Shown here: in pieces, positions 1-64,000 of the stretch
Layout of the letters: each line of letters begins with the position of its first letter
How positions within the stretch are numbered: position 1 is the stretch's first letter
NCBI GenBank assembly: GCA_903893215.1
Contig: CAITLJ010000070.1
Coordinates: 1 to 64,000, forward strand
From: an uncultured Ferrovum sp.
GTDB lineage: Bacteria; Pseudomonadota; Gammaproteobacteria; Burkholderiales; Ferrovaceae
Direction: 5' to 3'
DNA length: 64,000 nucleotides
Position numbers and translations under genes: made by a program
Notes under the pieces: model-generated
What the model saw: only the letters and a program-made list of their open reading frames with translations
Told to the model about the DNA's origin: nothing
Databases searched by the model: none

Positions 1-30
1 CTCTTTCCCTACACGACGCTCTTCCGATCT
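1..30. other. Illumina TruSeq adapter remnant (assembly artefact)
   Basis: The first 30 bases match the 3' end of the Illumina universal adapter, including the familiar CACGACGCTCTTCCGATCT. Read in the frame of the next gene they give LFPYTTLFRS, a well-known contaminant peptide in protein databases. This is not genomic DNA; real sequence starts at 31. Confidence 0.97.
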
Positions 31-357
31 GGCAAGGCGGCCAGCGAGGCCGAGCAGATGGGGGCGCGTTTTGCTGCTGCACGCGAGCGTGGTGACCATA
101 CCCACAAGCGAGAGGAAGCGCGTTACCAGCTGATGTTGCGTGGAGATGCCGCTGCCGCCTTGCGTCTGGCGCAGGCCAATTGGGAAGCGCAGAAGGAGCC
201 GGCCGACGTGCGCATCCTGGCCGAGACGGCATTGGCCACCCGGGACGCGGCCGCACAGGGCGTAGTGCGTGACTGGCTGCAGCGCACCGGCTTGCAGGAT
301 CAGGCCAGCGCTGCCCTGCGTTCGCTGGCCGCCCCCCCGCCCAGACCGGCCAGTTAA
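31..357 (+). CDS. C-terminal fragment of a repeat-rich protein of unknown function
   Basis: An open frame runs from the adapter junction to a TAA at 355-357 and lacks its 5' end; the ATG at 58 is internal, because the frame is open back to 31. The roughly 108 visible residues are Ala/Arg-rich and helical. They include a stretch around ALRLAQANWEAQKEPADVRILAETALA that resembles tetratricopeptide-type helical pairs. It ends two bases before the HupE/UreJ-like gene, which suggests co-transcription. In other proteobacteria, similar tetratricopeptide proteins sit next to HupE/UreJ genes, but no function can be assigned here. Confidence 0.6.
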   Translation, partial: GKAASEAEQMGARFAAARERGDHTHKREEARYQLMLRGDAAAALRLAQANWEAQKEPADVRILAETALATRDAAAQGVVRDWLQRTGLQDQASAALRSLAAPPPRPAS

Positions 358-359
358 GG

Positions 360-1580
360 ATGCCTCGATTGCGAACCCGCCCGCTGGTGGTCCGTTGTCT
401 GTCCCTGGTTCGCGCGCTGCGTGACGGTGCAAGAATCCTTTGCCGCGGCGGCGCGCTTGCCATGGCACTGACCCTGCTGGGAATCGCGCAACCCGCCCTC
501 GCCCACAAACCCAGTGACAGCTATCTGGTGGTGGACGCCACCGCCGGCGACACGTTGGCAGTGCAGTGGGACATTGCGTTGCGCGATCTCAACTATGCCG
601 TGGGCCTGGACACCAACAACGACGGCCGCATTACCTGGGGCGAAGTGCGCGCGCAACAGGGCAGGGTGGATGCGTACATTGGCGCGCGCCTGCAATTGCA
701 GGTGGATGGTCACGTCTGCGTGATGACCGCCTGGCAGCATCGTGCCGACCAGCACAGTGATGGCACGTATCTGGTGACCGATTTCCATACCGATTGCCCG
801 AGCCACGGTCGCCGGCTGACAGCGCGCTACACGTTGTTCTTTGATCTGGATCCGATGCATCGCGGCCTGCTCCGTTTGCGGGGCACGGCTGGCACCCGGA
901 CCGCCGTGCTCGGCCCGGACAACCCGGAGCGCCAGTTCGTGCTCGATCAGGGCGGCATGCTGACGCAGATCGCCGAGTATTTCGTGCATGGCGTGTGGCA
1001 TATCTGGCAAGGCATCGACCACATCCTGTTTCTGCTCTCGCTGTTGCTGCCCAGTGTGCTGCAGCGTCAGGATGGCCGTTGGGTGGGCGCCACCCGATTC
1101 AGGCGCAGCCTGCTGGACATCCTGCGGGTGGTCACGGCCTTTACGGTGGCCCACTCGATCACCCTATCGCTGGCGGCTCTGGGCTGGGTGATGCTGCCGT
1201 CACGCCTGGTGGAATCGACGATTGCCGCCTCGGTGGTGCTGGCGGCGCTCAACAATGTGTGGCCGGTGATCGGTGAGGGGCGCTGGATGGTGGCCTTCCT
1301 GTTCGGTCTGATCCACGGCTTCGGCTTTGCCAGCGTGCTGGCCGACCTCGGCCTGCCGCGTGACGTGCTGGCCGGTGCCTTGGTCGGTTTCAACCTGGGT
1401 GTGGAAGCCGGTCAACTGGCCATTGTGCTTGCCTTTATTCCGCTGGCCTGGCCACTGCGCAACACGCAGCTCTACAGGTTTGGCCTGCTCGGCGCCGGCT
1501 CGCTGCTGGTGGCAGTGCTGGCCGCAATCTGGCTGGTGGAGCGCGCCTTCCTGCTCAAGATCCTGCCGTTCACCGTGTGA
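360..1580 (+). CDS. HupE/UreJ family membrane protein
   Basis: Polytopic inner-membrane protein of 406 residues. A signal peptide ends at ALA-H49 in the full frame; the ATG at 462 would give a tighter signal peptide and is an alternative start. An exported N-terminal domain carries an EF-hand-like loop (D84 to E95, DTNNDGRITWGE). From about residue 210 come several membrane segments with His-rich signatures (HGVWHIWQGIDHILFL, VAHSITLSLA, LIHGFGFASVL) typical of the HupE/UreJ_2 group. HupE/UreJ proteins are linked to nickel uptake for hydrogenase or urease, but neither enzyme is visible here, so metal specificity is unproven. It is probably coupled to the preceding gene and unrelated to the flagellar genes. 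Confidence 0.85.
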   Translation: MPRLRTRPLVVRCLSLVRALRDGARILCRGGALAMALTLLGIAQPALAHKPSDSYLVVDATAGDTLAVQWDIALRDLNYAVGLDTNNDGRITWGEVRAQQGRVDAYIGARLQLQVDGHVCVMTAWQHRADQHSDGTYLVTDFHTDCPSHGRRLTARYTLFFDLDPMHRGLLRLRGTAGTRTAVLGPDNPERQFVLDQGGMLTQIAEYFVHGVWHIWQGIDHILFLLSLLLPSVLQRQDGRWVGATRFRRSLLDILRVVTAFTVAHSITLSLAALGWVMLPSRLVESTIAASVVLAALNNVWPVIGEGRWMVAFLFGLIHGFGFASVLADLGLPRDVLAGALVGFNLGVEAGQLAIVLAFIPLAWPLRNTQLYRFGLLGAGSLLVAVLAAIWLVERAFLLKILPFTV

Positions 1581-1771
1581 CAACCAGCCAGTCTTGGTCA
1601 GATCATTTTCAAAATATTTTGTGTTTGTCCCTAAAGTCCCCCCGACACGGTGCCGTAACGCATTTGTGAGGAGCGGTAGTGCGCCCTTCACAGGCAATAC
1701 GGCGGCATCTGGCAAGTGGCCAGGGCGTCTGGCGGAGGGGTCCCCCAAGGCTCCGCACCAGCGTCCCTGTC

Positions 1772-1809
1772 TCTGTGCCGAACCTTTGGCTCTGTGCCGA
1801 ACCTTTGGC
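1772..1809. repeat. Two perfect tandem copies of a 19-bp unit
   Basis: The unit TCTGTGCCGAACCTTTGGC occurs at 1772-1790 and again at 1791-1809 with no difference. A partial echo (CTGAACCTTTGC) follows near 1834. It may be a regulator-binding repeat or simple replication slippage. Confidence 0.9.
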
Positions 1810-1909
1810 GCCGGGCCGCCCCCTTGCGTCAGGCTGAACCTTTGCAGCGCCTGGCCTGAGGCAAATGTCAGGTCTGTGATAAATGTGCAAAACCTGCAGG
1901 GGCCAGCCC

Positions 1910-1936
1910 TAAAGTTTTTTGGCGGCCAGCCGTAAA
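1910..1936 (+). promoter_or_regulatory. Predicted sigma-28 (FliA) promoter upstream of flhDC
   Basis: TAAAGTTT at 1910-1917, an 11-nt spacer, then GCCGTAAA at 1929-1936. The -35 is identical to the enterobacterial FliA consensus and the -10 differs from GCCGATAA at two positions. The same -10 type (GCCGTAAT) precedes motA. It lies about 190 nt before the flhD start codon. It implies FliA-dependent transcription into flhDC. Confidence 0.75.
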
Positions 1937-1986
1937 TTTTAGAACAAGTCTGACAAACCATTGTTTTACATGGTTTTGCTTTGGCA

Positions 1987-2003
1987 GTAGGATTTTTTCC
2001 TAC
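1987..2003. promoter_or_regulatory. Inverted repeat, possible response-regulator operator
   Basis: GTAGGA (1987-1992), five T bases, TCCTAC (1998-2003): a perfect 6-bp dyad. TAGGA/TCCTA dyads resemble the heptamers bound by NarL/FixJ-type regulators such as BvgA. It lies about 125 nt upstream of flhD, between the sigma-28 promoter and the gene, where a regulator of flhDC could act. A role as an operator is inference. Confidence 0.4.
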
Positions 2004-2128
2004 AAGTCATCCCCTTGAATGTCCTACGCGCGAATTGGATCTCGTCCAGTTGGCGCTTTTGGTGCTTCCCCGGAAGATACGACTCATGCGCTGACCACTA
2101 CTCAGCGATTTCCTTGGGGGGAATCACC

Positions 2129-2440
2129 ATGAACATGCAAGACCTGAATGCCGAGATCCGCGAAGCCAATCTGACCTACCTGATGCTGGCGCAGCAAATG
2201 TTGCTGGCCGATCGCATTGGCGCCATGTACCGCCTCGGCATCAACGCCGAACTGGCAGACGTGATGGCCAGGCTCACGCCGGCCCAGCTGGTCAAGATGG
2301 CCAGCACCGACATGCTGATTGCCCGCTTCCGCATGGATGAACGCACCGTGCTTGGCATGCTGAACGACTACAGCAAGGAGCGCCCGATGGCGCGCACCCA
2401 TTCGGCGATCATGCTGGCCGCCCAGCCGCTCGAAGCCTGA
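2129..2440 (+). CDS. flhD: FlhD, flagellar master regulator subunit
   Basis: FlhD (103 aa) forms a heterohexamer with FlhC that activates class II flagellar promoters with sigma-70. The sequence has the typical start MNMQDLNAEIREANLTYLML and the helical FlhD core to about residue 90. The frame is open back to 2015, but the ATG at 2129 is preceded by a G-rich ribosome site (TTGGGGGGAA) and gives the usual FlhD length. flhC follows after 68 nt. Matching FlhDC-type boxes elsewhere in the window (near 13100, 22320 and 45937) support the regulator being functional. Transcription probably depends on the signals at 1910-2003. Confidence 0.95.
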   Translation: MNMQDLNAEIREANLTYLMLAQQMLLADRIGAMYRLGINAELADVMARLTPAQLVKMASTDMLIARFRMDERTVLGMLNDYSKERPMARTHSAIMLAAQPLEA

Positions 2441-2508
2441 GACCACCCGGTCCCGTCGCATTCAGCACGACATACCCGCACGTTCAAAAAATTCCGGAGC
2501 AGCACATC

Positions 2509-3078
2509 ATGGCGCAAAAAAGTCTCGTCAACGAAGCACAGGAAACCCGGTTGGTGATCGAACTGATCGAGATGGGTGCCCGGTTGCAGGTTCTGGAATC
2601 CGAGACGTCGCTGAGCCGCGAACGCCTGATCAAGCTGTACAAGGAAATCCGCCGCGAATCGCCACCCAAGGGGCTGCTGCCGTTTTCCACCGAATGGTTC
2701 ACCACCTGGTTGCCCAACATTCACGGTTCGCTGTTTGCCAACATCCATCGTTACATGACCGGACACGCCGGCCTGTCAGGTATTCAGGCCACCATGCAGG
2801 CCTATCGCCTGTATCGCGAGCATCACCATGAAGCAGATGCCGACGGTGAGCCGGTACTGGCCTTCACCCGCGCCTGGACCCTGGTGCGCTTCATGGACAG
2901 CGGCATGCTCAACCTGACGCCCTGCACCCAGTGTGGCGGTCATTTCGTCACCCACACCTACGACCTGCACAACAGCTTCGTCTGCGGCATGTGCCACATG
3001 CCCTCGCGTGCCGGCAAGACCCGCCGCGCGCGCGCGGCCGGCATTGCAGCGGAGGCAGCCCTGCAGGATGCCGCCTGA
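2509..3078 (+). CDS. flhC: FlhC, flagellar master regulator subunit
   Basis: FlhC (189 aa) is the main DNA-contacting partner of FlhD. The zinc site is intact: C139 and C142 (CTQC) with C159 and C162 (CGMC). The N-terminal part carries the conserved AxQETRLVIELIEMGARLQVLE segment. The ATG at 2509 follows a clear CCGGAG ribosome site. The length is normal for the family. A sigma-28 promoter for motA begins 40 nt after the stop, so motAB can be transcribed separately from flhDC. Confidence 0.96.
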   Translation: MAQKSLVNEAQETRLVIELIEMGARLQVLESETSLSRERLIKLYKEIRRESPPKGLLPFSTEWFTTWLPNIHGSLFANIHRYMTGHAGLSGIQATMQAYRLYREHHHEADADGEPVLAFTRAWTLVRFMDSGMLNLTPCTQCGGHFVTHTYDLHNSFVCGMCHMPSRAGKTRRARAAGIAAEAALQDAA

Positions 3079-3117
3079 GCACGCCCTGCGCCGGCTGAAG
3101 AATGTGTCGGCACTGCC

Positions 3118-3144
3118 TTAAGTTTTTATCGTATTGGCCGTAAT
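3118..3144 (+). promoter_or_regulatory. Predicted sigma-28 promoter of motAB
   Basis: TTAAGTTT at 3118-3125, an 11-nt spacer, GCCGTAAT at 3137-3144. Spacing matches the FliA consensus exactly. It lies 78 nt before the motA GTG start. Confidence 0.75.
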
Positions 3145-3221
3145 CCAAGCATGCGGAGAAACGGTTGTTGCACTGCCCGACCACCGACCCGCAGCGTCTT
3201 CATGGATAGGGATTTACGCTC

Positions 3222-4076
3222 GTGCTAATCATCGGTGGGTACATAGTCATCCTGGGCTGCGTGTTTGGCGGCTTTGTGGCGGGCGGCGGCCATCTGGAGG
3301 CGCTGATGCAGCCGCTCGAGCTCCTGATGATTGGCGGCGCGGCGGCCGGGGCCTTTCTGGTCTCGAATGGCGGCAATGCCATCAAAGGCACGCTGAAGGC
3401 GCTGCCCACCGTGATGAAGGGCGGCGGCTATTCGAGGGCGCTCTACATGGAATTGCTTGCCTTGCTGTACGACATTTTGAGCAAGGTGCGTAAAGAAGGC
3501 CTGATGTCGATTGAAGGCGACGTCGAGAATCCGCATGACAGCCCGCTGTTCTCCAAGTACCCCAACATCGCCAAGGACCATCACATCATCGAGTTCATGA
3601 CTGACTACCTGCGTCTGATGGTCGGCGGCAACCTGAACGCACTCGAAATCGAAAACCTGATGGACATCGAGATCGAAACGCATCATTACGAAGGTCATGT
3701 GCCAGCGCACTGCATTGCCGCCGTCGGCGACGCCATGCCTGCCTTCGGCATTGTGGCTGCCGTGATGGGCGTGGTGCACACCATGGAGTCGGTGGGCATT
3801 CCTCCGGCCGAGCTGGGTATCCTGATCGCGCATGCGCTGGTCGGTACCTTCCTGGGTATCCTGCTGTCCTATGGCTTCATTGGCCCGCTGGCATCCAAGC
3901 TCACGCAAAACCTGGAAGCCAGCACCAAGGTGTTTCAGACCGTGAAAGTGACCCTGCTGGCCAGCCTGCAGGGCTATGCCCCGGCCGTGGCGGTGGAGTT
4001 TGGCCGTAAGGTGCTCTACAGCACCGAACGACCCACCTTTGGCGAACTGGAAGCCCACGTGAAGGGCGCCAAGTAA
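3222..4076 (+). CDS. motA: MotA, flagellar stator ion channel subunit
   Basis: MotA (284 aa) forms the stator ring with MotB and turns ion flow into torque on FliG. It starts with GTG at 3222 behind AGGGAT. The four membrane segments lie at the two ends, around a large cytoplasmic loop. Key residues fall at the same numbers as in Escherichia coli MotA: R90 and E98 (which contact FliG) and P173 and P222. The proton-type motif PAFGIVAAVMGVVHTM is present. motB starts 3 nt after the stop, so the two are co-translated. Confidence 0.97.
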   Translation: MLIIGGYIVILGCVFGGFVAGGGHLEALMQPLELLMIGGAAAGAFLVSNGGNAIKGTLKALPTVMKGGGYSRALYMELLALLYDILSKVRKEGLMSIEGDVENPHDSPLFSKYPNIAKDHHIIEFMTDYLRLMVGGNLNALEIENLMDIEIETHHYEGHVPAHCIAAVGDAMPAFGIVAAVMGVVHTMESVGIPPAELGILIAHALVGTFLGILLSYGFIGPLASKLTQNLEASTKVFQTVKVTLLASLQGYAPAVAVEFGRKVLYSTERPTFGELEAHVKGAK

Positions 4077-4079
4077 GCA

Positions 4080-5294
4080 ATGGCCGGCGCACCAGGCAAG
4101 GGTGGAGAAGCGGCCCGCCCGATCATCGTCAAGCGCATCAAGAAGGGTGGCGGTGGCCATCACGGCGGTGCGTGGAAGATTGCCTATGCCGACTTCGTGA
4201 CCGCCATGATGGCGTTCTTCCTGCTGATGTGGCTGCTCGGCAGTACGGCGAAGGGTGACCTGGCGGGTATTGCGATGTATTTCCAGAGTCCGCTGCAGGT
4301 GGCGATGCGCGGCGGCAGCGGCGCGGGTGACGCCAGCAGTGTGATCACCGGCGGTGGCCAGGACCTGACTCGCCAGGCCGGTCAGGTGCGTCGCGGCGAC
4401 GTGGACGCTGCCAACAAGACGTATGCACTGAAGGCAGCGCAGGCCGAATTCGAGCGGCAGGAGTTCACCCGGTTGAAGACCCTCAAGGACAAGGTGACCG
4501 ACCAGATCAACGCCACACCCGGCTTGCAGGAATTCAAAAGTCAGATTCGTCTCGACATGACCAGCGAAGGCCTGCGCATCCAGGTGGTGGACGACAAGAA
4601 CCGGCCCACCTTTGGTCTGGCCAATGCCCGGCCTGAGGATTACACCCGCGATATCCTGCACGAAATTGCCAAAAGCCTGAACGAGGTGCCAAACACGGTG
4701 AGCATTTCCGGGCACACCGACGCGCGCCCCTATTCCGGCGGCGAGCGCGGCTACAACAACTGGGATCTTTCCACCGACCGCGCCAACATGGCGCACCGTG
4801 AACTGGTGGCCGGTGGACTGGACCCTGAAAAAGTGATCCGCATCGTGGGGCTAGGGTCCACCGTACCTCTCAATCCGGCCGATCCGGATGATCCGATCAA
4901 CCGGCGCATCAGCATTGTGGTGATGAACCGCAAGACCGAAGACAACATCCGTCACGATGCCAGCGCCACCGTGACGGATGGCGACAGCACCAAGGACGTG
5001 CTGGAGGGCCGCCGCATTCCGGATATCCGTCCTGCCCTGCCGGCAATCCAGCCGATGCGCACAGATCCTTTCGGCAAGACCGTGTCCTCCCCGGTGGGCG
5101 TTGGTGTCGGCGGAAATAGCACTGCCGGCGGCGGGGCGACGGGCCACCCCGGTGATGCAGGTGGCGCGGCGGGCGCGGCGGGCAGCCCGGCCGGCGCAGC
5201 GGGCAGGTCCGGTGCGCTCGGCGGCTTGCAGCCACCGGTCAAGGTGGCCCCGCCGCGTCTGGAGCTGACGCCCGGCAACCCCTCCCGTCATTGA
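4080..5294 (+). CDS. motB: MotB, flagellar stator peptidoglycan-binding subunit
   Basis: MotB (404 aa) anchors the stator to peptidoglycan. The single membrane segment carries the ion-binding aspartate D38 (AWKIAYADFVTAMMAFFLLMW), and the proton-type sequence suggests an H+-driven motor. An OmpA-like domain spans about residues 195-290 (SGHTDARPYSGG, NNWDLSTDRA, INRRISIVV). After it comes a Gly/Ala-rich low-complexity tail of about 100 residues, including GGAAGAAGSPAGAAG, which makes it much longer than Escherichia coli MotB (308 aa). The role of the tail is unknown. Confidence 0.96.
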   Translation: MAGAPGKGGEAARPIIVKRIKKGGGGHHGGAWKIAYADFVTAMMAFFLLMWLLGSTAKGDLAGIAMYFQSPLQVAMRGGSGAGDASSVITGGGQDLTRQAGQVRRGDVDAANKTYALKAAQAEFERQEFTRLKTLKDKVTDQINATPGLQEFKSQIRLDMTSEGLRIQVVDDKNRPTFGLANARPEDYTRDILHEIAKSLNEVPNTVSISGHTDARPYSGGERGYNNWDLSTDRANMAHRELVAGGLDPEKVIRIVGLGSTVPLNPADPDDPINRRISIVVMNRKTEDNIRHDASATVTDGDSTKDVLEGRRIPDIRPALPAIQPMRTDPFGKTVSSPVGVGVGGNSTAGGGATGHPGDAGGAAGAAGSPAGAAGRSGALGGLQPPVKVAPPRLELTPGNPSRH

Positions 5295-5318
5295 GCCAAC
5301 CCGGAGCCTGTGCGCACC

Positions 5319-5708
5319 ATGTCCCGTCCGCTGATCCTTGTTGTTGAAGACTCCGCTGCCATCCGCAGCCTGGTATGCGACACCCTGGTCCAGGCCGGCC
5401 TGAACGTGGTGGAAGCCGAAGACGGGCTGGACGCCCTGCAGCGCGCCCGGCGCGCCCGCTTTGACCTGGTGCTGAGCGATCAGAACATGCCGCGCATGGA
5501 TGGTCTGAGTCTGGTCCGCGAACTGCGCCGCATCGAGTGCTACCAGCAGGTGCCGATCGTGATGCTGACCACCGAGGCCAGCACTGACATGACGCAGGCC
5601 GGCCGTCTGGCGGGCGCCACTGGCTGGATCGTCAAACCCTTCGAACCGCGCCGATTGTTGCGCGTGGTGCAGCAGGTGCTGCAATCGGTGGCGGTGCTCC
5701 ATGGATGA
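5319..5708 (+). CDS. CheY-like single-domain response regulator
   Basis: A receiver domain only (129 aa from the ATG at 5319; a GTG at 5310 in frame is an alternative, but GGAG lies too close to it). Acidic pocket E10-D11, phosphoacceptor D54 (LVLSDQNMPRMDG), T84/T85 and K106 in WIVKPFEP are in place. Its end overlaps the next cheA by 8 nt, so the pair is translationally coupled and this protein is the likely phosphate acceptor of that kinase. It differs clearly from the canonical CheY at 9734 and may act as a phosphate sink or as the output of a second pathway. Confidence 0.85.
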   Translation: MSRPLILVVEDSAAIRSLVCDTLVQAGLNVVEAEDGLDALQRARRARFDLVLSDQNMPRMDGLSLVRELRRIECYQQVPIVMLTTEASTDMTQAGRLAGATGWIVKPFEPRRLLRVVQQVLQSVAVLHG

Positions 5709-7731
5709 CCTGAGCGCCTATGTGAGCGCCTACCTTGATGAGGCTGCCGAGCACTTGCGGGAACTGCAAGGATTGGTGCCGAGCCTTGCCCGCAGCGATG
5801 TGCGGCTGGACGATGTGCATGCCGCCTTCCGCGCCATGCACTCGATCAAGGGAGGCGCGGCAATCTTCGGCCAGGCCACCATGGCCGACATCGCCCATGT
5901 CAGCGAGCATCTGCTGGACGCCTTGCGCAAGGGGGCCCGTGCGGCAACCGAGGATGAGTCGGATGCCCTCATCCAGGCGCTGGAAGCCCTCGAGGACGTG
6001 ATCGCTGCCCTGCGTCGCGGCGAAACCCCGGAGCGCGGCGGTCCGCAGCGTGCCATCGAACGGTTGGCGGTGATGACCGGACAGACGGCGGGTCTGGCAC
6101 GACACGATCCCGCTGACTTTCCCGGGCTGGCCGAATCTGCGCTGCTGCCCTTCACCCCTGCCGCAGGTGCAGCGGACGACGACGCGGGTGGCTTCGGCTT
6201 CTTCGTGCCCCCCGGCGGTGGCGCGGTGGCAGCGCCCGAGGCCGACTATCTGCAGGATGCCCTGCTGGGTGGCGCGGAGTTTTTTGTGATCCTGCCCGGC
6301 GAGCTGGAACCGGACACCGGCTTGCCCATGCTGACGCCCATGCCTGACCGGTTTGCATCGCCCAAGGCCGCCAGTACATTGCCTGCCCCCGCGTCTGCGC
6401 CATCGCGCGCCGCGATCGAGCCACCCCTGCCGTCAGGTCCGCTGTCCAGCGGCCAGGCCCCCATGCTGCCGGCAGACACCGTGCGGGTGGCCTCGGCGCG
6501 GCTGGACGGCCTGCTGGAACTGGCGAGCGGTTTTTCCCAGTTATATGGTCAGCTTGAAGATGCCACACGACATGATTACGTGTTGCGCCAGCGCGTGGAC
6601 CCGGTGCTCGACCAGTTCGAACGCATGACCCGCGAACTTCATTCGGCCGTCATGGCGTTGCGCCTGGTCCCCCTCAATTTTGCCTTCAGCCGGCTCACCC
6701 GACTGGTGCGCGAAGTCTCGGCGCAGCTTGGCAAGCCGGCGCAGCTTGCGCTGCGCGGCGCCGACACCGAAGTCGACAAGGCGCTGGTGGAACGTCTTTC
6801 CGACCCCCTGATGCATCTGGTGCGCAACAGCCTGGATCACGGCATCGAGCAGGCCGACGTGCGGCGCGCACTGGGCAAGCCCGAGCATGGTCAACTGGTG
6901 CTGTCAGCCGAGCAACGCGCCGGACAGGTGGTGATTGCCCTCGAAGATGATGGTGCCGGGCTCTCGCGTTCGCGCATTCTGGAGCGCGCGCATGCGCTTG
7001 GCATCGCGTTGGCCGAGGACGCCAGCGACGAGGCGGTGTGGCAGTGCATTTTCGAGCCCGGGTTCTCCACCACGGCCAGCGTGAATGCGATGTCGGGCCG
7101 CGGCGTCGGGCTCGATGTGGTGCGCCAGACCCTGCAAGGCCTCGGTGGACGGGTGCGGGTCACCAGCCGGGCCGGGAAGGGGGCGCGCTTTGAATTGCGT
7201 CTGCCACTCACACTGGCGGTGCTGGACGGCATGCTGGTGACGGCCGGTGGTGACCATTACCTGCTGCCGGTAGCTGTCGTGCAGGAATCCATGGATGCCC
7301 GCACCGCCAGCGTGCATACGGTGGCCGGCGGGCGCGAAGCCATCTCCCTGCATGGTCGTCCGATTCCGGTTTACCGTCTGGAAAATCTCTACGCGTCACA
7401 GTCAGGACCGATACCGCCAGTGCTGATGGTGATTGCGGACGAAGCTGGCACGTACGCGCTGGCAGTCGATGAACTGCATGGCCAACATTCGGCCGTGGTC
7501 AAGGGTCTGGAGGGCCGGTTGCGCGGCCTGCCCGGGGTGACCGGTTCCACGGTGGTGGGGGCCGGGCGCACGGCCTTGATCCTCGATCCGCAGGCACTGC
7601 CTGGCCTGATCCGGCAGGCCGGTGCGCAGCACGCCCCGCCTCCGGCCGGGCCCGGTCATGTGCAGCCCGAAGCATCCGGCGACGAGATACCCCTTGTTTC
7701 AACTTCGGCATTGGTCGGCCACGATGACTAA
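5701..7731 (+). CDS. cheA: CheA-type histidine kinase (first copy)
   Basis: CheA family kinase of 676 residues. An HPt domain (1-105) carries the phosphorylated H47 (AMHSIKGG). A long Pro/Ala/Gly-rich linker of about 130 residues stands where the P2 domain usually is. Then come the dimerization helices (260-330), the ATPase domain with N376 (HLVRNSLDHG), DDGAGL (416-421), FEPGFST (451-457) and GRGVGLD (466-472), and a CheW-like receptor-coupling domain (505-640). All catalytic boxes are intact. It overlaps the CheY-like gene before it. It is clearly diverged from the second CheA at 11036, so the two may signal differently. Confidence 0.93.
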   Translation: MDDLSAYVSAYLDEAAEHLRELQGLVPSLARSDVRLDDVHAAFRAMHSIKGGAAIFGQATMADIAHVSEHLLDALRKGARAATEDESDALIQALEALEDVIAALRRGETPERGGPQRAIERLAVMTGQTAGLARHDPADFPGLAESALLPFTPAAGAADDDAGGFGFFVPPGGGAVAAPEADYLQDALLGGAEFFVILPGELEPDTGLPMLTPMPDRFASPKAASTLPAPASAPSRAAIEPPLPSGPLSSGQAPMLPADTVRVASARLDGLLELASGFSQLYGQLEDATRHDYVLRQRVDPVLDQFERMTRELHSAVMALRLVPLNFAFSRLTRLVREVSAQLGKPAQLALRGADTEVDKALVERLSDPLMHLVRNSLDHGIEQADVRRALGKPEHGQLVLSAEQRAGQVVIALEDDGAGLSRSRILERAHALGIALAEDASDEAVWQCIFEPGFSTTASVNAMSGRGVGLDVVRQTLQGLGGRVRVTSRAGKGARFELRLPLTLAVLDGMLVTAGGDHYLLPVAVVQESMDARTASVHTVAGGREAISLHGRPIPVYRLENLYASQSGPIPPVLMVIADEAGTYALAVDELHGQHSAVVKGLEGRLRGLPGVTGSTVVGAGRTALILDPQALPGLIRQAGAQHAPPPAGPGHVQPEASGDEIPLVSTSALVGHDD

Positions 7732-7755
7732 AGAAATGCGCAACTCAACCGATAA
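7729..7755 (+). promoter_or_regulatory. Predicted sigma-28 promoter of the cheV-cheV-cheY-cheZ-cheA block
   Basis: TAAAGAAA at 7729-7736, an 11-nt spacer, ACCGATAA at 7748-7755 (7 of 8 with the FliA -10). The -35 overlaps the stop codon of the first cheA. The cheV start is 49 nt downstream, so the second half of the chemotaxis block has its own class III promoter. Confidence 0.8.
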
Positions 7756-7803
7756 AGACTATGGAACGGAAGCGGTCGCTTCTGTCACACGCCGGAATAC
7801 ACC

Positions 7804-8748
7804 ATGTCCGAATTGCTGAAAAGCATTGATGCACGAACCCGCCTCGCTGGCACCAACAAGCTCGAAATGCTGCTCTTCACCCTGGGTGCGGACTCGCGTA
7901 CTGGGCGCCGCGAAACCTTCGGGATCAACGTATTCAAAGTGCGCGAGGTGATGCGCACGCCGCAGATCACCCGGGCCCCGGACATGCCGTCCGGTATCGA
8001 GGGCATGGTCAGCCTGCGTTCGCAGCTGACTGCGGTGATCGATTTGGCGCGGTATGCGCATGTCGAGACCGAGACCAAGCCCGAGATCATGATCGTCACC
8101 GAATATAACGGTCACACCCAGGGTTTTCTGGTTGAGGCCGTGGATACCATCCTGCGCCTCGACTGGTCGCGGATGAAGGTGCCGCCCGACATGCTGGCCG
8201 TGGAAATGGGAGGTATGGTCACTGCGGTGACCGAACTCGAAAACAACCGCATCGTGATGATGCTGGATGTGGAGCGCATCCTGGCCGAAACCACCAAGAT
8301 CGACGATGACATCTTCTTCCGCAACATCCAGCCGCTGGACGTGGGCGGCGAGCGTACGGTGTTTTTTGCCGACGATTCCAGCGTGGCCCGCAAGCAGATC
8401 GAGCGCACGCTTGACGTGATGCAGGTGCGCTATCTGTCGGCGATCAACGGTCGCCGCGCCTGGGACGAGTTGCGGCGGCTGGCGGATTACGCCGATTCGC
8501 GCAAGCAGTCGGTCAAGGATCTGGTGCAGCTGATCATCACCGACGTCGAGATGCCGGAAATGGACGGCTACATGCTAACCCGCAACATCAAGGCCGACAC
8601 GCGCTTTGCCGGAATTCCGGTGGTGATGCATTCCTCGCTGTCCGGTCAGTCCAACCAGGCGCATGGCAAGACCAACGGTGTGGACGAGTACATACCCAAA
8701 TTCGAACCCCAGCGCCTCGCCGAAGTTGTGACGCGCTATCTGGCCTGA
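7804..8748 (+). CDS. cheV: CheV, CheW-receiver coupling protein (first copy)
   Basis: CheV (314 aa) couples receptors to CheA through an N-terminal CheW-like domain (about 13-165) and carries a C-terminal receiver domain (185-312) that adjusts coupling when phosphorylated. Phosphoacceptor D247 (LIITDVEMPEMDG), the acidic pair D190-D191 and K299 are present. It starts at ATG 7804 behind the sigma-28 promoter. A second cheV follows after 6 nt and shares long stretches ([47 protein letters not shown]), so the pair probably arose by tandem duplication. Confidence 0.95.
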   Translation: MSELLKSIDARTRLAGTNKLEMLLFTLGADSRTGRRETFGINVFKVREVMRTPQITRAPDMPSGIEGMVSLRSQLTAVIDLARYAHVETETKPEIMIVTEYNGHTQGFLVEAVDTILRLDWSRMKVPPDMLAVEMGGMVTAVTELENNRIVMMLDVERILAETTKIDDDIFFRNIQPLDVGGERTVFFADDSSVARKQIERTLDVMQVRYLSAINGRRAWDELRRLADYADSRKQSVKDLVQLIITDVEMPEMDGYMLTRNIKADTRFAGIPVVMHSSLSGQSNQAHGKTNGVDEYIPKFEPQRLAEVVTRYLA

Positions 8749-8754
8749 GGCGAT

Positions 8755-9723
8755 ATGGAAACCAGTCAATCCCACGAATCGAATACCCCGGGCAACCTGC
8801 TCGACACCATCGACGGGCGCACCCGCCTGGCCGGTTCCAACAAGCTGGAGATCCTGCTGTTTTCGCTCGGCACCTCGGAGATTTTCGGCATCAATGTATT
8901 CAAGGTGCGCGAAGTGTGCCAGACGCCACCGATCACCCGCACCCCCAACATGCCGCATGGAATGGAAGGTGTGATCTCGCTGCGGGGCCGCATTGTGCCA
9001 GTGGTCAACCTGGCCAACATCGTGCACGTGCAGACTGCGGCTGAAAGCCATTGCGAGGCCATGCTGGTAATGGAGTACAGCCGCCGCGTGCTGGGTTTCC
9101 TGGTCAGCGATGTGGACCGCATCATCCGTGTCGAATGGTCGGACGTGAAGCCGCCCGAAGCGCTGCTGACCGGCGAGCACGGCATGATCACTGCGATTAC
9201 CCACCTTGATGACGGCAAGCTGGTGTCGATCCTCGATGTGGAAGAAATCCTGATCAAGACGTTCGGCGAGGACGGTATGCGCGACGTCGCCCCGATCGAG
9301 AGCGAGGAAGATCTCACCGTGTTCTTCGTCGATGATTCGACGATTGCCCGCAAGCGCATCGTGGAAGTGCTGGATCGCCTGCGTATCAAGTACAAGCAGG
9401 CCACCAATGGCCTTGAAGCGTGGGAACGCCTGAAAAGCGAGGCCGCCTATGCCGAGCAGCAAGGTCAGGCTTTGAGCGACCTGATCAAGGTGATCATGGT
9501 CGATGCGGAAATGCCGCAAATGGATGGCTATGTGCTGACCCGTAACATCAAGACCGACCGGCGCTTTGACGGAATCCCGGTGGTGATGCACTCCTCGCTG
9601 TCGTCTGAAGCCAATCGCACGATGGGCCAGAGCGTGGGCGTGGATGCCTACGTGGCCAAGTTCGATTCACAAGTTCTGGCGGAAACACTGCGCCCACTGC
9701 TGCTGCGGCACGTTGCCGCCTGA
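8755..9723 (+). CDS. cheV: CheV, CheW-receiver coupling protein (second copy)
   Basis: Second CheV of 322 residues, with a CheW-like domain (about 22-170) and a receiver domain (187-320). Phosphoacceptor D250 ([13 protein letters not shown]) and the acidic pair D193-D194 are present. The GAGG ribosome site overlaps the end of the first cheV. With no stand-alone cheW in the window, the two CheV proteins may supply the coupling function. Receptor preference cannot be judged from sequence. Confidence 0.95.
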
Positions 9724-9733
9724 TGGAGTAACC

Positions 9734-10132
9734 ATGGCTGATCCCAATACCAAATTCCTCGTGGTGGACGATTTTTCGACCATGCGTCGGATTGTGCGCA
9801 ACCTGCTGAAGGAGCTTGGCTTCTCGAACGTCGACGAAGCCGAGGATGGCGTGGTGGCACTGGCCAAGCTGCGCTCCAGCCGTTTCGATTTTGTGGTGGC
9901 GGACTGGAACATGCCGAACATGGATGGCTTGACCATGCTGCAGACCATCCGCGCCGATGAAAACCTGAAACACCTGCCCGTGCTGATGGTGACCGCTGAA
10001 GCCAAGAAGGAAAACATCATTGCAGCAGCCCAGGCCGGGGCAAACGGCTACGTGGTGAAGCCGTTTACTGCGGCGATCCTGGACGAAAAGCTTGGCAAGA
10101 TCTTTGCCAAGATGGAAGCCGCTGGCGCCTGA
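9734..10132 (+). CDS. cheY: CheY, chemotaxis response regulator
   Basis: Canonical CheY of 132 residues. Phosphorylated CheY binds FliM and changes motor direction. D12, D13, phosphoacceptor D57 ([12 protein letters not shown]), T87 and K109 fall at exactly the Escherichia coli positions. The ATG at 9734 follows GGAG. The frame is open further upstream, but that part overlaps cheV and is not CheY-like. cheZ follows after 13 nt, a normal CheY-CheZ pairing. Confidence 0.97.
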
Positions 10133-10145
10133 GGAACCAAAGACC

Positions 10146-11033
10146 ATGAGTAACGCAGAACGCGACAACCCGGATCTGGAAGCGCTGTTTGACAGCATTG
10201 CCGATGCCCGGGACTTTGCGCCCCCGGGTGCACCGTCGAAGCCGGCCGCCACCAAGGCGGCCTCGACCAAGGCCGCTGTGGCCAAGGCAACCGTGCCCAC
10301 CCCGGTGAAGCCGGAACCCGTGCCGGCCAACCCGGAAGCCGCTGTTGATCACCTGGCGGGGACCCCTGCCGTGGCCGTTCTCAGCGCGGCCAACGCGGCC
10401 CTGGCCGCCGACGGCCAGTCCGGCCAGGAAGAGCTGATCTCTCGTATCGGCCATCTGACCCGCAGCCTGCACGACAGCCTGCGTGAACTGGGCTACGACA
10501 AGGCGATCGAGCACGCCGCAGCGGCGATTCCCGATACCCGCGACCGTCTGGCCTACGTGGCCAACCTGACCGGTGATGCGGCAAACAAGGTGCTCACGCT
10601 TACCGAAACCGCCCTGCCGCTGCAGGAAGCGATGGGTACGCAGGCGCGCAATTTGTCGGGGCGCTGGCAGGCGCTGTTCGACAACCGCCTGTCGGTCAGC
10701 GAATTTGAGGCGCTGGTCGCGCATACCCGCACCTACCTGGATGCCGTGCCGACCCATGCCAGCGATACCAGCCGTTGCCTGCGCGACATCATGGTGGCGC
10801 AGGATTTCCATGATCTGACCGGTCAGGTGATCCGCAAGATCACCGATATGGCGCATCGCATGGAAGCCGAACTGGTCACCCTGCTGATTGAAAACGTCAG
10901 CCCCGAAACCCGGGCGGAAGTCATGGCCACCAATGGCTTGATGAACGGACCGGTAATCAGTGCCGATGGCCGCGCCGATGTGGTCACCACCCAGGCGCAG
11001 GTCGATGACCTGCTGGCCACTCTCGGATTCTGA
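10146..11033 (+). CDS. cheZ: CheZ, CheY-P phosphatase
   Basis: CheZ (295 aa) dephosphorylates CheY-P. The active-site segment AQDFHDLTGQVIRKI holds D223 and Q227, equivalent to Escherichia coli D143 and Q147. The last residues VDDLLATLGF match the CheY-binding tail of enterobacterial CheZ. The N-terminal 85 or so residues are Ala/Pro/Lys-rich (KPAATKAASTKAAVAKATVP) and make the protein longer than the 214-residue Escherichia coli form. The start at 10146 follows GAGGAA; the upstream part of the frame overlaps cheY. The next cheA starts 2 nt after the stop. Confidence 0.96.
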   Translation: MSNAERDNPDLEALFDSIADARDFAPPGAPSKPAATKAASTKAAVAKATVPTPVKPEPVPANPEAAVDHLAGTPAVAVLSAANAALAADGQSGQEELISRIGHLTRSLHDSLRELGYDKAIEHAAAAIPDTRDRLAYVANLTGDAANKVLTLTETALPLQEAMGTQARNLSGRWQALFDNRLSVSEFEALVAHTRTYLDAVPTHASDTSRCLRDIMVAQDFHDLTGQVIRKITDMAHRMEAELVTLLIENVSPETRAEVMATNGLMNGPVISADGRADVVTTQAQVDDLLATLGF

Positions 11034-11035
11034 TC

Positions 11036-12958
11036 ATGAGCGACTTTTCCGGAAACGAAGAACTGCTGCAGGACTTTTTGCAGGAAGCGTCCGAGCTGCT
11101 GTCGGACGTGGACAACAAGTTGGTCGACCTGGAAAAAAATCCGGCTGACCGGGCTTTGCTCAACGATGTGTTCCGGGGCTTCCATACCATCAAGGGCGGT
11201 GCCGGTTTTCTGGCCGCAACAGCGCTGGTGGAACTGTGTCACCGCACCGAGAACCTGTTCGACAAGCTGCGCGTGGGCGAACTGCACCTCGATCCCGTGC
11301 TGATGGACGTGATCATGGCGGCCACTGGCGAGGTACGGCAGATGTTTGCCGCGCTGTCACACGGCAATCAGCCTGCGCCTGCCCCAATGCCTATCCTGGC
11401 GGCCCTTGACAAGGTACTGGCCGGAGAGGTGCTGCAGGCCGATGACGGAGCGGGAAGCAAGGCCGCCCCCAATGACGGCAGCAAGTGGGCCGCCGTGGCG
11501 GCCGACCAACAGCTCATACCGCAGGTGAATGGCAAACCCGATTGGGGATATCTGATGAACGTACTGACCGGTGAAGGCAATCCTCAACCCCAGCCTGTGG
11601 CAACCGGACACGACGGTGACACGGCAGCCGATGGCAATGACACCGCTGTCCGGTCGCGCCGCGATGTGCCGGCGGATCCGGCGCGCGGTGGCAACAACAT
11701 GCAGATGGCGGTGGCTGCCGGCAAGGAAACCACGATCCGCGTGGATACCGAACGGCTCGACAATGTTCTCACCCTGTCCGGTGAAATCGGCCTGATCAAG
11801 AACCGTCTTACCCGCCTGCGCTCCGACCTGCTGGGAGGCCGCAATGATGGCGATACCCTGCGTGCGCTGGATGAAGCGGTGGGGCAACTCGACCTGCTGG
11901 TGAGCAGCCTGCAGAACGCGGTGATGAAAACCCGGATGCAGCCGATCGGCCGCCTGTTCAGCAAGTATCCACGCCTGGCGCGCGATCTGGCCCGCCAGCT
12001 CGGCAAAGAAGTCGAACTGGTGCTGGTGGGTGAAGAAACCGAAATCGACAAGACCATGCTGGAGGATCTGAACGATCCGCTGATCCATCTGGTGCGCAAC
12101 GCCGTGGATCACGGTGTGGAGGGGCCGGAGGAACGCTTGCAGTCCGGCAAGCCGGCCAAGTGCACCGTGCAGCTGTCCGCCCGTCAGGAAGGCGACCATG
12201 TGGTGATCGAGATTGTCGACGACGGTCGCGGCATGCGCCCGGACATCATTCGCGCCAAGGCAGTGGAGAAGGGCGTGATCAGCCCGCAGGAAGCCAACAC
12301 ACTGGACGAAAAGGCCAGTATCAACCTGATTTTCATGCCGGGTTTCTCGACCAAGACCGAAGTTTCGAGCGTGTCGGGCCGTGGTGTGGGCATGGATGTG
12401 GTGAAGACCAACATTCACCGCCTCAATGGCGAGATCGATGTGCTGTCGGAACCCGGCAAGGGCTCGCGGTTCACCATTTCGCTGCCGCTGACCATGGCGA
12501 TCCTGCCGGTGCTTGTGGTGCGCCTGGGCGAACAGCCCTTCGCCCTGCCGCTGTCACTGGTGCGCGAGATCCTGCCGATGATTCCTGGCGAACTGCAACA
12601 TGTCACCGGCAAGGCCACCATGGTGGTGCGCGGGGAGGTGCTTCCCGTGATTCCGCTGGCCACACTGCTTGGCTGGCCCCATCAGGGTGCCAATGCGGGT
12701 GGCGTGCTGCTCGAGTTTGCCGGGGTCAAGTTCATTCTTGCCATCGACTCTTTCGCGGGTCGCGACGACGTGGTGATCAAGTCACTGGAAGGCTTCAAGC
12801 CGCGCGGTGTGGCTGGCGTCACGCTATCGAGCGACGGCCAGATCGTGTTGATCCTCGATCTGAAGGAACTGCTCGACGACACTGGCTGGACCAGTGGTGG
12901 CATTGGCCAGGCGCAGGCGCGCGCCTGGCTGAATTCGATGGACCCGGCCACCCACTGA
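11036..12958 (+). CDS. cheA: CheA histidine kinase (second copy)
   Basis: CheA of 640 residues. The HPt domain carries H50 (GFHTIKGG). A variable linker runs from about 110 to 225. Then come dimerization helices (230-305), the ATPase domain with N355 (HLVRNAVDHG), DDGRGM (395-400), MPGFSTK (434-440) and GRGVGMD (448-454), and a C-terminal CheW-like domain. It is closer to the standard chemotaxis CheA than the first copy and sits with cheY and cheZ, so it is the likely main kinase for the motor. No cheB or cheR follows. Confidence 0.95.
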   Translation: MSDFSGNEELLQDFLQEASELLSDVDNKLVDLEKNPADRALLNDVFRGFHTIKGGAGFLAATALVELCHRTENLFDKLRVGELHLDPVLMDVIMAATGEVRQMFAALSHGNQPAPAPMPILAALDKVLAGEVLQADDGAGSKAAPNDGSKWAAVAADQQLIPQVNGKPDWGYLMNVLTGEGNPQPQPVATGHDGDTAADGNDTAVRSRRDVPADPARGGNNMQMAVAAGKETTIRVDTERLDNVLTLSGEIGLIKNRLTRLRSDLLGGRNDGDTLRALDEAVGQLDLLVSSLQNAVMKTRMQPIGRLFSKYPRLARDLARQLGKEVELVLVGEETEIDKTMLEDLNDPLIHLVRNAVDHGVEGPEERLQSGKPAKCTVQLSARQEGDHVVIEIVDDGRGMRPDIIRAKAVEKGVISPQEANTLDEKASINLIFMPGFSTKTEVSSVSGRGVGMDVVKTNIHRLNGEIDVLSEPGKGSRFTISLPLTMAILPVLVVRLGEQPFALPLSLVREILPMIPGELQHVTGKATMVVRGEVLPVIPLATLLGWPHQGANAGGVLLEFAGVKFILAIDSFAGRDDVVIKSLEGFKPRGVAGVTLSSDGQIVLILDLKELLDDTGWTSGGIGQAQARAWLNSMDPATH

Positions 12959-12998
12959 TCGGTTTGCTGCTGGTCCCCTCCGGCAACCTGTTGTCCGC

Positions 12999-13043
12999 AC
13001 CCGACCGTAACTGCCTTCGACCCTGAAGGTGGTGCAGTCGGGT
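12999..13043 (+). terminator. Possible hairpin terminator after cheA
   Basis: ACCCGAC (12999-13005) pairs with GTCGGGT (13037-13043), and CCTTC/GAAGG can form an inner stem. It lies 40 nt after the cheA stop and upstream of the flhB promoter. There is no T-run, so factor-independent termination is doubtful. Confidence 0.3.
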
Positions 13044-13097
13044 GATTGCCCGCCTGCAGCGTCGATGGTGCTACCGCGCATTGATCGCCAGCATCGG

Positions 13098-13165
13098 CAA
13101 GCTTGAATAAGCCCGCTTTACCGGGTCTCCTTGGCTCTTTGGCCCCTCCCTGCGCAACCGATAAT
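13098..13165 (+). promoter_or_regulatory. Predicted FlhDC box and class II promoter of flhB
   Basis: Left half-site CAAGC-TTG-AATAAGC (13098-13112) and a weaker right half from 13126 (TCTCCTT-GGC-TCTTT). A -10-like GATAAT lies at 13160-13165, 34 nt from the inner edge of the right half. Layout matches the boxes at flgA/flgB and fliF/fliE. The flhB start is about 70 nt further on. Confidence 0.6.
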
Positions 13166-13236
13166 TTCATCACGATGTGACATTGGTCCCGGCCTTCCTG
13201 GTCAGGCAAGGTCATCGCGGTGGAGTCAGGCGCAAC

Positions 13237-14529
13237 ATGGCCGAAGAAAGCGATCTTGAAAAAACGGAGTCACCCTCACCACGCAGGCTGGAGCAGGCGC
13301 GTGAGAACGGGCAGGCTCCTCATTCACGCGAGCTCTCCTCCTTTGCGGTGATGATGTCTTCCGGGGTTGGCCTGGCCATCCTGGGGCAGGGCATCGCCGA
13401 CGGTCTGCGCGGTGACATGACCCGCGCCCTGCGCTTCGACAACAGTTTTGTACAACACCCGGAATGGATGCTGGAGTTCCTGGCGCGCGATGGTCACAAA
13501 GCCCTGATGCAGCTGCTGCCGTATCTGGGCACCGTATTCTTCGTTGCCCTGGTCGCGCCGCTGGTGCTCTCGGGTTTCCTGTTTTCCACCAAGAACCTGA
13601 TGCCCGACTTCAGCCGGCTGTCGCCTGCCAAGGGGCTGGGCAACATGTTTTCGATCAATGGCCTGTCCGAACTGGTCAAGGCCGTGCTCAAGGCGATGCT
13701 GATCGGCGGTCTGGCCGGCTGGTACCTGTGGAAGAGCGAGGGCGCCGCCCTGGCCCTTGGCCATGTCGACCTGCAGCATGGCATCACCGATGGCATCTCC
13801 CTGCTGCAGCATTGCACGTATGTGTTGCTGGCTGGCATGGCCGTGGTGGTGGCGATCGATGTGCCCTATCAGCTCTGGCGTCATCACGAGAGCCTGATGA
13901 TGACGCGCGAGGAACTGCGCCAGGAAGCCCGCGAGTCGGATGGTGATCCGCAAGTGAAGGCGCGCATCCGTCAGCAGCAACGCGAGGCCTCACGCCGCCG
14001 CATGATGTCCGAAGTGCCGAATGCTGATGTGGTGGTCACCAACCCGACCCACTATGCGGTGGCCCTCAAGTACAGCCAGGGCATGCGGGCGCCGCGCGTG
14101 GTGGCCAAGGGCGGCGATCTGGTTGCCTTGAAGATTCGTGCGCTGGCCGAGCAGCATGGCATTGCCATCCTCGAACAGCCGCCGCTGGCCCGTGCGCTGT
14201 TCAAGCACGCGGACCTTGAGCGCGAAATCCCGCCGGTGCTGTATGGTGCGGTGGCCGAAGTGCTGGCCTACCTGTTCCAGTTGCGGGCGTGGAAGGACGG
14301 CAACGGTGCGCGTCCGAAAGAGCCGCGTGTGGTCGAGGTACCCGAGGAAGTGGCGGTGCCCGCCAGCGCCATCCTGCCGCTCGACGACCTGCCTGCCGCA
14401 GCGGCCAGGCCGGCAAGCGCTTCTGCCAGGCGGGACGCTGGCCCCGCAGGCGGCGCTGTATCGACCAGCGACCAGACCATCGGGATCGACCGCCTGGGCG
14501 GCATTGCCAGCGGCGTGCGTAGCGTATGA
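13237..14529 (+). CDS. flhB: FlhB, flagellar export switch protein
   Basis: FlhB (430 aa) is the export-gate component that switches from rod/hook to filament substrates. Four membrane segments are followed by a cytoplasmic domain. The self-cleavage motif NPTH sits at N269-H272, the same numbers as in Salmonella. Residues from about 370 form a Pro/Ala-rich tail of some 60 residues beyond the usual end. The ATG at 13237 follows GTGGAG; the frame is open to 13177 but that part is not FlhB-like. It overlaps flhA by ATGA. A class II promoter is predicted at 13098-13165. Confidence 0.96.
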   Translation: MAEESDLEKTESPSPRRLEQARENGQAPHSRELSSFAVMMSSGVGLAILGQGIADGLRGDMTRALRFDNSFVQHPEWMLEFLARDGHKALMQLLPYLGTVFFVALVAPLVLSGFLFSTKNLMPDFSRLSPAKGLGNMFSINGLSELVKAVLKAMLIGGLAGWYLWKSEGAALALGHVDLQHGITDGISLLQHCTYVLLAGMAVVVAIDVPYQLWRHHESLMMTREELRQEARESDGDPQVKARIRQQQREASRRRMMSEVPNADVVVTNPTHYAVALKYSQGMRAPRVVAKGGDLVALKIRALAEQHGIAILEQPPLARALFKHADLEREIPPVLYGAVAEVLAYLFQLRAWKDGNGARPKEPRVVEVPEEVAVPASAILPLDDLPAAAARPASASARRDAGPAGGAVSTSDQTIGIDRLGGIASGVRSV

Positions 14530-16613
14530 ACGCCTTGCTCAACCGCCTGCCGGGTTTTGTGCGCAACCTGCAGATGAAGGGCATGGCGGGGCCCATGCTG
14601 ATCATCATGATCCTGGGCATGATGGTGCTCCCGCTGCCGGCCTTCATGCTCGACATCCTGTTCACCTTCAACATCGCCGTGTCGATCATGGTGTTGCTGG
14701 TTGGCGTGAATTCGCTCAAGCCACTCGATTTCGCGTCATTCCCGGCAGTGCTGCTGCTCACCACCTTGCTGCGCCTGTCGCTCAACGTGGCGTCGGCGCG
14801 CATCGTGCTGCTCGAGGGTCACACCGGCCCGGACGCGGCCGGCAAGGTGATCGAGGCGTTCGGCCACTTTCTGGTCGGTGGCAACTACGCCGTCGGTATC
14901 GTGGTGTTCATCATCCTGGTGGTGATCAACTTCGTGGTGATCACCAAGGGTGCAGGCCGCATTGCAGAAGTGACCGCGCGTTTCACCCTGGACGCCATGC
15001 CCGGCAAACAGATGGCCATCGATGCCGACCTGAATGCCGGCCTGATTGGCGAGGACGAGGCACGCAAGCGCCGCCGCGCCGTCTCGCAGGAAGCTGACTT
15101 TTTCGGTTCGATGGACGGTGCCAGCAAGTTCGTGCGCGGCGATGCCGTGGCCGGTATCGTGATCCTGGTGATCAACATTGTGGGCGGCCTGGTGGTGGGC
15201 ATGCTGCAGCACGACCTCGATTTTGCCACCGCCGCGCGCAACTACACCCTGCTCACCATCGGTGACGGCCTGGTCGCGCAGGTGCCCTCGCTGATCATCT
15301 CCACTGCCGCCGGCGTGATCGTAAGCCGGGTAAGCACCGATCAGAGCATTGGCCAGCAGCTTGCCGTCGAACTGTTGTCGAACCCGGGTGTGTTGGGCCT
15401 CACGGCCGCGATCATCGGCCTGATGGGCATCGTGCCGGGTATGCCGCATATTCCTTTTCTGCTGATTTCCGGCATTCTCGGTGCTGCTGCCTGGCAGATG
15501 TCACAACCGAAGGCAGCGCCGGCCACCGACCTGGTGCCCGACGCCGCACCTCCCGTCAGTCCGGAGAACGCCGAAGCCAGCTGGGACGATGTGATGCCGG
15601 TGGACGTGTTGGGACTGGAAGTGGGTTACCGTCTGATTCCGCTGGTGGATCGTAACCAGGACGGCGAACTGCTGCGCCGGATCAAGGGAATCCGCAAGAA
15701 GTTCGCCCAGGAGATTGGTTTTCTGGCGCCGGCCATCCATATCCGCGACAACCTGGAACTGCGTCCCAGCGCTTACCGCATCGTGCTGAAAGGCGTCGAA
15801 GTGGGGCGCGGCGAATCCTTTGCTGGCCAGTTCCTTGCGATTGATCCCGGCCGCGTTTCGGGCACGTTGCCCGGCACGCCGACCAGGGATCCCGCGTTCG
15901 GCCTGCCGGCCGTGTGGATTGAGGCCGGCCTGCGCGACCGCGCACTCTCGCTGGGCTACACGGTGGTCGACGCCGGCACGGTGGTGGCCACCCATCTGAA
16001 CCACGTGATCACGCACCACGCCGCCGAGCTGCTCGGCCGTCAGGAAGTGCAGCAACTGCTCGATCACCTGGCCAAGGCCTTTCCCAAACTGGTCGATGAC
16101 CTGGTGCCCAAGCTGATCTCGATTTCGGCGCTGCAGAAAGTCCTGCAGAACCTGCTCACTGAGGGGGTGCATATCCGGGACATGCGCACCATCGTCGACA
16201 CGCTGACCGAACACGCCGCCCGTGTGCAGAGTCCGAGCGACCTGACCGAGGTGGTGCGGACGGCGTTGGGTCGCGCCATCGTGCAGCAGATTTTTCCGGG
16301 CAACGCAGATGTGCAGGTGATCGCGCTCGACAGCCAGCTCGAAGGCGTGCTCAACCAGGCCGTGGGCGCCGCAGGCGAGGGCGCCAGCCTCGAGCCGGGC
16401 CTTGCCGATACCTTGCTGCGCGAAACCGCCAATGCCGCCGCCAAGCAGGAGGCCCAGGGCGTCACGCCGGTGCTGCTCGTGCCGGGTCCCCTGCGTGCGC
16501 TGCTGGCGCGCTTCCTGCGCCGGACCATACCCGCCCTGAGCGTGCTCGCGCATGGCGAAATCCCAGATCAACGTACCCTGAAAGTGACGGCCATCGTCGG
16601 AGGTAGAGCATGA
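14526..16613 (+). CDS. flhA: FlhA, flagellar export gate protein
   Basis: FlhA (695 aa) forms the nonameric ring of the export gate, which uses the proton motive force and docks chaperone-substrate complexes. The N-terminal half has eight membrane segments and the conserved FHIPEP-family loop (GRIAEVTARFTLDAMPGKQMAIDADLNAGLI). The C-terminal half from about 350 is the cytoplasmic domain (VDVLGLEVGYRLIPLVD). Length is normal. It overlaps flhB and flhF by 4 nt each (ATGA), which indicates tight translational coupling. Confidence 0.97.
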   Translation: MNALLNRLPGFVRNLQMKGMAGPMLIIMILGMMVLPLPAFMLDILFTFNIAVSIMVLLVGVNSLKPLDFASFPAVLLLTTLLRLSLNVASARIVLLEGHTGPDAAGKVIEAFGHFLVGGNYAVGIVVFIILVVINFVVITKGAGRIAEVTARFTLDAMPGKQMAIDADLNAGLIGEDEARKRRRAVSQEADFFGSMDGASKFVRGDAVAGIVILVINIVGGLVVGMLQHDLDFATAARNYTLLTIGDGLVAQVPSLIISTAAGVIVSRVSTDQSIGQQLAVELLSNPGVLGLTAAIIGLMGIVPGMPHIPFLLISGILGAAAWQMSQPKAAPATDLVPDAAPPVSPENAEASWDDVMPVDVLGLEVGYRLIPLVDRNQDGELLRRIKGIRKKFAQEIGFLAPAIHIRDNLELRPSAYRIVLKGVEVGRGESFAGQFLAIDPGRVSGTLPGTPTRDPAFGLPAVWIEAGLRDRALSLGYTVVDAGTVVATHLNHVITHHAAELLGRQEVQQLLDHLAKAFPKLVDDLVPKLISISALQKVLQNLLTEGVHIRDMRTIVDTLTEHAARVQSPSDLTEVVRTALGRAIVQQIFPGNADVQVIALDSQLEGVLNQAVGAAGEGASLEPGLADTLLRETANAAAKQEAQGVTPVLLVPGPLRALLARFLRRTIPALSVLAHGEIPDQRTLKVTAIVGGRA

Positions 16614-18484
16614 AGGTCCGCAAATTCACCGCCAAATCATCCCGTGACGCCCTGCGCCAAGTGCGCGAGGACCTCGGGCCCGATGCCGTGATCCTTGCCA
16701 ATCGCATGGTGCGCGGCGGGGTGGAAATCCTTGCCATGCCAGCAGCCGAAATGGAGGTGCATCGCGCCGAGGCCAACGCGGCCGCCGCCTTTGCCGAAAG
16801 CAACGCGCCGCTGGACATGAGCGAGGACGCGGTTGTGATGACGCGGGGCCGCGTCAGCCAGGATCCCATCGAATCGATTTTTGAGCCGCGTACGGCGGCG
16901 GCACCGGTAGTAGCCCCCCGACGCCTGATCGCCCGCGAGGAGCCGGCGTTTGCACCCGCGCCGGCAGCGGTGCCTGCTTCCACCGTGGCACCTGCCCCGG
17001 CGTCTGTCACGGCGTCGGGCCCCGCCCCCGCCGTGTTGCGGCGCCGGTCGGTCGACAATGGCGGACGGCTGGCGCGCGAGGCTCTGCCGCCGGTCCTGCA
17101 GCGCAGTGGCTTCAAGCCTTCCAGCACGTCGGCCCCCGCGGACCGGCTGGAGCTGCAGTCGAATTCCGCCGCTTTCTGGCAGGAAAGCCGCGCCGAAGGG
17201 CAGCAACCCTTGTCGTCACGGGCCCAGCTGGAGGCTCTGGCCACCGCCAACGACCCGCTGATGGCCGCACTTGCCAACGAAGTGAAGGCCTTGGGTGGCA
17301 TGCTGAATGCAACCCGCACGGCCCCCCCGACGCAGGCAGCCGCCAGTCCGGCTGCCTCCGCCCTTGCCAACGCCCCGACCGTGGGCAATCAGGCGGCTCG
17401 CCTGATCCAGTCCATGCCGCAGTCAATCGAGGCCAGCGAGAGCAACGATCCGGTCGCCACGCGCGGCACGATGCCGGGCGAAGAATGGGTGCGCAGCGTG
17501 ATGGTCGAGCTGCGCAGCATGCGTCTGATGATCGAAGACCAGATGGGCGCCAACACCTTCACCGAATCAGCGCGGCTGTCGCCAGTCAAAGGTCGGGTGG
17601 CGCGTCAATTGTCTGCGGCCGGTTTCAGCACGCCGATGATCCGCAAGGTCAGCGCGCGGCTGCCGGAAAGCTGTTCCGATGCCGAGGCGTTGGCCTTTGC
17701 ATGCAATGCCCTGGTCAACAACCTGTCGGTAGCCGGCAGCGAAGCCGAACTGCTCGATCAGGGCGGCGTGTTTGCTTTGGTGGGCCCCACTGGTGCGGGT
17801 AAAACCACCACGGCGGCCAAGCTGGCAGCCAGATTTGTGGTACGACATGGGGCCGAAAATCTGGCTCTGCTCACCACGGATGGTTATCGTATTGGAGGGC
17901 AGGAACAACTGCGCATTTACGGCAAGATCCTGGGGGTGGCAGTGCACGCAGTGAAGGATGCCGAAGACCTGAAACGCACCCTTGCGGAGCTGAAGAACCG
18001 CAAGCTGGTGCTGATCGACACCGTGGGCCTGTCGCAGCGCGACCGCATGGTCAACGAGCAGCACGAGATGTTTGCCAACTGCGGTGTGCCGATCAAACGC
18101 CTGCTCCTGCTCAACGCTACCTGTCACGGAGAAACCCTGAATGACGTGATCCGCGCCTATAAGGGCGAGGGACTGGCTGGCTGCATTTTCAGCAAACTCG
18201 ACGAGGCGGTCACCCTGGGTGCCACCATCGATACGGCCATCCGTCACCGTTTGCGCGTGTTCTATGCCGCTGACGGACAGCGCGTACCAGAAGACCTGCA
18301 GCTGGCGGATGCGCGCAAGCTGGTTGAGTCGGCACTGCAGCGCGCACCCGAGCAGTCCAATTACAGTGCGGTCGATCTTGATTTTCCGATGGAGATCACC
18401 GTCAACGCGGCTACCGTGCAGGCAGCCCAGGCAGCCCAGGCAGCCCAGGCCACGCAGGCCAATCGCGGGGTGATCCATGGCTGA
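16610..18484 (+). CDS. flhF: FlhF, flagellar placement GTPase
   Basis: FlhF (624 aa) is an SRP-type GTPase that sets the polar site and number of flagella with FlhG. The N-terminus (MKVRKFTAKSSRDALRQVREDLG) is typical. A long Ala/Pro-rich linker precedes the NG domain. The P-loop GPTGAGKT is at residues 392-399, with DTVGLSQRD and the SKLDEA guanine-specificity region further on. The C-terminus has a QAA repeat encoded by a 9-bp tandem repeat. Its end overlaps flhG by 8 nt. The presence of FlhF/FlhG suggests polar flagella. Confidence 0.95.
   Translation: MKVRKFTAKSSRDALRQVREDLGPDAVILANRMVRGGVEILAMPAAEMEVHRAEANAAAAFAESNAPLDMSEDAVVMTRGRVSQDPIESIFEPRTAAAPVVAPRRLIAREEPAFAPAPAAVPASTVAPAPASVTASGPAPAVLRRRSVDNGGRLAREALPPVLQRSGFKPSSTSAPADRLELQSNSAAFWQESRAEGQQPLSSRAQLEALATANDPLMAALANEVKALGGMLNATRTAPPTQAAASPAASALANAPTVGNQAARLIQSMPQSIEASESNDPVATRGTMPGEEWVRSVMVELRSMRLMIEDQMGANTFTESARLSPVKGRVARQLSAAGFSTPMIRKVSARLPESCSDAEALAFACNALVNNLSVAGSEAELLDQGGVFALVGPTGAGKTTTAAKLAARFVVRHGAENLALLTTDGYRIGGQEQLRIYGKILGVAVHAVKDAEDLKRTLAELKNRKLVLIDTVGLSQRDRMVNEQHEMFANCGVPIKRLLLLNATCHGETLNDVIRAYKGEGLAGCIFSKLDEAVTLGATIDTAIRHRLRVFYAADGQRVPEDLQLADARKLVESALQRAPEQSNYSAVDLDFPMEITVNAATVQAAQAAQAAQATQANRGVIHG
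18419..18445 (+). repeat. 9-bp tandem repeat in the 3' end of flhF
   Basis: CAGGCAGCC occurs three times without a gap, followed by a degenerate copy, and encodes QAAQAAQAA. Copy number could vary by slippage without breaking the frame. Confidence 0.85.
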
Positions 18485-19349
18485 GGCTTGGGCAGATCAG
18501 GCGGATGGCCTGCGCCGCATGCTTTCGGGTGTGCCCCTTCAGGTGGTGTCACTCACTTCGGCACATGGCGACGCTGGTCGCCCCTGGGCCGTGTTGAACC
18601 TGGCCGCCGCGTTGCGGTTGGCGGGCGTGGGCGTGCTGGTGATTGATGCGGCTGCCGGTCATCCCGGCGGATTGACCAGTCAGCGGCGCAGCGGGCACGA
18701 ACTGGCCGACGTGCTGGCCGGTGGATGCGCGCTGGAAGCCGCCATCCTGCCAGGTCCCGAGGGTATTCCGGTATTGCCGGCGCGCACCGGTGTGGCTGAC
18801 CTCGCGGGGAGCAGCGCAGCTGCCCGTCGTCTTGTCTCGTGCCTGCAGGCCCTGCCCGGCGGTATCGAAGTCTTGCTGGTAAACCTGCCTTCCGGCGAGA
18901 CCGGCGATCAGGTGTCGCCCGCGTTGCTCGACCATGAGCTGGTGCTCAGCGTGGCGCCCAACAGCGACTCGATCACCAGCACCTATCGTCTGATCAAGCG
19001 CCTGGCCTTGTCGAGTGGCAAGCGCGAGTTCCGCCTGCTGGTCACCGGCGTCACCAGTGTCCGCGAGGCGCAGCGCGTACACCGCAACCTTTCCGATGCG
19101 CTGGCCCGCTGGGCCGGCGTGCAGTTGGTGATGCTCGGTGTGATGCCTGCTGACCAGCATCTGCGCCACGCCGCCAGTCAGGGTCGCGCGCTGGTGGCGA
19201 GCGAGCCTGCCGCTGCCGCGGCTTCCAGTTTTCGCCGCATGGCCGACAGCCTGATCCGTTGGCGCAGCCGCGGCCTGGGTGGTCCGGACCGTTCTTCATT
19301 CTTCCGGGCCGACGCTGCTGGCCTGGCAAGTCACCCGATGCGAGGCTGA
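18477..19349 (+). CDS. flhG: FlhG (FleN/MinD-like) flagellar number regulator with degenerate ATPase motif
   Basis: A 290-residue MinD/ParA-fold protein in the flhG position, overlapping flhF by 8 nt and followed by fliA after 3 nt. FlhG normally binds ATP through a deviant Walker A KGGVGKT and limits flagellar number. Here the loop reads SAHGDAGRPW (28-37): both lysines and the threonine are missing. The second aspartate motif reads VNLPSG (N136) instead of the usual DxPxG. D57 of the VLVIDA strand is kept. The fold and C-terminal part (LLVTGVTS, QRVHRNLSDA) look intact, so it may act without ATP hydrolysis. Confidence 0.85.
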   Translation: MAEAWADQADGLRRMLSGVPLQVVSLTSAHGDAGRPWAVLNLAAALRLAGVGVLVIDAAAGHPGGLTSQRRSGHELADVLAGGCALEAAILPGPEGIPVLPARTGVADLAGSSAAARRLVSCLQALPGGIEVLLVNLPSGETGDQVSPALLDHELVLSVAPNSDSITSTYRLIKRLALSSGKREFRLLVTGVTSVREAQRVHRNLSDALARWAGVQLVMLGVMPADQHLRHAASQGRALVASEPAAAAASSFRRMADSLIRWRSRGLGGPDRSSFFRADAAGLASHPMRG

Positions 19350-19352
19350 GTC

Positions 19353-20084
19353 ATGTACAAACCGAATGGACGAGTGAATCAGGAATTGATCCTGAAGGAA
19401 CACGCGCCGCTGGTTCGCCGAATTGCGCATCACATGATTTCCAAGCTGCCCCCCTCCGTGGACGTGGAAGACCTGGTGCAGGCGGGCATGATCGGTCTGC
19501 TGGATGCGATCAATCGTTACGAGGAAGAACAGGGCGCGCAATTCTCGACCTATGCGGCGCAACGGATCCGCGGTGCCATGCTCGACGAGCTGCGCGAGAG
19601 CGACTGGCTGCCACGCGGCCAGCGCAAGAACATGCGCCGGGTGGAGGAAGCGATCAACCAGTTGCAGCAGCGGCTGGCCCGGGCACCAAAGGAAACCGAG
19701 CTGGCCGAGCACATGGGCATTCCGCTCGCCGAATTCCAGCAACTGCTGCAGGATGCGCGCGGTTACCAGCTCATCCATTATGAGGATTACAACGACGAGG
19801 ACGATGATCACTTCCTCGACCGCAATGCGCCGGACCGCAGCAACGACCCGCTGGGCAACCTGCTGGATGACGACCTGCGCACCAGCCTGATCGCGGCGAT
19901 CGGCAACCTGCCCGAGCGCGAAAAGATCCTGATGGGGCTGTACTACGAGCAGGAACTCAACCTGCGTGAAATTGGCGCCGTGCTGGGTGTGAGCGAATCG
20001 CGCGTGTGCCAGTTGCACAGCCAGGCCGTGGCCCGCCTGCGTGCTGCGCTGCGTGAACGCGCCTGGAGCTCGGTGGCCACCTGA
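19353..20084 (+). CDS. fliA: FliA, flagellar sigma factor 28
   Basis: Sigma-28 (243 aa) directs class III flagellar genes and is held inactive by FlgM until the hook is finished. Region 2 (PPSVDVEDLVQAGMIGLLDAINRYE and QFSTYAAQRIRGAMLDELR), region 3 and the region 4 helix-turn-helix (LREIGAVLGVSESRVCQLHSQAVARL) are complete. It ends the flhB-flhA-flhF-flhG-fliA unit. Several promoters in this window fit its specificity, and one lies before flhDC, its own indirect activator. Confidence 0.97.
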   Translation: MYKPNGRVNQELILKEHAPLVRRIAHHMISKLPPSVDVEDLVQAGMIGLLDAINRYEEEQGAQFSTYAAQRIRGAMLDELRESDWLPRGQRKNMRRVEEAINQLQQRLARAPKETELAEHMGIPLAEFQQLLQDARGYQLIHYEDYNDEDDDHFLDRNAPDRSNDPLGNLLDDDLRTSLIAAIGNLPEREKILMGLYYEQELNLREIGAVLGVSESRVCQLHSQAVARLRAALRERAWSSVAT

Positions 20085-20131
20085 GGCACCCTGGCCCCGA
20101 CCTGATTTACGGCGTGCTGTTTTCCAAGATT

Positions 20132-20161
20132 CCGGCTGGAGCTCTTCGAGCTGCCAGCCGG
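20132..20161 (+). terminator. Strong hairpin after fliA
   Basis: CCGGCTGG-AGCTC, loop TTC, GAGCT-G-CCAGCCGG: a 13-bp stem with one bulged G, 48 nt after the fliA stop. There is no uridine tract right after it, so it may stop transcription with Rho or protect the mRNA 3' end. Confidence 0.5.
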
Positions 20162-20239
20162 CCTCCTCCTGAGCCGGTTTAGGGCTTTCGTAGTCCGGAT
20201 CTGTCACGCGGGTGACTACCGGCCGTCCATGGCAATGGT

Positions 20240-20336
20240 GATTTCATTAGAGAAGTAGGGGGGTTTGTACAATCCCACATACCGATCGGATACCTATAAT
20301 TCAGTGTAAAAACCCATCTACTTGTCTAATGAAATC
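20240..20336. repeat. 97-bp element with 27-bp inverted ends (MITE-like or cruciform)
   Basis: The left arm begins GATTTCATTAGA (20240-20251) and the right arm ends TCTAATGAAATC (20325-20336). Over 27 bp the arms agree at 24 positions, and similarity continues weakly inward. The 43-bp core contains CCGATCGG and a TATAAT. There is no coding capacity and no obvious target-site duplication. It looks like a miniature inverted-repeat element or the joined ends of a lost insertion sequence; a hairpin acting on both convergent transcripts is the alternative. Confidence 0.6.
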
Positions 20337-20436
20337 GACATCGTGCTGTTCGCGGGACTGGAGGGCTCGAGGACTGCCCAACGGCTCACCGCCGACGATT
20401 TGGCTGCACCGCTACAGCCGCGAGGGGGGGGGTAGT

Positions 20437-20922
20437 TCAGGCGGCGCCGAAGCTGCGGCCCGGACGGCTGCTATTGCCCAGGCCGTTGCGGCCATAAGTC
20501 TGCCGGGCCGGATTGACCGGCTCGATGCGTGACAGGCGCAGGCCGATCTGGCCCAGATGCTGGGCGATCAGCTTGCCATTGAGCTGGTTGAGTTCCTGTG
20601 CCGCCTGCACCCGGGCATGCAGTACGAGTGCGTCAGCATGGCTGGGGGCTTGGCCAAGGCGCAGGCGCTGGCTGGTGTCCTTGAGCAGGGCTGCGAATGT
20701 TGGGCTGACGTCACGCTCGAAGCTTTTGGCGCATTGCAGCTTGTGTTCCGCAAGCGCGTTCAGGTCGTCAGTACGGCCCTCGATCAGTGCCTGTTTTTCG
20801 GCTTCAAGCGCTGCCGTGAAAGCCAGCAGACGCTGGTGATCCGGCACCAGCGCGGGGTCGGCGGGTAGGGCTGCCGCAGCAGCGGGCACGCCATGATCAA
20901 CGGAAGTCGCCGCCATGTTCAT
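20437..20922 (-). CDS. flgN: FlgN, FlgK/FlgL export chaperone
   Basis: FlgN (161 aa) is the cytoplasmic chaperone of hook-filament junction proteins FlgK and FlgL. The product is all-helical with the usual central region (LLAFTAALEAEKQALIEGRTDDLNALAEHK) and an Asn-Gln-Leu-Asn motif near residue 120. The ATG at 20922 sits 4 nt after the flgM stop behind GGGAG; an ATG two codons later is also possible. The longer frame to 20952 overlaps flgM and is less likely. Confidence 0.9.
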   Translation of the reverse strand: MNMAATSVDHGVPAAAAALPADPALVPDHQRLLAFTAALEAEKQALIEGRTDDLNALAEHKLQCAKSFERDVSPTFAALLKDTSQRLRLGQAPSHADALVLHARVQAAQELNQLNGKLIAQHLGQIGLRLSRIEPVNPARQTYGRNGLGNSSRPGRSFGAA

Positions 20923-20926
20923 CGCT

Positions 20927-21298
20927 TCAAGCTCCCTGGCCTTGTTGGGCACTGCGTGAATTGAGCATTTCCTGCACGCTCTGGATCAGCTTGTCGGCCA
21001 CTTTTTCCGGATTGACCTGGAACGAGCCATTGGAGATGGCCTGTTTGATCGAGGCCACCTGCTTGGTGTCGAACACTTCGCCGGAACCCGAGGCGGCCAG
21101 CGCAGCCTGCAGTTGCGCGGCAACCGGGCTCAGCGTGACCTTGGCACTGTCGGCCTGGGCAGCGCCGCTGGTGTTGGCACTGGCGCCCGTCGGTGCGGCA
21201 CTGGCAGCACCGCCGGAGCGCTGTGCGCCTGCCGTCGAGTTGCTGCCGGAGGCGCTGTTGGCGCCACCGACCGAACCTGGTGTCTTGCCGATTTTCAT
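20927..21298 (-). CDS. flgM: FlgM, anti-sigma-28 factor
   Basis: FlgM (123 aa) binds FliA and is exported through the finished hook-basal body, which releases class III genes. The C-terminal sigma-binding part is conserved (KVTLSPVAAQLQAAL, FDTKQVASIKQAISNGSFQVNPEKVADKLIQSVQEML). The N-terminal 50 residues are Gly/Ser/Ala-rich and disordered, as expected for an export substrate. Start at 21298 behind GGAG. A sigma-28 promoter lies 34-60 nt upstream, which gives the usual feedback loop, and flgN is co-transcribed. Confidence 0.95.
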   Translation of the reverse strand: MKIGKTPGSVGGANSASGSNSTAGAQRSGGAASAAPTGASANTSGAAQADSAKVTLSPVAAQLQAALAASGSGEVFDTKQVASIKQAISNGSFQVNPEKVADKLIQSVQEMLNSRSAQQGQGA

Positions 21299-21331
21299 GT
21301 CACTGCTCCACTGTACTTTCGATTACCTGAA

Positions 21332-21358
21332 TTAACGGCCGCGGCAAGGTTTTCTTTA
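21332..21358 (-). promoter_or_regulatory. Predicted sigma-28 promoter of flgM-flgN
   Basis: On the minus strand TAAAGAAA (21358-21351), an 11-nt spacer, GCCGTTAA (21339-21332). The -10 is identical to that of flgK and the -35 to that of cheV. It lies between the flgA hairpin and the flgM start. Confidence 0.82.
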
Positions 21359-21389
21359 CCCCTATCCGAGCACAAAAGTCCACAAACTT

Positions 21390-21422
21390 CCAGCGTTTTG
21401 TCTGTTTCAGACAAAACGCTGG
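21390..21422 (-). terminator. Perfect 15-bp hairpin between flgA and flgM
   Basis: CCAGCGTTTTGTCTG and its exact complement CAGACAAAACGCTGG are separated by three bases (21405-21407). It lies 32 nt after the flgA stop. The stem is long but has no clean T-tract behind it. It probably ends or stabilises the flgA transcript and separates it from the sigma-28-driven flgM. Confidence 0.65.
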
Positions 21423-21454
21423 AGCGGGCCATGCCGGAGCCCGGGGTCCACCTT

Positions 21455-22249
21455 TCAGATCCTGAGTTCCACCACGCCGCCCATGCGCGCAATGCCGCTC
21501 ACCACGTTTCCGCGCGCAGTGCGCACCAGCACGGTCGCGCCATCGTTTGCGGCAGCCACGGCGGTGCCTTCGCCGCTCACCTCGAACCCGTGACCGATCA
21601 CCCGCAGGCGCACCGGTTGGCCGGAGAGCACCACCGGAATGGACTTGAGTGCATCGCGTTTCAGCGCTTGGCCGGTATTCACGGCCATCGCCAGTTGGCG
21701 GCCAATCACAGCGTCGGGATCATTCAGGCTGCCCTGAGGAAGGTCGGTCAGGTCGCCACTGCGGTCAACCAGATCGCTGGCTGAGAGCATTTGTCCGGCA
21801 GCCAGCGGACGCGCCGCGGCCAGATAGTGGCCAAAGATCTGCACCTGTGCCTGCAGGTAGACCACCCAGCGGGTGGGCTGGGTACAGCGCACCCCCACGG
21901 TGGTACGGCCCTGGGCACGGGCGCCGGGTGGAAGAAAGGCTTCCATCTGCGCGCAGGCAGGCAGGTCGAGGCGTCTGTCGGGCTCGTTCACGGTCACGCG
22001 CGGTTCGCCCAGAGCACTGGTTTCGCTAAGCAGAAGCTCCCGCGCGGCAACCTGAAGCGCATGCGGGTCGACACGCGGGTTGCCCTCGCTGGCCAGCACT
22101 TCGCTGATTGCAAGCAACAGGGTACACAGCGCCACCACCATCATTAGGCACAGCAGGCGCAGATTCGGACCGCGCGGGCTCTGCTCGTCCGGGGTGCCAC
22201 CAGGCACGCCGGTCTGGTAGGCCGTGGTGTCCGGAAAGGTATTCAGCAT
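21455..22249 (-). CDS. flgA: FlgA, P-ring assembly chaperone
   Basis: FlgA (264 aa) is a periplasmic chaperone for FlgI. A hydrophobic signal segment (about 30-53, LRLLCLMMVVALCTLLLAIS) is followed by the FlgA/SAF domain. The C-terminal part carries the typical QPVRLRVIGHGFEVSGEGTA and GATVLVRTARGNVVSGIA segments. The ATG at 22249 follows GGAG; the frame is open to 22312, but the ATG at 22249 has the better ribosome site. It diverges from flgB, sharing a predicted FlhDC box. Confidence 0.92.
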   Translation of the reverse strand: MLNTFPDTTAYQTGVPGGTPDEQSPRGPNLRLLCLMMVVALCTLLLAISEVLASEGNPRVDPHALQVAARELLLSETSALGEPRVTVNEPDRRLDLPACAQMEAFLPPGARAQGRTTVGVRCTQPTRWVVYLQAQVQIFGHYLAAARPLAAGQMLSASDLVDRSGDLTDLPQGSLNDPDAVIGRQLAMAVNTGQALKRDALKSIPVVLSGQPVRLRVIGHGFEVSGEGTAVAAANDGATVLVRTARGNVVSGIARMGGVVELRI

Positions 22250-22277
22250 GGGGAATGCTCCAGTGTGCATGCGTCCG

Positions 22278-22370
22278 ATTCTAGGCTGCGCACCCGACGG
22301 CGAAAGCCTCAAATAGGCCGCAAGAGCGGGCCTTATTCCGGGATCGTCGCTTTGCCCGTCTACGTAATAT
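22278..22370. promoter_or_regulatory. Predicted divergent FlhDC box and class II promoters of flgA and flgB
   Basis: Half-sites AAAGC-CTC-AAATAGG (22303-22317) and CCTTATT-CCG-GGATC (22331-22345) form an inverted pair. Measured 34 nt from the inner edge on each side lie TAATAT (22365-22370, toward flgB) and TAGAAT (22283-22278 on the minus strand, toward flgA). The symmetry supports one FlhDC site serving both directions. Confidence 0.7.
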
Positions 22371-22423
22371 CGGTGCCATCAGCAGAGGGCTTTAGGGCCT
22401 GCGCAAAAAAAATGGAATCCGCG

Positions 22424-22942
22424 ATGAACCAGACGCTGGACAGTCTCTTCAACTACTACCAGACGGCCATGTCCCTGCGCAGCCATCGGCAGGAAGTGCT
22501 GGCATCCAACATTTCCAACGCGGATACCCCGGGCTACAAGGCGCGCGACTTCAACTTTGGCCAGGCACTCACCACCGCCCTGAATGGCAATGCCACGGCG
22601 GCCGCAGCCAATGCCGGCGCCGTTGGTGACGGCAGCGTTTTCAGCGCCAATGGCACCAGCCTGGCGGGGCAGGGCGCCGCTCTCGATGCGAGCGGCCTCA
22701 CCCATACCGCTGCCGGTCACCTGGGTACCAGCAGCAGCCTCGATCCGGTGGGGCATGCCCTGGTGCAGTCTGCCGCGCAGCTCAAGTATCGCCCCTCGGT
22801 GCAGGACAGTGTCGACGGCAACACGGTCGACATGGACGTTGAGCGTGCGGCCTTTGCCGGCAACGCGATGCATTACGAGGCCAACATCACCCAACTCAGC
22901 GGCGAGATCAAGAACCTGATCGCCGCCATGCAGTCGGCCTGA
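22424..22942 (+). CDS. flgB: FlgB, proximal rod protein
   Basis: FlgB (172 aa) is a rod subunit of the basal body. The N-terminus (MNQTLDSLFNYYQTAMSLRSHRQEVLASNISNADTPGYKARDFNF) carries the rod/hook family signature, and the C-terminal helix is typical (YEANITQLSGEIKNLIAAMQ). The middle (about 50-110) is Ala/Gly-rich and makes it longer than Escherichia coli FlgB (138 aa). The ATG at 22424 is chosen over 22412 because it matches the family start. First gene of flgB to flgJ. Confidence 0.95.
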   Translation: MNQTLDSLFNYYQTAMSLRSHRQEVLASNISNADTPGYKARDFNFGQALTTALNGNATAAAANAGAVGDGSVFSANGTSLAGQGAALDASGLTHTAAGHLGTSSSLDPVGHALVQSAAQLKYRPSVQDSVDGNTVDMDVERAAFAGNAMHYEANITQLSGEIKNLIAAMQSA

Positions 22943-22972
22943 GCCGGCACCGTCAACCAAGGAGCCTGAACC

Positions 22973-23377
22973 ATGCCTCTTTCCCGCATCTTTGACGTGG
23001 CCGGCAGTGCGCTGACCGCACAATCCAAGCGTCTGAACGTGGTGGCCAGCAACCTTGCCAACGCCGACAGCGCCACCGGCAGTGCCGACACCACCTATCA
23101 CGCCAAACAGGTGGTGTTTCGTGCCCAGGCGATGGGCAGCAACATCGACAAGGGCGTCAAGGTGGCGTCGGTGGTGGAAGACCCCACCCCGCTGCGCACG
23201 GTGTACGAGCCCAGCCATCCGCTGGCCAGCAAGGATGGCTATGTGACCTATCCCAACGTCAATCCGGTGGAGGAGATGGTCAACATGATTTCCGCCTCAC
23301 GGTCCTATCAGAGCGAGGTGGAGGTGATGAATACCGCCAAATCCCTGCTGCAAAAAACCCTCACCCTGGGTCAATAA
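22973..23377 (+). CDS. flgC: FlgC, proximal rod protein
   Basis: FlgC (134 aa), rod subunit of the basal body. It has the rod/hook signature ([34 protein letters not shown]) and the C-terminal segment [39 protein letters not shown]. Normal length. It begins 30 nt after flgB behind AAGGAGCC. Confidence 0.97.
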
Positions 23378-23391
23378 CAGGAGCTTCCTGA

Positions 23392-24111
23392 ATGTCTTCC
23401 ACCATCACTTCCAACACCCAGGGCACGTTGTCCGCTGCCCAGCTGGCACTGCTCAACGGCACGTCCGGCAGCGCGGGCAGCACCTCGTCCAGCGCATCCA
23501 GCGGTGGCTTGCCCACCGGCACCTCGATCCAGAACGAGTTCCTCACGCTGTTCACCACGCAGTTGCAGAACCAGGATCCGATGAACCCGATGGATTCTTC
23601 ACAGATGACCTCGCAACTGGCGCAGATCAGCACGGTGAGTGGCATCAACCAGCTCAACTCCACCGTCAGTTCGCTGATGACCAGCAACAACGTGGCAGAA
23701 ACCGCCCAGTCGGCTTCGCTGATCGGGCACACCGTACTCGGTCCGGGCAGTCAGTTTTCCCTTACGCCAGGCACGCCAGTGCAGATGGGCGTCTCGATGA
23801 CCTCGGCAGCCGATACGGTCAAAGCCACCATCAAGGACAGCTTTGGCAACGTGGTCAAGAGCATTGACCTTGGCGCGCAATCCAACGGTGTGGTCAGTGT
23901 GCCCTGGGATGGCCTGACCACCAGCGGCGTGTCCGCACCGGCAGGCACCTACAGGCTGGAAGTCACTGCGTCCAACAACGGCACAGCCGTGACGGCCACG
24001 CCGCTGGTACAGGGCAAGGTGACCGGGGTGACCAACAGCTCGGCCGGCATCAGCGTGGATGTGGCCGGACTGGGCACCGTGGCCCTCGGCGCGATCGCGC
24101 AGATCAACTGA
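23392..24111 (+). CDS. flgD: FlgD, hook cap protein
   Basis: FlgD (239 aa) caps the growing hook and is absent from the final structure. The N-terminal export and cap part includes NEFLTLFTTQLQNQDPMNPMDSSQMTSQLAQISTVSGI, the most conserved FlgD stretch. The C-terminal half has FlgD Ig-like and tudor-like domains (VKATIKDSFGNVVKSIDLG, PAGTYRLEVTASNNGTAV). Its start lies 14 nt after flgC behind CAGGAG. Confidence 0.96.
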   Translation: MSSTITSNTQGTLSAAQLALLNGTSGSAGSTSSSASSGGLPTGTSIQNEFLTLFTTQLQNQDPMNPMDSSQMTSQLAQISTVSGINQLNSTVSSLMTSNNVAETAQSASLIGHTVLGPGSQFSLTPGTPVQMGVSMTSAADTVKATIKDSFGNVVKSIDLGAQSNGVVSVPWDGLTTSGVSAPAGTYRLEVTASNNGTAVTATPLVQGKVTGVTNSSAGISVDVAGLGTVALGAIAQIN

Positions 24112-24133
24112 ACCTGAACCAAGGAGCACACTC

Positions 24134-25465
24134 ATGAGTTTTCAGCAGGCACTGAGCGGTTTGTCCGCAGCCCAGGTCAACCTGGACACCATCGGCAACA
24201 ATGTGGCCAACGCCAATACCGTGGGTTTCAAGGCCAGTACCACCGAATTCGCCGACGTCTATGCCAACACCCTCAACGGTGCCGCCAACGACCAGGTCGG
24301 CATGGGCGCCCGCGTGGCGCAGGTGGCGCAGAATTTCAGCCAGGGCAACATCACCACCACCAACAATCCGCTCGACGTGGCGATCAACGGTTCAGGATTT
24401 TTCCGGCTCGACAACAACGGCGTGATCTCCTACAGCCGCAACGGCCAGTTCCAGATCGACAAGAACGGCTATCTGGTCAACAGCAACAACCAGAAGGTGA
24501 CCGGTTATGGCGTGGCGAATGGCACCATCCAGCAGGGTGTGGCCACCGACCTGAAGATCACCACGCTGGCGGCAGCACCAAAGCCCACCGGCAACCTGAC
24601 CCAGTCGCTCAACCTGGATGGCCGCACCGCCACCGTGCTGAATCCGGCCAACTTTGATCCCGCCCAGCCGTCCACCTACACCAACTCGACCACGGCCACG
24701 GTGTATGACTCGCAAGGCAACTCGCACAACCTGACCAGCTATTACATGTTGACTGCGCAGGCCGATCCAGCGGCCGTGCCGCCGGTCAGCCAGACCTGGA
24801 ACGTGTTTGCCGTGCTCGACAACGTGGCCCCGGGCATGAGCGTGAATGGCACCGCGCCGACCGCTGCCGATGCCACCACGGTGCCGCCCACCGCCGCCGC
24901 TTATGCCAGCGCGCAGCTTACCTTCGATTCGGCCGGCAACATGACCTCGCCCGCTGCGGGCACCAACATCACGCTGGGTTACCCGACCACAGCGACTACC
25001 GGGACCGCCTTCACGGCAACGCCGCTGTCGATCAACCTGAACCTGCAGGGCACCACCCAGTACGGCACCAGTTTTGCGGTCAACAACCTGACCCAGGATG
25101 GCTATGCCGCCGGGCAACTGAACAATTTCAACATCGGTGCCGATGGCACGATCAACGGCAACTTTTCGAATGGCACCTCGCAGCCGCTCGGCCAGCTGGT
25201 GCTGGCCACCTTCAACGATCCGAATGGCCTGACCCCGATCGGCAACAATGCCTGGGGCCAGAGCTCGCTGTCAGGTCAGCCGATGGTCGGCACGCCGGGT
25301 TCCGGCTCGCTGGGCCAGTTGCAGGGCTCGGCCACCGAGACCTCCACCGTCGACCTGACCGCCGAACTGGTCAATATGATCACGGCGCAGCGCGCCTATC
25401 AGGCCAATGCGCAAACGATCAAGACTGAAGACCAGATCCTGCAAACCATCACCAGCCTGCGTTGA
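24134..25465 (+). CDS. flgE: FlgE, hook protein
   Basis: FlgE (443 aa) builds the hook. N-terminal signature MSFQQALSGLSAAQVNLDTIGNNVANANTVGFKAS and C-terminal VDLTAELVNMITAQRAYQANAQTIKTEDQILQTITSLR form the D0/D1 core. The middle (about 140-370) is Thr/Ala/Asn-rich and forms the outer domains. The ATG at 24134 follows AAGGAG; the frame runs further upstream but overlaps flgD. Confidence 0.97.
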   Translation: MSFQQALSGLSAAQVNLDTIGNNVANANTVGFKASTTEFADVYANTLNGAANDQVGMGARVAQVAQNFSQGNITTTNNPLDVAINGSGFFRLDNNGVISYSRNGQFQIDKNGYLVNSNNQKVTGYGVANGTIQQGVATDLKITTLAAAPKPTGNLTQSLNLDGRTATVLNPANFDPAQPSTYTNSTTATVYDSQGNSHNLTSYYMLTAQADPAAVPPVSQTWNVFAVLDNVAPGMSVNGTAPTAADATTVPPTAAAYASAQLTFDSAGNMTSPAAGTNITLGYPTTATTGTAFTATPLSINLNLQGTTQYGTSFAVNNLTQDGYAAGQLNNFNIGADGTINGNFSNGTSQPLGQLVLATFNDPNGLTPIGNNAWGQSSLSGQPMVGTPGSGSLGQLQGSATETSTVDLTAELVNMITAQRAYQANAQTIKTEDQILQTITSLR

Positions 25466-25475
25466 GCGTACCTGA

Positions 25476-26216
25476 ATGGACAAGATGATCTACGTCGCCA
25501 TGACTGGCGCGAAACAGACGATGAACCAGCAGGCGGCGGTCTCGAACAACCTCGCCAATGCCAACACCAGCGGCTTCCGCGCCGAGCTGGCATCGTTTCG
25601 CGCCGTGCCGGTGGTGGGTCCGGCGCAGGCCACGCGTACCTTCGTCACCGACAGCACGCCGGGCGCCAATCTGGCCCCTGGTGTGATCCAGCAGACCGGC
25701 CGCGCCCTCGACGTGGCGGTACAGGGCAGCGGCTGGATCGCCGTGAATGGTCCGGATGGCAAGGAAGGCTACACGCGTGACGGCAATCTGCAGGTGGACA
25801 AGAACGGTGCGTTGACCACCCGCCATGGCGATCCCGTGCTGGGCGACAACGGCCCGATCACCGTACCCCTCGGCAGCACGGATGTCACGGTCACGGCCGA
25901 CGGCACGGTGTCGGCTACCCAGCCCGGCACGCCACCGGCCACCACCGCAGTGGGCCGGATCAAGCTGGTCGACCCGGCCGTTCGCGCCCTGTCGCGCAGC
26001 AACGATGGCCTGTTCCGCACGGCGGACGGCAAGCCGGTGCAGAGCGACGCCAATGTGCGACTGGCGCCCGGTGCGCTGGAGGGCAGCAACGTGAACCTGA
26101 CCGAGCAGATGGTGAACATGATTTCGCTGGCCCGGCAGTACGACCTCAACACCAAGATGATCAGCACGGCAGGCGACAACGACAAGGCCGCCTCGTCGCT
26201 GCTGTCGCTCAACTGA
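25476..26216 (+). CDS. flgF: FlgF, proximal rod protein
   Basis: FlgF (246 aa), rod subunit. It carries the FlgF-type start MDKMIYVAMTGAKQTMNQQAAVSNNLANANTSGFRAEL and the C-terminal VNLTEQMVNMISLARQYDLNTKMISTAGDNDKAASSLLSLN. Normal length for the family. It lies 10 nt after flgE with a weak ribosome site, so translation may be coupled. Confidence 0.96.
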   Translation: MDKMIYVAMTGAKQTMNQQAAVSNNLANANTSGFRAELASFRAVPVVGPAQATRTFVTDSTPGANLAPGVIQQTGRALDVAVQGSGWIAVNGPDGKEGYTRDGNLQVDKNGALTTRHGDPVLGDNGPITVPLGSTDVTVTADGTVSATQPGTPPATTAVGRIKLVDPAVRALSRSNDGLFRTADGKPVQSDANVRLAPGALEGSNVNLTEQMVNMISLARQYDLNTKMISTAGDNDKAASSLLSLN

Positions 26217-26256
26217 TCCTTCCTGACTGACTGACGCACCTGAACGAGAGAACACC

Positions 26257-27039
26257 ATGAATCGCTCCCTTGCCATTTCCAAGACCGGGATGGACGCCCA
26301 GCAGATGCAGATGGACGTCATTTCCAACAACCTCGCCAACGTGAGCACGAATGGTTTCAAGGCCTCGCGGGCCGTGTTCGAAGATCTGGTGTACCAGACC
26401 CTGCGTGAGCCGGGGGCGCCGAGCAGCACACAGACGCAGCTGCCTTCGGGGCTGCAGGTCGGTACCGGTGTGCAACAGGTGGCGACCGAGCGCGTCCTCA
26501 CCCAGGGAAACCTGACCCAGACCGGCAATTCGAAGGATGTGGCCATCCAGGGCTCGGGCTATTTCCAGGTGCTGATGCCCGATGGCACCACGGGTTACAC
26601 CCGTGACGGGGCCTTCCAGACTGACGCACAAGGCCAGTTGGTCACCGCCAACGGTTACGTGCTGCAGCCGCCGGTGACGATTCCGAACAATGCCACCTCG
26701 GTCACGATTGCGTCCGATGGCACCGTATCGGTCAACCAGCCGGGCAATGCCGCCACGGTGCAGGTGGGGCAGATCCAGCTTGCCATGTTTCCCAACCCGG
26801 CTGGCCTCACCGCCAAGGGCGGCAATATCTATCAGGAAACCGCAGCGTCCGGCGCTGCGGCCACCACGGCGCCGGGGCAGAACGCCGCTGGCACTCTCAA
26901 TTCCGGTTATGTGGAAACCTCGAACGTGAACGTGGTGGAGGAACTGGTCAACATGATCCAGACCCAGCGTGCTTACGAAATCAATTCCAAAGCCATTTCG
27001 ACGGCTGACCAGATGCTGGCCAAGCTGTCGCAGATGTGA
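26257..27039 (+). CDS. flgG: FlgG, distal rod protein
   Basis: FlgG (260 aa) forms the distal rod that crosses the P and L rings. Start [47 protein letters not shown] and end [37 protein letters not shown] are canonical, as is the length. Ribosome site GAGAG. Its end runs into flgH. Confidence 0.97.
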
Positions 27040-27047
27040 GCCTGACG

Positions 27048-27776
27048 ATGACCCAAGCTGATTCCAGCCTGATCCGGCGGGCGCAAGCGACCGCAACCAG
27101 CCTGACCGCGCACGGCGCGGCCTTGCTCTCCATCCTGCTGCTTGCCGCCTGTGTCGAGACACCGCCGCGGCCGATCGTGCAACAGCCGATGACCGCGCGT
27201 CCGCCCAAGGTGGTGGCCGAGGCTGAACCGACCGGGGGCATCTTCCAGTCCACGTCTGGCGGACGCTATCACCCCATGTTCGAGGATCGCCGTGCGCGCT
27301 CGGTGGGCGACACGCTGATCGTGACCATCAACGAGAACACGTCGGCCAGCAAGAAGTCCTCCACCGACGCCTCGCGCGCCAGTTCCTCGGCACTGGCGAT
27401 CTCGCCGATCACCGGCCTGCCCACCTTTGGCCTGCAGAACGCCTCGATCACCGCCTCCAATACCAGCAAGTTTGCCGGGGCAGGCGATGCCGCCGCCACC
27501 AACGCATTTACCGGCACCATCACGGTGACGGTTACCGAGGTGCTCGACAACGGCAACCTGGTGGTCAGCGGCGAGAAGCAGGTGGCCGTGAATCAGGGGA
27601 CCGAATTCGTGCGCCTGTCGGGTGTGGTAAACCCGGACTACATCCTGAGCGGCAATACGGTGTCGTCCACCCAGGTGGCGGACGCGCGTGTCGAATATAA
27701 GGCCAACGGGTTTGTCGACGAGGCCCAGCGCATGGGTTGGTTGCAGCGCTTCTTCCTCAATGTGTCTCCTTTCTGA
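27048..27776 (+). CDS. flgH: FlgH, L-ring lipoprotein
   Basis: FlgH (242 aa) forms the outer-membrane L ring. A lipobox LLAAC places the lipidated cysteine at C35. The conserved core is present (FQSTSGGRYHPMFEDRRARSVGDTLIVTINENTSASKKS, RLSGVVNPDYILSGNTVSSTQVADARVEYKANG). The ATG at 27048 is preferred; a GTG at 27036 overlapping the flgG stop is an alternative. flgI starts 11 nt after the stop. Confidence 0.95.
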   Translation: MTQADSSLIRRAQATATSLTAHGAALLSILLLAACVETPPRPIVQQPMTARPPKVVAEAEPTGGIFQSTSGGRYHPMFEDRRARSVGDTLIVTINENTSASKKSSTDASRASSSALAISPITGLPTFGLQNASITASNTSKFAGAGDAAATNAFTGTITVTVTEVLDNGNLVVSGEKQVAVNQGTEFVRLSGVVNPDYILSGNTVSSTQVADARVEYKANGFVDEAQRMGWLQRFFLNVSPF

Positions 27777-27787
27777 GTCTGTCCATC

Positions 27788-28909
27788 GTGCAATCCAAGC
27801 TGTTGTTGCGTCTGCGTGCCCTGCTGATCCTGGCGATGTTGCTGGTCTGGGCGGTCAGTGAGGCACATGCCGAACGGGTCAAGGACCTGGCCAGCCTGCA
27901 GGGGGTGCGCCCCAACCAGCTGATCGGTTACGGTCTGGTGGTGGGGCTGGACGGCACCGGTGACCAGACCACACAAACCCCCTTCACCGTGCAGAGCCTG
28001 GTCACCATGCTGGGCCAGTTGGGCGTGAACCTGCCACCGGGCACCAGCCTGCAGCTGAAGAATGTGGCCGCAGTGGCAGTCACGGCAGAGCTGCCGGCCT
28101 TTGCCCGGCCGGGCCAGCGCCTGGACGTGGTGGTGGCGTCAATCGGCAATGCCAAAAGCCTGCGCGGGGGATCGCTGATGCTCACCTCGCTGAAGGGTGT
28201 GGATGGTCAGGTATATGCCCTGGCGCAGGGTAACCTGGTGATTGGTGGGGCCGGTGCGTCGGCCGGTGGCGCCAAGGCGCAGATCAACCAGCTGTCGGCG
28301 GGTCGCATTTCCGGCGGTGCCACCGTGGAGCGCGCCGTGCCCACCCGGGTGGCCATCAACGGTCTGCTGCATCTGGAATTGCACGACACCGATTACGGCA
28401 CCTCCAGGCGCATGCAGGAAGCGATCAATGCCCATTTCAAAGACAAGATCGCCACGTCGATCGATGGTCGCGTGATCGATGTGCGCGTACCGGATCAGGA
28501 AGACGAGCGGGTCAGCTTCATTGCGGAACTCGAAGACGTGCCGCTGAGCCCTGCGCAGGGCGCGGCCAGGGTGGTGGTCAATGCGCGCAGCGGTGCCGTG
28601 GTGATGAACCAGAACGTGATGCTCGAGCCTTGCGCCGTGGCGCAAGGCAGCCTGTCGGTCACCATCAACACCGATCCCAGTGTCAGCCAGCCGAATGCGC
28701 TGTCGAATGGCGAGACCCGCGACACCAGCAAGTCCACCATCGAGATCAAGCAGGAAGGGGGGGCGCTGCAGATTGTCAAGGGCGCGGCCTCGCTGAACGA
28801 GGTGGTGAAGGCACTCAACGCGCTGGGCGCCACGCCGGGTGACCTGATTTCGATCCTGGAAGCCTTGCGCGCCGCCGGCGCCTTGCACGCCAATCTGGAG
28901 ATCATCTGA
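27788..28909 (+). CDS. flgI: FlgI, P-ring protein
   Basis: FlgI (373 aa) builds the periplasmic P ring with help from FlgA. It starts at GTG 27788, which gives a signal peptide ending at AHA before ERVKDLASLQGVRPNQLIGYGLVVGLDGTGDQ, the most conserved FlgI stretch. The frame is open to 27737, but that part overlaps flgH. The C-terminus (VVKALNALGATPGDLISILEALRAAGALHANLEII) is typical. It shares one base with flgJ (TGATG). Confidence 0.96.
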   Translation: MQSKLLLRLRALLILAMLLVWAVSEAHAERVKDLASLQGVRPNQLIGYGLVVGLDGTGDQTTQTPFTVQSLVTMLGQLGVNLPPGTSLQLKNVAAVAVTAELPAFARPGQRLDVVVASIGNAKSLRGGSLMLTSLKGVDGQVYALAQGNLVIGGAGASAGGAKAQINQLSAGRISGGATVERAVPTRVAINGLLHLELHDTDYGTSRRMQEAINAHFKDKIATSIDGRVIDVRVPDQEDERVSFIAELEDVPLSPAQGAARVVVNARSGAVVMNQNVMLEPCAVAQGSLSVTINTDPSVSQPNALSNGETRDTSKSTIEIKQEGGALQIVKGAASLNEVVKALNALGATPGDLISILEALRAAGALHANLEII

Positions 28910-29802
28910 TGGATAGCCCCGCGCCCAAATCGCTCGGCCTGGCGCTCGATCCGGCCGCGCTGAATGCCCTCAAATATCAGGCCGGCGGTGCGCCGAACGC
29001 TGCCTTGCAAAAGGTGGCGCAGCAGTTTGAATCGGTATTCGTCAACATGATGCTGAAGAGTATGCGCGAGGCCACCTCGTCCGATGGCATCACCGATAAT
29101 GAGCAGACCAAGATGTTCACCGGCATGCTCGACGAGCAATATGCAGCGCATCTGACCCAGGGCAAGGGGCTGGGACTGGCCGACATGATCGTGCGCCAGT
29201 TCAGCCGGCCCACCATCGCACCAGGCGCCGCCACTGACGCCACTGCCCCCGCCACTGACGCCACTGCCTCCGCCACTGCCCCCGCAGCCGGCGCTACTGC
29301 CCCCGCAGCCGGCGTGGTGGGGCCAACCTCGATGGCACCGGCGCGCTTCAAGCGCGCGATGGCCCAGTCGGCTGCCGTCGCCAGCGAAGGCAGCGGTATT
29401 CCGGCCGATTTCATGATTGCCCAGGCCGGCCTGGAGAGCGGTTGGGGCAAGCATCAGCCGCGCATGGCCGACGGCTCGCCCAGTTACAACCTGTTTGGCA
29501 TCAAGGCGGGACCGAACTGGCGTGGCGGTGTGGCGACCGCTGAGACCACCGAGGTGGTGAACGGCCAGACCCAGCGCGTGGTGCAGCCGTTCCGCGCCTA
29601 TGCCTCGTATGACGAAGCATTTCAGGATTACGCCAACCTGCTCAGCGGCAACGCGCGTTATGCGCGCGCCGCCACTGCGGCCGGCACTGGCGATGCGGCA
29701 GGTTTTGCCGGTGCCTTGCAGCGCGCCGGTTACGCCACCGACCCCGCGTATGCACAAAAACTGAAGGGCGCCTTGCAGGCGACCACCAACATCCGTGTCT
29801 GA
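28909..29802 (+). CDS. flgJ: FlgJ, rod cap and peptidoglycan hydrolase
   Basis: FlgJ (297 aa) caps the rod and cuts peptidoglycan. The N-terminal rod-cap part includes QQFESVFVNMMLKSMREA. The C-terminal glucosaminidase part from about 145 includes AGLESGWGKHQPR (the likely catalytic Glu) and YNLFGIKAGPNW. Between them lies an Ala/Thr-rich linker encoded by 21-bp repeats (29230-29313). Two-domain FlgJ is the beta/gammaproteobacterial form. Confidence 0.96.
   Translation: MDSPAPKSLGLALDPAALNALKYQAGGAPNAALQKVAQQFESVFVNMMLKSMREATSSDGITDNEQTKMFTGMLDEQYAAHLTQGKGLGLADMIVRQFSRPTIAPGAATDATAPATDATASATAPAAGATAPAAGVVGPTSMAPARFKRAMAQSAAVASEGSGIPADFMIAQAGLESGWGKHQPRMADGSPSYNLFGIKAGPNWRGGVATAETTEVVNGQTQRVVQPFRAYASYDEAFQDYANLLSGNARYARAATAAGTGDAAGFAGALQRAGYATDPAYAQKLKGALQATTNIRV
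29230..29313 (+). repeat. 21-bp repeats encoding the FlgJ linker
   Basis: Two copies of GCCACTGACGCCACTGCC-YCC (29230-29271) are followed by two copies of a related 21-bp unit, GCYACTGCCCCCGCAGCC-GGC (29272-29313). They encode Ala/Thr/Pro repeats of a flexible linker. In-frame changes of copy number would alter linker length only. Confidence 0.9.
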
Positions 29803-29810
29803 GCGGTCAT

Positions 29811-29837
29811 TCAAGAATGGTCGTAGCACGCCGTTAA
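29811..29837 (+). promoter_or_regulatory. Predicted sigma-28 promoter of flgK-flgL
   Basis: TCAAGAAT at 29811-29818, an 11-nt spacer, GCCGTTAA at 29830-29837. The -10 is identical to that of flgM. It lies in the 105-bp gap between flgJ and flgK. Confidence 0.75.
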
Positions 29838-29907
29838 CTGTCCGAGCAGATGTCTTGGGTGAAATCGCGCTGCAGCGGCCGGCCACCCTTGGCACAGGAG
29901 CACACCC

Positions 29908-31881
29908 ATGAGCAGTATCGACAGCTTTTATTCAAATGCCCTGGTGGGACTGACGTCCTCCCAGCAGGCCTTGTCGATCATCAGCAACAACATCTCCAAT
30001 GCGGCCACCCCGGGGTATACGCGCGAACTGCCAACCAACGTGCCGATTGGTGGTGTGTCGACGGACTACAACCTGATCGCCCAGCGGCAGACCAGCACGT
30101 ATGTCAACGCCAGCGTGATGTCGGCGCAGGCCTCGTCCAGCGCCAATGCCAGCTACTACACGCAGGTTTCGCAGCTCTCCCAAGTGCTTGCATCGAGCAC
30201 CACCGACATCGGCAACTCGATGCAGACCTTTTTTACCAGCGTGCAAAAAGTGGCCGCCGATCCGGCGGCGATTCCGCCGCGCCAGCAGTTGCTCAATGAC
30301 TCGCAAAGTGTGGTCAATGCGTTTCAGGGCGTCGGCGGGCAACTGGCGCAGATGTCTGATACCGTCAACGCCCAGATCAGCGGCGACGTGACGGCCATCA
30401 ACAGCCTGTCGGCCCAGATCGCCAAGCAGAACGCGGCCATCTCGCTGGCCGAGGCCGGCGGCAACGGCACCAAGCCGAATGATTTGCTCGATCAGCGTGA
30501 CCAGACCCTGCAAAGCCTGTCCAAACTGGTTGCGGTGAGCACCGTGTCGCAGAGCGACGGCAGCCTGAACGTGTTCATCGGCAACGGACAGTCGCTGGTG
30601 GTGGGGGGGGCGGCGCAAACCCTCAAGGCCGTGCCCTCTGCCACCGACAGCAGCCAGATGCACGTGGCCTATGCATCCGGCACCAATGGCACTCCGGTAC
30701 AACTGGCCGACAGCGCGATCACGGGTGGCGATCTGGGTGCCACCCTGCAATTTCGCACCGACAGTCTGGATCCGGCCAGTCGCAATCTGGCCCAGCTGGC
30801 CACGACGTTTGCGGGTGCAGTGAATAACCAGCACGCGCTGGGGGTGGACTTGTCCGGCACCACCGGGGGCACCGTCTTCAACCTGCCGCCAATGTCCGTT
30901 CAGGCCGCCTCGACCAACACCGGTGGCGCAGTGCTCACGGCCACCGTGGGTACGCCATCGGCAATCCAGGCCACGGATTACCAGCTCAGTTTTGACGGCA
31001 CCAACTACACCCTCAAATCGCTGCAGGACCCGAACACCGGCGTCACGCTCAATTCCCCTGCCACCGTGTATACCGGTACCAGCTTGCCCCCTGCCGCGCA
31101 GTTTGGCATCAACTTCGGTCTGGGCGGATCGGGGGCGATGGCAGCGGGTGACAGCTTTACGGTCAAGCCGTACCAGACCACGTTGACCGGAATCACGCTG
31201 GCAATTTCCGATCCGTCCAAGATTGCCGCCGCCAGTCAGTTCTCGATCACCCCCGGCAGTACCGTCGGTAGCAACACCACGATGAATGTCACCGGGATCA
31301 ACGCGTCCGGTGTGACGTCTGGCCAGTTTCCCGCCAGCGTGAGCTTTGCCGCCGGTGGCGCCTATACCATCACTCCGGCTGCAGGTTCGGGGGCGGCCGC
31401 AGTCACGGGCACCCTGACGGTCACCAATGGTGTGCCACAACCGATCAGCTTCAATGGTCTCACCCTGTCGCTCACCGCCACGCCCGCCAGTGGCAACACC
31501 TTTACTCTGGGCCAAAACCAGGGAGGCGGCGCCGCGGCAGGCAGTGGCTTAAGCAGCGCGGGTAACAACGAGAATGCCAGCGCCCTGGCGGCCCTGCAGA
31601 CCCTGGGTCTGGTCAGCACCGGCACCGGCACCAGTTTCAGCCTGTCGGCGCAGTACAGCCGGGTAGTGGCTGATGTGGGCTCGCAAGCCTCGGTCGCCAA
31701 GGCCACGTCGGCCTCGGCCGATGGTGTGCTGAGCAATCTGCAGGCACAGCAGCAGTCCATCTCCGGGGTGAACCTGGATGAAGAAGGGGCCAACCTGCTC
31801 AAATACCAGCAGCAGTACCAGGCGGCGGCAAAAGTGATGCAGGTTGCATCCACGCTGTTTCAGGCACTGCTGCAGATCTGA
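29908..31881 (+). CDS. flgK: FlgK, hook-filament junction protein 1
   Basis: FlgK (657 aa) joins hook and filament. N-terminal signature SFYSNALVGLTSSQQALSIISNNISNAATPGYTRE, the HAP1 helical region (VNAFQGVGGQLAQMSDTVN, NDLLDQRDQTLQSLSKLVAVS) and the C-terminal helix (SGVNLDEEGANLLKYQQQYQAAAKVMQVASTLFQALLQI) are intact. The middle from about 330 to 550 is a large beta-rich insertion with repeated GDSFTVKP-like motifs. Ribosome site AGGAGC. Confidence 0.97.
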   Translation: MSSIDSFYSNALVGLTSSQQALSIISNNISNAATPGYTRELPTNVPIGGVSTDYNLIAQRQTSTYVNASVMSAQASSSANASYYTQVSQLSQVLASSTTDIGNSMQTFFTSVQKVAADPAAIPPRQQLLNDSQSVVNAFQGVGGQLAQMSDTVNAQISGDVTAINSLSAQIAKQNAAISLAEAGGNGTKPNDLLDQRDQTLQSLSKLVAVSTVSQSDGSLNVFIGNGQSLVVGGAAQTLKAVPSATDSSQMHVAYASGTNGTPVQLADSAITGGDLGATLQFRTDSLDPASRNLAQLATTFAGAVNNQHALGVDLSGTTGGTVFNLPPMSVQAASTNTGGAVLTATVGTPSAIQATDYQLSFDGTNYTLKSLQDPNTGVTLNSPATVYTGTSLPPAAQFGINFGLGGSGAMAAGDSFTVKPYQTTLTGITLAISDPSKIAAASQFSITPGSTVGSNTTMNVTGINASGVTSGQFPASVSFAAGGAYTITPAAGSGAAAVTGTLTVTNGVPQPISFNGLTLSLTATPASGNTFTLGQNQGGGAAAGSGLSSAGNNENASALAALQTLGLVSTGTGTSFSLSAQYSRVVADVGSQASVAKATSASADGVLSNLQAQQQSISGVNLDEEGANLLKYQQQYQAAAKVMQVASTLFQALLQI

Positions 31882-31904
31882 GTCGTAGCGAGGAGTACCG
31901 AATC

Positions 31905-33680
31905 ATGCGCATTTCCACCGCCAACATGTATGCCACATCGGTGGCCACCATGAACGCCCAGGAGCAGGCCGTCTTCACGGCGCAACAGCAGGTGTCCACC
32001 GGCAAACGCATCCTGTCGCCGGAAGACGATCCGGTGGGGGCTGCCAGTGCGGTGCGGCTCAATCAGCAGATTTCGCGTAATACCAACTTTGCCAACAACC
32101 GGGCGTCTGCCGAGTCGCAGCTCAACCAGGTGGGCACCACGTTGACCTCCGTCACCAACCTGCTGACCAGCGTGAAAAGTTCGATCGTGCAGGCGGGCAA
32201 TGCCTCGCTCGATCCCTCGCAGAAGCAGGCGATCGCCACCCAGTTGCAGCAGCAGATGCAGGAACTGCAGGGCTACGCGAACACCCAGGATGGCAATGGT
32301 GAGTATCTGTTTGCGGGCTGGCAGGTACACACCCAGCCTTACGTGCTGGGCAACTACGCCAACACGGCGTCCGCCGCCGGCAATACCGGGTCTGGCAGCC
32401 TTTCTGTCAATACGATCTCGGGCCAGCTCACGGCCAGTCAGGCAGCCAGCATCAATATTTCGCAGACGGACAACAGCATCAGTCCTACCCAATATACCTA
32501 CACCGTGAACGGCCAGGCCGGCGGCACCGTGGCCAGCGGCGGCCAATTCACCGTGAACGGGGTACAGCTCACCCTGAACGGCACGCCGGCGCTCGGCGAT
32601 ACCTTCACCCTGTCGCCGTCGGCCACCCTGTATCAGGGGGATACCGGCACGCGCCCCGTGGAAATCAACGATGGGCGAGAGTTGTCCACCACGTTGGCCG
32701 GGCCTTCGGTATTCGATTCGGTGCCCACCGGAAACGGCACCTTTGCCACCAGCGCCACGGTGGGTAACCTGGGCAGCGGCATCATCGATCAGGGCAGCGT
32801 GACCGACCCGACCAAGCTGACCCATGACAATTACGCCATCCAGTTTTCCGGGGCCCCGGCGGCTTCGGCCGCTGCCAGCAATACAGGGACAGCCAAGCTC
32901 GCTGCCGCCAATCCAGCGGGCAGCCTGAGCACCAATGACAGCTATCAGCTTAGCTTTGCCAACGGCGGCAGCACCTACAGTGTGATCGATACCACGTCCG
33001 GCGCCACCGTGGCCTCCAACCAGGCCTATACCGCAGGCAGCGCCATCAGCGTGATGGGCGCCAATTTTTCCATGACCGGTACACCTGCTGCCGGCGACCA
33101 GTTCACCATCGCGCCCGGGCCGGCCACCAGTTACAGTGTGGTGGACCTGACCAAGACCACGCCGGACCCCGCCAACCCGAACGGTCCCGGCATCCCTGCC
33201 AGCGTGCTGTCCAACCAGCCCTTCACCTCCGGGCAGGCGATCAAGTTTGGCGGCATGAGCGTGAGCGTGACTGGGGCGCCGGTCAACGGCGACAGCTTCA
33301 GTGTCGAACCCAGCACCTCGACCAGCATTTTCAGCATCATGAAGATGGCGATTGACGCGCTGAATAACCCCGGCTCGGGGACTGCGGGCAGCACGCAGTA
33401 TGCCAACCAGATCAATCAGGCCAACGCAGGTATCGATGCGGCACTCACGCAGGTTGACCTCAACCAGGCGACGGTGGGTGGACGGATCAATGAACTCACC
33501 AGCCTTGACAGCACCGGGGCGCAGCAGGCGATCACCCTGCAACAGCAACTGACCACCATCACCAGTGTGGATTTCACTGCGGCGGTGAGCACGCTCACCC
33601 AAGCGCAGACCGCGCTGGCGGCGGCGCAAAAGTCATTCACCCAGGTGGCGGGGCTGTCGCTGTTCAACTACATCCAATAG
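31905..33680 (+). CDS. flgL: FlgL, hook-filament junction protein 3, enlarged
   Basis: FlgL (591 aa) links FlgK to the filament. The N-terminus (MRISTANMYATSVATMNAQEQAVFTAQQQVSTGKRILSPEDDPVGAA) and the C-terminal coiled region (DVNQATVGGRINEL-like to the end) are typical. It is nearly twice the length of Escherichia coli FlgL (317 aa), because residues 150-475 hold a beta-rich insert with three related motifs at 212-239, 378-405 and 443-470 (pattern V.G....L.GTPA.GD.FT..PS). FlgK has similar motifs, so the junction probably has large surface domains. Confidence 0.95.
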   Translation: MRISTANMYATSVATMNAQEQAVFTAQQQVSTGKRILSPEDDPVGAASAVRLNQQISRNTNFANNRASAESQLNQVGTTLTSVTNLLTSVKSSIVQAGNASLDPSQKQAIATQLQQQMQELQGYANTQDGNGEYLFAGWQVHTQPYVLGNYANTASAAGNTGSGSLSVNTISGQLTASQAASINISQTDNSISPTQYTYTVNGQAGGTVASGGQFTVNGVQLTLNGTPALGDTFTLSPSATLYQGDTGTRPVEINDGRELSTTLAGPSVFDSVPTGNGTFATSATVGNLGSGIIDQGSVTDPTKLTHDNYAIQFSGAPAASAAASNTGTAKLAAANPAGSLSTNDSYQLSFANGGSTYSVIDTTSGATVASNQAYTAGSAISVMGANFSMTGTPAAGDQFTIAPGPATSYSVVDLTKTTPDPANPNGPGIPASVLSNQPFTSGQAIKFGGMSVSVTGAPVNGDSFSVEPSTSTSIFSIMKMAIDALNNPGSGTAGSTQYANQINQANAGIDAALTQVDLNQATVGGRINELTSLDSTGAQQAITLQQQLTTITSVDFTAAVSTLTQAQTALAAAQKSFTQVAGLSLFNYIQ

Positions 33681-34152
33681 CACGGCGGGGCGTTGCAGCC
33701 GCTGCGGCCCCGCCCGGGCCGCGCGGCTGTCGCGAAGAGCTACTCGGCGCTGCGCGCAACGCTCCCCGCCGCCCGGGCGCGCTCCAGCATCAGGTTCAGT
33801 TCAAGCAGACCCCGGGCATGCGCGTCCCGGGCATTGATCGACAGGGTCTGCGTGGCGGGCGTAGTCCTTGCCACCGGGCTGCCCGAGCCCAAGGCCTCTA
33901 CAACAGCACGACCCTTGCGCCCCAGCCACCAGGTGCGCAATTGCAGCCGCCAGCGCGGCAGCGGGGCGGGTGACACGACCGTCAGGGTCAGGGGCAGGGT
34001 CAGGATCTTGGTGTGCATGCTGGAAACTCCCTAAGGGGACACACGCGGGGGGCTGACATGCAGCGGATCACGCGGCGTCCTGAGCAGAATCAACGGCAGC
34101 TTCGGGAAAAACTTGAAGCCGTGGTGCGTCGGTGGCGTTGGGGGCCGCGTCA
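33681..34152. other. Region between convergent flgL and fliR
   Basis: 472 bp with one probable small minus-strand gene (33740-34018) and a GC-rich hairpin just after flgL (GCGGCCC/GGGCCGC, 33704-33722). The 134 bp between the small gene and fliR show no clear signal. Confidence 0.5.
33740..34018 (-). CDS. Small protein of unknown function downstream of fliR
   Basis: A 92-residue frame starting at ATG 34018 behind a good AGGGAG ribosome site, on the same strand as fliR and 134 nt downstream of it. The product is basic, with a hydrophobic start (MHTKILTLPLTLTVV), a basic Trp-rich stretch (RWRLQLRTWWLGRKGR) and a C-terminal helix rich in Leu, Glu and Arg. I do not recognise a family. Coding status rests mainly on the ribosome site and position. 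Confidence 0.45.
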   Translation of the reverse strand: MHTKILTLPLTLTVVSPAPLPRWRLQLRTWWLGRKGRAVVEALGSGSPVARTTPATQTLSINARDAHARGLLELNLMLERARAAGSVARSAE

Positions 34153-34932
34153 TCACAGGCTGGCCGCTGCACGTGCCACTGCGCTGATGGCCACTCCCCA
34201 CAAGGCATCAAAGCCACGCAGCCACTCCGGCATGCCCAGCGTGAGCATCAGCAGGCCGGCCCCCAAGGTGACCGGGAAGCCGATCGAAAAAATGTTCAGT
34301 TGCGGCGCAGCGCGCGACAGCATGCCCAGCGCAATGTTGACGATGATCAGCGTCATGGTGATGGGCAAGCCCAGCACCAGGCCATGCATGCACAACACGC
34401 CACCATAGGCCGCGAGTTGATGGATGCCGGCAAGCTTCAGGCCACCGGCCGCAATCGGCAGGGTCTGGAAGGTCTGGGCCAGTGTGCCGATCAGCGCCAG
34501 ATGGCCGTCGATCGCAAAAAACACCAGCGCGGCCAGAGTGGTCAGCACTGCAGTGAGCGAAGTAGTGCTCGATGCGCTGGTGGGGTCGTACAGGGTGGAA
34601 AACCCGAGGCCCATCCCGGTGCCAGCCAGTTCGCCGGCCAGGCTGACAGCGCCAAACAGGATTTGCAGGATCAGTCCCAAGGCACTGCCAATCGCCACTT
34701 CACGCATCAGGATGGCCAGGCCGGCCCAGGAACCGACCGTCACGTCCGGCAGAGGGCCCAGCGTCGGGGCAATCGCCAGTGCAATAAAGGTGCCCAGCAG
34801 CAGCTTGACCTGCATCGGAATGGCCTGGTCCGAGAAGAAGGGGGCCGTCATGAACACGCCAAGGATGCGCGCCAACGGCCAGATCAGCAGGGCCAGCCAG
34901 GCTTGCAGCTGGGGATCGGTAAAGCTGATCAC
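34153..34932 (-). CDS. fliR: FliR, export gate membrane protein
   Basis: FliR (259 aa) is part of the FliPQR export core. Hydrophobic throughout, with the family segments MISFTDPQLQAWLALLIWPLARILGVFMTAPFF and GSALGLILQILFGAVSLAGELAGTGMGLGFSTLYDP. It starts at GTG 34932 behind AGGGGA. Last recognised gene of the fliF to fliR run on this strand. Confidence 0.95.
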   Translation of the reverse strand: MISFTDPQLQAWLALLIWPLARILGVFMTAPFFSDQAIPMQVKLLLGTFIALAIAPTLGPLPDVTVGSWAGLAILMREVAIGSALGLILQILFGAVSLAGELAGTGMGLGFSTLYDPTSASSTTSLTAVLTTLAALVFFAIDGHLALIGTLAQTFQTLPIAAGGLKLAGIHQLAAYGGVLCMHGLVLGLPITMTLIIVNIALGMLSRAAPQLNIFSIGFPVTLGAGLLMLTLGMPEWLRGFDALWGVAISAVARAAASL

Positions 34933-34953
34933 GTGGCGTTGTCCCCTGCGCTT

Positions 34954-35223
34954 TCAGCTGACCAGGCTGGGAATGCTGGTGAGCAGTTGCCGGGTGTAGT
35001 CGGTGAGTTGCGCCAGCATCCAGCTGCCTGCCACCCCCAGGGTGAGAAAGACGGCCAGCAACTTGGGAATGAAACTCAGGGTGCTTTCGTTGATCTGGGT
35101 GGCCGCCTGAAAGATGCTTACCAGCAGGCCCACGGCCAGCGCCACCAGCAACAGTGGCGCCGATACCAGCAGGGTCAGTTGCATGGCCTCGCGGCCCATG
35201 GTCATTACGCTTTCAGGAGTCAT
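34954..35223 (-). CDS. fliQ: FliQ, export gate membrane protein
   Basis: FliQ (89 aa) is a small subunit of the FliPQR complex, with two membrane hairpins. The typical start MTPESVMTMGREAMQLTLLVSAPLLLVALAVGLLVSIFQAATQINE and normal length are seen. Ribosome site AAGGA. It lies 21 nt from both fliP and fliR. Confidence 0.97.
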   Translation of the reverse strand: MTPESVMTMGREAMQLTLLVSAPLLLVALAVGLLVSIFQAATQINESTLSFIPKLLAVFLTLGVAGSWMLAQLTDYTRQLLTSIPSLVS

Positions 35224-35244
35224 CTTGCGGGTCCTTGTCGATGG

Positions 35245-36360
35245 TCAGGTGATGAAACTGGCGGCCAGCGAACCGATCAGCAGCTGCCAGCCATCGACCA
35301 GCACGAACAGCATCAGCTTGATCGGCATCGAGATGATGCTGGGGGACACCATCATCATGCCCATGCTCATCAGCACGCTGGCCGTGACCAGGTCGATGAT
35401 CAGGAAGGGGATGAAGATGGCGAAGCCGATCTGGAACGCGGTCTTCAGTTCGCTGGTGACAAAGGCGGGTACCAGCAGCCGCATCGGCACGGCGTCGGCA
35501 TCCGCCGGTGCCGTCTCGTGCGAAATCTTGACGAACAGGGCAAGGTCGGCCTGTCGCGTCTGCTTCATCATGAAGCCCTTTAGCGGGGCGCTGCCGCGAT
35601 TGAGCGCCTCTTCAAACCCGATCTGGTTGGCCTGGAACGGCTGCCACGCTTCGCTGTACACCTTGTCCAGCGTGGGGCCCATCACGAAGAAGGTCAGGAA
35701 CAGCGACAGGCCGATGATCACCTGATTGGGCGGGGAGGTTTGCAGTCCCAATGCATGACGCAGCAGGCCCAGCACGATCACGATGCGCGTGAAGGCCGTG
35801 GTCATCAGCAGCAGGGCCGGCAGGAAGGACAGGGCCGAGAAGAACAGCAGCGTTTGCACACTCAGGCTGTAGGTTTGCGCTCCGCCAGCGCCCGGCGTGG
35901 CGGTCAGTGCCGGCAACAGGGCGCTTTCGGCATGCGCGGGCGTTGCACCCAGCAGGCTGAGCAGCACCACAGCCAGCAGTAACAGCGCGCCAATCAGCAG
36001 GCCACCCAGTTCCAGGCTGCCGCGCACGCCGGCATGCGAGGCCATCCGGCTGGGACCGGTGCGCCGATGTGGCGTTTCGGTGGCGATCACGCTGCGAGGC
36101 TGGTCGGCGGCGGGTCCGCGCTCCGCGACGACACGCCAGCGCCGGTCTTCCATGGCGATCAGCTGAAGGTCCGGTCCGGCCACCACGCTGCTGGCCTCGC
36201 TGGCGACCAGCTGCAATTCTTCCACGGCCATCAGCCTGCGTGGTTGCGCTGTCAGCACATCGGCTGCGTCGAGTGGTCCGCGACCATCCGGCAGCATGCG
36301 CCCTGCGGTCAGATCGCCTTGCTCAAACGCGGTCACGCTGCCCTCGGCGCCGGTACTCAT
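35245..36360 (-). CDS. fliP: FliP, export gate membrane protein with N-terminal extension
   Basis: The FliP core (about residues 145-371) forms the export pore. Conserved stretches are [61 protein letters not shown] and [42 protein letters not shown] signal sequence ends near AHA (about 144). The frame continues about 105 residues upstream of the last plausible start (ATG 36045) with normal coding character, and its first ATG (36360) overlaps the fliO stop as ATGA. I therefore take 36360 as the start; 36045 is the conservative alternative but has no good ribosome site. Confidence 0.88.
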
Positions 36361-36698
36361 GTCGAATCCCTGCTGCCGTTGGGCGTGAAACGGGCCAGCC
36401 ATTGCGGGAACGGCGAAGCCAGAGTCTGCGTGGCGGAGGGTTGGTCTTCCAGCTGGCGCGGCAGGGTGTGCAAGGCATTGATCTGCCCCGCCGTGACACC
36501 GACCACCAGCCAGGTATCCGCCACTTCCAGCACCATCACGCGCTCGCGGGTTCCAACGCGGACGCCACCGACAATCTTTACCGGGCCGCGGTTGATGGCC
36601 TGCAGGCCGCCGCTACGACGGAAGATCCACGCGCTGCCAAACATCAGCGCCACCACGATGGCAAGACCACCGAAGGCCTGAAACAGCGCGCCGCTCAT
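36357..36698 (-). CDS. fliO: FliO, export gate assembly factor
   Basis: FliO (113 aa) assists assembly of the FliPQR core. One N-terminal membrane segment ([20 protein letters not shown]) is followed by a small cytoplasmic domain ([39 protein letters not shown]), the FliO signature. Start 36698 overlaps fliN by 4 nt. Confidence 0.94.
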
Positions 36699-37090
36699 CG
36701 GTTGAGCTTCCGGATCCGTTCACTGGGGGTGATCACGTCGGTCAGACGGATGCCGAAGCGGTCATTCACCACCACCACCTCGCCCTGCGCGATCAGGCAG
36801 CCATTGACGAACACATTCATCGGCTCGCCTGCCAGACCATCGAGCTCCACCACCGAACCCTGCGCCAGTTGCAGCAGTGACTTGATCGGCAGTTTGGTGC
36901 GGCCGAGTTCCACCGTGAGCTGCACCGGAATATCCAGGATCATGTCGATGTCGCGACCCTGGCCGGGTGGCAGGTCACCCGACAGCGGCTGGAAGATGGC
37001 GGCAGGCTGGGCTTCGGGTGCCGTGGTGGCGGCTTCCTGCTCGGCCAGTGCTGCGGCCCAATCGTCGACCGGGGCTTCGTTGTCTGCCAT
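36695..37090 (-). CDS. fliN: FliN, motor switch protein
   Basis: FliN (131 aa) forms the lower C-ring. The C-terminal SpoA domain is complete (MILDIPVQLTVELGRTKLPIKSLLQLAQGSVVELDGLAGEPMNVFVNGCLIAQGEVVVVNDRFGIRLTDV). The ATG at 37090 follows GGAGAAA; the longer frame to 37186 runs into fliM. Gap of 10 nt to fliM. Confidence 0.97.
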   Translation of the reverse strand: MADNEAPVDDWAAALAEQEAATTAPEAQPAAIFQPLSGDLPPGQGRDIDMILDIPVQLTVELGRTKLPIKSLLQLAQGSVVELDGLAGEPMNVFVNGCLIAQGEVVVVNDRFGIRLTDVITPSERIRKLNR

Positions 37091-37100
37091 GTATTTCTCC

Positions 37101-38093
37101 TTAATCGTCGGTGTCGGGGTTGCCGGTGTTGAGCAGCCGGTCCACCTTGAGTGCGTAACGTCCCTGATGAACCCCGTAGTGCGCATCGAGCACCGGCACG
37201 CTGTCGACCGTGCACTGGATCTGTTCGGTGATGTCGATCGGGATGATGTCGCCGGCCTTGATGCCGATCAGGTCATCCACCGTGATCTGACGTTGGGCCA
37301 GTGTGGCCACCAGTTCCACTTCGGACTGTTTGAGTTGCTGGCACAGCAGGCGGCCCCAGCGGCGGTCAACCTCGATCTGTTCACCCTGCATCGACGAGCT
37401 GAGCAGGTCGCGCACGGGCTCGATCATTGAATACGGCAGGCAGATGTGCAGGTCGCCGCTGCCCGAGCCCATCTCGATGTGGAATGTGGTGGTGATCACC
37501 ACCTCGCTCGGCGTGGCCACATTGGCAAACTGGGTGTTCACCTCGCTGCGCACGAACTCGAATTCCACCTTGTGCACCGGTGCCCATGAACGTGCGTAGG
37601 TCTCGTGTACCTGCTCCAGCATGCGCTGGATGATGCGTTGTTCGGTGGGGGTGAAGTCGCGTCCCTCGATCCGGGTGTGGAAGCGGCCGTCGCCACCGAA
37701 CAGGTTGTCCACGGTGAGGAACACCAGGCTCGGATCAAAGATGAAAACGCACAAGCCGCGCAGCGGGCGCATGTGACAGATGTTGATGTTGGTGGGCACC
37801 ACCAGATTGCGCATGAACTCGCCGTACTTGCTCACTTTCACCTGACCGACCGAGATCTCCGGGTTGCGGCGGGTGAAGTTGTACAGCGCCACCCGCAGGT
37901 ATCGCGCAAAGCGTTCATTGATGATTTCCAGCGTAGGCATTCGCCCACGCACAATCCGCTCCTGCTTGGCAAGATTGTAGGGCTGGATGCCAACGGTTTC
38001 CGCCGATGCCTCTGGTGCGTCCTCTTCCCCGGTGACCCCCTTCAAGAGGGCATCGACCTCGTCCTGCGAGAGGATTTCGTCACTCATCGTCAT
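37101..38093 (-). CDS. fliM: FliM, motor switch protein
   Basis: FliM (330 aa) binds CheY-P and sets rotation direction. The N-terminal CheY-binding motif LSQDEVDALLKGV is at residues 8-20. The CheC-like middle domain (MPTLEIINERFARYLRVALYNFTRRNPEIS, GGDGRFHTRIEGRDFTPTEQRI) and the C-terminal SpoA domain are intact. The start is ATG 38093 or, two codons on, 38087. Confidence 0.97.
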   Translation of the reverse strand: MTMSDEILSQDEVDALLKGVTGEEDAPEASAETVGIQPYNLAKQERIVRGRMPTLEIINERFARYLRVALYNFTRRNPEISVGQVKVSKYGEFMRNLVVPTNINICHMRPLRGLCVFIFDPSLVFLTVDNLFGGDGRFHTRIEGRDFTPTEQRIIQRMLEQVHETYARSWAPVHKVEFEFVRSEVNTQFANVATPSEVVITTTFHIEMGSGSGDLHICLPYSMIEPVRDLLSSSMQGEQIEVDRRWGRLLCQQLKQSEVELVATLAQRQITVDDLIGIKAGDIIPIDITEQIQCTVDSVPVLDAHYGVHQGRYALKVDRLLNTGNPDTDD

Positions 38094-38136
38094 GGGGCAG
38101 GGCTCCGGGCAGGCAGGGCCGGCGTGTGGCGCATGG

Positions 38137-38742
38137 TCACTGGATGATGAAAGCGGTGAAGAACACGCGGCTGATTTCGGGCAGCTCGATGTCGTCCTCT
38201 TCGGCTGCGGCGGCGATCTGCTCGACGATCTGGTCAGCCAGCTTCAGCTTGCCCTCGATCGAGCGCAGGTCGCCCGACTTGCTGCCTGAGAGGATCTTCA
38301 GCACGCGGTCGCGCACCAGCGCGGTGTGCTTCTTCATTTCTTCCACACCGGCTTCGCCGGGTACCTGCAGCACCACGGTGGCCTGCAGGTAGTGCTCCTG
38401 TTCGGTGTCCGACAGGTTGACGGTGAACGGGTCCAGATTCAAGTACGCCGGCGGCTCGGCTTTTTCGTCGCCTTTTTTCTTCTTTTTCTTTTTCTTTTTC
38501 TTGATCGGGTTGCCGTCCGCATCCAGCTTGACCGTCTTGTCGCCCTCCTTGGCCTTGTCGCCGGCATCCGCCTCATCTGCTGCAGCGGCCTCTTCGGCCG
38601 CCTTGGCCGCCGCCGGTTTGGCTACCAGGAAGTAATAGCCGCCGCCGCCCAGCGCGAGCAACAGCACCACGCCGCCGATGATCAGCGGCAGCTTGCTCTT
38701 CTTTTTGGGGGCTTCGTCTTCCTTGTGTTCTGCGTCGGCCAT
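38137..38742 (-). CDS. fliL: FliL, stator-associated membrane protein with poly-lysine run
   Basis: FliL (201 aa) associates with stators. A single membrane segment (about 18-40, LPLIIGGVVLLLALGGGGYYFLV) and a periplasmic FliL domain (AYLNLDPFTVNLSDTEQEHYLQATVVLQV) are present. Between them is an Ala/Asp/Glu/Lys-rich linker with ten consecutive lysines (from 30 A/G-only bases at 38473-38502). Ribosome site GAGGAA. Confidence 0.94.
   Translation of the reverse strand: MADAEHKEDEAPKKKSKLPLIIGGVVLLLALGGGGYYFLVAKPAAAKAAEEAAAADEADAGDKAKEGDKTVKLDADGNPIKKKKKKKKKKGDEKAEPPAYLNLDPFTVNLSDTEQEHYLQATVVLQVPGEAGVEEMKKHTALVRDRVLKILSGSKSGDLRSIEGKLKLADQIVEQIAAAAEEDDIELPEISRVFFTAFIIQ
38473..38502 (-). repeat. 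Purine tract encoding ten lysines in fliL
   Basis: Thirty bases of only A and G on the coding strand, built around AAGAAA units, encode ten Lys in the periplasmic linker of FliL. Such a tract is prone to polymerase or ribosome slippage. Confidence 0.9.
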
Positions 38743-38840
38743 GACCGGTTCCTCAGGTTTGATGAACTGATTATGCGCAGCCGGTCGCGGGCGGCATCCC
38801 CTGAAAAAAGCCCTGCTTCAGGCGTATATCCGGATTTGGC

Positions 38841-40553
38841 TCAAGCGAAGGTGTCGAGCAGCCCGCGTTGCGCGGCAGTTCGCGTGCTGGCCTGGGGCAG
38901 CGCGCTGACCGTGGCTGCCTGCAGGCTGCCGGCCGCAGCAATCGCGTCGGTGCTGCCACCTGCTGTCTGCCAGTCCTGCGGCGCTTGCTGCTGCGACTGG
39001 CGGGCCAGGTTGCCGCCGGTATCGGCCTGCACCTGTGCCTGGGTGAGATCCATGCCGGCGGCGGCGAACATGTCGCGCAGTTGCGGCAGGCTGCTTTCGA
39101 TGGCGTGACGTACCGCTTCGTGCGAGGTGACAAAACTGGCTGTGGCCTGTCCCTGTTGCACATCCAGCGTGATCCTGACCGGGCCCAGATGCGGCGGGTT
39201 GATCGAAAGTTGTGCGCTCGACAGTTGCTGGGTAGCCATGAACAGCGCTTGCTGCCCCAGCGCTGCAGCCCAGCGCGTATCGCCCACCGCAGGGGCAACC
39301 GGCAGGGTCGGGCCGACGGCTGCCGGGTTGCTGGCAGCGCTCTGCTGCAGGGCGTCCTGTGCCAGCGGGTTGAAGGCCAGACGGCTGTCGGGTGCCAGCT
39401 CGCCCCTGGCCGAACCCGTGCTGTCGGTCCGGCCGGCGAGCGCAGGCGCCAGTGTGCCCGCGGCGGGGCCCCCGAGTCCGCCGGCAGCGCTGCCGGGCGT
39501 GAATCCGGCCATGCCAGCCAACGGGCCGTCGAGCATGGCGGCCCCGGCCAGACCGGTGCCGCCTGCGGCGTTGTTGCCCGCCCCACTGGCATTCAATTTG
39601 GTTTGCAGGGCATTGGCCAGGTTCTGCAGATTGGCACTGACCGCAGCAGGGCCTGCGCTGTCCGCCGCTCCGGCCGCCAGACCGGTTTGTCCGCCGTCGG
39701 TGCTGCCCTTGCCGCCTGAGGTGATTGCGCTCCCGTCGTTGGCGAGGGGCTGACCAAAGGTGGTGCCGCTGCCGGCACCGCCAGCTGCGCCCGCATCATT
39801 GCCGCCGCCCGAATCAGCGTGCGCAACAGCGGCGCCGGCGGTCGGATGCCCGCTCATGCTGGCGCTTTGGGCACCGCCATGCTGCGTTTGGTTTTGCTGG
39901 CCATCGCGCATCTCGCTGCTGCGGGTTTCCGCCGATGAACTCTCCTGATTCGATCCGGTGGGGCTGGTGCCTGCAGCGCTCACGTTGGCGTTGGCCGTGG
40001 TACCCGCCGCGTTGCCATCCTGCGCCGTGCCCGGCGCGAGGCTGGCTGCGCCAGAGGCGGCCAGGCCGGTATTTGCAGCAAGGGTCGGCAGCGCCGTGCT
40101 GGCGGTGTTCTGGCGGTTGGCGCTCTGGTTAGCGGCCGCGCTGGCCAGCACGTCGCGCTGCGCCTGCAGGCCTTGCAGGCTGGCATTCGCCTGCGCCTGC
40201 GCCAGACTGGCATTCTGGGTGGCTTGCTGGGCTGCACGCTCTGCGTCGGCCTGCGCGCGCGCCTGGGCGCGTTGCGCCTGTCCGGCATCCCGCGCAGCGG
40301 CTTGCTGTTCCTGTCGTTGCTGATCGGCCAGGGTGGTCTGCGCGCTGACAGCATTGTCGATGGCAGCGGCAGGCAGCGCCTGACCCGCCGCCGGGTTGCT
40401 GTTGGCCATGGCAATGGGGGCTGCCTGCAGACCGTTGGCGAGCAAGGCGGCAAAGGCATTGCCGTCGGCCGTGCTGGCGGGGCCTTTGCCGCTGGCGCCG
40501 CCGGTATCGGCAGCGGCCACGGTCTGGCTGGCAAGGGGCTGGATGGCGCGCAT
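38841..40553 (-). CDS. fliK: FliK, hook-length control protein
   Basis: FliK (570 aa) measures the hook and flips the export switch through FlhB. The N-terminal and middle regions are Ala/Gln/Gly-rich and disordered, as in the family. The C-terminal Flg_hook domain (about 430-530) has LSSAQLSINPPHLGPVRITLDVQQGQATASFVTSHEAVRHAIESSLPQLRDMF. The ATG at 40553 follows GAGGAG. A second FliK-like gene lies at 47605. Confidence 0.94.
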   Translation of the reverse strand: MRAIQPLASQTVAAADTGGASGKGPASTADGNAFAALLANGLQAAPIAMANSNPAAGQALPAAAIDNAVSAQTTLADQQRQEQQAAARDAGQAQRAQARAQADAERAAQQATQNASLAQAQANASLQGLQAQRDVLASAAANQSANRQNTASTALPTLAANTGLAASGAASLAPGTAQDGNAAGTTANANVSAAGTSPTGSNQESSSAETRSSEMRDGQQNQTQHGGAQSASMSGHPTAGAAVAHADSGGGNDAGAAGGAGSGTTFGQPLANDGSAITSGGKGSTDGGQTGLAAGAADSAGPAAVSANLQNLANALQTKLNASGAGNNAAGGTGLAGAAMLDGPLAGMAGFTPGSAAGGLGGPAAGTLAPALAGRTDSTGSARGELAPDSRLAFNPLAQDALQQSAASNPAAVGPTLPVAPAVGDTRWAAALGQQALFMATQQLSSAQLSINPPHLGPVRITLDVQQGQATASFVTSHEAVRHAIESSLPQLRDMFAAAGMDLTQAQVQADTGGNLARQSQQQAPQDWQTAGGSTDAIAAAGSLQAATVSALPQASTRTAAQRGLLDTFA

Positions 40554-40563
40554 GGAGGGCTCC

Positions 40564-41013
40564 TCAGAAAGGCGATTTGCGGTGGAGGGCGATGCGTGCG
40601 GCATACCCGTCGGATTCATTCTGTTCTTTTTTTGCGGCCACCTTTTCGGCCGCCTTGACGCGGCGGGTGGCGAGGATTTCGAAGGATTTCAGTTCGCGAT
40701 GGCGGTCCTGCCAGCGCTGGCGTGCCGCTGCGCAGGCACTTTCGGCGTGGTCGCGGGCGCGGGCCTGCTGGTCGACGGCCTGATCCAGTTGGCCAAGGAA
40801 GCGCCGAAAATTCATCAGTTCGTTGATGTGCAGGCCGGCGCCTGCGCTGCTCTCCATGCGTTTGCGGTATTCCAGCCGGTAGTTTTCCAGCATGCCAAGC
40901 TTTTGCGCCTGCTGGTCGAGGTAGCTGGTGGCAAGGCCCAGCGCTCGGGTGGCCTCGTCATAGGCTTCGGTGGCGCGTTCGATCAGCAGTTCGAGGGTTC
41001 TGGCCGAACTCAT
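40564..41013 (-). CDS. fliJ: FliJ, export apparatus protein
   Basis: FliJ (149 aa) is a coiled-coil protein that inserts in the FliI ATPase ring. The sequence is helical, with the FliJ pattern ([40 protein letters not shown]). It starts at ATG 41013, overlapping the fliI stop by 4 nt. It ends 10 nt before fliK. Confidence 0.93.
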
Positions 41014-42434
41014 GCGAGCACCTGGGCAAGACGGGTGCGGCACTCGGCGTAACCCGTCGATTCATCCAGATCCTGCTGCAGGAAGGCCTCGATCTTTGGG
41101 TAGAGCGCAATGGCGCGATCCAGTTGCGGGTCAGAGCCCGGGCTATAAGCGCCCACGCTGATCAGGTCGCGGCTGCGCTGGTAGCGCGAATACATCTGCT
41201 TGAAGTCGCGCACCTGACGGAACTCGTCGCCGCTGACCAGATTGGTCATGGCCCGGCTGATCGAGGCTTCCATGTCGATCGCCGGGTAATGGCCCTGCTC
41301 GGCCAGCGCGCGCGACAGCACCACGTGGCCGTCGAGGATCGCGCGCGCCGAATCGGCAATCGGATCCTGCTGGTCATCCCCCTCGGTCAGCACCGTGTAA
41401 AAGGCGGTGATCGAGCCTGCGCCGGCGGCGCCATTGCCAGCGCGCTCCACCAGTTGCGGCAGCTTGGCAAACACCGAAGGCGGGTAGCCCTTGGTGGCTG
41501 GGGGCTCCCCGATCGCCAGTGCAATTTCACGCTGCGCCATGGCGTAGCGGGTGAGTGAGTCCATGATCAGCAGAACATTGCGCCCCTGGTCACGAAAGTG
41601 CTCTGCCACGGCGGTGGCGTAGGCTGCGCCTTGCAGGCGCATCAGCGGGGACTGGTCGGCGGGGGCCGCCACCACCACCGAACGCGCCAGACCGGTTTCG
41701 CCCAGGATGTGCTCGATGAATTCCTTCACCTCGCGCCCCCGCTCGCCGATCAGGCCAACCACGATCACCTCGGCTTCGGTATAGCGCGCCATCATGCCGA
41801 GCAGCACGCTCTTGCCCACACCGGAGCCGGCAAACAGCCCCATGCGCTGGCCACGTCCCACCGTCAGCATGCTGTTGATGGCGCGCACGCCCACGTCCAG
41901 CACCTGCGAGATCGGCGTGCGTTGCAGCGGGTTGATCGGCCGCGCATACAGGGGGGCCAGTTCGGGATGGATCAGCGGGCCCAGCGTATCGAGGGGGTGA
42001 CCGTTGGCATCGACCACGCGGCCCAGCAGGGCATCGCCCACCGGAAAATGGCGCGAGCGGTCGGACGGGCGGCGGCGCGGATGATTGACCCGGCCCACGG
42101 CTGGCAGGGTGCGCACGGCTTCATCCGGAATCACCCTGGCACCGGGCGCCAGTCCATACACGTCCTGCTGCGGCATCAGATAGAGGCGGTCATCGGCAAA
42201 GCCGACCACTTCGGCAGCCACCGGGCGCCGATCCGGCATTTCAACCGTGCAGGTGCTGCCCACCGCCAGTCTGGGGCCAACGGCTTCCAGCACCAGGCCC
42301 GCGACGCGGGTAAGGCGGCCGGTGATCGCCACCGGTTCGGCAATCTGCACCAGCTCGGCGCAGTCGCTCAGATAGTCGGTCCAGCGCTTCACGTGTGGAC
42401 GGGTGCGCAGCGGGCTGGCGGAGCTTTGACTCAT
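41010..42434 (-). CDS. fliI: FliI, flagellar export ATPase
   Basis: FliI (474 aa) is the F1-beta-like ATPase of type III export. Walker A AGSGVGKS is at residues 202-209; Walker B is [27 protein letters not shown]. The C-terminal part ([30 protein letters not shown]) is typical. The ATG at 42434 overlaps fliH; the frame is open further into fliH but is not conserved there. Confidence 0.97.
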
Positions 42435-43093
42435 GTGGCTTCCTGATCGAGCGCGGGCACCGTGTCCAGCCCGGGCCAGGGTTGGCCGCCCAGCACCTCG
42501 GCCACGCGCAGCCAGCGGCTTTCCAGTGTGCCGTCGATGTCCGTGGTGGCCGTAAGTACCCGGCAACCACCGCGCGTCACGGCCGGATTGGCGCTCAGGC
42601 TGATGCGCCGGCCAGCGAACTCCTCGCCAAGATGTTGCTGCACCGGGTTCAGGTCGGCCGGGTGCAGTTGAATCCGTGCAGGTTCGAAGTTGGCCGGCAG
42701 CGCCTGCAAGGCGTGCTCTGCCACGCGGGCCACCAGGCCGGGATCTGTGCGATACGCCACGCCGATCACGCGCTGCGCGATCGACATGGCCAGGCTGGCC
42801 ACTTCGGCCGCCACCGCCTCATCGAGTCGGGTGATTTCGGCGTGGAAGGCGTCCGAGAACGCCAGCAGGGCCACACTTTCCTGTTCGCCACGCACGAGTC
42901 CTTCGCGGTAGCCAGCATCATAACCTTCGGTACGGGCCTGCTCCTGCAGGGCCTCGAGCGCTTCTGCCGTCGGAAACTCGAACGTGGGTTCGGCAGCGGC
43001 GGCGGCTGGCCGCGCGCGTGAGGAGGCCGCCTCAAAATTGCCCGGCGACCAACGGCGGGCCTTGTCGGAGGGCGTAAACGGATGATCAGACAT
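42431..43093 (-). CDS. fliH: FliH, FliI regulator
   Basis: FliH (220 aa) binds FliI and controls its ATPase. It has an N-terminal variable part, then a [15 protein letters not shown] repeat-like segment and the C-terminal FliH/V-ATPase-E domain ([43 protein letters not shown]). The ATG at 43093 overlaps fliG by 8 nt. Confidence 0.94.
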
Positions 43094-44090
43094 AGGCGTC
43101 GTCACCACCACCCTTGCCGCCCATGATGATTTCGCCTTCTTCGGCCAAACGGTTTACCACGCTGATGATTTCTTTTTGCGCGGCTTCGACTTCGCTCACC
43201 TTGACCGGGCCGCGACCCTCCAGGTCTTCTTTCAGCGTTTCGGCAGCGCGCTTGGACATGTTACGCAGCACCTTGTCGCACAGCTGTTCCGGGGCACCGC
43301 GCAAGGCCACCACCAGCACGTCGGCGGACACGTCGCGCATCATGCGCTGGAATCCCTTGTCGTCGATGTTGATCAGGTCGTCGAAGGTGAACATTTCGTC
43401 GCGGATCTTTTCGGCCAGGGCTGGATCATGCGCCTCCAGGTTGGCCACCACCGAGGCTTCGTTGGCCTTGCCCATGAAGTTCATGATTTCTGCCGCCGCC
43501 TTGATACCGCCCAGCTTGGCCTTGCGGGTGGCATCGCCGCCGGCCAGCAGACGCGCCAGCACATCGTTGAGCTCCTTCAGGGCATTGGGTTGCACCCCGT
43601 CCAGCGTGGCGATGCGCAGGATGGTGTCGTTGCGCAGGCGCTCCGGAAAATTCGCCAGGATTTCGCTGGCATGGTCAGGGTCGAGATGCACCGCAATCGT
43701 TGCAATGATCTGCGGGTGCTCGTTCTTGATCAGCTCGGACACGGCGCCGGGGTCCATCCACTTCAGGCCGTCGATGCCGCTGGATTCGCCGCTGGCGAGG
43801 ATGCGGTCGATCAGGCCGGCAGCCTTGTCGTCACCCAGTGCCTTGCGCAGCACCTTGCGGATGTAATCCGACTGGTCCATGGCGGCCAGCGGGGAGAGCT
43901 CGCCCATCTCGCTCTTGAATTCGGTCACCGCGCCCTGGATATCCTCGCGGCTGACGTTGTTCAGCGTCGCCATGGCCGCACCCAGCTTCTGCACCTCGCG
44001 CGGGCCGAGAAACTTGAGGATCTCGGCCGCTTCATCCTCTCCCAGGGCCATCAGCAGGATGGCGCTCTTTGCGACTCCTTCATTGCTCAT
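43086..44090 (-). CDS. fliG: FliG, motor switch protein
   Basis: FliG (334 aa) contacts the stator and generates torque. Segments KSAILLMALGEDEAAEILKFLGPREVQKLGAAM, EHPQIIATIAVHLDPDHASEILANFPERLRNDTILRIATLDGV and the charged torque helix region (IRDEMFTFDDLINIDDKGFQRMMRDVSADVLVVALRGAPE) are conserved. Normal length. It lies between fliF and fliH. Confidence 0.97.
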   Translation of the reverse strand: MSNEGVAKSAILLMALGEDEAAEILKFLGPREVQKLGAAMATLNNVSREDIQGAVTEFKSEMGELSPLAAMDQSDYIRKVLRKALGDDKAAGLIDRILASGESSGIDGLKWMDPGAVSELIKNEHPQIIATIAVHLDPDHASEILANFPERLRNDTILRIATLDGVQPNALKELNDVLARLLAGGDATRKAKLGGIKAAAEIMNFMGKANEASVVANLEAHDPALAEKIRDEMFTFDDLINIDDKGFQRMMRDVSADVLVVALRGAPEQLCDKVLRNMSKRAAETLKEDLEGRGPVKVSEVEAAQKEIISVVNRLAEEGEIIMGGKGGGDDAYV

Positions 44091-44100
44091 TGTCGCGGCC

Positions 44101-45810
44101 TCAACCGTTGACCCAGCCGCGCAACACGGTGGCCATCAATTTGGGATCTTCCTTCGCCATGACTTTCAGCTGCTCGATATCTAGCTGCAGGGGGTCTTTC
44201 TGCTGGTCCGCCGGGGCTTCAGTCAATGCCGCCATCGCAGCTTGCACCCGCTCGCTGCTGCCAAGCGCGCGCAGTTCGTCGCTGTCGCCTTCCACCACGT
44301 CAAGGCCTTCGCGCTGGGCGCGGGTGGCCGGCGTTTCCGGTTCGATGGTGCCATTGATCTTGCGGAAGGCTGGCCGGATGTAACCAAACCACAGGTAGCC
44401 GACCACCCCGGCCAGCAACAGCCAACGCCCGATGTCCTTGGCCAGTTCAATGTTGTCCGGGTTTTTCCAGAATGGCAGTTCTGCCGCGGGCGGCACCTTT
44501 TCGGTCGCATTGAACGGCGCATTGACCAGGTTCACCACGTCGCCGCGCGTCTTGTCGAAACCCACCGCGTTTTGCACCAGTTGCAGCATCTGCGCGTTCT
44601 CGGCCGGCGTGAGTGGACGTGAGGTCACCTTGCCCTTGGCGTCGACTTCCTGCTTGTTGTTGACCACCACTGCCACCGACAGCCGCTTCACGCTACCCGC
44701 CGGGCGCTGGGTATAGATCAGCGATTTGTCGACTTCATAATTGGTGGTGGATTCCTTGTTGTCGTTGCTCGGCACCGGGGTGGCCGGGGCTGGGGCGGCG
44801 GTCTTGGCGGCCGTGATCGGCGCCTTGGCGTCGGCGGGCGGCTGATTGGTCAGCGCGCCCGGCACACCGCCGTCCTTAGTGCCGTCCGTGCTGTGTGATT
44901 CGGTGCTCTGCTGGCTGCGCACGGCAGCGGCGGTGGGGTCCTGGTTGGGCTTGAACACCTCGTCGGCTTTTTCACCGCGGGTGAAATCCAGTTCGGCGGT
45001 CACCTGGGCACGCACATTTTCCATACCAAGCAAGGGGCCGAGGATATTTTCGACGCGTCGCGTCAGGCCCTGTTCCACATCACGCACGTATTTCAGTTGC
45101 GATTCATCGAGCGCGGAGTTCTCGTCGCGCGGGGCGTCGCTGAGCAGGCTGCCGGACTGGTCGACCACGCTGACGTTCTTTGGCGGCAGGTCCGGCACGC
45201 TGTTGGAGACCAGATGCACGATGGCAGAGACCTGGCCGCGATCGAGCGTACGGCCGCCACGCAGTGTCAGCATCACCGACGCGGTCGGTTTTTCCTGATC
45301 CTTCAGGAACACCGACGGTTTGGCCAGTCCCAGATGCACCCGGGCGGTTTCTACGGCAGCCAGGGCCTGGATGGTACGGGCCAGTTCACCTTCCAGGCCG
45401 CGCTGATAGTTGACCTGCTCCTGAAACTGGCTGGTGCCGAGTTTTTGCGTTTCCATCAATTCGAAGCCCACCGTGCCGCCCTTGGGCAGGCCCTGCTGGG
45501 CGAGCTGCAGGCGCGCCTCGTGGACTTTTGCCGAAGGCACCAGGATGGCGCCGCCGTCGGTGAACTTGTAAGGCACATTCATCTGTTGCAGGGCGGCGAT
45601 GATGGCACCGCCGTCGCGGTCGCTCAGGTTGCCATACAGCACTTTCATGTCTGGCTGCTGGTTGTACATCCAGGCCGCGATCACCAGGGCGATTGCGGCA
45701 GCCAGCGTCACGAACGCACCCAGCTTGGGGCTGTTCAGCACCTCCGACACCATGGAAGGCTTCGCCGGTGGCGTAGCCTGGTCGGCGGTCAGCAGGTCGG
45801 TGTCAGCCAT
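44101..45810 (-). CDS. fliF: FliF, MS-ring protein
   Basis: FliF (569 aa) forms the MS ring, the first structure built. Two membrane segments flank a large periplasmic region: one near 30-50 (GAFVTLAAAIALVIAAWMY), the other near 460-480 (IGRWLLLAGVVGYLWFGYI). The YscJ-type core (VLYGNLSDRDGGAIIAALQQMNVPYKFTDGGAILVP) is typical, and the C-terminal tail for FliG binding is present. The ATG at 45810 is chosen over 45888. A shared FlhDC box lies upstream. Confidence 0.96.
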   Translation of the reverse strand: MADTDLLTADQATPPAKPSMVSEVLNSPKLGAFVTLAAAIALVIAAWMYNQQPDMKVLYGNLSDRDGGAIIAALQQMNVPYKFTDGGAILVPSAKVHEARLQLAQQGLPKGGTVGFELMETQKLGTSQFQEQVNYQRGLEGELARTIQALAAVETARVHLGLAKPSVFLKDQEKPTASVMLTLRGGRTLDRGQVSAIVHLVSNSVPDLPPKNVSVVDQSGSLLSDAPRDENSALDESQLKYVRDVEQGLTRRVENILGPLLGMENVRAQVTAELDFTRGEKADEVFKPNQDPTAAAVRSQQSTESHSTDGTKDGGVPGALTNQPPADAKAPITAAKTAAPAPATPVPSNDNKESTTNYEVDKSLIYTQRPAGSVKRLSVAVVVNNKQEVDAKGKVTSRPLTPAENAQMLQLVQNAVGFDKTRGDVVNLVNAPFNATEKVPPAAELPFWKNPDNIELAKDIGRWLLLAGVVGYLWFGYIRPAFRKINGTIEPETPATRAQREGLDVVEGDSDELRALGSSERVQAAMAALTEAPADQQKDPLQLDIEQLKVMAKEDPKLMATVLRGWVNG

Positions 45811-45890
45811 ACGTTTGGAGCCCTGTGAGGTTGGCGGTGATCGGATGTGGCAGGTGATGCAGGCAGCCGGAATGCGCTGGTCATGCACCC

Positions 45891-45984
45891 AGTATGCTCA
45901 GCGCGCCATTGCACCAAAGCAGCAATAAACCCCCCGGAAGTGCGTTTATTCGCGGTGCAGAAGGCTTGCCCGCGCGCGTAGAGT
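45891..45984. promoter_or_regulatory. Predicted divergent FlhDC box and class II promoters of fliF and fliE
   Basis: Half-sites AAAGC-AGC-AATAAAC (45916-45930) and GTTTATT-CGC-GGTGC (45944-45958) form an inverted pair of the same 27-nt core span as at flgA/flgB. A TAGAGT -10 lies at 45979-45984 toward fliE (35 nt from the inner edge) and CATACT at 45896-45891 toward fliF (34 nt). Confidence 0.65.
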
Positions 45985-46021
45985 GCAGGCAATCGCATCC
46001 CAATCACGCGGAGTCCGCTTC

Positions 46022-46477
46022 ATGGCCATCAACAGCATCGGGTCCAGTCCTGCCGCCGGCATCGACAACGTGCTCGCGCAGTTGCGCATGGCACAGGCGC
46101 GCACCCAGAGCGGACTGGGTACCGCAGCCAGTGGATCAGCAGCGGCCGGACAGGCGGCGCAGGGCGCCCAGGGTGTGCAGGCCGGCAGCGGCGTGCTGCG
46201 CGGACGCCTCAGCCTGTCCGATGACAGCGCCCAGGGGGTGGGCGCCGCCGGTGGTGGCAGTTTCGTGAATGCCCTGCAGGCCTCGCTTGCCCAGGTCAAT
46301 TCCAGCCAGCAGCAGGCCGCCAAGCTCGGTCAGGCTTTCGAGAAAGGCGAGGGTAACGTCGACCTGCAGGACGTGATGGTGGCCATGCAGAAGGCCAATG
46401 TGAGCTTTCAGGGGGCGGTACAGGTGCGCAACCGGCTGGTGTCGGCCTACCACGACATCATGAACATGCAGATCTGA
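46022..46477 (+). CDS. fliE: FliE, MS ring-rod junction protein
   Basis: FliE (151 aa) connects the MS ring to the rod and is the first rod protein exported. The C-terminal conserved part (FVNALQASLAQVNSSQQQAAKLGQAFEKGEGNVDLQDVMVAMQKANVSFQGAVQVRNRLVSAYHDIMNMQI) is clear. The N-terminal half is Ala/Gly/Gln-rich. The ATG at 46022 is preferred to the in-frame position 45983. It stands alone, opposite fliF. Confidence 0.95.
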   Translation: MAINSIGSSPAAGIDNVLAQLRMAQARTQSGLGTAASGSAAAGQAAQGAQGVQAGSGVLRGRLSLSDDSAQGVGAAGGGSFVNALQASLAQVNSSQQQAAKLGQAFEKGEGNVDLQDVMVAMQKANVSFQGAVQVRNRLVSAYHDIMNMQI

Positions 46478-46490
46478 ACCTGCCGGATAT

Positions 46491-47264
46491 TCAGGGACGC
46501 ACGTTGCGGGCGCGCAGGCTGGTGCGTTCGGCATGGATCACGAAGCGGCGGATCAACTGCTCGGCCGAACCGCTCAGGTTTTCGAAGGCGCACCCGTAGC
46601 GCCACGCATTGTCGCCGGTGGGCAGGGTCCACGTCTCGCGCGAACGTACCAGCAGGCTGAGCGACACGCTTTCCAGCGGGCCCAACTCCAGTCGCACACC
46701 GACCAGCACGTCGCCGATCGTGAATTCGTGGCCGCCGTCTTCCACCACCAGTGACAGGCCGCCACCGCTCAGGTCGACCACCCGGAAGGGACGGAGCGCC
46801 TGCTCGGCGCTGTCTCCCAGGAACACGATCGGCGCCCGGCCACCGCTCATCGGCATGCGGAAGTTTTCGCGCCGCTGACGGCGCAGCACCAGATGCGGCC
46901 ACTCGGTTTCGAGGATCAGGCGTCCTTCCAGGATGCGGAGCGAGCGCACCTTGGCGATGAAGCGAACCGTCACCCGCTCCACCAGCACGATGCAATCCAC
47001 CTGCTCCTGACTGGCCAGCGGCATGAAATCGATGTCATCGTCGGCGCCGGTCAGCACCAATGCACTGCCAGCGCGGACTTCGGTGAGTTCGCCCACGGCG
47101 CGGCGGTCGTTGCCCGCACCGCGCAGCGCCACCGGCTGCCTTTCGATGCAGGCCGAGTTGAACAGGGCTTCCACCGCCTTGGGGGTACGAATCGCGTATT
47201 GCTTGAGGTCCTCTTCGCTGATCGGATTCAGATCGGCATCGAGAGGCACGGGAAAACGGATCAT
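46491..47264 (-). CDS. ycgR: YcgR-like PilZ domain protein (c-di-GMP flagellar brake)
   Basis: A 257-residue YcgR-family protein. In the family, c-di-GMP binding makes the protein act on MotA/FliG and slow the motor. An N-terminal YcgR domain (about 10-120) is followed by a PilZ domain with the c-di-GMP motifs RRQRR-ENFR (128-136) and DLSGGG (164-169). Start 47264 overlaps the FlhB-like gene by ATGA. Last gene of the fliS-fliT-fliK-like-fhlB-ycgR unit. Confidence 0.9.
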   Translation of the reverse strand: MIRFPVPLDADLNPISEEDLKQYAIRTPKAVEALFNSACIERQPVALRGAGNDRRAVGELTEVRAGSALVLTGADDDIDFMPLASQEQVDCIVLVERVTVRFIAKVRSLRILEGRLILETEWPHLVLRRQRRENFRMPMSGGRAPIVFLGDSAEQALRPFRVVDLSGGGLSLVVEDGGHEFTIGDVLVGVRLELGPLESVSLSLLVRSRETWTLPTGDNAWRYGCAFENLSGSAEQLIRRFVIHAERTSLRARNVRP

Positions 47265-47608
47265 GGAACGTCGTGCTCCGGTAGGGAGAGAACAGGCGGT
47301 GCGTCGCCCGAGTGTATCAAGCCTGCGTCGAGACGGTGTAGCCAGGCCAGCAATTCGGCCACGGCCAGGTAGAGCTCGGTCGGAATGTGGGCATCGAGAT
47401 CGAGTTTCATCAGCAACGAGAGCAGTTCGCGTGATTCATGCACATACACGCCGCTGGCGCGCGCGCGCTCCAGGATGGCATCCGCCACCAGTCCATAGCC
47501 CTTGGCCACCACCTGCGGTGGACCGCGGCCAGGGTCGTAGGCGAGGGCAATGGCCTGCTGGTGGGCACGGATCTGCGCTTCGGGCGGGGGCGATTGCCGA
47601 TCGGTCAT
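47261..47608 (-). CDS. FlhB C-terminal domain homologue (FhlB/EscU-type)
   Basis: A 115-residue protein matching only the cytoplasmic FlhB domain: AIALAYDPGRGPPQVVAKGYGLVADAILERARASGVYVHESRELLSLLMKLDLDAHIPTELYLAVAELLAWL. It has no membrane segments and no NPTH cleavage motif. Such stand-alone proteins are found beside FliK-like genes in several proteobacteria and may adjust the substrate switch. It overlaps both neighbours by 4 nt. Confidence 0.9.
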   Translation of the reverse strand: MTDRQSPPPEAQIRAHQQAIALAYDPGRGPPQVVAKGYGLVADAILERARASGVYVHESRELLSLLMKLDLDAHIPTELYLAVAELLAWLHRLDAGLIHSGDAPPVLSLPEHDVP

Positions 47609-48660
47609 TGCACGATGTCCAGCGCATGACCGCCTGCTTCGGTATTCACGCGCAGGCTTTCGGGGCGCAGGCCGGCTTCGCCAAGCGCCTGACCAAGGGC
47701 GGGCAGGCCCTGGCGCAAGGTGCTGGCGCTACCCGCATGGGTCAGCAACTGCACCCGGCAGCCGCTGGCAGACCAGTGGATCTCGGCCCGCACTTCACCC
47801 AGGTGGGGCAACTGCAGGCGCAAGGTACTTGTCCAGCCAGCGCTTGCCAGGCTGCGGGCTTCGCTGGCTGACCTCCGATCCTCGTCGGTGTGGTCGCTCG
47901 GGGCATGTTCCGGCAGGGTAGACCGGATGGATTCGTTGATCTGCAGCAGGGGATGGGCGCTGAGTTGCACCATCTGGCCGGGCCAGGCCTGTACGTTCCA
48001 GTGCACCACCTGTGTGTCGATCGCCTGCAGTTGCTGATGCACGAGTGGCACCGCCAGCGGATGCACGATATTGGCATCCACGGCGGTATGGTTGGTGGCT
48101 CTGCTCTGGATGCCGTTGGTGGCACTGCTGTCGATGCCGTTGGTGGAGCCGGTCTGGCTGGCGCTGGTGGGGCCGCTCCCGATAACGCTGGCGGGCAGGG
48201 CCGACGGGTGCAGTGCTGGCAGTTGTGCCTGAGGTTCCTGCGCAATCGCGGACTGGTCGCGCGCACCGGTCACCCACTCCAGCAGGTGCGCCTCGTAGAA
48301 CAGGCCGCTGCTGGCGAGTGCCTGTTGCAAGCCTTGCGCCAGGGCAGTCGTGCCAATGCTGGCAGGGACGGGAGGGGCGGGCAGCAAGGGACGCAACGCC
48401 GGGTGATTGGCCGCACCAGGCGTGCCATCGCTGGTCGGCAGGGGAAGGGCGGCGGTGCCCACGGCCTTGCCGGGTGTGGCGCCTTGGTCGGGCAGGCGAT
48501 CCAGTGCCTGCAGCAGCCGCGCGGTGTCCGACAGGCGGGTGTCGGCTGCGGTGGCTGCTGCGTCCGTATCGGCGCTCGGTGCTGACGGATCCGCAGCCTT
48601 GCGTTGGGCACCGACCACCTTCACGGCGCCCACGGCAGTGACCGCGGAAAGAGGGGACAT
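47605..48660 (-). CDS. Second FliK-like hook-length control protein
   Basis: A 351-residue protein with a C-terminal Flg_hook-type domain (LRLQLPHLGEVRAEIHWSASGCRVQLLTHAGSASTLRQGLPALGQALGEAGLRPESLRVN). The N-terminal part is Ala/Thr/Pro-rich and has an 8-residue repeat at 48094-48189. It is in an overlapping pair with the FlhB-like gene. It could be an export-switch helper rather than the hook ruler, because the larger fliK lies in the fliJ-fliL cluster. Confidence 0.85.
   Translation of the reverse strand: MSPLSAVTAVGAVKVVGAQRKAADPSAPSADTDAAATAADTRLSDTARLLQALDRLPDQGATPGKAVGTAALPLPTSDGTPGAANHPALRPLLPAPPVPASIGTTALAQGLQQALASSGLFYEAHLLEWVTGARDQSAIAQEPQAQLPALHPSALPASVIGSGPTSASQTGSTNGIDSSATNGIQSRATNHTAVDANIVHPLAVPLVHQQLQAIDTQVVHWNVQAWPGQMVQLSAHPLLQINESIRSTLPEHAPSDHTDEDRRSASEARSLASAGWTSTLRLQLPHLGEVRAEIHWSASGCRVQLLTHAGSASTLRQGLPALGQALGEAGLRPESLRVNTEAGGHALDIVQ
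48094..48189 (-). repeat. Four imperfect 24-bp repeats in the second fliK-like gene
   Basis: Units of 24 bp begin at 48094, 48118, 48142 and 48166 and encode SVIGSGPT, SASQTGST, NGIDSSAT and NGIQSRAT. The first two units (plus coordinates) are nearly identical, which indicates recent duplication. Confidence 0.85.
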
Positions 48661-48666
48661 GTTGGC

Positions 48667-49008
48667 TTAATGCAGGCCCGGACCGTAGGCCTTGTTGAGT
48701 TTCTGCTGCTGGTTGGCACGGCCGATCAGTTGCTGCAACTCGTCCATCCAGGGCTGGGTGACTGCACGGATTGCTGCATCATCCGCCAGGATCTGTTTGA
48801 GCAGCAGCAATTTGTCACGTTTCAATTCCTCCGGCAATTCAACATCCGGTTCGCGCGCCATCAGGGTGTGCGTGAGCGGGCGACACTGGTTTTCCAGGTC
48901 GCGCAGGGTCTCCCAGTTGCGGGTATTGGCGGCCTCCACCATCGCACTCATCAGACGTGCGATGCCGGAGTACAGCTGCATGATTTCGTTCGGGGCCAAC
49001 GCAACCAT
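48667..49008 (-). CDS. fliT: FliT, FliD export chaperone
   Basis: FliT (113 aa) is a small helical chaperone for the filament cap FliD, and in some bacteria also an anti-FlhDC factor. FliT-type pattern: YSGIARLMSAMVEAANTRNWETLRDLENQCRPLTHTL and LLLLKQILADDAAIRAVTQPWMDELQQLI. It starts where fliS stops (TGATG), so translation is coupled. Confidence 0.9.
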   Translation of the reverse strand: MVALAPNEIMQLYSGIARLMSAMVEAANTRNWETLRDLENQCRPLTHTLMAREPDVELPEELKRDKLLLLKQILADDAAIRAVTQPWMDELQQLIGRANQQQKLNKAYGPGLH

Positions 49009-49445
49009 CAGGCGGTGGCCTGCAGTTCGGCATTGGCTCCGATGTTGGCACGTCGGCTGGGGGCGATCTGGCGCCAGGCGCCTTCCAGTTCGGCAAGCAG
49101 GCGATCTGTCTCGCGCAGGGCACTGGGGTCGTTGTTCATGTTGCCTTCGGTGAGCCGCCGCGCCATGTAGTCATAGAGGGCAGCAAGTCGGTCGGCCATT
49201 TCCGGATTGGCATCCCAGCTGAGGCTGGCATTCAGCCCCTCCACGATGATCGACACGGCGCGGCTGATCGACTCACCCTTGCGTGCGATGTCGCCTTGCT
49301 CGAGCGCAAACAGCGCCTTCGAGATCGATACGCGGGCGCCTTCGAACAGCATCTGGATCAGTTTGTGTGGATCGGCAGCCATCACGCCAGTCTCCACGCC
49401 AGTGTGTTCATAGGCACGCGTGCCAAATTTCGAGGGTCCAAACAT
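49008..49445 (-). CDS. fliS: FliS, flagellin export chaperone
   Basis: FliS (145 aa) binds flagellin in the cytoplasm. Conserved FliS core: VETGVMAADPHKLIQMLFEGARVSISKALFALEQGDIARKGESISRAVSIIVEGLNASLSWD and LYDYMARRLTEGNMNNDPSALRETDRLLAELEGAWRQI. The ATG at 49445 follows GGAG. The frame continues to 49685, but that part is not FliS-like. A sigma-28-like promoter lies at 49578-49605. Confidence 0.95.
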   Translation of the reverse strand: MFGPSKFGTRAYEHTGVETGVMAADPHKLIQMLFEGARVSISKALFALEQGDIARKGESISRAVSIIVEGLNASLSWDANPEMADRLAALYDYMARRLTEGNMNNDPSALRETDRLLAELEGAWRQIAPSRRANIGANAELQATA

Positions 49446-49577
49446 GTCGATGGCTCCGTGTTGTTGGACGGGCCTTGCATGCTGCGGGTGGGGTTCATGT
49501 TCGCTGCCTTCCGATGAATTCGTCTTAACCGGCGGCCGCTGCTGCACCTCACCCGGGCATGCTGCCCAGATGAATGC

Positions 49578-49605
49578 TTTACGGCCGCCAGACTCTGCAA
49601 CTTGA
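49578..49605 (-). promoter_or_regulatory. Possible sigma-28 promoter of fliS-fliT operon
   Basis: On the minus strand TCAAGTTG (49605-49598), a 12-nt spacer, GCCGTAAA (49585-49578). The -10 equals that of flhDC; the spacer is one base longer than the other sites. It lies 133 nt before the fliS ATG. Confidence 0.45.
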
Positions 49606-49783
49606 ACTGCAGGACGGATTCTCCGCGTGCCGTTGTTGTTTCCTGCGGGCGATGAAGGTGGAAAAACCCCGGTATTTCCCGGCACGGCATATAAGGCGGA
49701 AACCAGTCCTTATTTTGACGATGGCGCACTTGTAGGATGTTTTAGGCTTGACACGGGCCAGAAAGATTTTTCAGGTGCCGGTT

Positions 49784-49810
49784 TAAAGTTCTCCCACAGG
49801 TCTCCGTTAT
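49784..49810 (+). promoter_or_regulatory. Predicted sigma-28 promoter of flagellin
   Basis: TAAAGTTC at 49784-49791, an 11-nt spacer, TCCGTTAT at 49803-49810. The gene starts about 120 nt downstream behind AGGAG at 49917-49921. Confidence 0.8.
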
Positions 49811-49929
49811 GGCTTACATCGGCGCTCATTGACCGTCGAACTTAAAGCGCGGCGAACCCGGTCCCACACTGCGGACCCCGCCGGAACCCCTGAACAGGGC
49901 TTGTTTTAGCAAGACTAGGAGACTTACAA

Positions 49930-51405
49930 ATGGCTTCATACATCAGCACCAACTACGCTTCGCTGCAGGCCCAGTACAACCTGAGCAAGTCGCAGGGTTC
50001 CCTGAACACCTCGTTGCAGCGCCTGTCGTCCGGCCTGCGTATCAACACCGCAGCCGACGACGCTGCCGGCCTGGCGATTTCGGACCGCATGACCTCGCAG
50101 ATCAACGGCCTGAACCAGGCCGGCCGCAATGCCAACGACGGCATCTCGCTGGCACAGACCGCCGACGGCGCGCTGAGCGCGGTGAGCGACAACCTGCAGC
50201 GCATCCGCCAGCTGGCAGTGCAGTCCGCCAACAGCACCAACAGCGCCGGCGACCGCGCCTCGCTGAATGCGGAAGCACAATCGCTGCTGGGTGAAATCCA
50301 GCGCGTGTCGGGCACCACCCAGTTCAACGGTCTGAACCTGCTGGACGGCTCCTTCAGCGGTGCCCAGTTCCAGGTGGGTGCCAACGCCAACCAGACGATC
50401 GGTGTCAGCCTGCAGGGCGCCACCCTGAACACGCTGGGCAGCTATGGCGGTACCAGCACCCTGTCGGGTGGTGTAAGCACAGCGCTGACGGCTGCGCAGA
50501 CCATCAGCATCAATGGCACCAAAATCGGCGCATCGGTGGCAGGCCCGCTGGGCGCCACCGATGGCCAGGGCGCTTCCACGGCTTTTTCCGTGGCTGCCGC
50601 GATCAATGCGCAAACTTCCAACACGGGTGTCTCGGCAACGGCGACCACCACCGTGAACGGTGGTACCACTGCCAGCGCACCGTCCGCCTTCGGCGCGTTG
50701 AATTCGGGTGACCTGCTGATCAACGGCCACCAGGTGGGCGCCATCGCTGCGGGTACCGATGCCGTCTCGCAGGGTGCCAACGTGTCGTCTGCAATCAATG
50801 CCATCTCGGCACAATCGGGCGTCACCGCCACCTACGACAACACCACCGGCGCGGTGACCCTCTCTGCAGCCGATGGTCGCGACGTGAATGTGTCGTACTC
50901 GGCATCGGCAACCACGGCTGCCGCCACCGAAACCGGTCTTGGCACCTTCAGTACCACCGGCACCACTTACCACGGTGAACTCACGCTGACGTCCTCCGCT
51001 GCGTTCTCCTTGGCCAATGACGGTACCACCGCCACCAATGGCCTGACCAACGTCGGTCTGGACAGCACGGATTTCAGCGCCACGCAGACCAACCTGACCA
51101 AGGTCGACCTGAGCACTGCCAGTGGCGCCAACAGCGCACTGAGCGTGCTCGACGCCGCCATCAGCCAGGTGGACAGCCAGCGTGCCACGCTGGGTGCTAC
51201 GCAGAACCGGTTCCAGTCGACCATCAGCAACCTGCAACAGACGTCGACCAACCTCAGCACCGCCCGCAGCCGCATCCGCGACACCGACTTTGCCGCGGAG
51301 ACTGCCAACCTGTCGCAAGCGCAGATCCTGCAGCAGGCTGGTACCGCCATGTTGACCCAGGCCAACAGCCTGCCCAACTCGGTGCTGTCGCTGCTGAAGG
51401 GCTGA
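49930..51405 (+). CDS. fliC: Flagellin
   Basis: Flagellin (491 aa), the filament subunit. N-terminal D0/D1 (MASYISTNYASLQAQYNLSKSQGSLNTSLQRLSSGLRINTAADDAAGLAIS) and C-terminal D1/D0 (SRIRDTDFAAETANLSQAQILQQAGTAMLTQANSLPNSVLSLLKG) are conserved. The central part (about 165-390) is Thr/Ser/Ala-rich with many possible O-glycosylation sites, fitting the glycan genes downstream. It is the only flagellin in the window. Promoter at 49784. Confidence 0.98.
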   Translation: MASYISTNYASLQAQYNLSKSQGSLNTSLQRLSSGLRINTAADDAAGLAISDRMTSQINGLNQAGRNANDGISLAQTADGALSAVSDNLQRIRQLAVQSANSTNSAGDRASLNAEAQSLLGEIQRVSGTTQFNGLNLLDGSFSGAQFQVGANANQTIGVSLQGATLNTLGSYGGTSTLSGGVSTALTAAQTISINGTKIGASVAGPLGATDGQGASTAFSVAAAINAQTSNTGVSATATTTVNGGTTASAPSAFGALNSGDLLINGHQVGAIAAGTDAVSQGANVSSAINAISAQSGVTATYDNTTGAVTLSAADGRDVNVSYSASATTAAATETGLGTFSTTGTTYHGELTLTSSAAFSLANDGTTATNGLTNVGLDSTDFSATQTNLTKVDLSTASGANSALSVLDAAISQVDSQRATLGATQNRFQSTISNLQQTSTNLSTARSRIRDTDFAAETANLSQAQILQQAGTAMLTQANSLPNSVLSLLKG

Positions 51406-51433
51406 TCGATGGCGCCTGGCGCTTAAAGCAACT

Positions 51434-51463
51434 GGCGCCGGGAACCCCGAGGTTCCCGGCGCC
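51434..51463 (+). terminator. Hairpin after flagellin gene
   Basis: GGCGCCGGGAACC (51434-51446), loop CCGA, GGTTCCCGGCGCC (51451-51463): a perfect 13-bp stem 29 nt after the fliC stop. No U-tract. It probably protects or partly ends the abundant flagellin mRNA before flaG. Confidence 0.7.
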
Positions 51464-51524
51464 GGATGCCTTCTGATGCAATTTGCATGAGCGGGCACCA
51501 GATGTAGTCATGGAGTACCTAGTC

Positions 51525-51914
51525 ATGGATATCTCGTCAATCGGTTCCCCCTTGCCGCCGGCCCGCGATGTGCCGGCATTTGGCGTGTCTGCTTCCGGCG
51601 CGATCAACGCATTGGGGCAAGCATCAGGAAGCGAGGTCTCAATGTCTGGGGCCACCCCGGCAGGACAAAGTCCCGCGGACAAGCCGACGCGCACGCTCGA
51701 CATGCAGTCGGCCCTCACCCAGGCCAACCAGATGCTGCAGCAGAATTCCACCTCGCTCGAGTTCCAGGTGGATCCCACTTCCAAGCAGACTGTGGTCAAG
51801 ATGGTGGATATCACCAACAACCAGGTCCTCAAGCAATTTCCGAGTGAGGAGTTCCTGCGTATGGCCAGCGTGGTGGACACGCTGCAAAAGCAGCTTGTGA
51901 ACGAGAAGGCATAA
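51525..51914 (+). CDS. flaG: FlaG family protein
   Basis: FlaG (129 aa), a small protein commonly found between flagellin and fliD, linked to filament length in some bacteria. The conserved C-terminal half is LTQANQMLQQNSTSLEFQVDPTSKQTVVKMVDITNNQVLKQFPSEEFLRMASVVDTLQKQLVNEKA. The ATG at 51525 follows GGAG; an upstream ATG at 51510 is less likely. fliD starts 4 nt after the stop. Confidence 0.92.
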   Translation: MDISSIGSPLPPARDVPAFGVSASGAINALGQASGSEVSMSGATPAGQSPADKPTRTLDMQSALTQANQMLQQNSTSLEFQVDPTSKQTVVKMVDITNNQVLKQFPSEEFLRMASVVDTLQKQLVNEKA

Positions 51915-51918
51915 CACG

Positions 51919-54063
51919 ATGTCATCCACCATCAGCAGCTCACTGGCCAGCCTGAGCACGAACGCCACTGGCAACGCTACGACGGGCAGCACCGCCAGTG
52001 CGTCGACACCCAATACCGGCAATTTGGCCAACACCTCGGCCCAAGGCACGCTGGCTTCGGCGGGTATTGGTTCTGGCCTGAACGTCAGTCAACTGGTCAG
52101 CCAGCTGATGTCGGTGGCGCAAGCCCCGGTCACGCTCTACAACCAGCAGATTGCCAGTTATCAGACCGAGCTCAGCGCCTATGGTCAGCTGAGTGCGGCC
52201 ACCTATGCTTTCCAGACCGCCCTGGGCGGCTTGACCAGCGCATCAGGCTTTCAGGCCTTGACGGCCACGCCTTCCAACACCACGGTAATGACCGCTACCG
52301 CTGACCAGACCGCCAAGCCTGGAAACTACGCAGTCAACGTGAGCCAGCTGGCGCAGGCGCAAACGCTGGTTGCTGCGGGCCAGACCAGCACATCGGCTGC
52401 CATCGGCACCGGCGCTTCCACCCAGATCAGTTTCCAGTTCGGGGCGATCAGCGGCGGCAGCGTGACCAACGGGACTTACAGCGGTGCCGCCTTCACCCAG
52501 GACTCCACCAAGGGCGGCGGCAGCGTCACCATCGACAGCAGCAACAATTCGCTGCAGGGTATTGCTGACGCCATCAACAAGGCGGGCGTTGGCGTGACCG
52601 CCAGTCTGGTCAATGATGGCAGCGGCACCCCATGGCGACTTTCCCTCAGCAGCACCCAATCCGGGGCGCACAGCGCCATGAAAATAAGCGTCAGCGGTGA
52701 TCCTGCCCTGCAATCCCTGCTGGGTGAGGATCCAGCCGGTACCCAGAACCTCACGCAAACCCAGGCTGCGCAGAGTGCCGCCCTCACCGTGAACGGCCTT
52801 GCCATCAACAGTGATTCCAACTCGGTCAGCCAGGCCATTGCCGGGGTCAAGCTCAACCTGACCGGCACGGGCGCGTCCACGGTTACCGTGGCACAGGACA
52901 ATTCAGCCGCCACCACCAACGTGCAGGCGTTTGTGCAGGCCTACAACACCCTGCAGAGCACAGTGTCGACGCTTGCCGCACCGGGCGGTGGCACAGGCAC
53001 GGCCGGCCCGCTGGCGGGCCAGTTCAATGTGGAGCAGGTGCAGACGCAATTGCGCCGCACACTCTCCGGCACCATGACGGACGTGAACGGCAACAGCGGT
53101 ACGCTGGCCGATGTGGGCATCACCTTTCAGAAAGACGGCTCCCTTGCCCTCGACTCGACCAAACTTGCCAGCGTGTTGAGCGCAAATCCCGGGGAAGTGG
53201 CGTCGCTGTTCGCCCAGAACGCCGTAGCCAGCGATTCAGGAGTGAAGTTTGTCAGCGCACCACCGGGGGCGGCGGCCGGAAAATATGCCATCACGGTTGG
53301 TGCCATGGCCACCCAGGGTTCACTGACCGGTTCTGCTGCGGCCAGCACCACCATCACTGCCGGTTCGAACGACGGCCTCACCCTGGTGATTGACGGCGTG
53401 ACGGCATCACTGACCTTGCCTGCTGGCACGTATACGCCGGCCACCCTGGCCAGCGCTGTGCAGGGCGCGATCAACGGCAATGCCACCTTCAGCAAGGCTG
53501 GGGTATCTGCCACTGTCAGTCAGACCAACGGTGTGCTGGGCATGACCAGTACCAGCTATGGTGGCCATTCCTTTGTCAGTGCAGCGGGTTCGGCAGTGAC
53601 CAGCCTGTTGGGCGGTGCGCCGGCCACCAAGCAGGGCACCGACATCAGCGGCACCATCAACGGCTTGCCAGCGCGAGGTAGCGGACAAACCCTGATCGGT
53701 CTGACCGGCAGCAGTGTAGATGGTATCTCCGTGCAGGTGACCAGTGGCAGCAGCGGTGCCCGGGGCTCCCTTGCGCTGTCACAGGGGTTTGCCAATGTGC
53801 TCAATGGTCTGGCCGGCAGCTTCAATGGTGCTGCCGGGCTGATCACCGGGGCCACCAATACCCTCAATTCCGAGATCACTTCGACCAACAACGAAATCAC
53901 CCGCGTCAACCAGCAATTGTCCTTGCTGCAGGCTACCTATACCGCCCAGTTCACAGCGCTCGATACCACCATTGCATCCCTGAACAGCACGCAGAGTTAC
54001 CTGACCGGTCAGTTCAACTCCCTGGCATCGACCACGTCCTATATTTACAGCAACGCACGCTAA
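51919..54063 (+). CDS. fliD: FliD, filament cap protein, enlarged
   Basis: FliD (714 aa) caps the filament and guides flagellin folding. FliD_N (SAGIGSGLNVSQLVSQLMSVAQAPVTLYNQQIASYQTELSAYGQLSAATYAFQTAL) and FliD_C (NEITRVNQQLSLLQATYTAQFTALDTTIASLNSTQSYLTGQFNSL) are complete. It is longer than Escherichia coli FliD (468 aa) owing to a second flagellin_IN-like block (AITVGAMATQGSLTGSAAASTTITAGSNDGLTLVIDGVTASLTLPAGTYTPATLASAVQGAI) around residues 450-545. A bidirectional terminator follows. Confidence 0.96.
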   Translation: MSSTISSSLASLSTNATGNATTGSTASASTPNTGNLANTSAQGTLASAGIGSGLNVSQLVSQLMSVAQAPVTLYNQQIASYQTELSAYGQLSAATYAFQTALGGLTSASGFQALTATPSNTTVMTATADQTAKPGNYAVNVSQLAQAQTLVAAGQTSTSAAIGTGASTQISFQFGAISGGSVTNGTYSGAAFTQDSTKGGGSVTIDSSNNSLQGIADAINKAGVGVTASLVNDGSGTPWRLSLSSTQSGAHSAMKISVSGDPALQSLLGEDPAGTQNLTQTQAAQSAALTVNGLAINSDSNSVSQAIAGVKLNLTGTGASTVTVAQDNSAATTNVQAFVQAYNTLQSTVSTLAAPGGGTGTAGPLAGQFNVEQVQTQLRRTLSGTMTDVNGNSGTLADVGITFQKDGSLALDSTKLASVLSANPGEVASLFAQNAVASDSGVKFVSAPPGAAAGKYAITVGAMATQGSLTGSAAASTTITAGSNDGLTLVIDGVTASLTLPAGTYTPATLASAVQGAINGNATFSKAGVSATVSQTNGVLGMTSTSYGGHSFVSAAGSAVTSLLGGAPATKQGTDISGTINGLPARGSGQTLIGLTGSSVDGISVQVTSGSSGARGSLALSQGFANVLNGLAGSFNGAAGLITGATNTLNSEITSTNNEITRVNQQLSLLQATYTAQFTALDTTIASLNSTQSYLTGQFNSLASTTSYIYSNAR

Positions 54064-54090
54064 GCCACGGCGTGTGGGCGCGCCCCGCCC

Positions 54091-54126
54091 CAAACAAAAC
54101 GGCGCCGCCCGGCGCCGTTTTGTTTG
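54091..54126. terminator. Bidirectional terminator between fliD and the glycosyltransferase gene
   Basis: CAAACAAAACGGCGCC (54091-54106), loop GCCC, GGCGCCGTTTTGTTTG (54111-54126): a perfect 16-bp stem with T-rich arms on both strands. It serves the fliD transcript (+) and the converging SPINDLY-like gene (-). Confidence 0.9.
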
Positions 54127-54144
54127 CCGTACAGGTCCTGCCTT

Positions 54145-56376
54145 TCAATCGGACGTCGCTGTTTGCTCCGGGGGAGTGGCGGTCGTGGGCACCAGGAAAC
54201 CCTGCGGTGCCTGATCCGCACACCAGCGGCGCCAGATCGTTCGGAATGCGGTGTCCAGACCGACCAGGATGTTGGCCATCTGGCGATTGGGGGAGTGGAT
54301 GATGCGATCGCGCAGGCCAAGCCGGATCGTGTTCAGTTCGTCCAAATGACCGGCCCAATACAGGCCGCGGTCCACCAGTTGCGCAGGGGTGTCGGCCACG
54401 AAGGCTCCCAGTCCCACCTTGCGCAGGCCGGCGGTCGCTTGGTGACCGGCCGGCGTGATGCCTGCCACCGTCAATGTGGGTACCCCCATCCATAGGCCCA
54501 GATGCACCGTGGTGCCCCCGTTGTAGGGAAAGCTGTCCAGATAAAGGTCGATCTCGCTGTGCATCGCCAGATATTCCGGCATCGACATCTTTTGCCGGCA
54601 CACGATGCGCTCGCTGCAAATGCCCTCTTCCCGGAAGGCCTGCGTAATCCGGTCCGGTATGCCTGCCGGAGGCAGGTGGCCCATGATCAAACGGGCGTCC
54701 GGCAGGGCGCGTAGCAGCGCGCCCCAGGCGGCGACCGTCTCGCGGGTAATCTTGCTCAGCCGGTTCATGCTGGCAAAGGTCATATGTCCGTTGCGCAGGG
54801 CCGGTAATACATTGATGGCGGGTGCATGCGCAGGTGGTTTGACCGGGTCCGCGGCCGGCAGCCAGACAATCTTTTCGGTGAACTGGTCGTCGAAGCGGCC
54901 TGGTGGCAAAAAATACGGATCTGCAAAAATGTAATCCATCGCCCGCATGCCCGTGGTGCCGGGATAGCCGATCCAGGTGACCTGAATCGGGGCGGGCTTG
55001 CGTGCAAACACCAGCAACCGGTTTTCGGCGGTATGGCTCGCCAGGTCGATCAGGATGTCGATCTGGTCCTCGCGGATGCGGTCCGCCAACTGCCGGTCGC
55101 TGAGAGCCCGCACGTCGCGCCAGCACGGCACCAAGCCTTTCAGGCGGGTGGTGACTTCGTCGACGACCAGGTTGTTGTAATAGACGTGAAAGCGGTAGTC
55201 CGTCCGTTGCGCGAATGCCGCCAGGATCGGCTCGACAAAAACCGCCACCGAGTGGTCGTACATGTCGCCGGATACCAGACCGATGCGCAATGCGCGCTCG
55301 GGATTGCGGTCGTTGTTATGTCTGGGCCACTGTGACACCAGATTCTCGCAATACCGTCGATCGTAGGCCTTGTGCGCATCGAGGATATCGACGGGATCCG
55401 GGTTGGCCGCTTCCAGCTTACCGAACAGCCAGCTGGAGTACAGCGCCGCGTTGCTCCGGTCGGTATCGATCGAACGCTGCAGCATGTTCATGGCGCGCTC
55501 GGGGTCATTACCATCGGTGAGAATGCACATGCCCAGCAGGCCGAGTGTCATCGGGTGATCCGGATGAAGTCCGACGAATTTCTCGAGCCGCTCGCGCAGC
55601 ATGCCGGTGCGCTTGGCCCGGATCAGGGCATGAAAGTAATTGAAGCTGGCTTCGGCGTCGTCCGGCATCAGGTCAGCCGCATGACGCAGGGCGTCCAGCG
55701 TGTGGTCGCTGGGGCGCGTACCTTCTTGCGCTGCCTGGATCACGCCAAGCATCTTCCAGCCCATGCCATGGGTCGGAAAATCCGTGATCAGGTCGCGTGC
55801 AAGGCGCAGTGCCTCGGTCAGGCGACCGGTCGCGACCAGATCATCTGCCTTCTTGAGTTGCGCCTTGGCCGGCAAGCGCGACAGACGGGATGCAAAGCTC
55901 TCTTTTGCCGTGACCGGATTGGCCCTGCGTTGTGCCGGTTTGCCTGACTTGGCAGGTTTGATGAGCGCACCGCCCGACACCTGCGGCGGGAGGTGGTGAT
56001 TTAACCGGCTGGCAAGTTCAGCGCTGGTTGGTGCGTCGAGACCATAAGCTTCGGCTACCCGGATGATCTGTGCTGCCTTGTCCTTCTGCTCGTCCGCGAT
56101 CAATGCCTCGATGTAACCCGTCCAGTAATCCACGTTGCCCGGCGCAAGACCGATCGCTGCCTCCAGATGTTGCAGGGCCGCGCGGGTTTGCCGGCCCTGC
56201 AACAGCAACATGCCGAGGGCGTAGTTTGCGGTGGTGTGGCGGGGATCCGCGCCGAGGATCGCCCGGTATACCTGCTCGGCCAGATCCAGCTCGCCCTGCA
56301 CGTGGTAACCGAGGGCCTTCTCGCAGGCGTTGGCCAGCGTTTGCTCGAGGGTTGCGGGGGCGTGAGTCTCAATCAT
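54145..56376 (-). CDS. TPR and SPINDLY-type O-GlcNAc transferase family protein (GT41-like)
   Basis: A 743-residue protein with N-terminal tetratricopeptide helices (about 10-110 and 170-340) and a C-terminal GT41 catalytic domain (370-720). Signatures: RIGLVSGDMYDHSVAVFVEPIL, DILIDLASHTAENRLLVFARKPAPIQVTWIGYPGTTGMRAMDYIFADP, DLYLDSFPYNGGTTVHLGLWMGVPTLTVAG. Similar proteins next to flagellin genes O-glycosylate flagellin. It lies just after fliD on the opposite strand. The donor sugar and acceptor are inferred. Confidence 0.9.
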   Translation of the reverse strand: MIETHAPATLEQTLANACEKALGYHVQGELDLAEQVYRAILGADPRHTTANYALGMLLLQGRQTRAALQHLEAAIGLAPGNVDYWTGYIEALIADEQKDKAAQIIRVAEAYGLDAPTSAELASRLNHHLPPQVSGGALIKPAKSGKPAQRRANPVTAKESFASRLSRLPAKAQLKKADDLVATGRLTEALRLARDLITDFPTHGMGWKMLGVIQAAQEGTRPSDHTLDALRHAADLMPDDAEASFNYFHALIRAKRTGMLRERLEKFVGLHPDHPMTLGLLGMCILTDGNDPERAMNMLQRSIDTDRSNAALYSSWLFGKLEAANPDPVDILDAHKAYDRRYCENLVSQWPRHNNDRNPERALRIGLVSGDMYDHSVAVFVEPILAAFAQRTDYRFHVYYNNLVVDEVTTRLKGLVPCWRDVRALSDRQLADRIREDQIDILIDLASHTAENRLLVFARKPAPIQVTWIGYPGTTGMRAMDYIFADPYFLPPGRFDDQFTEKIVWLPAADPVKPPAHAPAINVLPALRNGHMTFASMNRLSKITRETVAAWGALLRALPDARLIMGHLPPAGIPDRITQAFREEGICSERIVCRQKMSMPEYLAMHSEIDLYLDSFPYNGGTTVHLGLWMGVPTLTVAGITPAGHQATAGLRKVGLGAFVADTPAQLVDRGLYWAGHLDELNTIRLGLRDRIIHSPNRQMANILVGLDTAFRTIWRRWCADQAPQGFLVPTTATPPEQTATSD

Positions 56377-56603
56377 GGGAGCGGGCCGGACGGTCGATGA
56401 CAGGCATCCAGTATCCTGCCGGGTCCGCGTTGCCGATTCTTCGAAAAGGGCGCGGTAAGGTGGTCTTATCGGCGGACAGCGCCTGTCCGCGGTCCAGTAG
56501 CCTTCAAGTCCGGGATCTCGTCCCGCGGTTAGGGTGCTAGCCGCGCTGACGAGCCCCGGCGGGAGGTCGCGATGACCTGACAGTGTTGAAAGGGGCGTTC
56601 CGG

Positions 56604-57800
56604 ATGAGCCAAAAACCGATTTATGTGACGCAGCCGCAGTTGCCGCCGCTGCGCGAACTGATCCCTTACCTCTCTGAAATCTGGGAGACGCGCGTCCTGA
56701 CCAATGGCGGCCCTTTTCATGTGCAACTGGAACGCTCGCTGTGCGAACACCTTGGGGTGCCTTATATCAGCCTGTTCAGCAACGGCACCTTCGGGCTGGT
56801 GACTGCGCTGCAGGCCCTGCGAATCACAGGCGAGGTGATCACCACCCCCTATTCCTTCGTGGCCACTGCGCACTCCTTGTTGTGGAACGGCATCCGCCCG
56901 GTATTTGTCGACATCGATCCGGATACGCTGAATATGGATCCGAGCAAGATCGAGGCGGCGATCACCCCACAAACCACGGCGATCATGCCCGTGCATTGCT
57001 ATGGCCACCCGTGTGATGTCGAAGCCATCCAGACCATTGCGGACAACTACAACCTCAAGGTGATCTATGACGCGGCGCACGCATTTGGCGTGGAATGTCA
57101 CTGCGGCAGCGTGCTCAATCATGGCGACCTCTCGGTGCTCAGCTTTCACGCCACCAAGGTGTTCAATACTTTTGAAGGCGGCGCCATCATCTGCCCGGAT
57201 GCCAAGACCAAGCAGCGCATCGACCATCTGAAAAACTTCGGTTTCGTTGACGAGACCATGGTGGTCGCGCCCGGCATCAACGGCAAGATGAGCGAGTTCA
57301 ACGCGGCGCTTGGCCTGCTGCAACTCAAGACGATTGATCAGGCCATTGCCGCCCGGGCGCGGATTGCCGCCCGGTATCGCGAAGCCCTGCGCAACCTGCC
57401 CGGGGTGATCTGCGTCGGTGATGCCGGCGAACGAGTATCCAATCACGCCTATTTTCCAGTGCTGATCGGGCCGGATTACCCGATGGAGCGCGATGCGCTG
57501 TATGCGCGCCTGAAGGAGCGCAATGTCTTCACCCGGCGCTACTTCCATCCCTTGATTTCCGAGTTTCCGATGTATCGCGGCATGCCGTCCGCGGCAGCGT
57601 CCAACCTGCCGGTCGCCACGGCCGTGGCGCGTCAGGTGTTGTGCCTGCCCATCTACCCGGATCTGTCCGAAGAAGATCAGACCCGGGTGATCGATGCGCT
57701 GTTCGAGTTTGCTGGCAGGACGCGAGCTGGCGGGCGCGCAATCATGTCCAGCGCGGTGACGCATCAGCACGATGAAGCCGGGATGCTACCGCTGTCCTGA
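56604..57800 (+). CDS. DegT/DnrJ/EryC1 aminotransferase (amino-sugar type)
   Basis: A 398-residue PLP enzyme of the DegT family, which transfers an amino group to a nucleotide-linked keto-sugar. Signatures: SNGTFGLVTALQAL, TTPYSFVATAHSLLWNGIRPVFVDIDPDTLNMDP, YDAAHAFGVE and SFHATKVFNTFEGGAI with the PLP lysine. Resemblance to VioA/FdtB-like enzymes is likely but the sugar is not certain. It is the only plus-strand gene of the island. The ATG at 56604 follows AAGGGG; a GTG at 56583 is possible. Confidence 0.88.
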   Translation: MSQKPIYVTQPQLPPLRELIPYLSEIWETRVLTNGGPFHVQLERSLCEHLGVPYISLFSNGTFGLVTALQALRITGEVITTPYSFVATAHSLLWNGIRPVFVDIDPDTLNMDPSKIEAAITPQTTAIMPVHCYGHPCDVEAIQTIADNYNLKVIYDAAHAFGVECHCGSVLNHGDLSVLSFHATKVFNTFEGGAIICPDAKTKQRIDHLKNFGFVDETMVVAPGINGKMSEFNAALGLLQLKTIDQAIAARARIAARYREALRNLPGVICVGDAGERVSNHAYFPVLIGPDYPMERDALYARLKERNVFTRRYFHPLISEFPMYRGMPSAAASNLPVATAVARQVLCLPIYPDLSEEDQTRVIDALFEFAGRTRAGGRAIMSSAVTHQHDEAGMLPLS

Positions 57801-57849
57801 ATGACCGGGCAGAATCCGCTGCCATTCGCGCAACGACCAGCCAGGTTCT

Positions 57850-58431
57850 TCAGTCCACGCGCTCGAACTTGATGGAGCGCGGATCCGACTCTTCTGCGGT
57901 ATGGCTCACCTTTTTGACCACTGCGCCATAGTGCAGCGGAAACAGGTTTCTGCCCGGGGTGTCCAGCTTGTTGAAGTAGGCGATCTCGAAATCCCGCAAC
58001 ATCACCTTCAGCCCGAATTCGGTGAACCGCCAGCAGTCCGGAACCGGGCCGTGAATGCGCGCATTCAGGGGCGTGGTGAACAGGATGAAGCCGCCGGTCT
58101 TCACGATCCGGCGCAATTCCCGGATCGCGGCAAAGGGATCCACCACATGTTCCAGCACTTCCGTGCACATCAGCGCGTCATAACTTTCATCGGCAATGTG
58201 CGCGTTGTGGCGCGTGATGTCGGCTACCACGTCCGGTCCGGTGGTGTCGGTGATATCGAGCGTGACCAGGTGATAAGGCTGCAATTCCGGAATGTGCTTG
58301 CCCTGGTTGCCGATGTCGCAGATCACGTCGGTCGGCCGCAGGAACCGTTCAATGAACACCTTGCGGGTGGCGTTGATGAAGTCCCGCGCCATGGGCATAT
58401 GCAGGTTATCGAATTCGGAAGGCAGGGTCAT
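57850..58431 (-). CDS. Class I SAM-dependent methyltransferase
   Basis: A 193-residue methyltransferase of the SAM Rossmann fold. Motif I region is VICDIGNQGKHI (atypical glycines), then DGYxLxC-type post-motif YDALMCTEVLEHVVDPFAAIRELRRIVKTGGFILFTTPL. The substrate is unknown; in a glycosylation island, sugar O- or N-methylation is plausible. It converges on the aminotransferase gene with 49 nt between. Confidence 0.85.
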   Translation of the reverse strand: MTLPSEFDNLHMPMARDFINATRKVFIERFLRPTDVICDIGNQGKHIPELQPYHLVTLDITDTTGPDVVADITRHNAHIADESYDALMCTEVLEHVVDPFAAIRELRRIVKTGGFILFTTPLNARIHGPVPDCWRFTEFGLKVMLRDFEIAYFNKLDTPGRNLFPLHYGAVVKKVSHTAEESDPRSIKFERVD

Positions 58432-58550
58432 GCTGGGTCCTTATAACGTGAGGCGCTCGGATGACGGCAGCTTCAACCCTTGTCGTGGCGTGGTCAAGCG
58501 GGTTAGGGACCGGGCAGGGCGCAGGGGGCGGCCTGCCGTAGCCGCGATCC

Positions 58551-59309
58551 TCAGCGCGACGAATAGCCACCGTCAACGGGAATCACCGCGCCAGTCACGA
58601 AGTCACTCGCCGCCGACGCCAGAAACACGGTCACCCCCTTCACGTCGGCGGGCAAGCCCCAGCGCTTGGCCGGAGTGCGCAACATCACTTCCGTACTCCG
58701 GGCGGCATCGCTGATCAGCGCCGTGTTCAGCTGGGTGTCCATGTAGCCGGGTGCAATGGCGTTCACACAAATGCCATGGGCTGCCCAATCATTGGAAAAC
58801 GCCTTGGTCAGTTGCGCGAGCCCGCCTTTCGACGCCGCATAGGCAGGGATCGTCATGCCACCGAACTGGCTCATGATCGACCCTACATTGATGATCTTGC
58901 CCCGCTTGCGGGCGAGCATGCCCGGCGCAACCTGCTGCCCATACAGGAAGGCCGCCGTCAGGTTGATCGAGAGCACCTCGTCCCAGTCGGCTTCGGCAAA
59001 GGTTTCGCTGGGGGCGCGGCGCTGGATGCCGGCCGCATTCACCAAAATGTCGATGTCGCCGCCGAGCAGACGGACTGCATCCGTCACCGACTGCCGGATG
59101 GCAGCGCGGTTGCGGATGTCCACCTGCAGGGCGTGTGCAGTAAAGCCTGCAGCGCGCAGGGTGTCGGCGCGCACGTGCACCCGGTCATCGATGTCGATCG
59201 CCACCACGGCAGCGCCGGCCTCGGCCAGTCCCTCCAGCATGGCGAAGCCAAGGTCGCCGGCACCACCCACCACCAGGCCACGCTGGCCAGTCAGGTCAAA
59301 CAATTTCAT
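58551..59309 (-). CDS. SDR oxidoreductase, KduD-like
   Basis: A 252-residue short-chain dehydrogenase. The cofactor loop is GGAGDLG, the catalytic triad includes S in NVGSIMSQFGG and YAASK, and NAAGIQR is the active-site strand. It resembles 2-deoxy-gluconate 3-dehydrogenase types. The ATG at 59309 has better spacing to GGAG than the ATG at 59315. It follows another SDR after 20 nt. Confidence 0.85.
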   Translation of the reverse strand: MKLFDLTGQRGLVVGGAGDLGFAMLEGLAEAGAAVVAIDIDDRVHVRADTLRAAGFTAHALQVDIRNRAAIRQSVTDAVRLLGGDIDILVNAAGIQRRAPSETFAEADWDEVLSINLTAAFLYGQQVAPGMLARKRGKIINVGSIMSQFGGMTIPAYAASKGGLAQLTKAFSNDWAAHGICVNAIAPGYMDTQLNTALISDAARSTEVMLRTPAKRWGLPADVKGVTVFLASAASDFVTGAVIPVDGGYSSR

Positions 59310-59329
59310 TGTCATGCTCCGCGACTCGA

Positions 59330-60094
59330 CTACCCCATGAACATTCCACCATTCACATCAAGCACGGCGCCTGTCGTGAAGCCGGATTCCAGGCTGGCAA
59401 AATAGCATGCAGCGGCGGCCACCTCGTCTGCACTGCCGATCCGGCCAAGCGGAAATTTTTCCAGCAATTGTTGCTGGGTGGTGGGATCGCGCCGGCGTGA
59501 CATGTCGGATTCGATGGTGCCCGGCGCGATGCAGTTGACCGTGATGCCGTGCGGTGCAAGCTTGCGTGCCAGGCCGTAGGTCAGCGAAATCATGCCGCCC
59601 TTGGAGGCGGTGTAAGACATGCCATTGGCATAGCCACCCATCCGTCCTGCATTGGACGAGATATTGATGATCCGCGGCGCCGTGCCGGTTTTCAGGTAGG
59701 GCAGGCATTTCTGGGTGACGAAAAAAGTGCCCTTCAGGTTGACGTCCAGCACGGCATCCCAGGTTTCCTCCGCGGTGTCTTCCACTGTGCTCAGGTCAAG
59801 CAGGCCTGCACAATTCACCAGCACGTCAATCGAGCCATGCCGGGCATGGATTTGCCCGAGTACCGGGGCGAGGCTGCTGATATCCGAGATATCGCAGGTC
59901 CACGCCGTGGCAGTGTGGCCGTCCTGTGCCAGGGCGGCGAGGGCCTCCGCCAGATGGTCGGCGCTGGAACCAAGGATGGCGACCTGCATGCCGGCCTGGG
60001 CAAACCTGGCGGCGATGGCGAGACCGATGTTGCGCGACCCGCCGGTAATCAGTGCGGTACGTTTGCCAAAGTGGAACACATCGTGGGGCATCAT
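59330..60094 (-). CDS. SDR oxidoreductase, FabG-like
   Basis: A 254-residue SDR. Cofactor loop TGGSRNIG, NCAGLLD, catalytic serine in NISSNAGR and YTASK. It may reduce a sugar or an acyl-thioester used to decorate the sugar. It overlaps the ATP-grasp gene by ATGA, so the two are translationally coupled. Confidence 0.86.
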   Translation of the reverse strand: MMPHDVFHFGKRTALITGGSRNIGLAIAARFAQAGMQVAILGSSADHLAEALAALAQDGHTATAWTCDISDISSLAPVLGQIHARHGSIDVLVNCAGLLDLSTVEDTAEETWDAVLDVNLKGTFFVTQKCLPYLKTGTAPRIINISSNAGRMGGYANGMSYTASKGGMISLTYGLARKLAPHGITVNCIAPGTIESDMSRRRDPTTQQQLLEKFPLGRIGSADEVAAAACYFASLESGFTTGAVLDVNGGMFMG

Positions 60095-61368
60095 GCGGCG
60101 TCCCTGGTGTGCCAGTCGAGGATCATGTCTGCACCATGCGCGTCAAGGACAGCCAGTGTCTTGCTGATGAAGTGCACGACCTCAGCGGATTGTGCGGGCG
60201 TGTCGGCTACCGTGTAGATGCGGGCAAACACCTGACGCTCCGTACCGGTCATGTCTTCGGTGACCACGTCGCCAGCATTGAAGCGCTGTAGCACCTCGAT
60301 GACCTGGGGGTGGGCCCTGACCGCATCGAGTCCGGCCACGTGCCCAACGGTTCCGGCTTTCAGCAGCACCCAGAGCGTGGTGGCATGATGGCCGCCAAAG
60401 GTGGGGTCGTTGACCTCCGCAAAGTCGCCCTCGAACATCCGTCCTGTCAGCGCGAACTGCAGGAGCATGGCGCGCTGATCAAACCGGTGGAAGTGCTTCA
60501 GGTACAGGTGCGGCGCTTCGCCCTGCAGGCGAAAGCCGGGGTCGTAGGCATAAAAACCCGCCTGGTCGACGAAGAACTGGATCAGTAACACGCCGTTGGT
60601 GATGCCCAGGTTTGTGAACATCCGGATCAGTTGCGGGTGTACCTCGGAGACAAAGCGCTGGGCATGCCGGCTCGGATATTCGGCGGCGATACAGACGGCG
60701 CTGAACTGACCTTGTTTGCCAGTCTTGTAACGGTCAGCCAGCGCGGAGAGATGTGCTACCCCATCCACGAACGTGTAATACGCGAACATGTCGTCGCACG
60801 ACATGTATTTTTCCACGATCAGTTCCTTGCGGATCGACACGGCCAAGGCTTTGCCGATGCCGGCCCGCAATTCCAGCGCCGTGCGGCATACGGAAATTCC
60901 CAGGCCTGCCCCGGCATCCACCGGCTTCACCACCACTGGAAAGCGGGCCTCGCCGGGCAGTTCGGGCGACGCGTAATCCACGCGGTAGCTGGGGGTGACG
61001 CCAATGCCGTGTTGCGCACAGGTTCGGGCAAACTGTGCCTTGGACGTGAGGGCGCTGATGATCGTCTCGCTGGCGTAGCAGTGAAATCCGTTCCGCGCGC
61101 AGATTTTCTGGTAGAACGGCACCAGCGGATCGGCCACCCCCACCAACACGCCGCCTGGCCGCTCGGACCGCAGGATACCGTCCACTGCGTCCAGGTCGGT
61201 GACATCGACCTGATAGGCGCGCGTTGCATTTTTCTTGGCCGGCGAGCCGGGGTAGGGGTCAAGCACGATGGTCTGCAGCCCCATCCGGTTGGCCACATCG
61301 ACCAGCGCCCCGGTTTCCGGGTTGCCGCCCAGGATCACGATCTTGCGGTTGTCATGGGCGGTTTGCAT
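60091..61368 (-). CDS. ATP-grasp enzyme
   Basis: A 425-residue ATP-grasp-fold protein. Rossmann-like start KIVILGGNPETGALVDVANRMGLQTIVLDP, then the grasp domain with FPVVVKPVDAGAGLGISVC and ELIVEKYMSCDDM, and DPGFRLQGEAPHLYL near the metal site. ATP-grasp ligases join a carboxylate to an amine or thiol; here the partner may be an amino-sugar. The exact reaction is not known. It overlaps both neighbours. Confidence 0.85.
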   Translation of the reverse strand: MQTAHDNRKIVILGGNPETGALVDVANRMGLQTIVLDPYPGSPAKKNATRAYQVDVTDLDAVDGILRSERPGGVLVGVADPLVPFYQKICARNGFHCYASETIISALTSKAQFARTCAQHGIGVTPSYRVDYASPELPGEARFPVVVKPVDAGAGLGISVCRTALELRAGIGKALAVSIRKELIVEKYMSCDDMFAYYTFVDGVAHLSALADRYKTGKQGQFSAVCIAAEYPSRHAQRFVSEVHPQLIRMFTNLGITNGVLLIQFFVDQAGFYAYDPGFRLQGEAPHLYLKHFHRFDQRAMLLQFALTGRMFEGDFAEVNDPTFGGHHATTLWVLLKAGTVGHVAGLDAVRAHPQVIEVLQRFNAGDVVTEDMTGTERQVFARIYTVADTPAQSAEVVHFISKTLAVLDAHGADMILDWHTRDAA

Positions 61369-62608
61369 TGGGCTCCGCTGCCGTCAGGCGGCAAAAGGTG
61401 ATCGGGTCATGGCCAGTGGCCTGGATGAAGGCCTCGAGGCAGGCTGTTTCCAGGGTGGCCAAGCGCAGCTTGCTGGCGGGTAGGTCCTGATTGACCATCA
61501 GATCATGCACCTCCCTGTGGATGGCTACGTCGAAGGAAGGCACCAGCAAATGGTCAAAGTCCGCACCGGAAAGTGACGCCGGATCATCCACAGGCATCCT
61601 GAGCAGCCGGTTTTCCTTGAAATCGCGGTCATACCAGCCTGCAAGGTGAAAGTGCTGACTGTCCTTGAGGTGCTTGTACACATGCTGGCCAAACGACCCC
61701 GAGTTGTATAAGGCCACCCGGGCGCCGGCTTGCAGGGGGCCGAAGATGTTGTGGCGGGCATAGCTTGCGGGATCCGCCATAAATCCGCCGCTGCGGATGA
61801 TCAGGATGGCAGAAAAGTAGGATTGCAGCTGGCGGGTGATCCCAAAATCGGCAACGCTGCTGTCCAGCGCCGCGGCCAGATACCGGAATGCCGTGGCGAT
61901 CCGCTCGGTCTCGCCAGCGTCGAAGCTGGTCGATTTCAGGATGGAGTTTGGCCGCTGGCGATAATTGCACAGCGCATAGTCGGAGACGCAGAGGGAGTCC
62001 GACGCAAGGATGGCCGGGTAGACCAGGGCCGCATCCTCGCCCACCATGATTTCATCCGGAATGCGCTGCTGCAGCGTTTCGATGGCAGCCCTGCGGTACA
62101 GCTTGCCCCAGGAATAGGTTCTGATGCCGTGGTTGAAGAATGGCCCGTCACTGATCATGCGCGGCAGCACGTCGCGTTCAATCCGTTGGCGGTCGTAGTG
62201 TCCCGGTGCAATTGCATTGCGCATGGTGACAAAATTGCCGAGGAATTCGCGCTGGTAATCGCCAATCACGATATCGGCATCATGCTGCCGGGCCAGCCGG
62301 TAATACTGTTCGATGCAGTCCGGGCTGATCCAGTCATCACCGTCCACGTAGAACAGGTAATCGCCGCTGGACGCGCTCAGCCCGGCTTTTCGGGCGGATA
62401 CCAGACCACCGTTCGATTTGCTGATCACCTTGATGCGCGGGTCGGCCTTGCGAAAGAACTCGCAGATTTCAATCGCGTTGTCGGTGGAGCCATCGTCCAC
62501 CAGGATGATTTCGAGCCTCTGGTAGGTCTGTCGCACGATGCTGTCGACGCACTGGAACAGGTAGGCGTCCAGGTTGTAGATCGGGACAATGACAGAAATC
62601 AGATGCAT
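61352..62608 (-). CDS. Glycosyltransferase family 2
   Basis: A 418-residue GT-A enzyme. The start LISVIVPIYNLDAYLFQCVDSIVRQTYQRLEIILVDDGSTDN and the DxD-type YVDGDDWISPDCIEQY are typical of family 2. A C-terminal part of about 190 residues (ARHNIFGPLQAGARVALYNSGSFGQHVYKHL) resembles a Rossmann-type sugar-binding module, so a two-domain enzyme is likely. Overlaps the ATP-grasp start by 17 nt. Confidence 0.9.
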   Translation of the reverse strand: MHLISVIVPIYNLDAYLFQCVDSIVRQTYQRLEIILVDDGSTDNAIEICEFFRKADPRIKVISKSNGGLVSARKAGLSASSGDYLFYVDGDDWISPDCIEQYYRLARQHDADIVIGDYQREFLGNFVTMRNAIAPGHYDRQRIERDVLPRMISDGPFFNHGIRTYSWGKLYRRAAIETLQQRIPDEIMVGEDAALVYPAILASDSLCVSDYALCNYRQRPNSILKSTSFDAGETERIATAFRYLAAALDSSVADFGITRQLQSYFSAILIIRSGGFMADPASYARHNIFGPLQAGARVALYNSGSFGQHVYKHLKDSQHFHLAGWYDRDFKENRLLRMPVDDPASLSGADFDHLLVPSFDVAIHREVHDLMVNQDLPASKLRLATLETACLEAFIQATGHDPITFCRLTAAEPNANRP

Positions 62609-62663
62609 GGGTCAGGTGTCCTCACGCGATCGGCGCAGACGGCAATGCAGCATGGCCAACGGC

Positions 62664-63410
62664 TCAGGCCGGGTCATGCAGGCGGCTGGAGATGCCGCCG
62701 CTCATGTCGATGCAGGCCCCGTGCAGGAAGCGGATGCCAGGGGACGAAATCAGCCAGGCAAGTTCCGCAATCTCTTCCGGGCTTGAAATGCGTTGTTGCG
62801 GGTGGTGGTGCTCGAGTGCCTGCCTGCGTTCCGGAAAATCCTTGAAGCCTTCCAGCAACATGGGCGTTTCTACCGAAGCCGGTTCGATGCAGTTGATCCG
62901 CATCCGGTCGCCAAAGTCGAGCGCCAGTCCCTTGGTCAAGGCAGCCAGCGCTGCCTTGGTCGTGGCATACGCCACAAAGCCGGGTTTGGTCAGTTGTCGA
63001 TGGATGCTGCCGATGTTGATCACACTGGCTGTTTGCGGGGTCAGGCAGTCCGCCAGATGCGTGATCAGCAGATAGGGCGCGATCAGGTTCACGTTGTACG
63101 ATTTGCTCAACTCTTCCGGCGGAAGCGGGTGGTGCTGGCTGACGTACTGATAGGCGGCGTTGTTGACCAGCACGTCGATGGTATGTCCGGCGGTCCAGTT
63201 CCTGATCCGGTCGAACACCTGATTGCGGCAGGCCATGTCCTGCGCAAACGTGTTGAGGTCGACCTCGATGAATGTGTCGAGGTGTGTTGCCGGATTGCCG
63301 ATGCGGTCCAGTCCGCACACCCGGAAGCCGGCTTGCCGGAAGCGATGCGCAAGTGCAGTGCCGATCGAACCTGAAGAACCCGTGATGATAGCGTGGTGTG
63401 GTGTGGTCAT
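62664..63410 (-). CDS. SDR oxidoreductase with NNAAY motif
   Basis: A 248-residue SDR. Cofactor loop TGSSGSIG, NNAAY in place of the common NNAG, catalytic serine in INIGSIHRQ and YATTK. It differs from the two SDRs at 58551 and 59330. It sits between the response regulator and the glycosyltransferase with short gaps. Role unknown, probably sugar or acyl processing. Confidence 0.84.
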   Translation of the reverse strand: MTTPHHAIITGSSGSIGTALAHRFRQAGFRVCGLDRIGNPATHLDTFIEVDLNTFAQDMACRNQVFDRIRNWTAGHTIDVLVNNAAYQYVSQHHPLPPEELSKSYNVNLIAPYLLITHLADCLTPQTASVINIGSIHRQLTKPGFVAYATTKAALAALTKGLALDFGDRMRINCIEPASVETPMLLEGFKDFPERRQALEHHHPQQRISSPEEIAELAWLISSPGIRFLHGACIDMSGGISSRLHDPA

Positions 63411-63430
63411 GGCTTGCGGCGCAGGGTTGC

Positions 63431-64000
63431 CTAGTTCAGCAGCGCATTCTCCAGCGCATAGCGGGTCAGCTCCACGTTGTTCTTCAGCTGCATCTTTTCC
63501 AGGATGCGCGCCCGGTAGACGTTGAAGGTCTTGATGCTGATCGCCAGGTCCTCGGCAATCTCGCCGGGCGCCTTGCCCACGGCGATGAGCAGCATGGTCT
63601 GATATTCGCGGTCGGACAGCAGTTCGTGCGGTGCCTTGTCCTGATCGTCGTTGATGCTGTCGGCCAGCAGTTCGGCGATTTCCGGGGTCACGTAACGCCG
63701 GCCTCGTGCCACCAGCGCCAGCGCGCTGACCAGTTCGGACGGCGCGCTCTGCTTGTTCAGGTAACCCGCAGCGCCTGCCTTGATGGCGCGCACCGCGTAC
63801 TGGTCCTCGCGAAACATGCTGAGCATCAGCACTCGTACTTTCGGGTATTCGCGCTTTATCTGCTTGAGCACATCGATGCCGTTGCGGTCACCCAGCGAGA
63901 TGTCGAGCAGCACGATGTCCGGTTCGCTTTCGCGGATTTTCAAGATGGCTTCGTTGCCACTGGCGGCTTCGGCTGTCACCTGCATGTCGTCGGTGCCCGA
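63431..64000 (-). CDS. LuxR/FixJ-type response regulator, 5' end outside the window
   Basis: About 189 residues are visible; the frame runs off the window end, so the first 20-30 residues of the receiver domain are missing (the ATG at 63985 is internal). The receiver keeps phosphoacceptor D in DIVLLDISLGDRNG and K in GYLNKQSAPSEL. The LuxR-type HTH is LSDREYQTMLLIAVGKAPGEIAEDLAISIKTFNVYRARILEKMQLKNNVELTRYAL. It is UvrY/FixJ-like. It lies 20 nt upstream of the SDR, in the same direction. Such regulators bind TAGGA-type dyads like the one before flhD, but a link is only a guess. Confidence 0.9.
   Translation of the reverse strand, partial: SGTDDMQVTAEAASGNEAILKIRESEPDIVLLDISLGDRNGIDVLKQIKREYPKVRVLMLSMFREDQYAVRAIKAGAAGYLNKQSAPSELVSALALVARGRRYVTPEIAELLADSINDDQDKAPHELLSDREYQTMLLIAVGKAPGEIAEDLAISIKTFNVYRARILEKMQLKNNVELTRYALENALLN

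Follow-up and report, generated by a model that had tools for sequence, protein, structure and literature searches.

A conserved sigma-28 promoter upstream of the flagellar master operon flhDC in Ferrovaceae and its likely part in a feedback loop

In the textbook flagellar cascade, flhDC stands alone on top and the sigma factor FliA (sigma-28) acts only downstream of it. Kutsukake is said to have described, in 1997, an autogenous control of Salmonella flhD in which FliA has a part, and to our knowledge no conserved sigma-28 site is known there. In an E. coli network paper, flhDC is the only class I unit (PMC4183435). The positive feedback on FlhDC described in Salmonella is indirect and does not involve sigma-28 at flhDC: FliZ represses ydiV (PMC4173784; FliZ–YdiV also PMC5809477), with further indirect feedback via FliZ–HilD at the flhDC promoter P5 (PMC3946378), while the sigma-28 transcript of Salmonella fliA is translationally inert according to Tanabe (2011) as cited in PMC4173784. 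In E. coli, the sigma-28-dependent small RNAs UhpU, MotR, FliX and FlgO feed back on the regulon, and UhpU, as a repressor of lrhA, is expected to increase FlhDC by an indirect route (PMC10578931). A search of openly accessible literature turned up no paper that describes flhDC as having a sigma-28 promoter.

Here we describe such a site in the window, by which we mean the whole stretch of 64,000 nucleotides that was analysed. Its host is a Ferrovum-like betaproteobacterium whose FlhC is 87% identical to that of ‘uncultured Ferrovum sp.’; the first 30 positions of the window, ctctttccctacacgacgctcttccgatct, are presumably an Illumina adapter, that is, an assembly contaminant and not genome. 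The flhD and flhC genes (Table 1) are adjacent and of the flagellar type, with matches above cut-off, and are followed by motA at 3222, which places the master operon before motAB/che. On sequence grounds, we think it probable that the element at 1910–1936 is a genuine FliA promoter of flhDC that would close a direct positive loop from FlhDC to FliA and back to FlhDC.

Table 1. Positions in the window of the flhDC locus, the components of the proposed loop and related sites.
Feature	Position	Strand	Basis
Sigma-28 (FliA) promoter element	1910..1936	+	-35 TAAAGTTT 1910-1917, 11-nt spacer TTTGGCGGCCA, -10 GCCGTAAA 1929-1936
Expected FliA transcription start	1942..1946	+	inferred from usual sigma-28 geometry, 6-9 nt past -10
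Predicted FliA-dependent flhDC leader, ~186 nt	1943..2128	+	inferred start
Sigma-70-like site TTTACA-17-TAGGAT, candidate housekeeping promoter	1965..1993	+	consensus scan only, 9/12
Palindrome GTAGGA-N5-TCCTAC	1987..2003	.	conserved before flhD in family
Imperfect inverted repeat GCGCGAATTGGA/TCCAGTTGGCGC in leader	2028..2056	+	sequence; fold; genus has hairpin at similar position
flhD	2129..2440	+	Pfam PF05247 E 8e-37; NCBIfam FlhD
flhC	2509..3078	+	Pfam PF05280 E 6e-82; NCBIfam FlhC
FliA site before motA, ordinary class III	3118..3144	+	consensus scan
FlhDC-box-like inverted repeat AATAAGCCC...GGGTCTCC before flhB	13106..13131	+	pattern derived from same window, weak
fliA, last gene of flhB-flhA-flhF-fleN-fliA	19353..20084	+	NCBIfam FliA E 7e-94; Pfam sigma-70 r2, r3, r4
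flgM, anti-sigma-28, next to fliA	20927..21298	-	Pfam PF04316; NCBIfam FlgM
FliA-like site before flgM	21332-21358	-	consensus scan

The site upstream of flhD and its conservation in Ferrovaceae

An earlier note, made from the letters of the window, had claimed TAAAGTTT-N11-GCCGTAAA at 1910–1936 as one of the best FliA matches in the window. Letters, coordinates and the spacer of 11 are all exact, and the ranking was understated, as the site ranks first in the window and also genome-wide. A window scan for TAAAGTTT-N11-GCCGNTAA with up to three mismatches returned six matches against 0.23 expected from shuffles, and 1910–1936 has the fewest mismatches of the six (one, or two against the strict E. 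coli -10 GCCGATAA); tested against the consensus, it matches at 8/8 positions of the -35 and 6/8 of the strict -10 (7/8 if GCCGT is allowed), at a spacing of 11. The five other matches, at motA (3118), flgM (21332, minus strand), flgK (29811), fliC (49784) and, adjacent to fliR, an unnamed ORF (34090, minus strand), are mostly at class III positions, which shows that the scan finds real sites and that this genome uses the motif. The ORF behind the FliA-like site at 34090–34116 (minus strand) encodes 92 amino acids (33740–34018, minus strand) with no Pfam match, and may be an unknown class III gene.

Across the 3.27 Mb genome, 1910–1936 is the only zero-mismatch occurrence of TAAAGTTT-N11-GCCGWWA, and three others have one mismatch. 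At three mismatches the same pattern gives 75 matches and its reversed control 138, so that only the top few matches are informative. This failure to exceed the control is what could be said for a chance match or relic, a reading that we regard as extremely improbable given that the site is the best match of the genome, leaves a footprint in 21 species and has controls that are empty upstream of flhD. The site is intergenic, in a 548-base region between a hupE-like ORF (ending at 1580) and flhD, and is directed at flhD, whose ATG follows at 219 nt. A weaker second candidate after hupE (TAAAGTCC-N12-GCCGTAAC, ~1632–1659) is incorrectly spaced and did not enter the counts.

The earlier note had proposed a search for the same site before flhDC in related genomes. 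In a family made up of the host genome and 31 other genomes, which we named Ferrovaceae by inference, the site was found in 21 of the 22 members with flhDC. In these 21, whose region upstream of flhDC is complete, it lies 219–256 nt before flhD, and there is no variation among them in the eight bases of the -35, in the C just before these bases or in the 11-nt spacing. The 16 core positions are 92.7% identical within the genus and 92.8% within the family, as against 36% and 42%, respectively, for the spacer and a background level of 29–47% for the flanks. This disparity between a core at about 93% and a spacer at 36–42% points to selection on the positions that FliA would contact. The other family members match the consensus at 14–16 of 16 positions; the commonest form of the -10 is GCCGATAA in sister genera and GCCGTWAW in the window's genus, the latter being also the form at the window's motA site. 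In a genome scan at up to one mismatch, whose reversed-pattern control was almost empty (a handful of matches), 13 family genomes hold a perfect TAAAGTTT-N11-GCCGATAA; the flhDC site is among these perfect matches in all 13 and is the sole one in 10.

The site is retained with four different upstream neighbours, all named by eye from sequence except flhB and hupE: hupE in the same direction (the window and G002), and, in divergent orientation, a phosphomannomutase-like (manB-like) gene (G003, G004), a CheR-like gene (G016) or flhB (G005 and others). The G004 contig is masked after flhD, with flhD and the distal FliA site present. As the site stays with flhD while its upstream neighbour changes, it appears to belong to flhDC. 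That the promoter instead serves an upstream or divergent gene and lies near flhDC by accident is barely conceivable to us: additional antisense FliA-like sites do occur in the same intergenic region of four Methylophilaceae, but the upstream neighbour varies between genera and the Ferrovaceae site always points toward flhD, the upstream regions of Ferrovaceae flhD containing neither an antisense site nor a reversed-pattern match.

The single exception, G015, is the only member that has flhDC and a full upstream region without the site. Here an IS transposase-like gene lies directly upstream of flhD, a truncated cheA follows flhC, and searches of the genome (88% complete) for fliA, flhB and flagellin gave no match. 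In this one case, from an incomplete genome, the flhDC site seems to be gone where its sigma factor seems to be gone. Taken as a claim about the promoter, then, the proposal of a sigma-28 site in front of flhDC is strongly supported at the sequence level by selection on contact positions, orientation, distance, the change of neighbours and G015.

Regulatory wiring and the predicted leader

The palindrome at 1987–2003 is likely an operator. Ferrovaceae have it conserved at roughly -110 to -145 relative to flhD, and many Burkholderiales carry TGTARG-N7-CCTACA-like forms at the same place, sometimes as two copies 23 nt apart; its half-sites are oriented much as in the RcsAB box at flhDC of E. coli. 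In the mechanism that we propose, a basal sigma-70 promoter nearer flhD would start the programme, probably governed by a regulator on the TAGGA-N5-TCCTA palindrome, and FlhDC would then activate the class II operon flhB-flhA-flhF-fleN-fliA. Export of FlgM at the end of hook-basal body assembly would release FliA, which would transcribe flhDC from 1910–1936 with a leader of ~186 nt, and the additional FlhDC would close the direct positive loop, with FlgM as its brake; motility expression might then be switch-like, as the earlier note proposed. We regard the conserved promoter as real and the loop as likely, its transcription start, read-through into flhD, translation of the long transcript and gain in FlhDC being predicted steps.

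For the link from FlhDC to FliA, the earlier note had expected a class II box before flhB. Inverted repeats of the form AATARGCC-N9-GGCYTTATT, which we take to resemble the E. coli FlhDC box, occur in the flgA/flgB and fliE/fliF intergenic regions, and a weaker form occurs before flhB. The pattern has nine matches versus 0–3 in shuffles, and is suggestive only, as it was drawn from these same regions. A further inverted repeat, TATAAGG...CCTTATT (49690–49714), lies ~70 nt upstream of the fliC FliA site and is a possible FlhDC box. With fliA, flgM and the box-like repeat before the flhB...fliA operon all in the window, the anatomy of the loop would be complete; of the parts named by the earlier note, fliA and flgM are present as genes and the box as a candidate repeat whose pattern comes from the same window.

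The sigma-70-like site and the conserved palindrome both lie inside the path of the FliA transcript, as might be expected if FliA polymerase bound without useful transcription of flhDC and instead occluded or timed the downstream sigma-70 promoter through transcription interference. We consider this very unlikely. From family to family the distance to flhD ranges from ~219 to >400 nt, while both hexamers, their spacing of 11 and the direction are retained; this is more in keeping with a promoter of flhDC than with a blocker in a set position.

The main alternative, also named by the earlier note, concerns the leader itself, in that the FliA promoter may chiefly yield a leader or small RNA of 60–190 nt. 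Its hairpins would terminate or attenuate transcription, or else prevent translation, and it would act as a separate RNA or as a limiter of flhDC, not as an activator. Sigma-28-dependent small RNAs are known in E. coli (PMC10578931), and the stretch from start to palindrome, ~50 nt longer in sister genera, folds there better than shuffles in most members (z to -4.9), with stems whose sequence varies from genus to genus. A hairpin with a T-rich tail is present in 21 of 48 site-bearing leaders versus five expected, mostly those of sister genera and Methylophilaceae, suggesting that part of the FliA transcript may stop early, and in Methylophilaceae there is a long inverted repeat whose arms covary. 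Against this, the same stretch in the window's genus folds no better than shuffles (z 0 to -1.5), and no terminators beyond chance were found between the site and flhD in the window. The position of the terminator-like hairpins changes from one genus to the next, no family-wide consensus structure emerged when RNAalifold was applied to MAFFT alignments of the Ferrovaceae leaders, and Rfam gave no convincing match in the flhDC leaders (two weak ones, both in L161, are below the gathering score). An attenuated leader or small RNA is therefore a serious rival in the sister genera and less so in the window; overall we judge it unlikely.

Two further candidates in the leader were set aside. Extended to 2160, the window's leader folds with z -2.9, and sequestration of the Shine-Dalgarno region by pairing with 2061–2073 is predicted in it; this pairing is not clear-cut across the family and is not claimed here, and a 37-aa ORF overlapping the flhD start (~2018–2131) was dropped because the nearest relative is without its ATG. 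Early-stop hairpins, the predicted Shine-Dalgarno pairing, the reported inertness in translation of the Salmonella fliA sigma-28 transcript and the lack of the site in many Burkholderiales with flhDC are the points that we counted against the loop, which we still take to be the better account of the site.

Distribution beyond the family

In a sample of the order, 46 of 97 members with flhDC (21 families) carry a sense site with at least 14/16 matches within 600 bases of flhD, as compared with no sites in the controls, antisense sites in five members, and a chance rate of ~0.06% per 500-base region for a site of at least 14/16. The Methylophilaceae, the family of Methylobacillus, stand at 15 of 18 members with the site, nine of them with two or more (in Methylobacillus two, at about -300 and -410), and the site also occurs in parts of six other families. 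No site was found before flhDC in 13 families of the sample, or in the loci of Polaromonas, Rhodoferax, Thiobacillus, Nitrosospira and Gilliamella. E. coli K-12 flhDC likewise has no FliA site: the best score before flhD is 10/16 versus 14/16 at its motA, which indicates that the method sees a true site and that there is none at flhDC. One may entertain, tentatively, that flhDC works as a two-promoter switch in Ferrovaceae and in many of their betaproteobacterial relatives. Export of FlgM on hook completion would let FliA re-express the master regulator from a dedicated sigma-28 promoter, and only this sigma-28 transcript would have a structured leader, which would modulate its translation or early termination. 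If this were true, the class I/II/III ladder would become a ring.

Several observations were made alongside. The antisense FliA-like sites before flhD in the four Methylophilaceae (14/16; L137, L139, L142, L148) suggest a possible divergent FliA promoter in the intergenic region of these loci. Also in Methylophilaceae (L008, L036, L135, L148, L151 and others), a long near-perfect inverted repeat lies ~140–210 nt before flhD, its arms covarying on either side of a core, TTTGTAAGACAAA, that hardly varies (GCCGATACAGTGTTTGTAAGACAAACACTGTATCGGC is one example of the repeat); it has no Rfam match in the loci scanned, and may be a conserved RNA or cruciform element of the flhDC leader. The host genome itself has a second, divergent FlhD-like and FlhC-like pair (L002, contig C66, 1465–2311, minus strand) beside a conjugative coupling-protein-like gene; the pair resembles the SetCD-type regulators found on integrative elements, and FlhC-like copies are also present in family members without flagellar genes.

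Comparison with known flagellar systems

Most of the circuit resembles the cascade of E. coli and Salmonella, with FlhDC as class I, fliA as class II, FlgM as anti-sigma factor and FliA sites at motA, flgM, flgK and fliC; it differs in the FliA site at flhDC, which E. coli K-12 lacks. An extra FliA promoter beside the main one is likewise found in operons with dual class 2/class 3 promoters (fliAZ, fliDST and flgK), but those operons are class II, whereas flhDC here is the class I master. The E. coli small RNAs UhpU, MotR, FliX and FlgO also differ, none of them being transcribed from the flhDC upstream region toward flhD as would be the case here.

A sigma-28 promoter on flhDC would mean that the top of the ladder answers to its bottom, and that the master regulator is tied to hook completion through FlgM export. 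For acidophilic iron oxidisers and for methylotrophs it would provide a direct and testable origin of all-or-none motility. The families with no, one or two sites form a comparative series for asking why some lineages have the loop. In Bacillus subtilis, sigma-D and swrA form a positive loop in which the flagellar sigma factor transcribes the master activator, and this loop is linked to bistable motility. It is the system nearest in kind to the one proposed here, although the B. subtilis master regulator and phylum are unrelated to those of the flhDC host.
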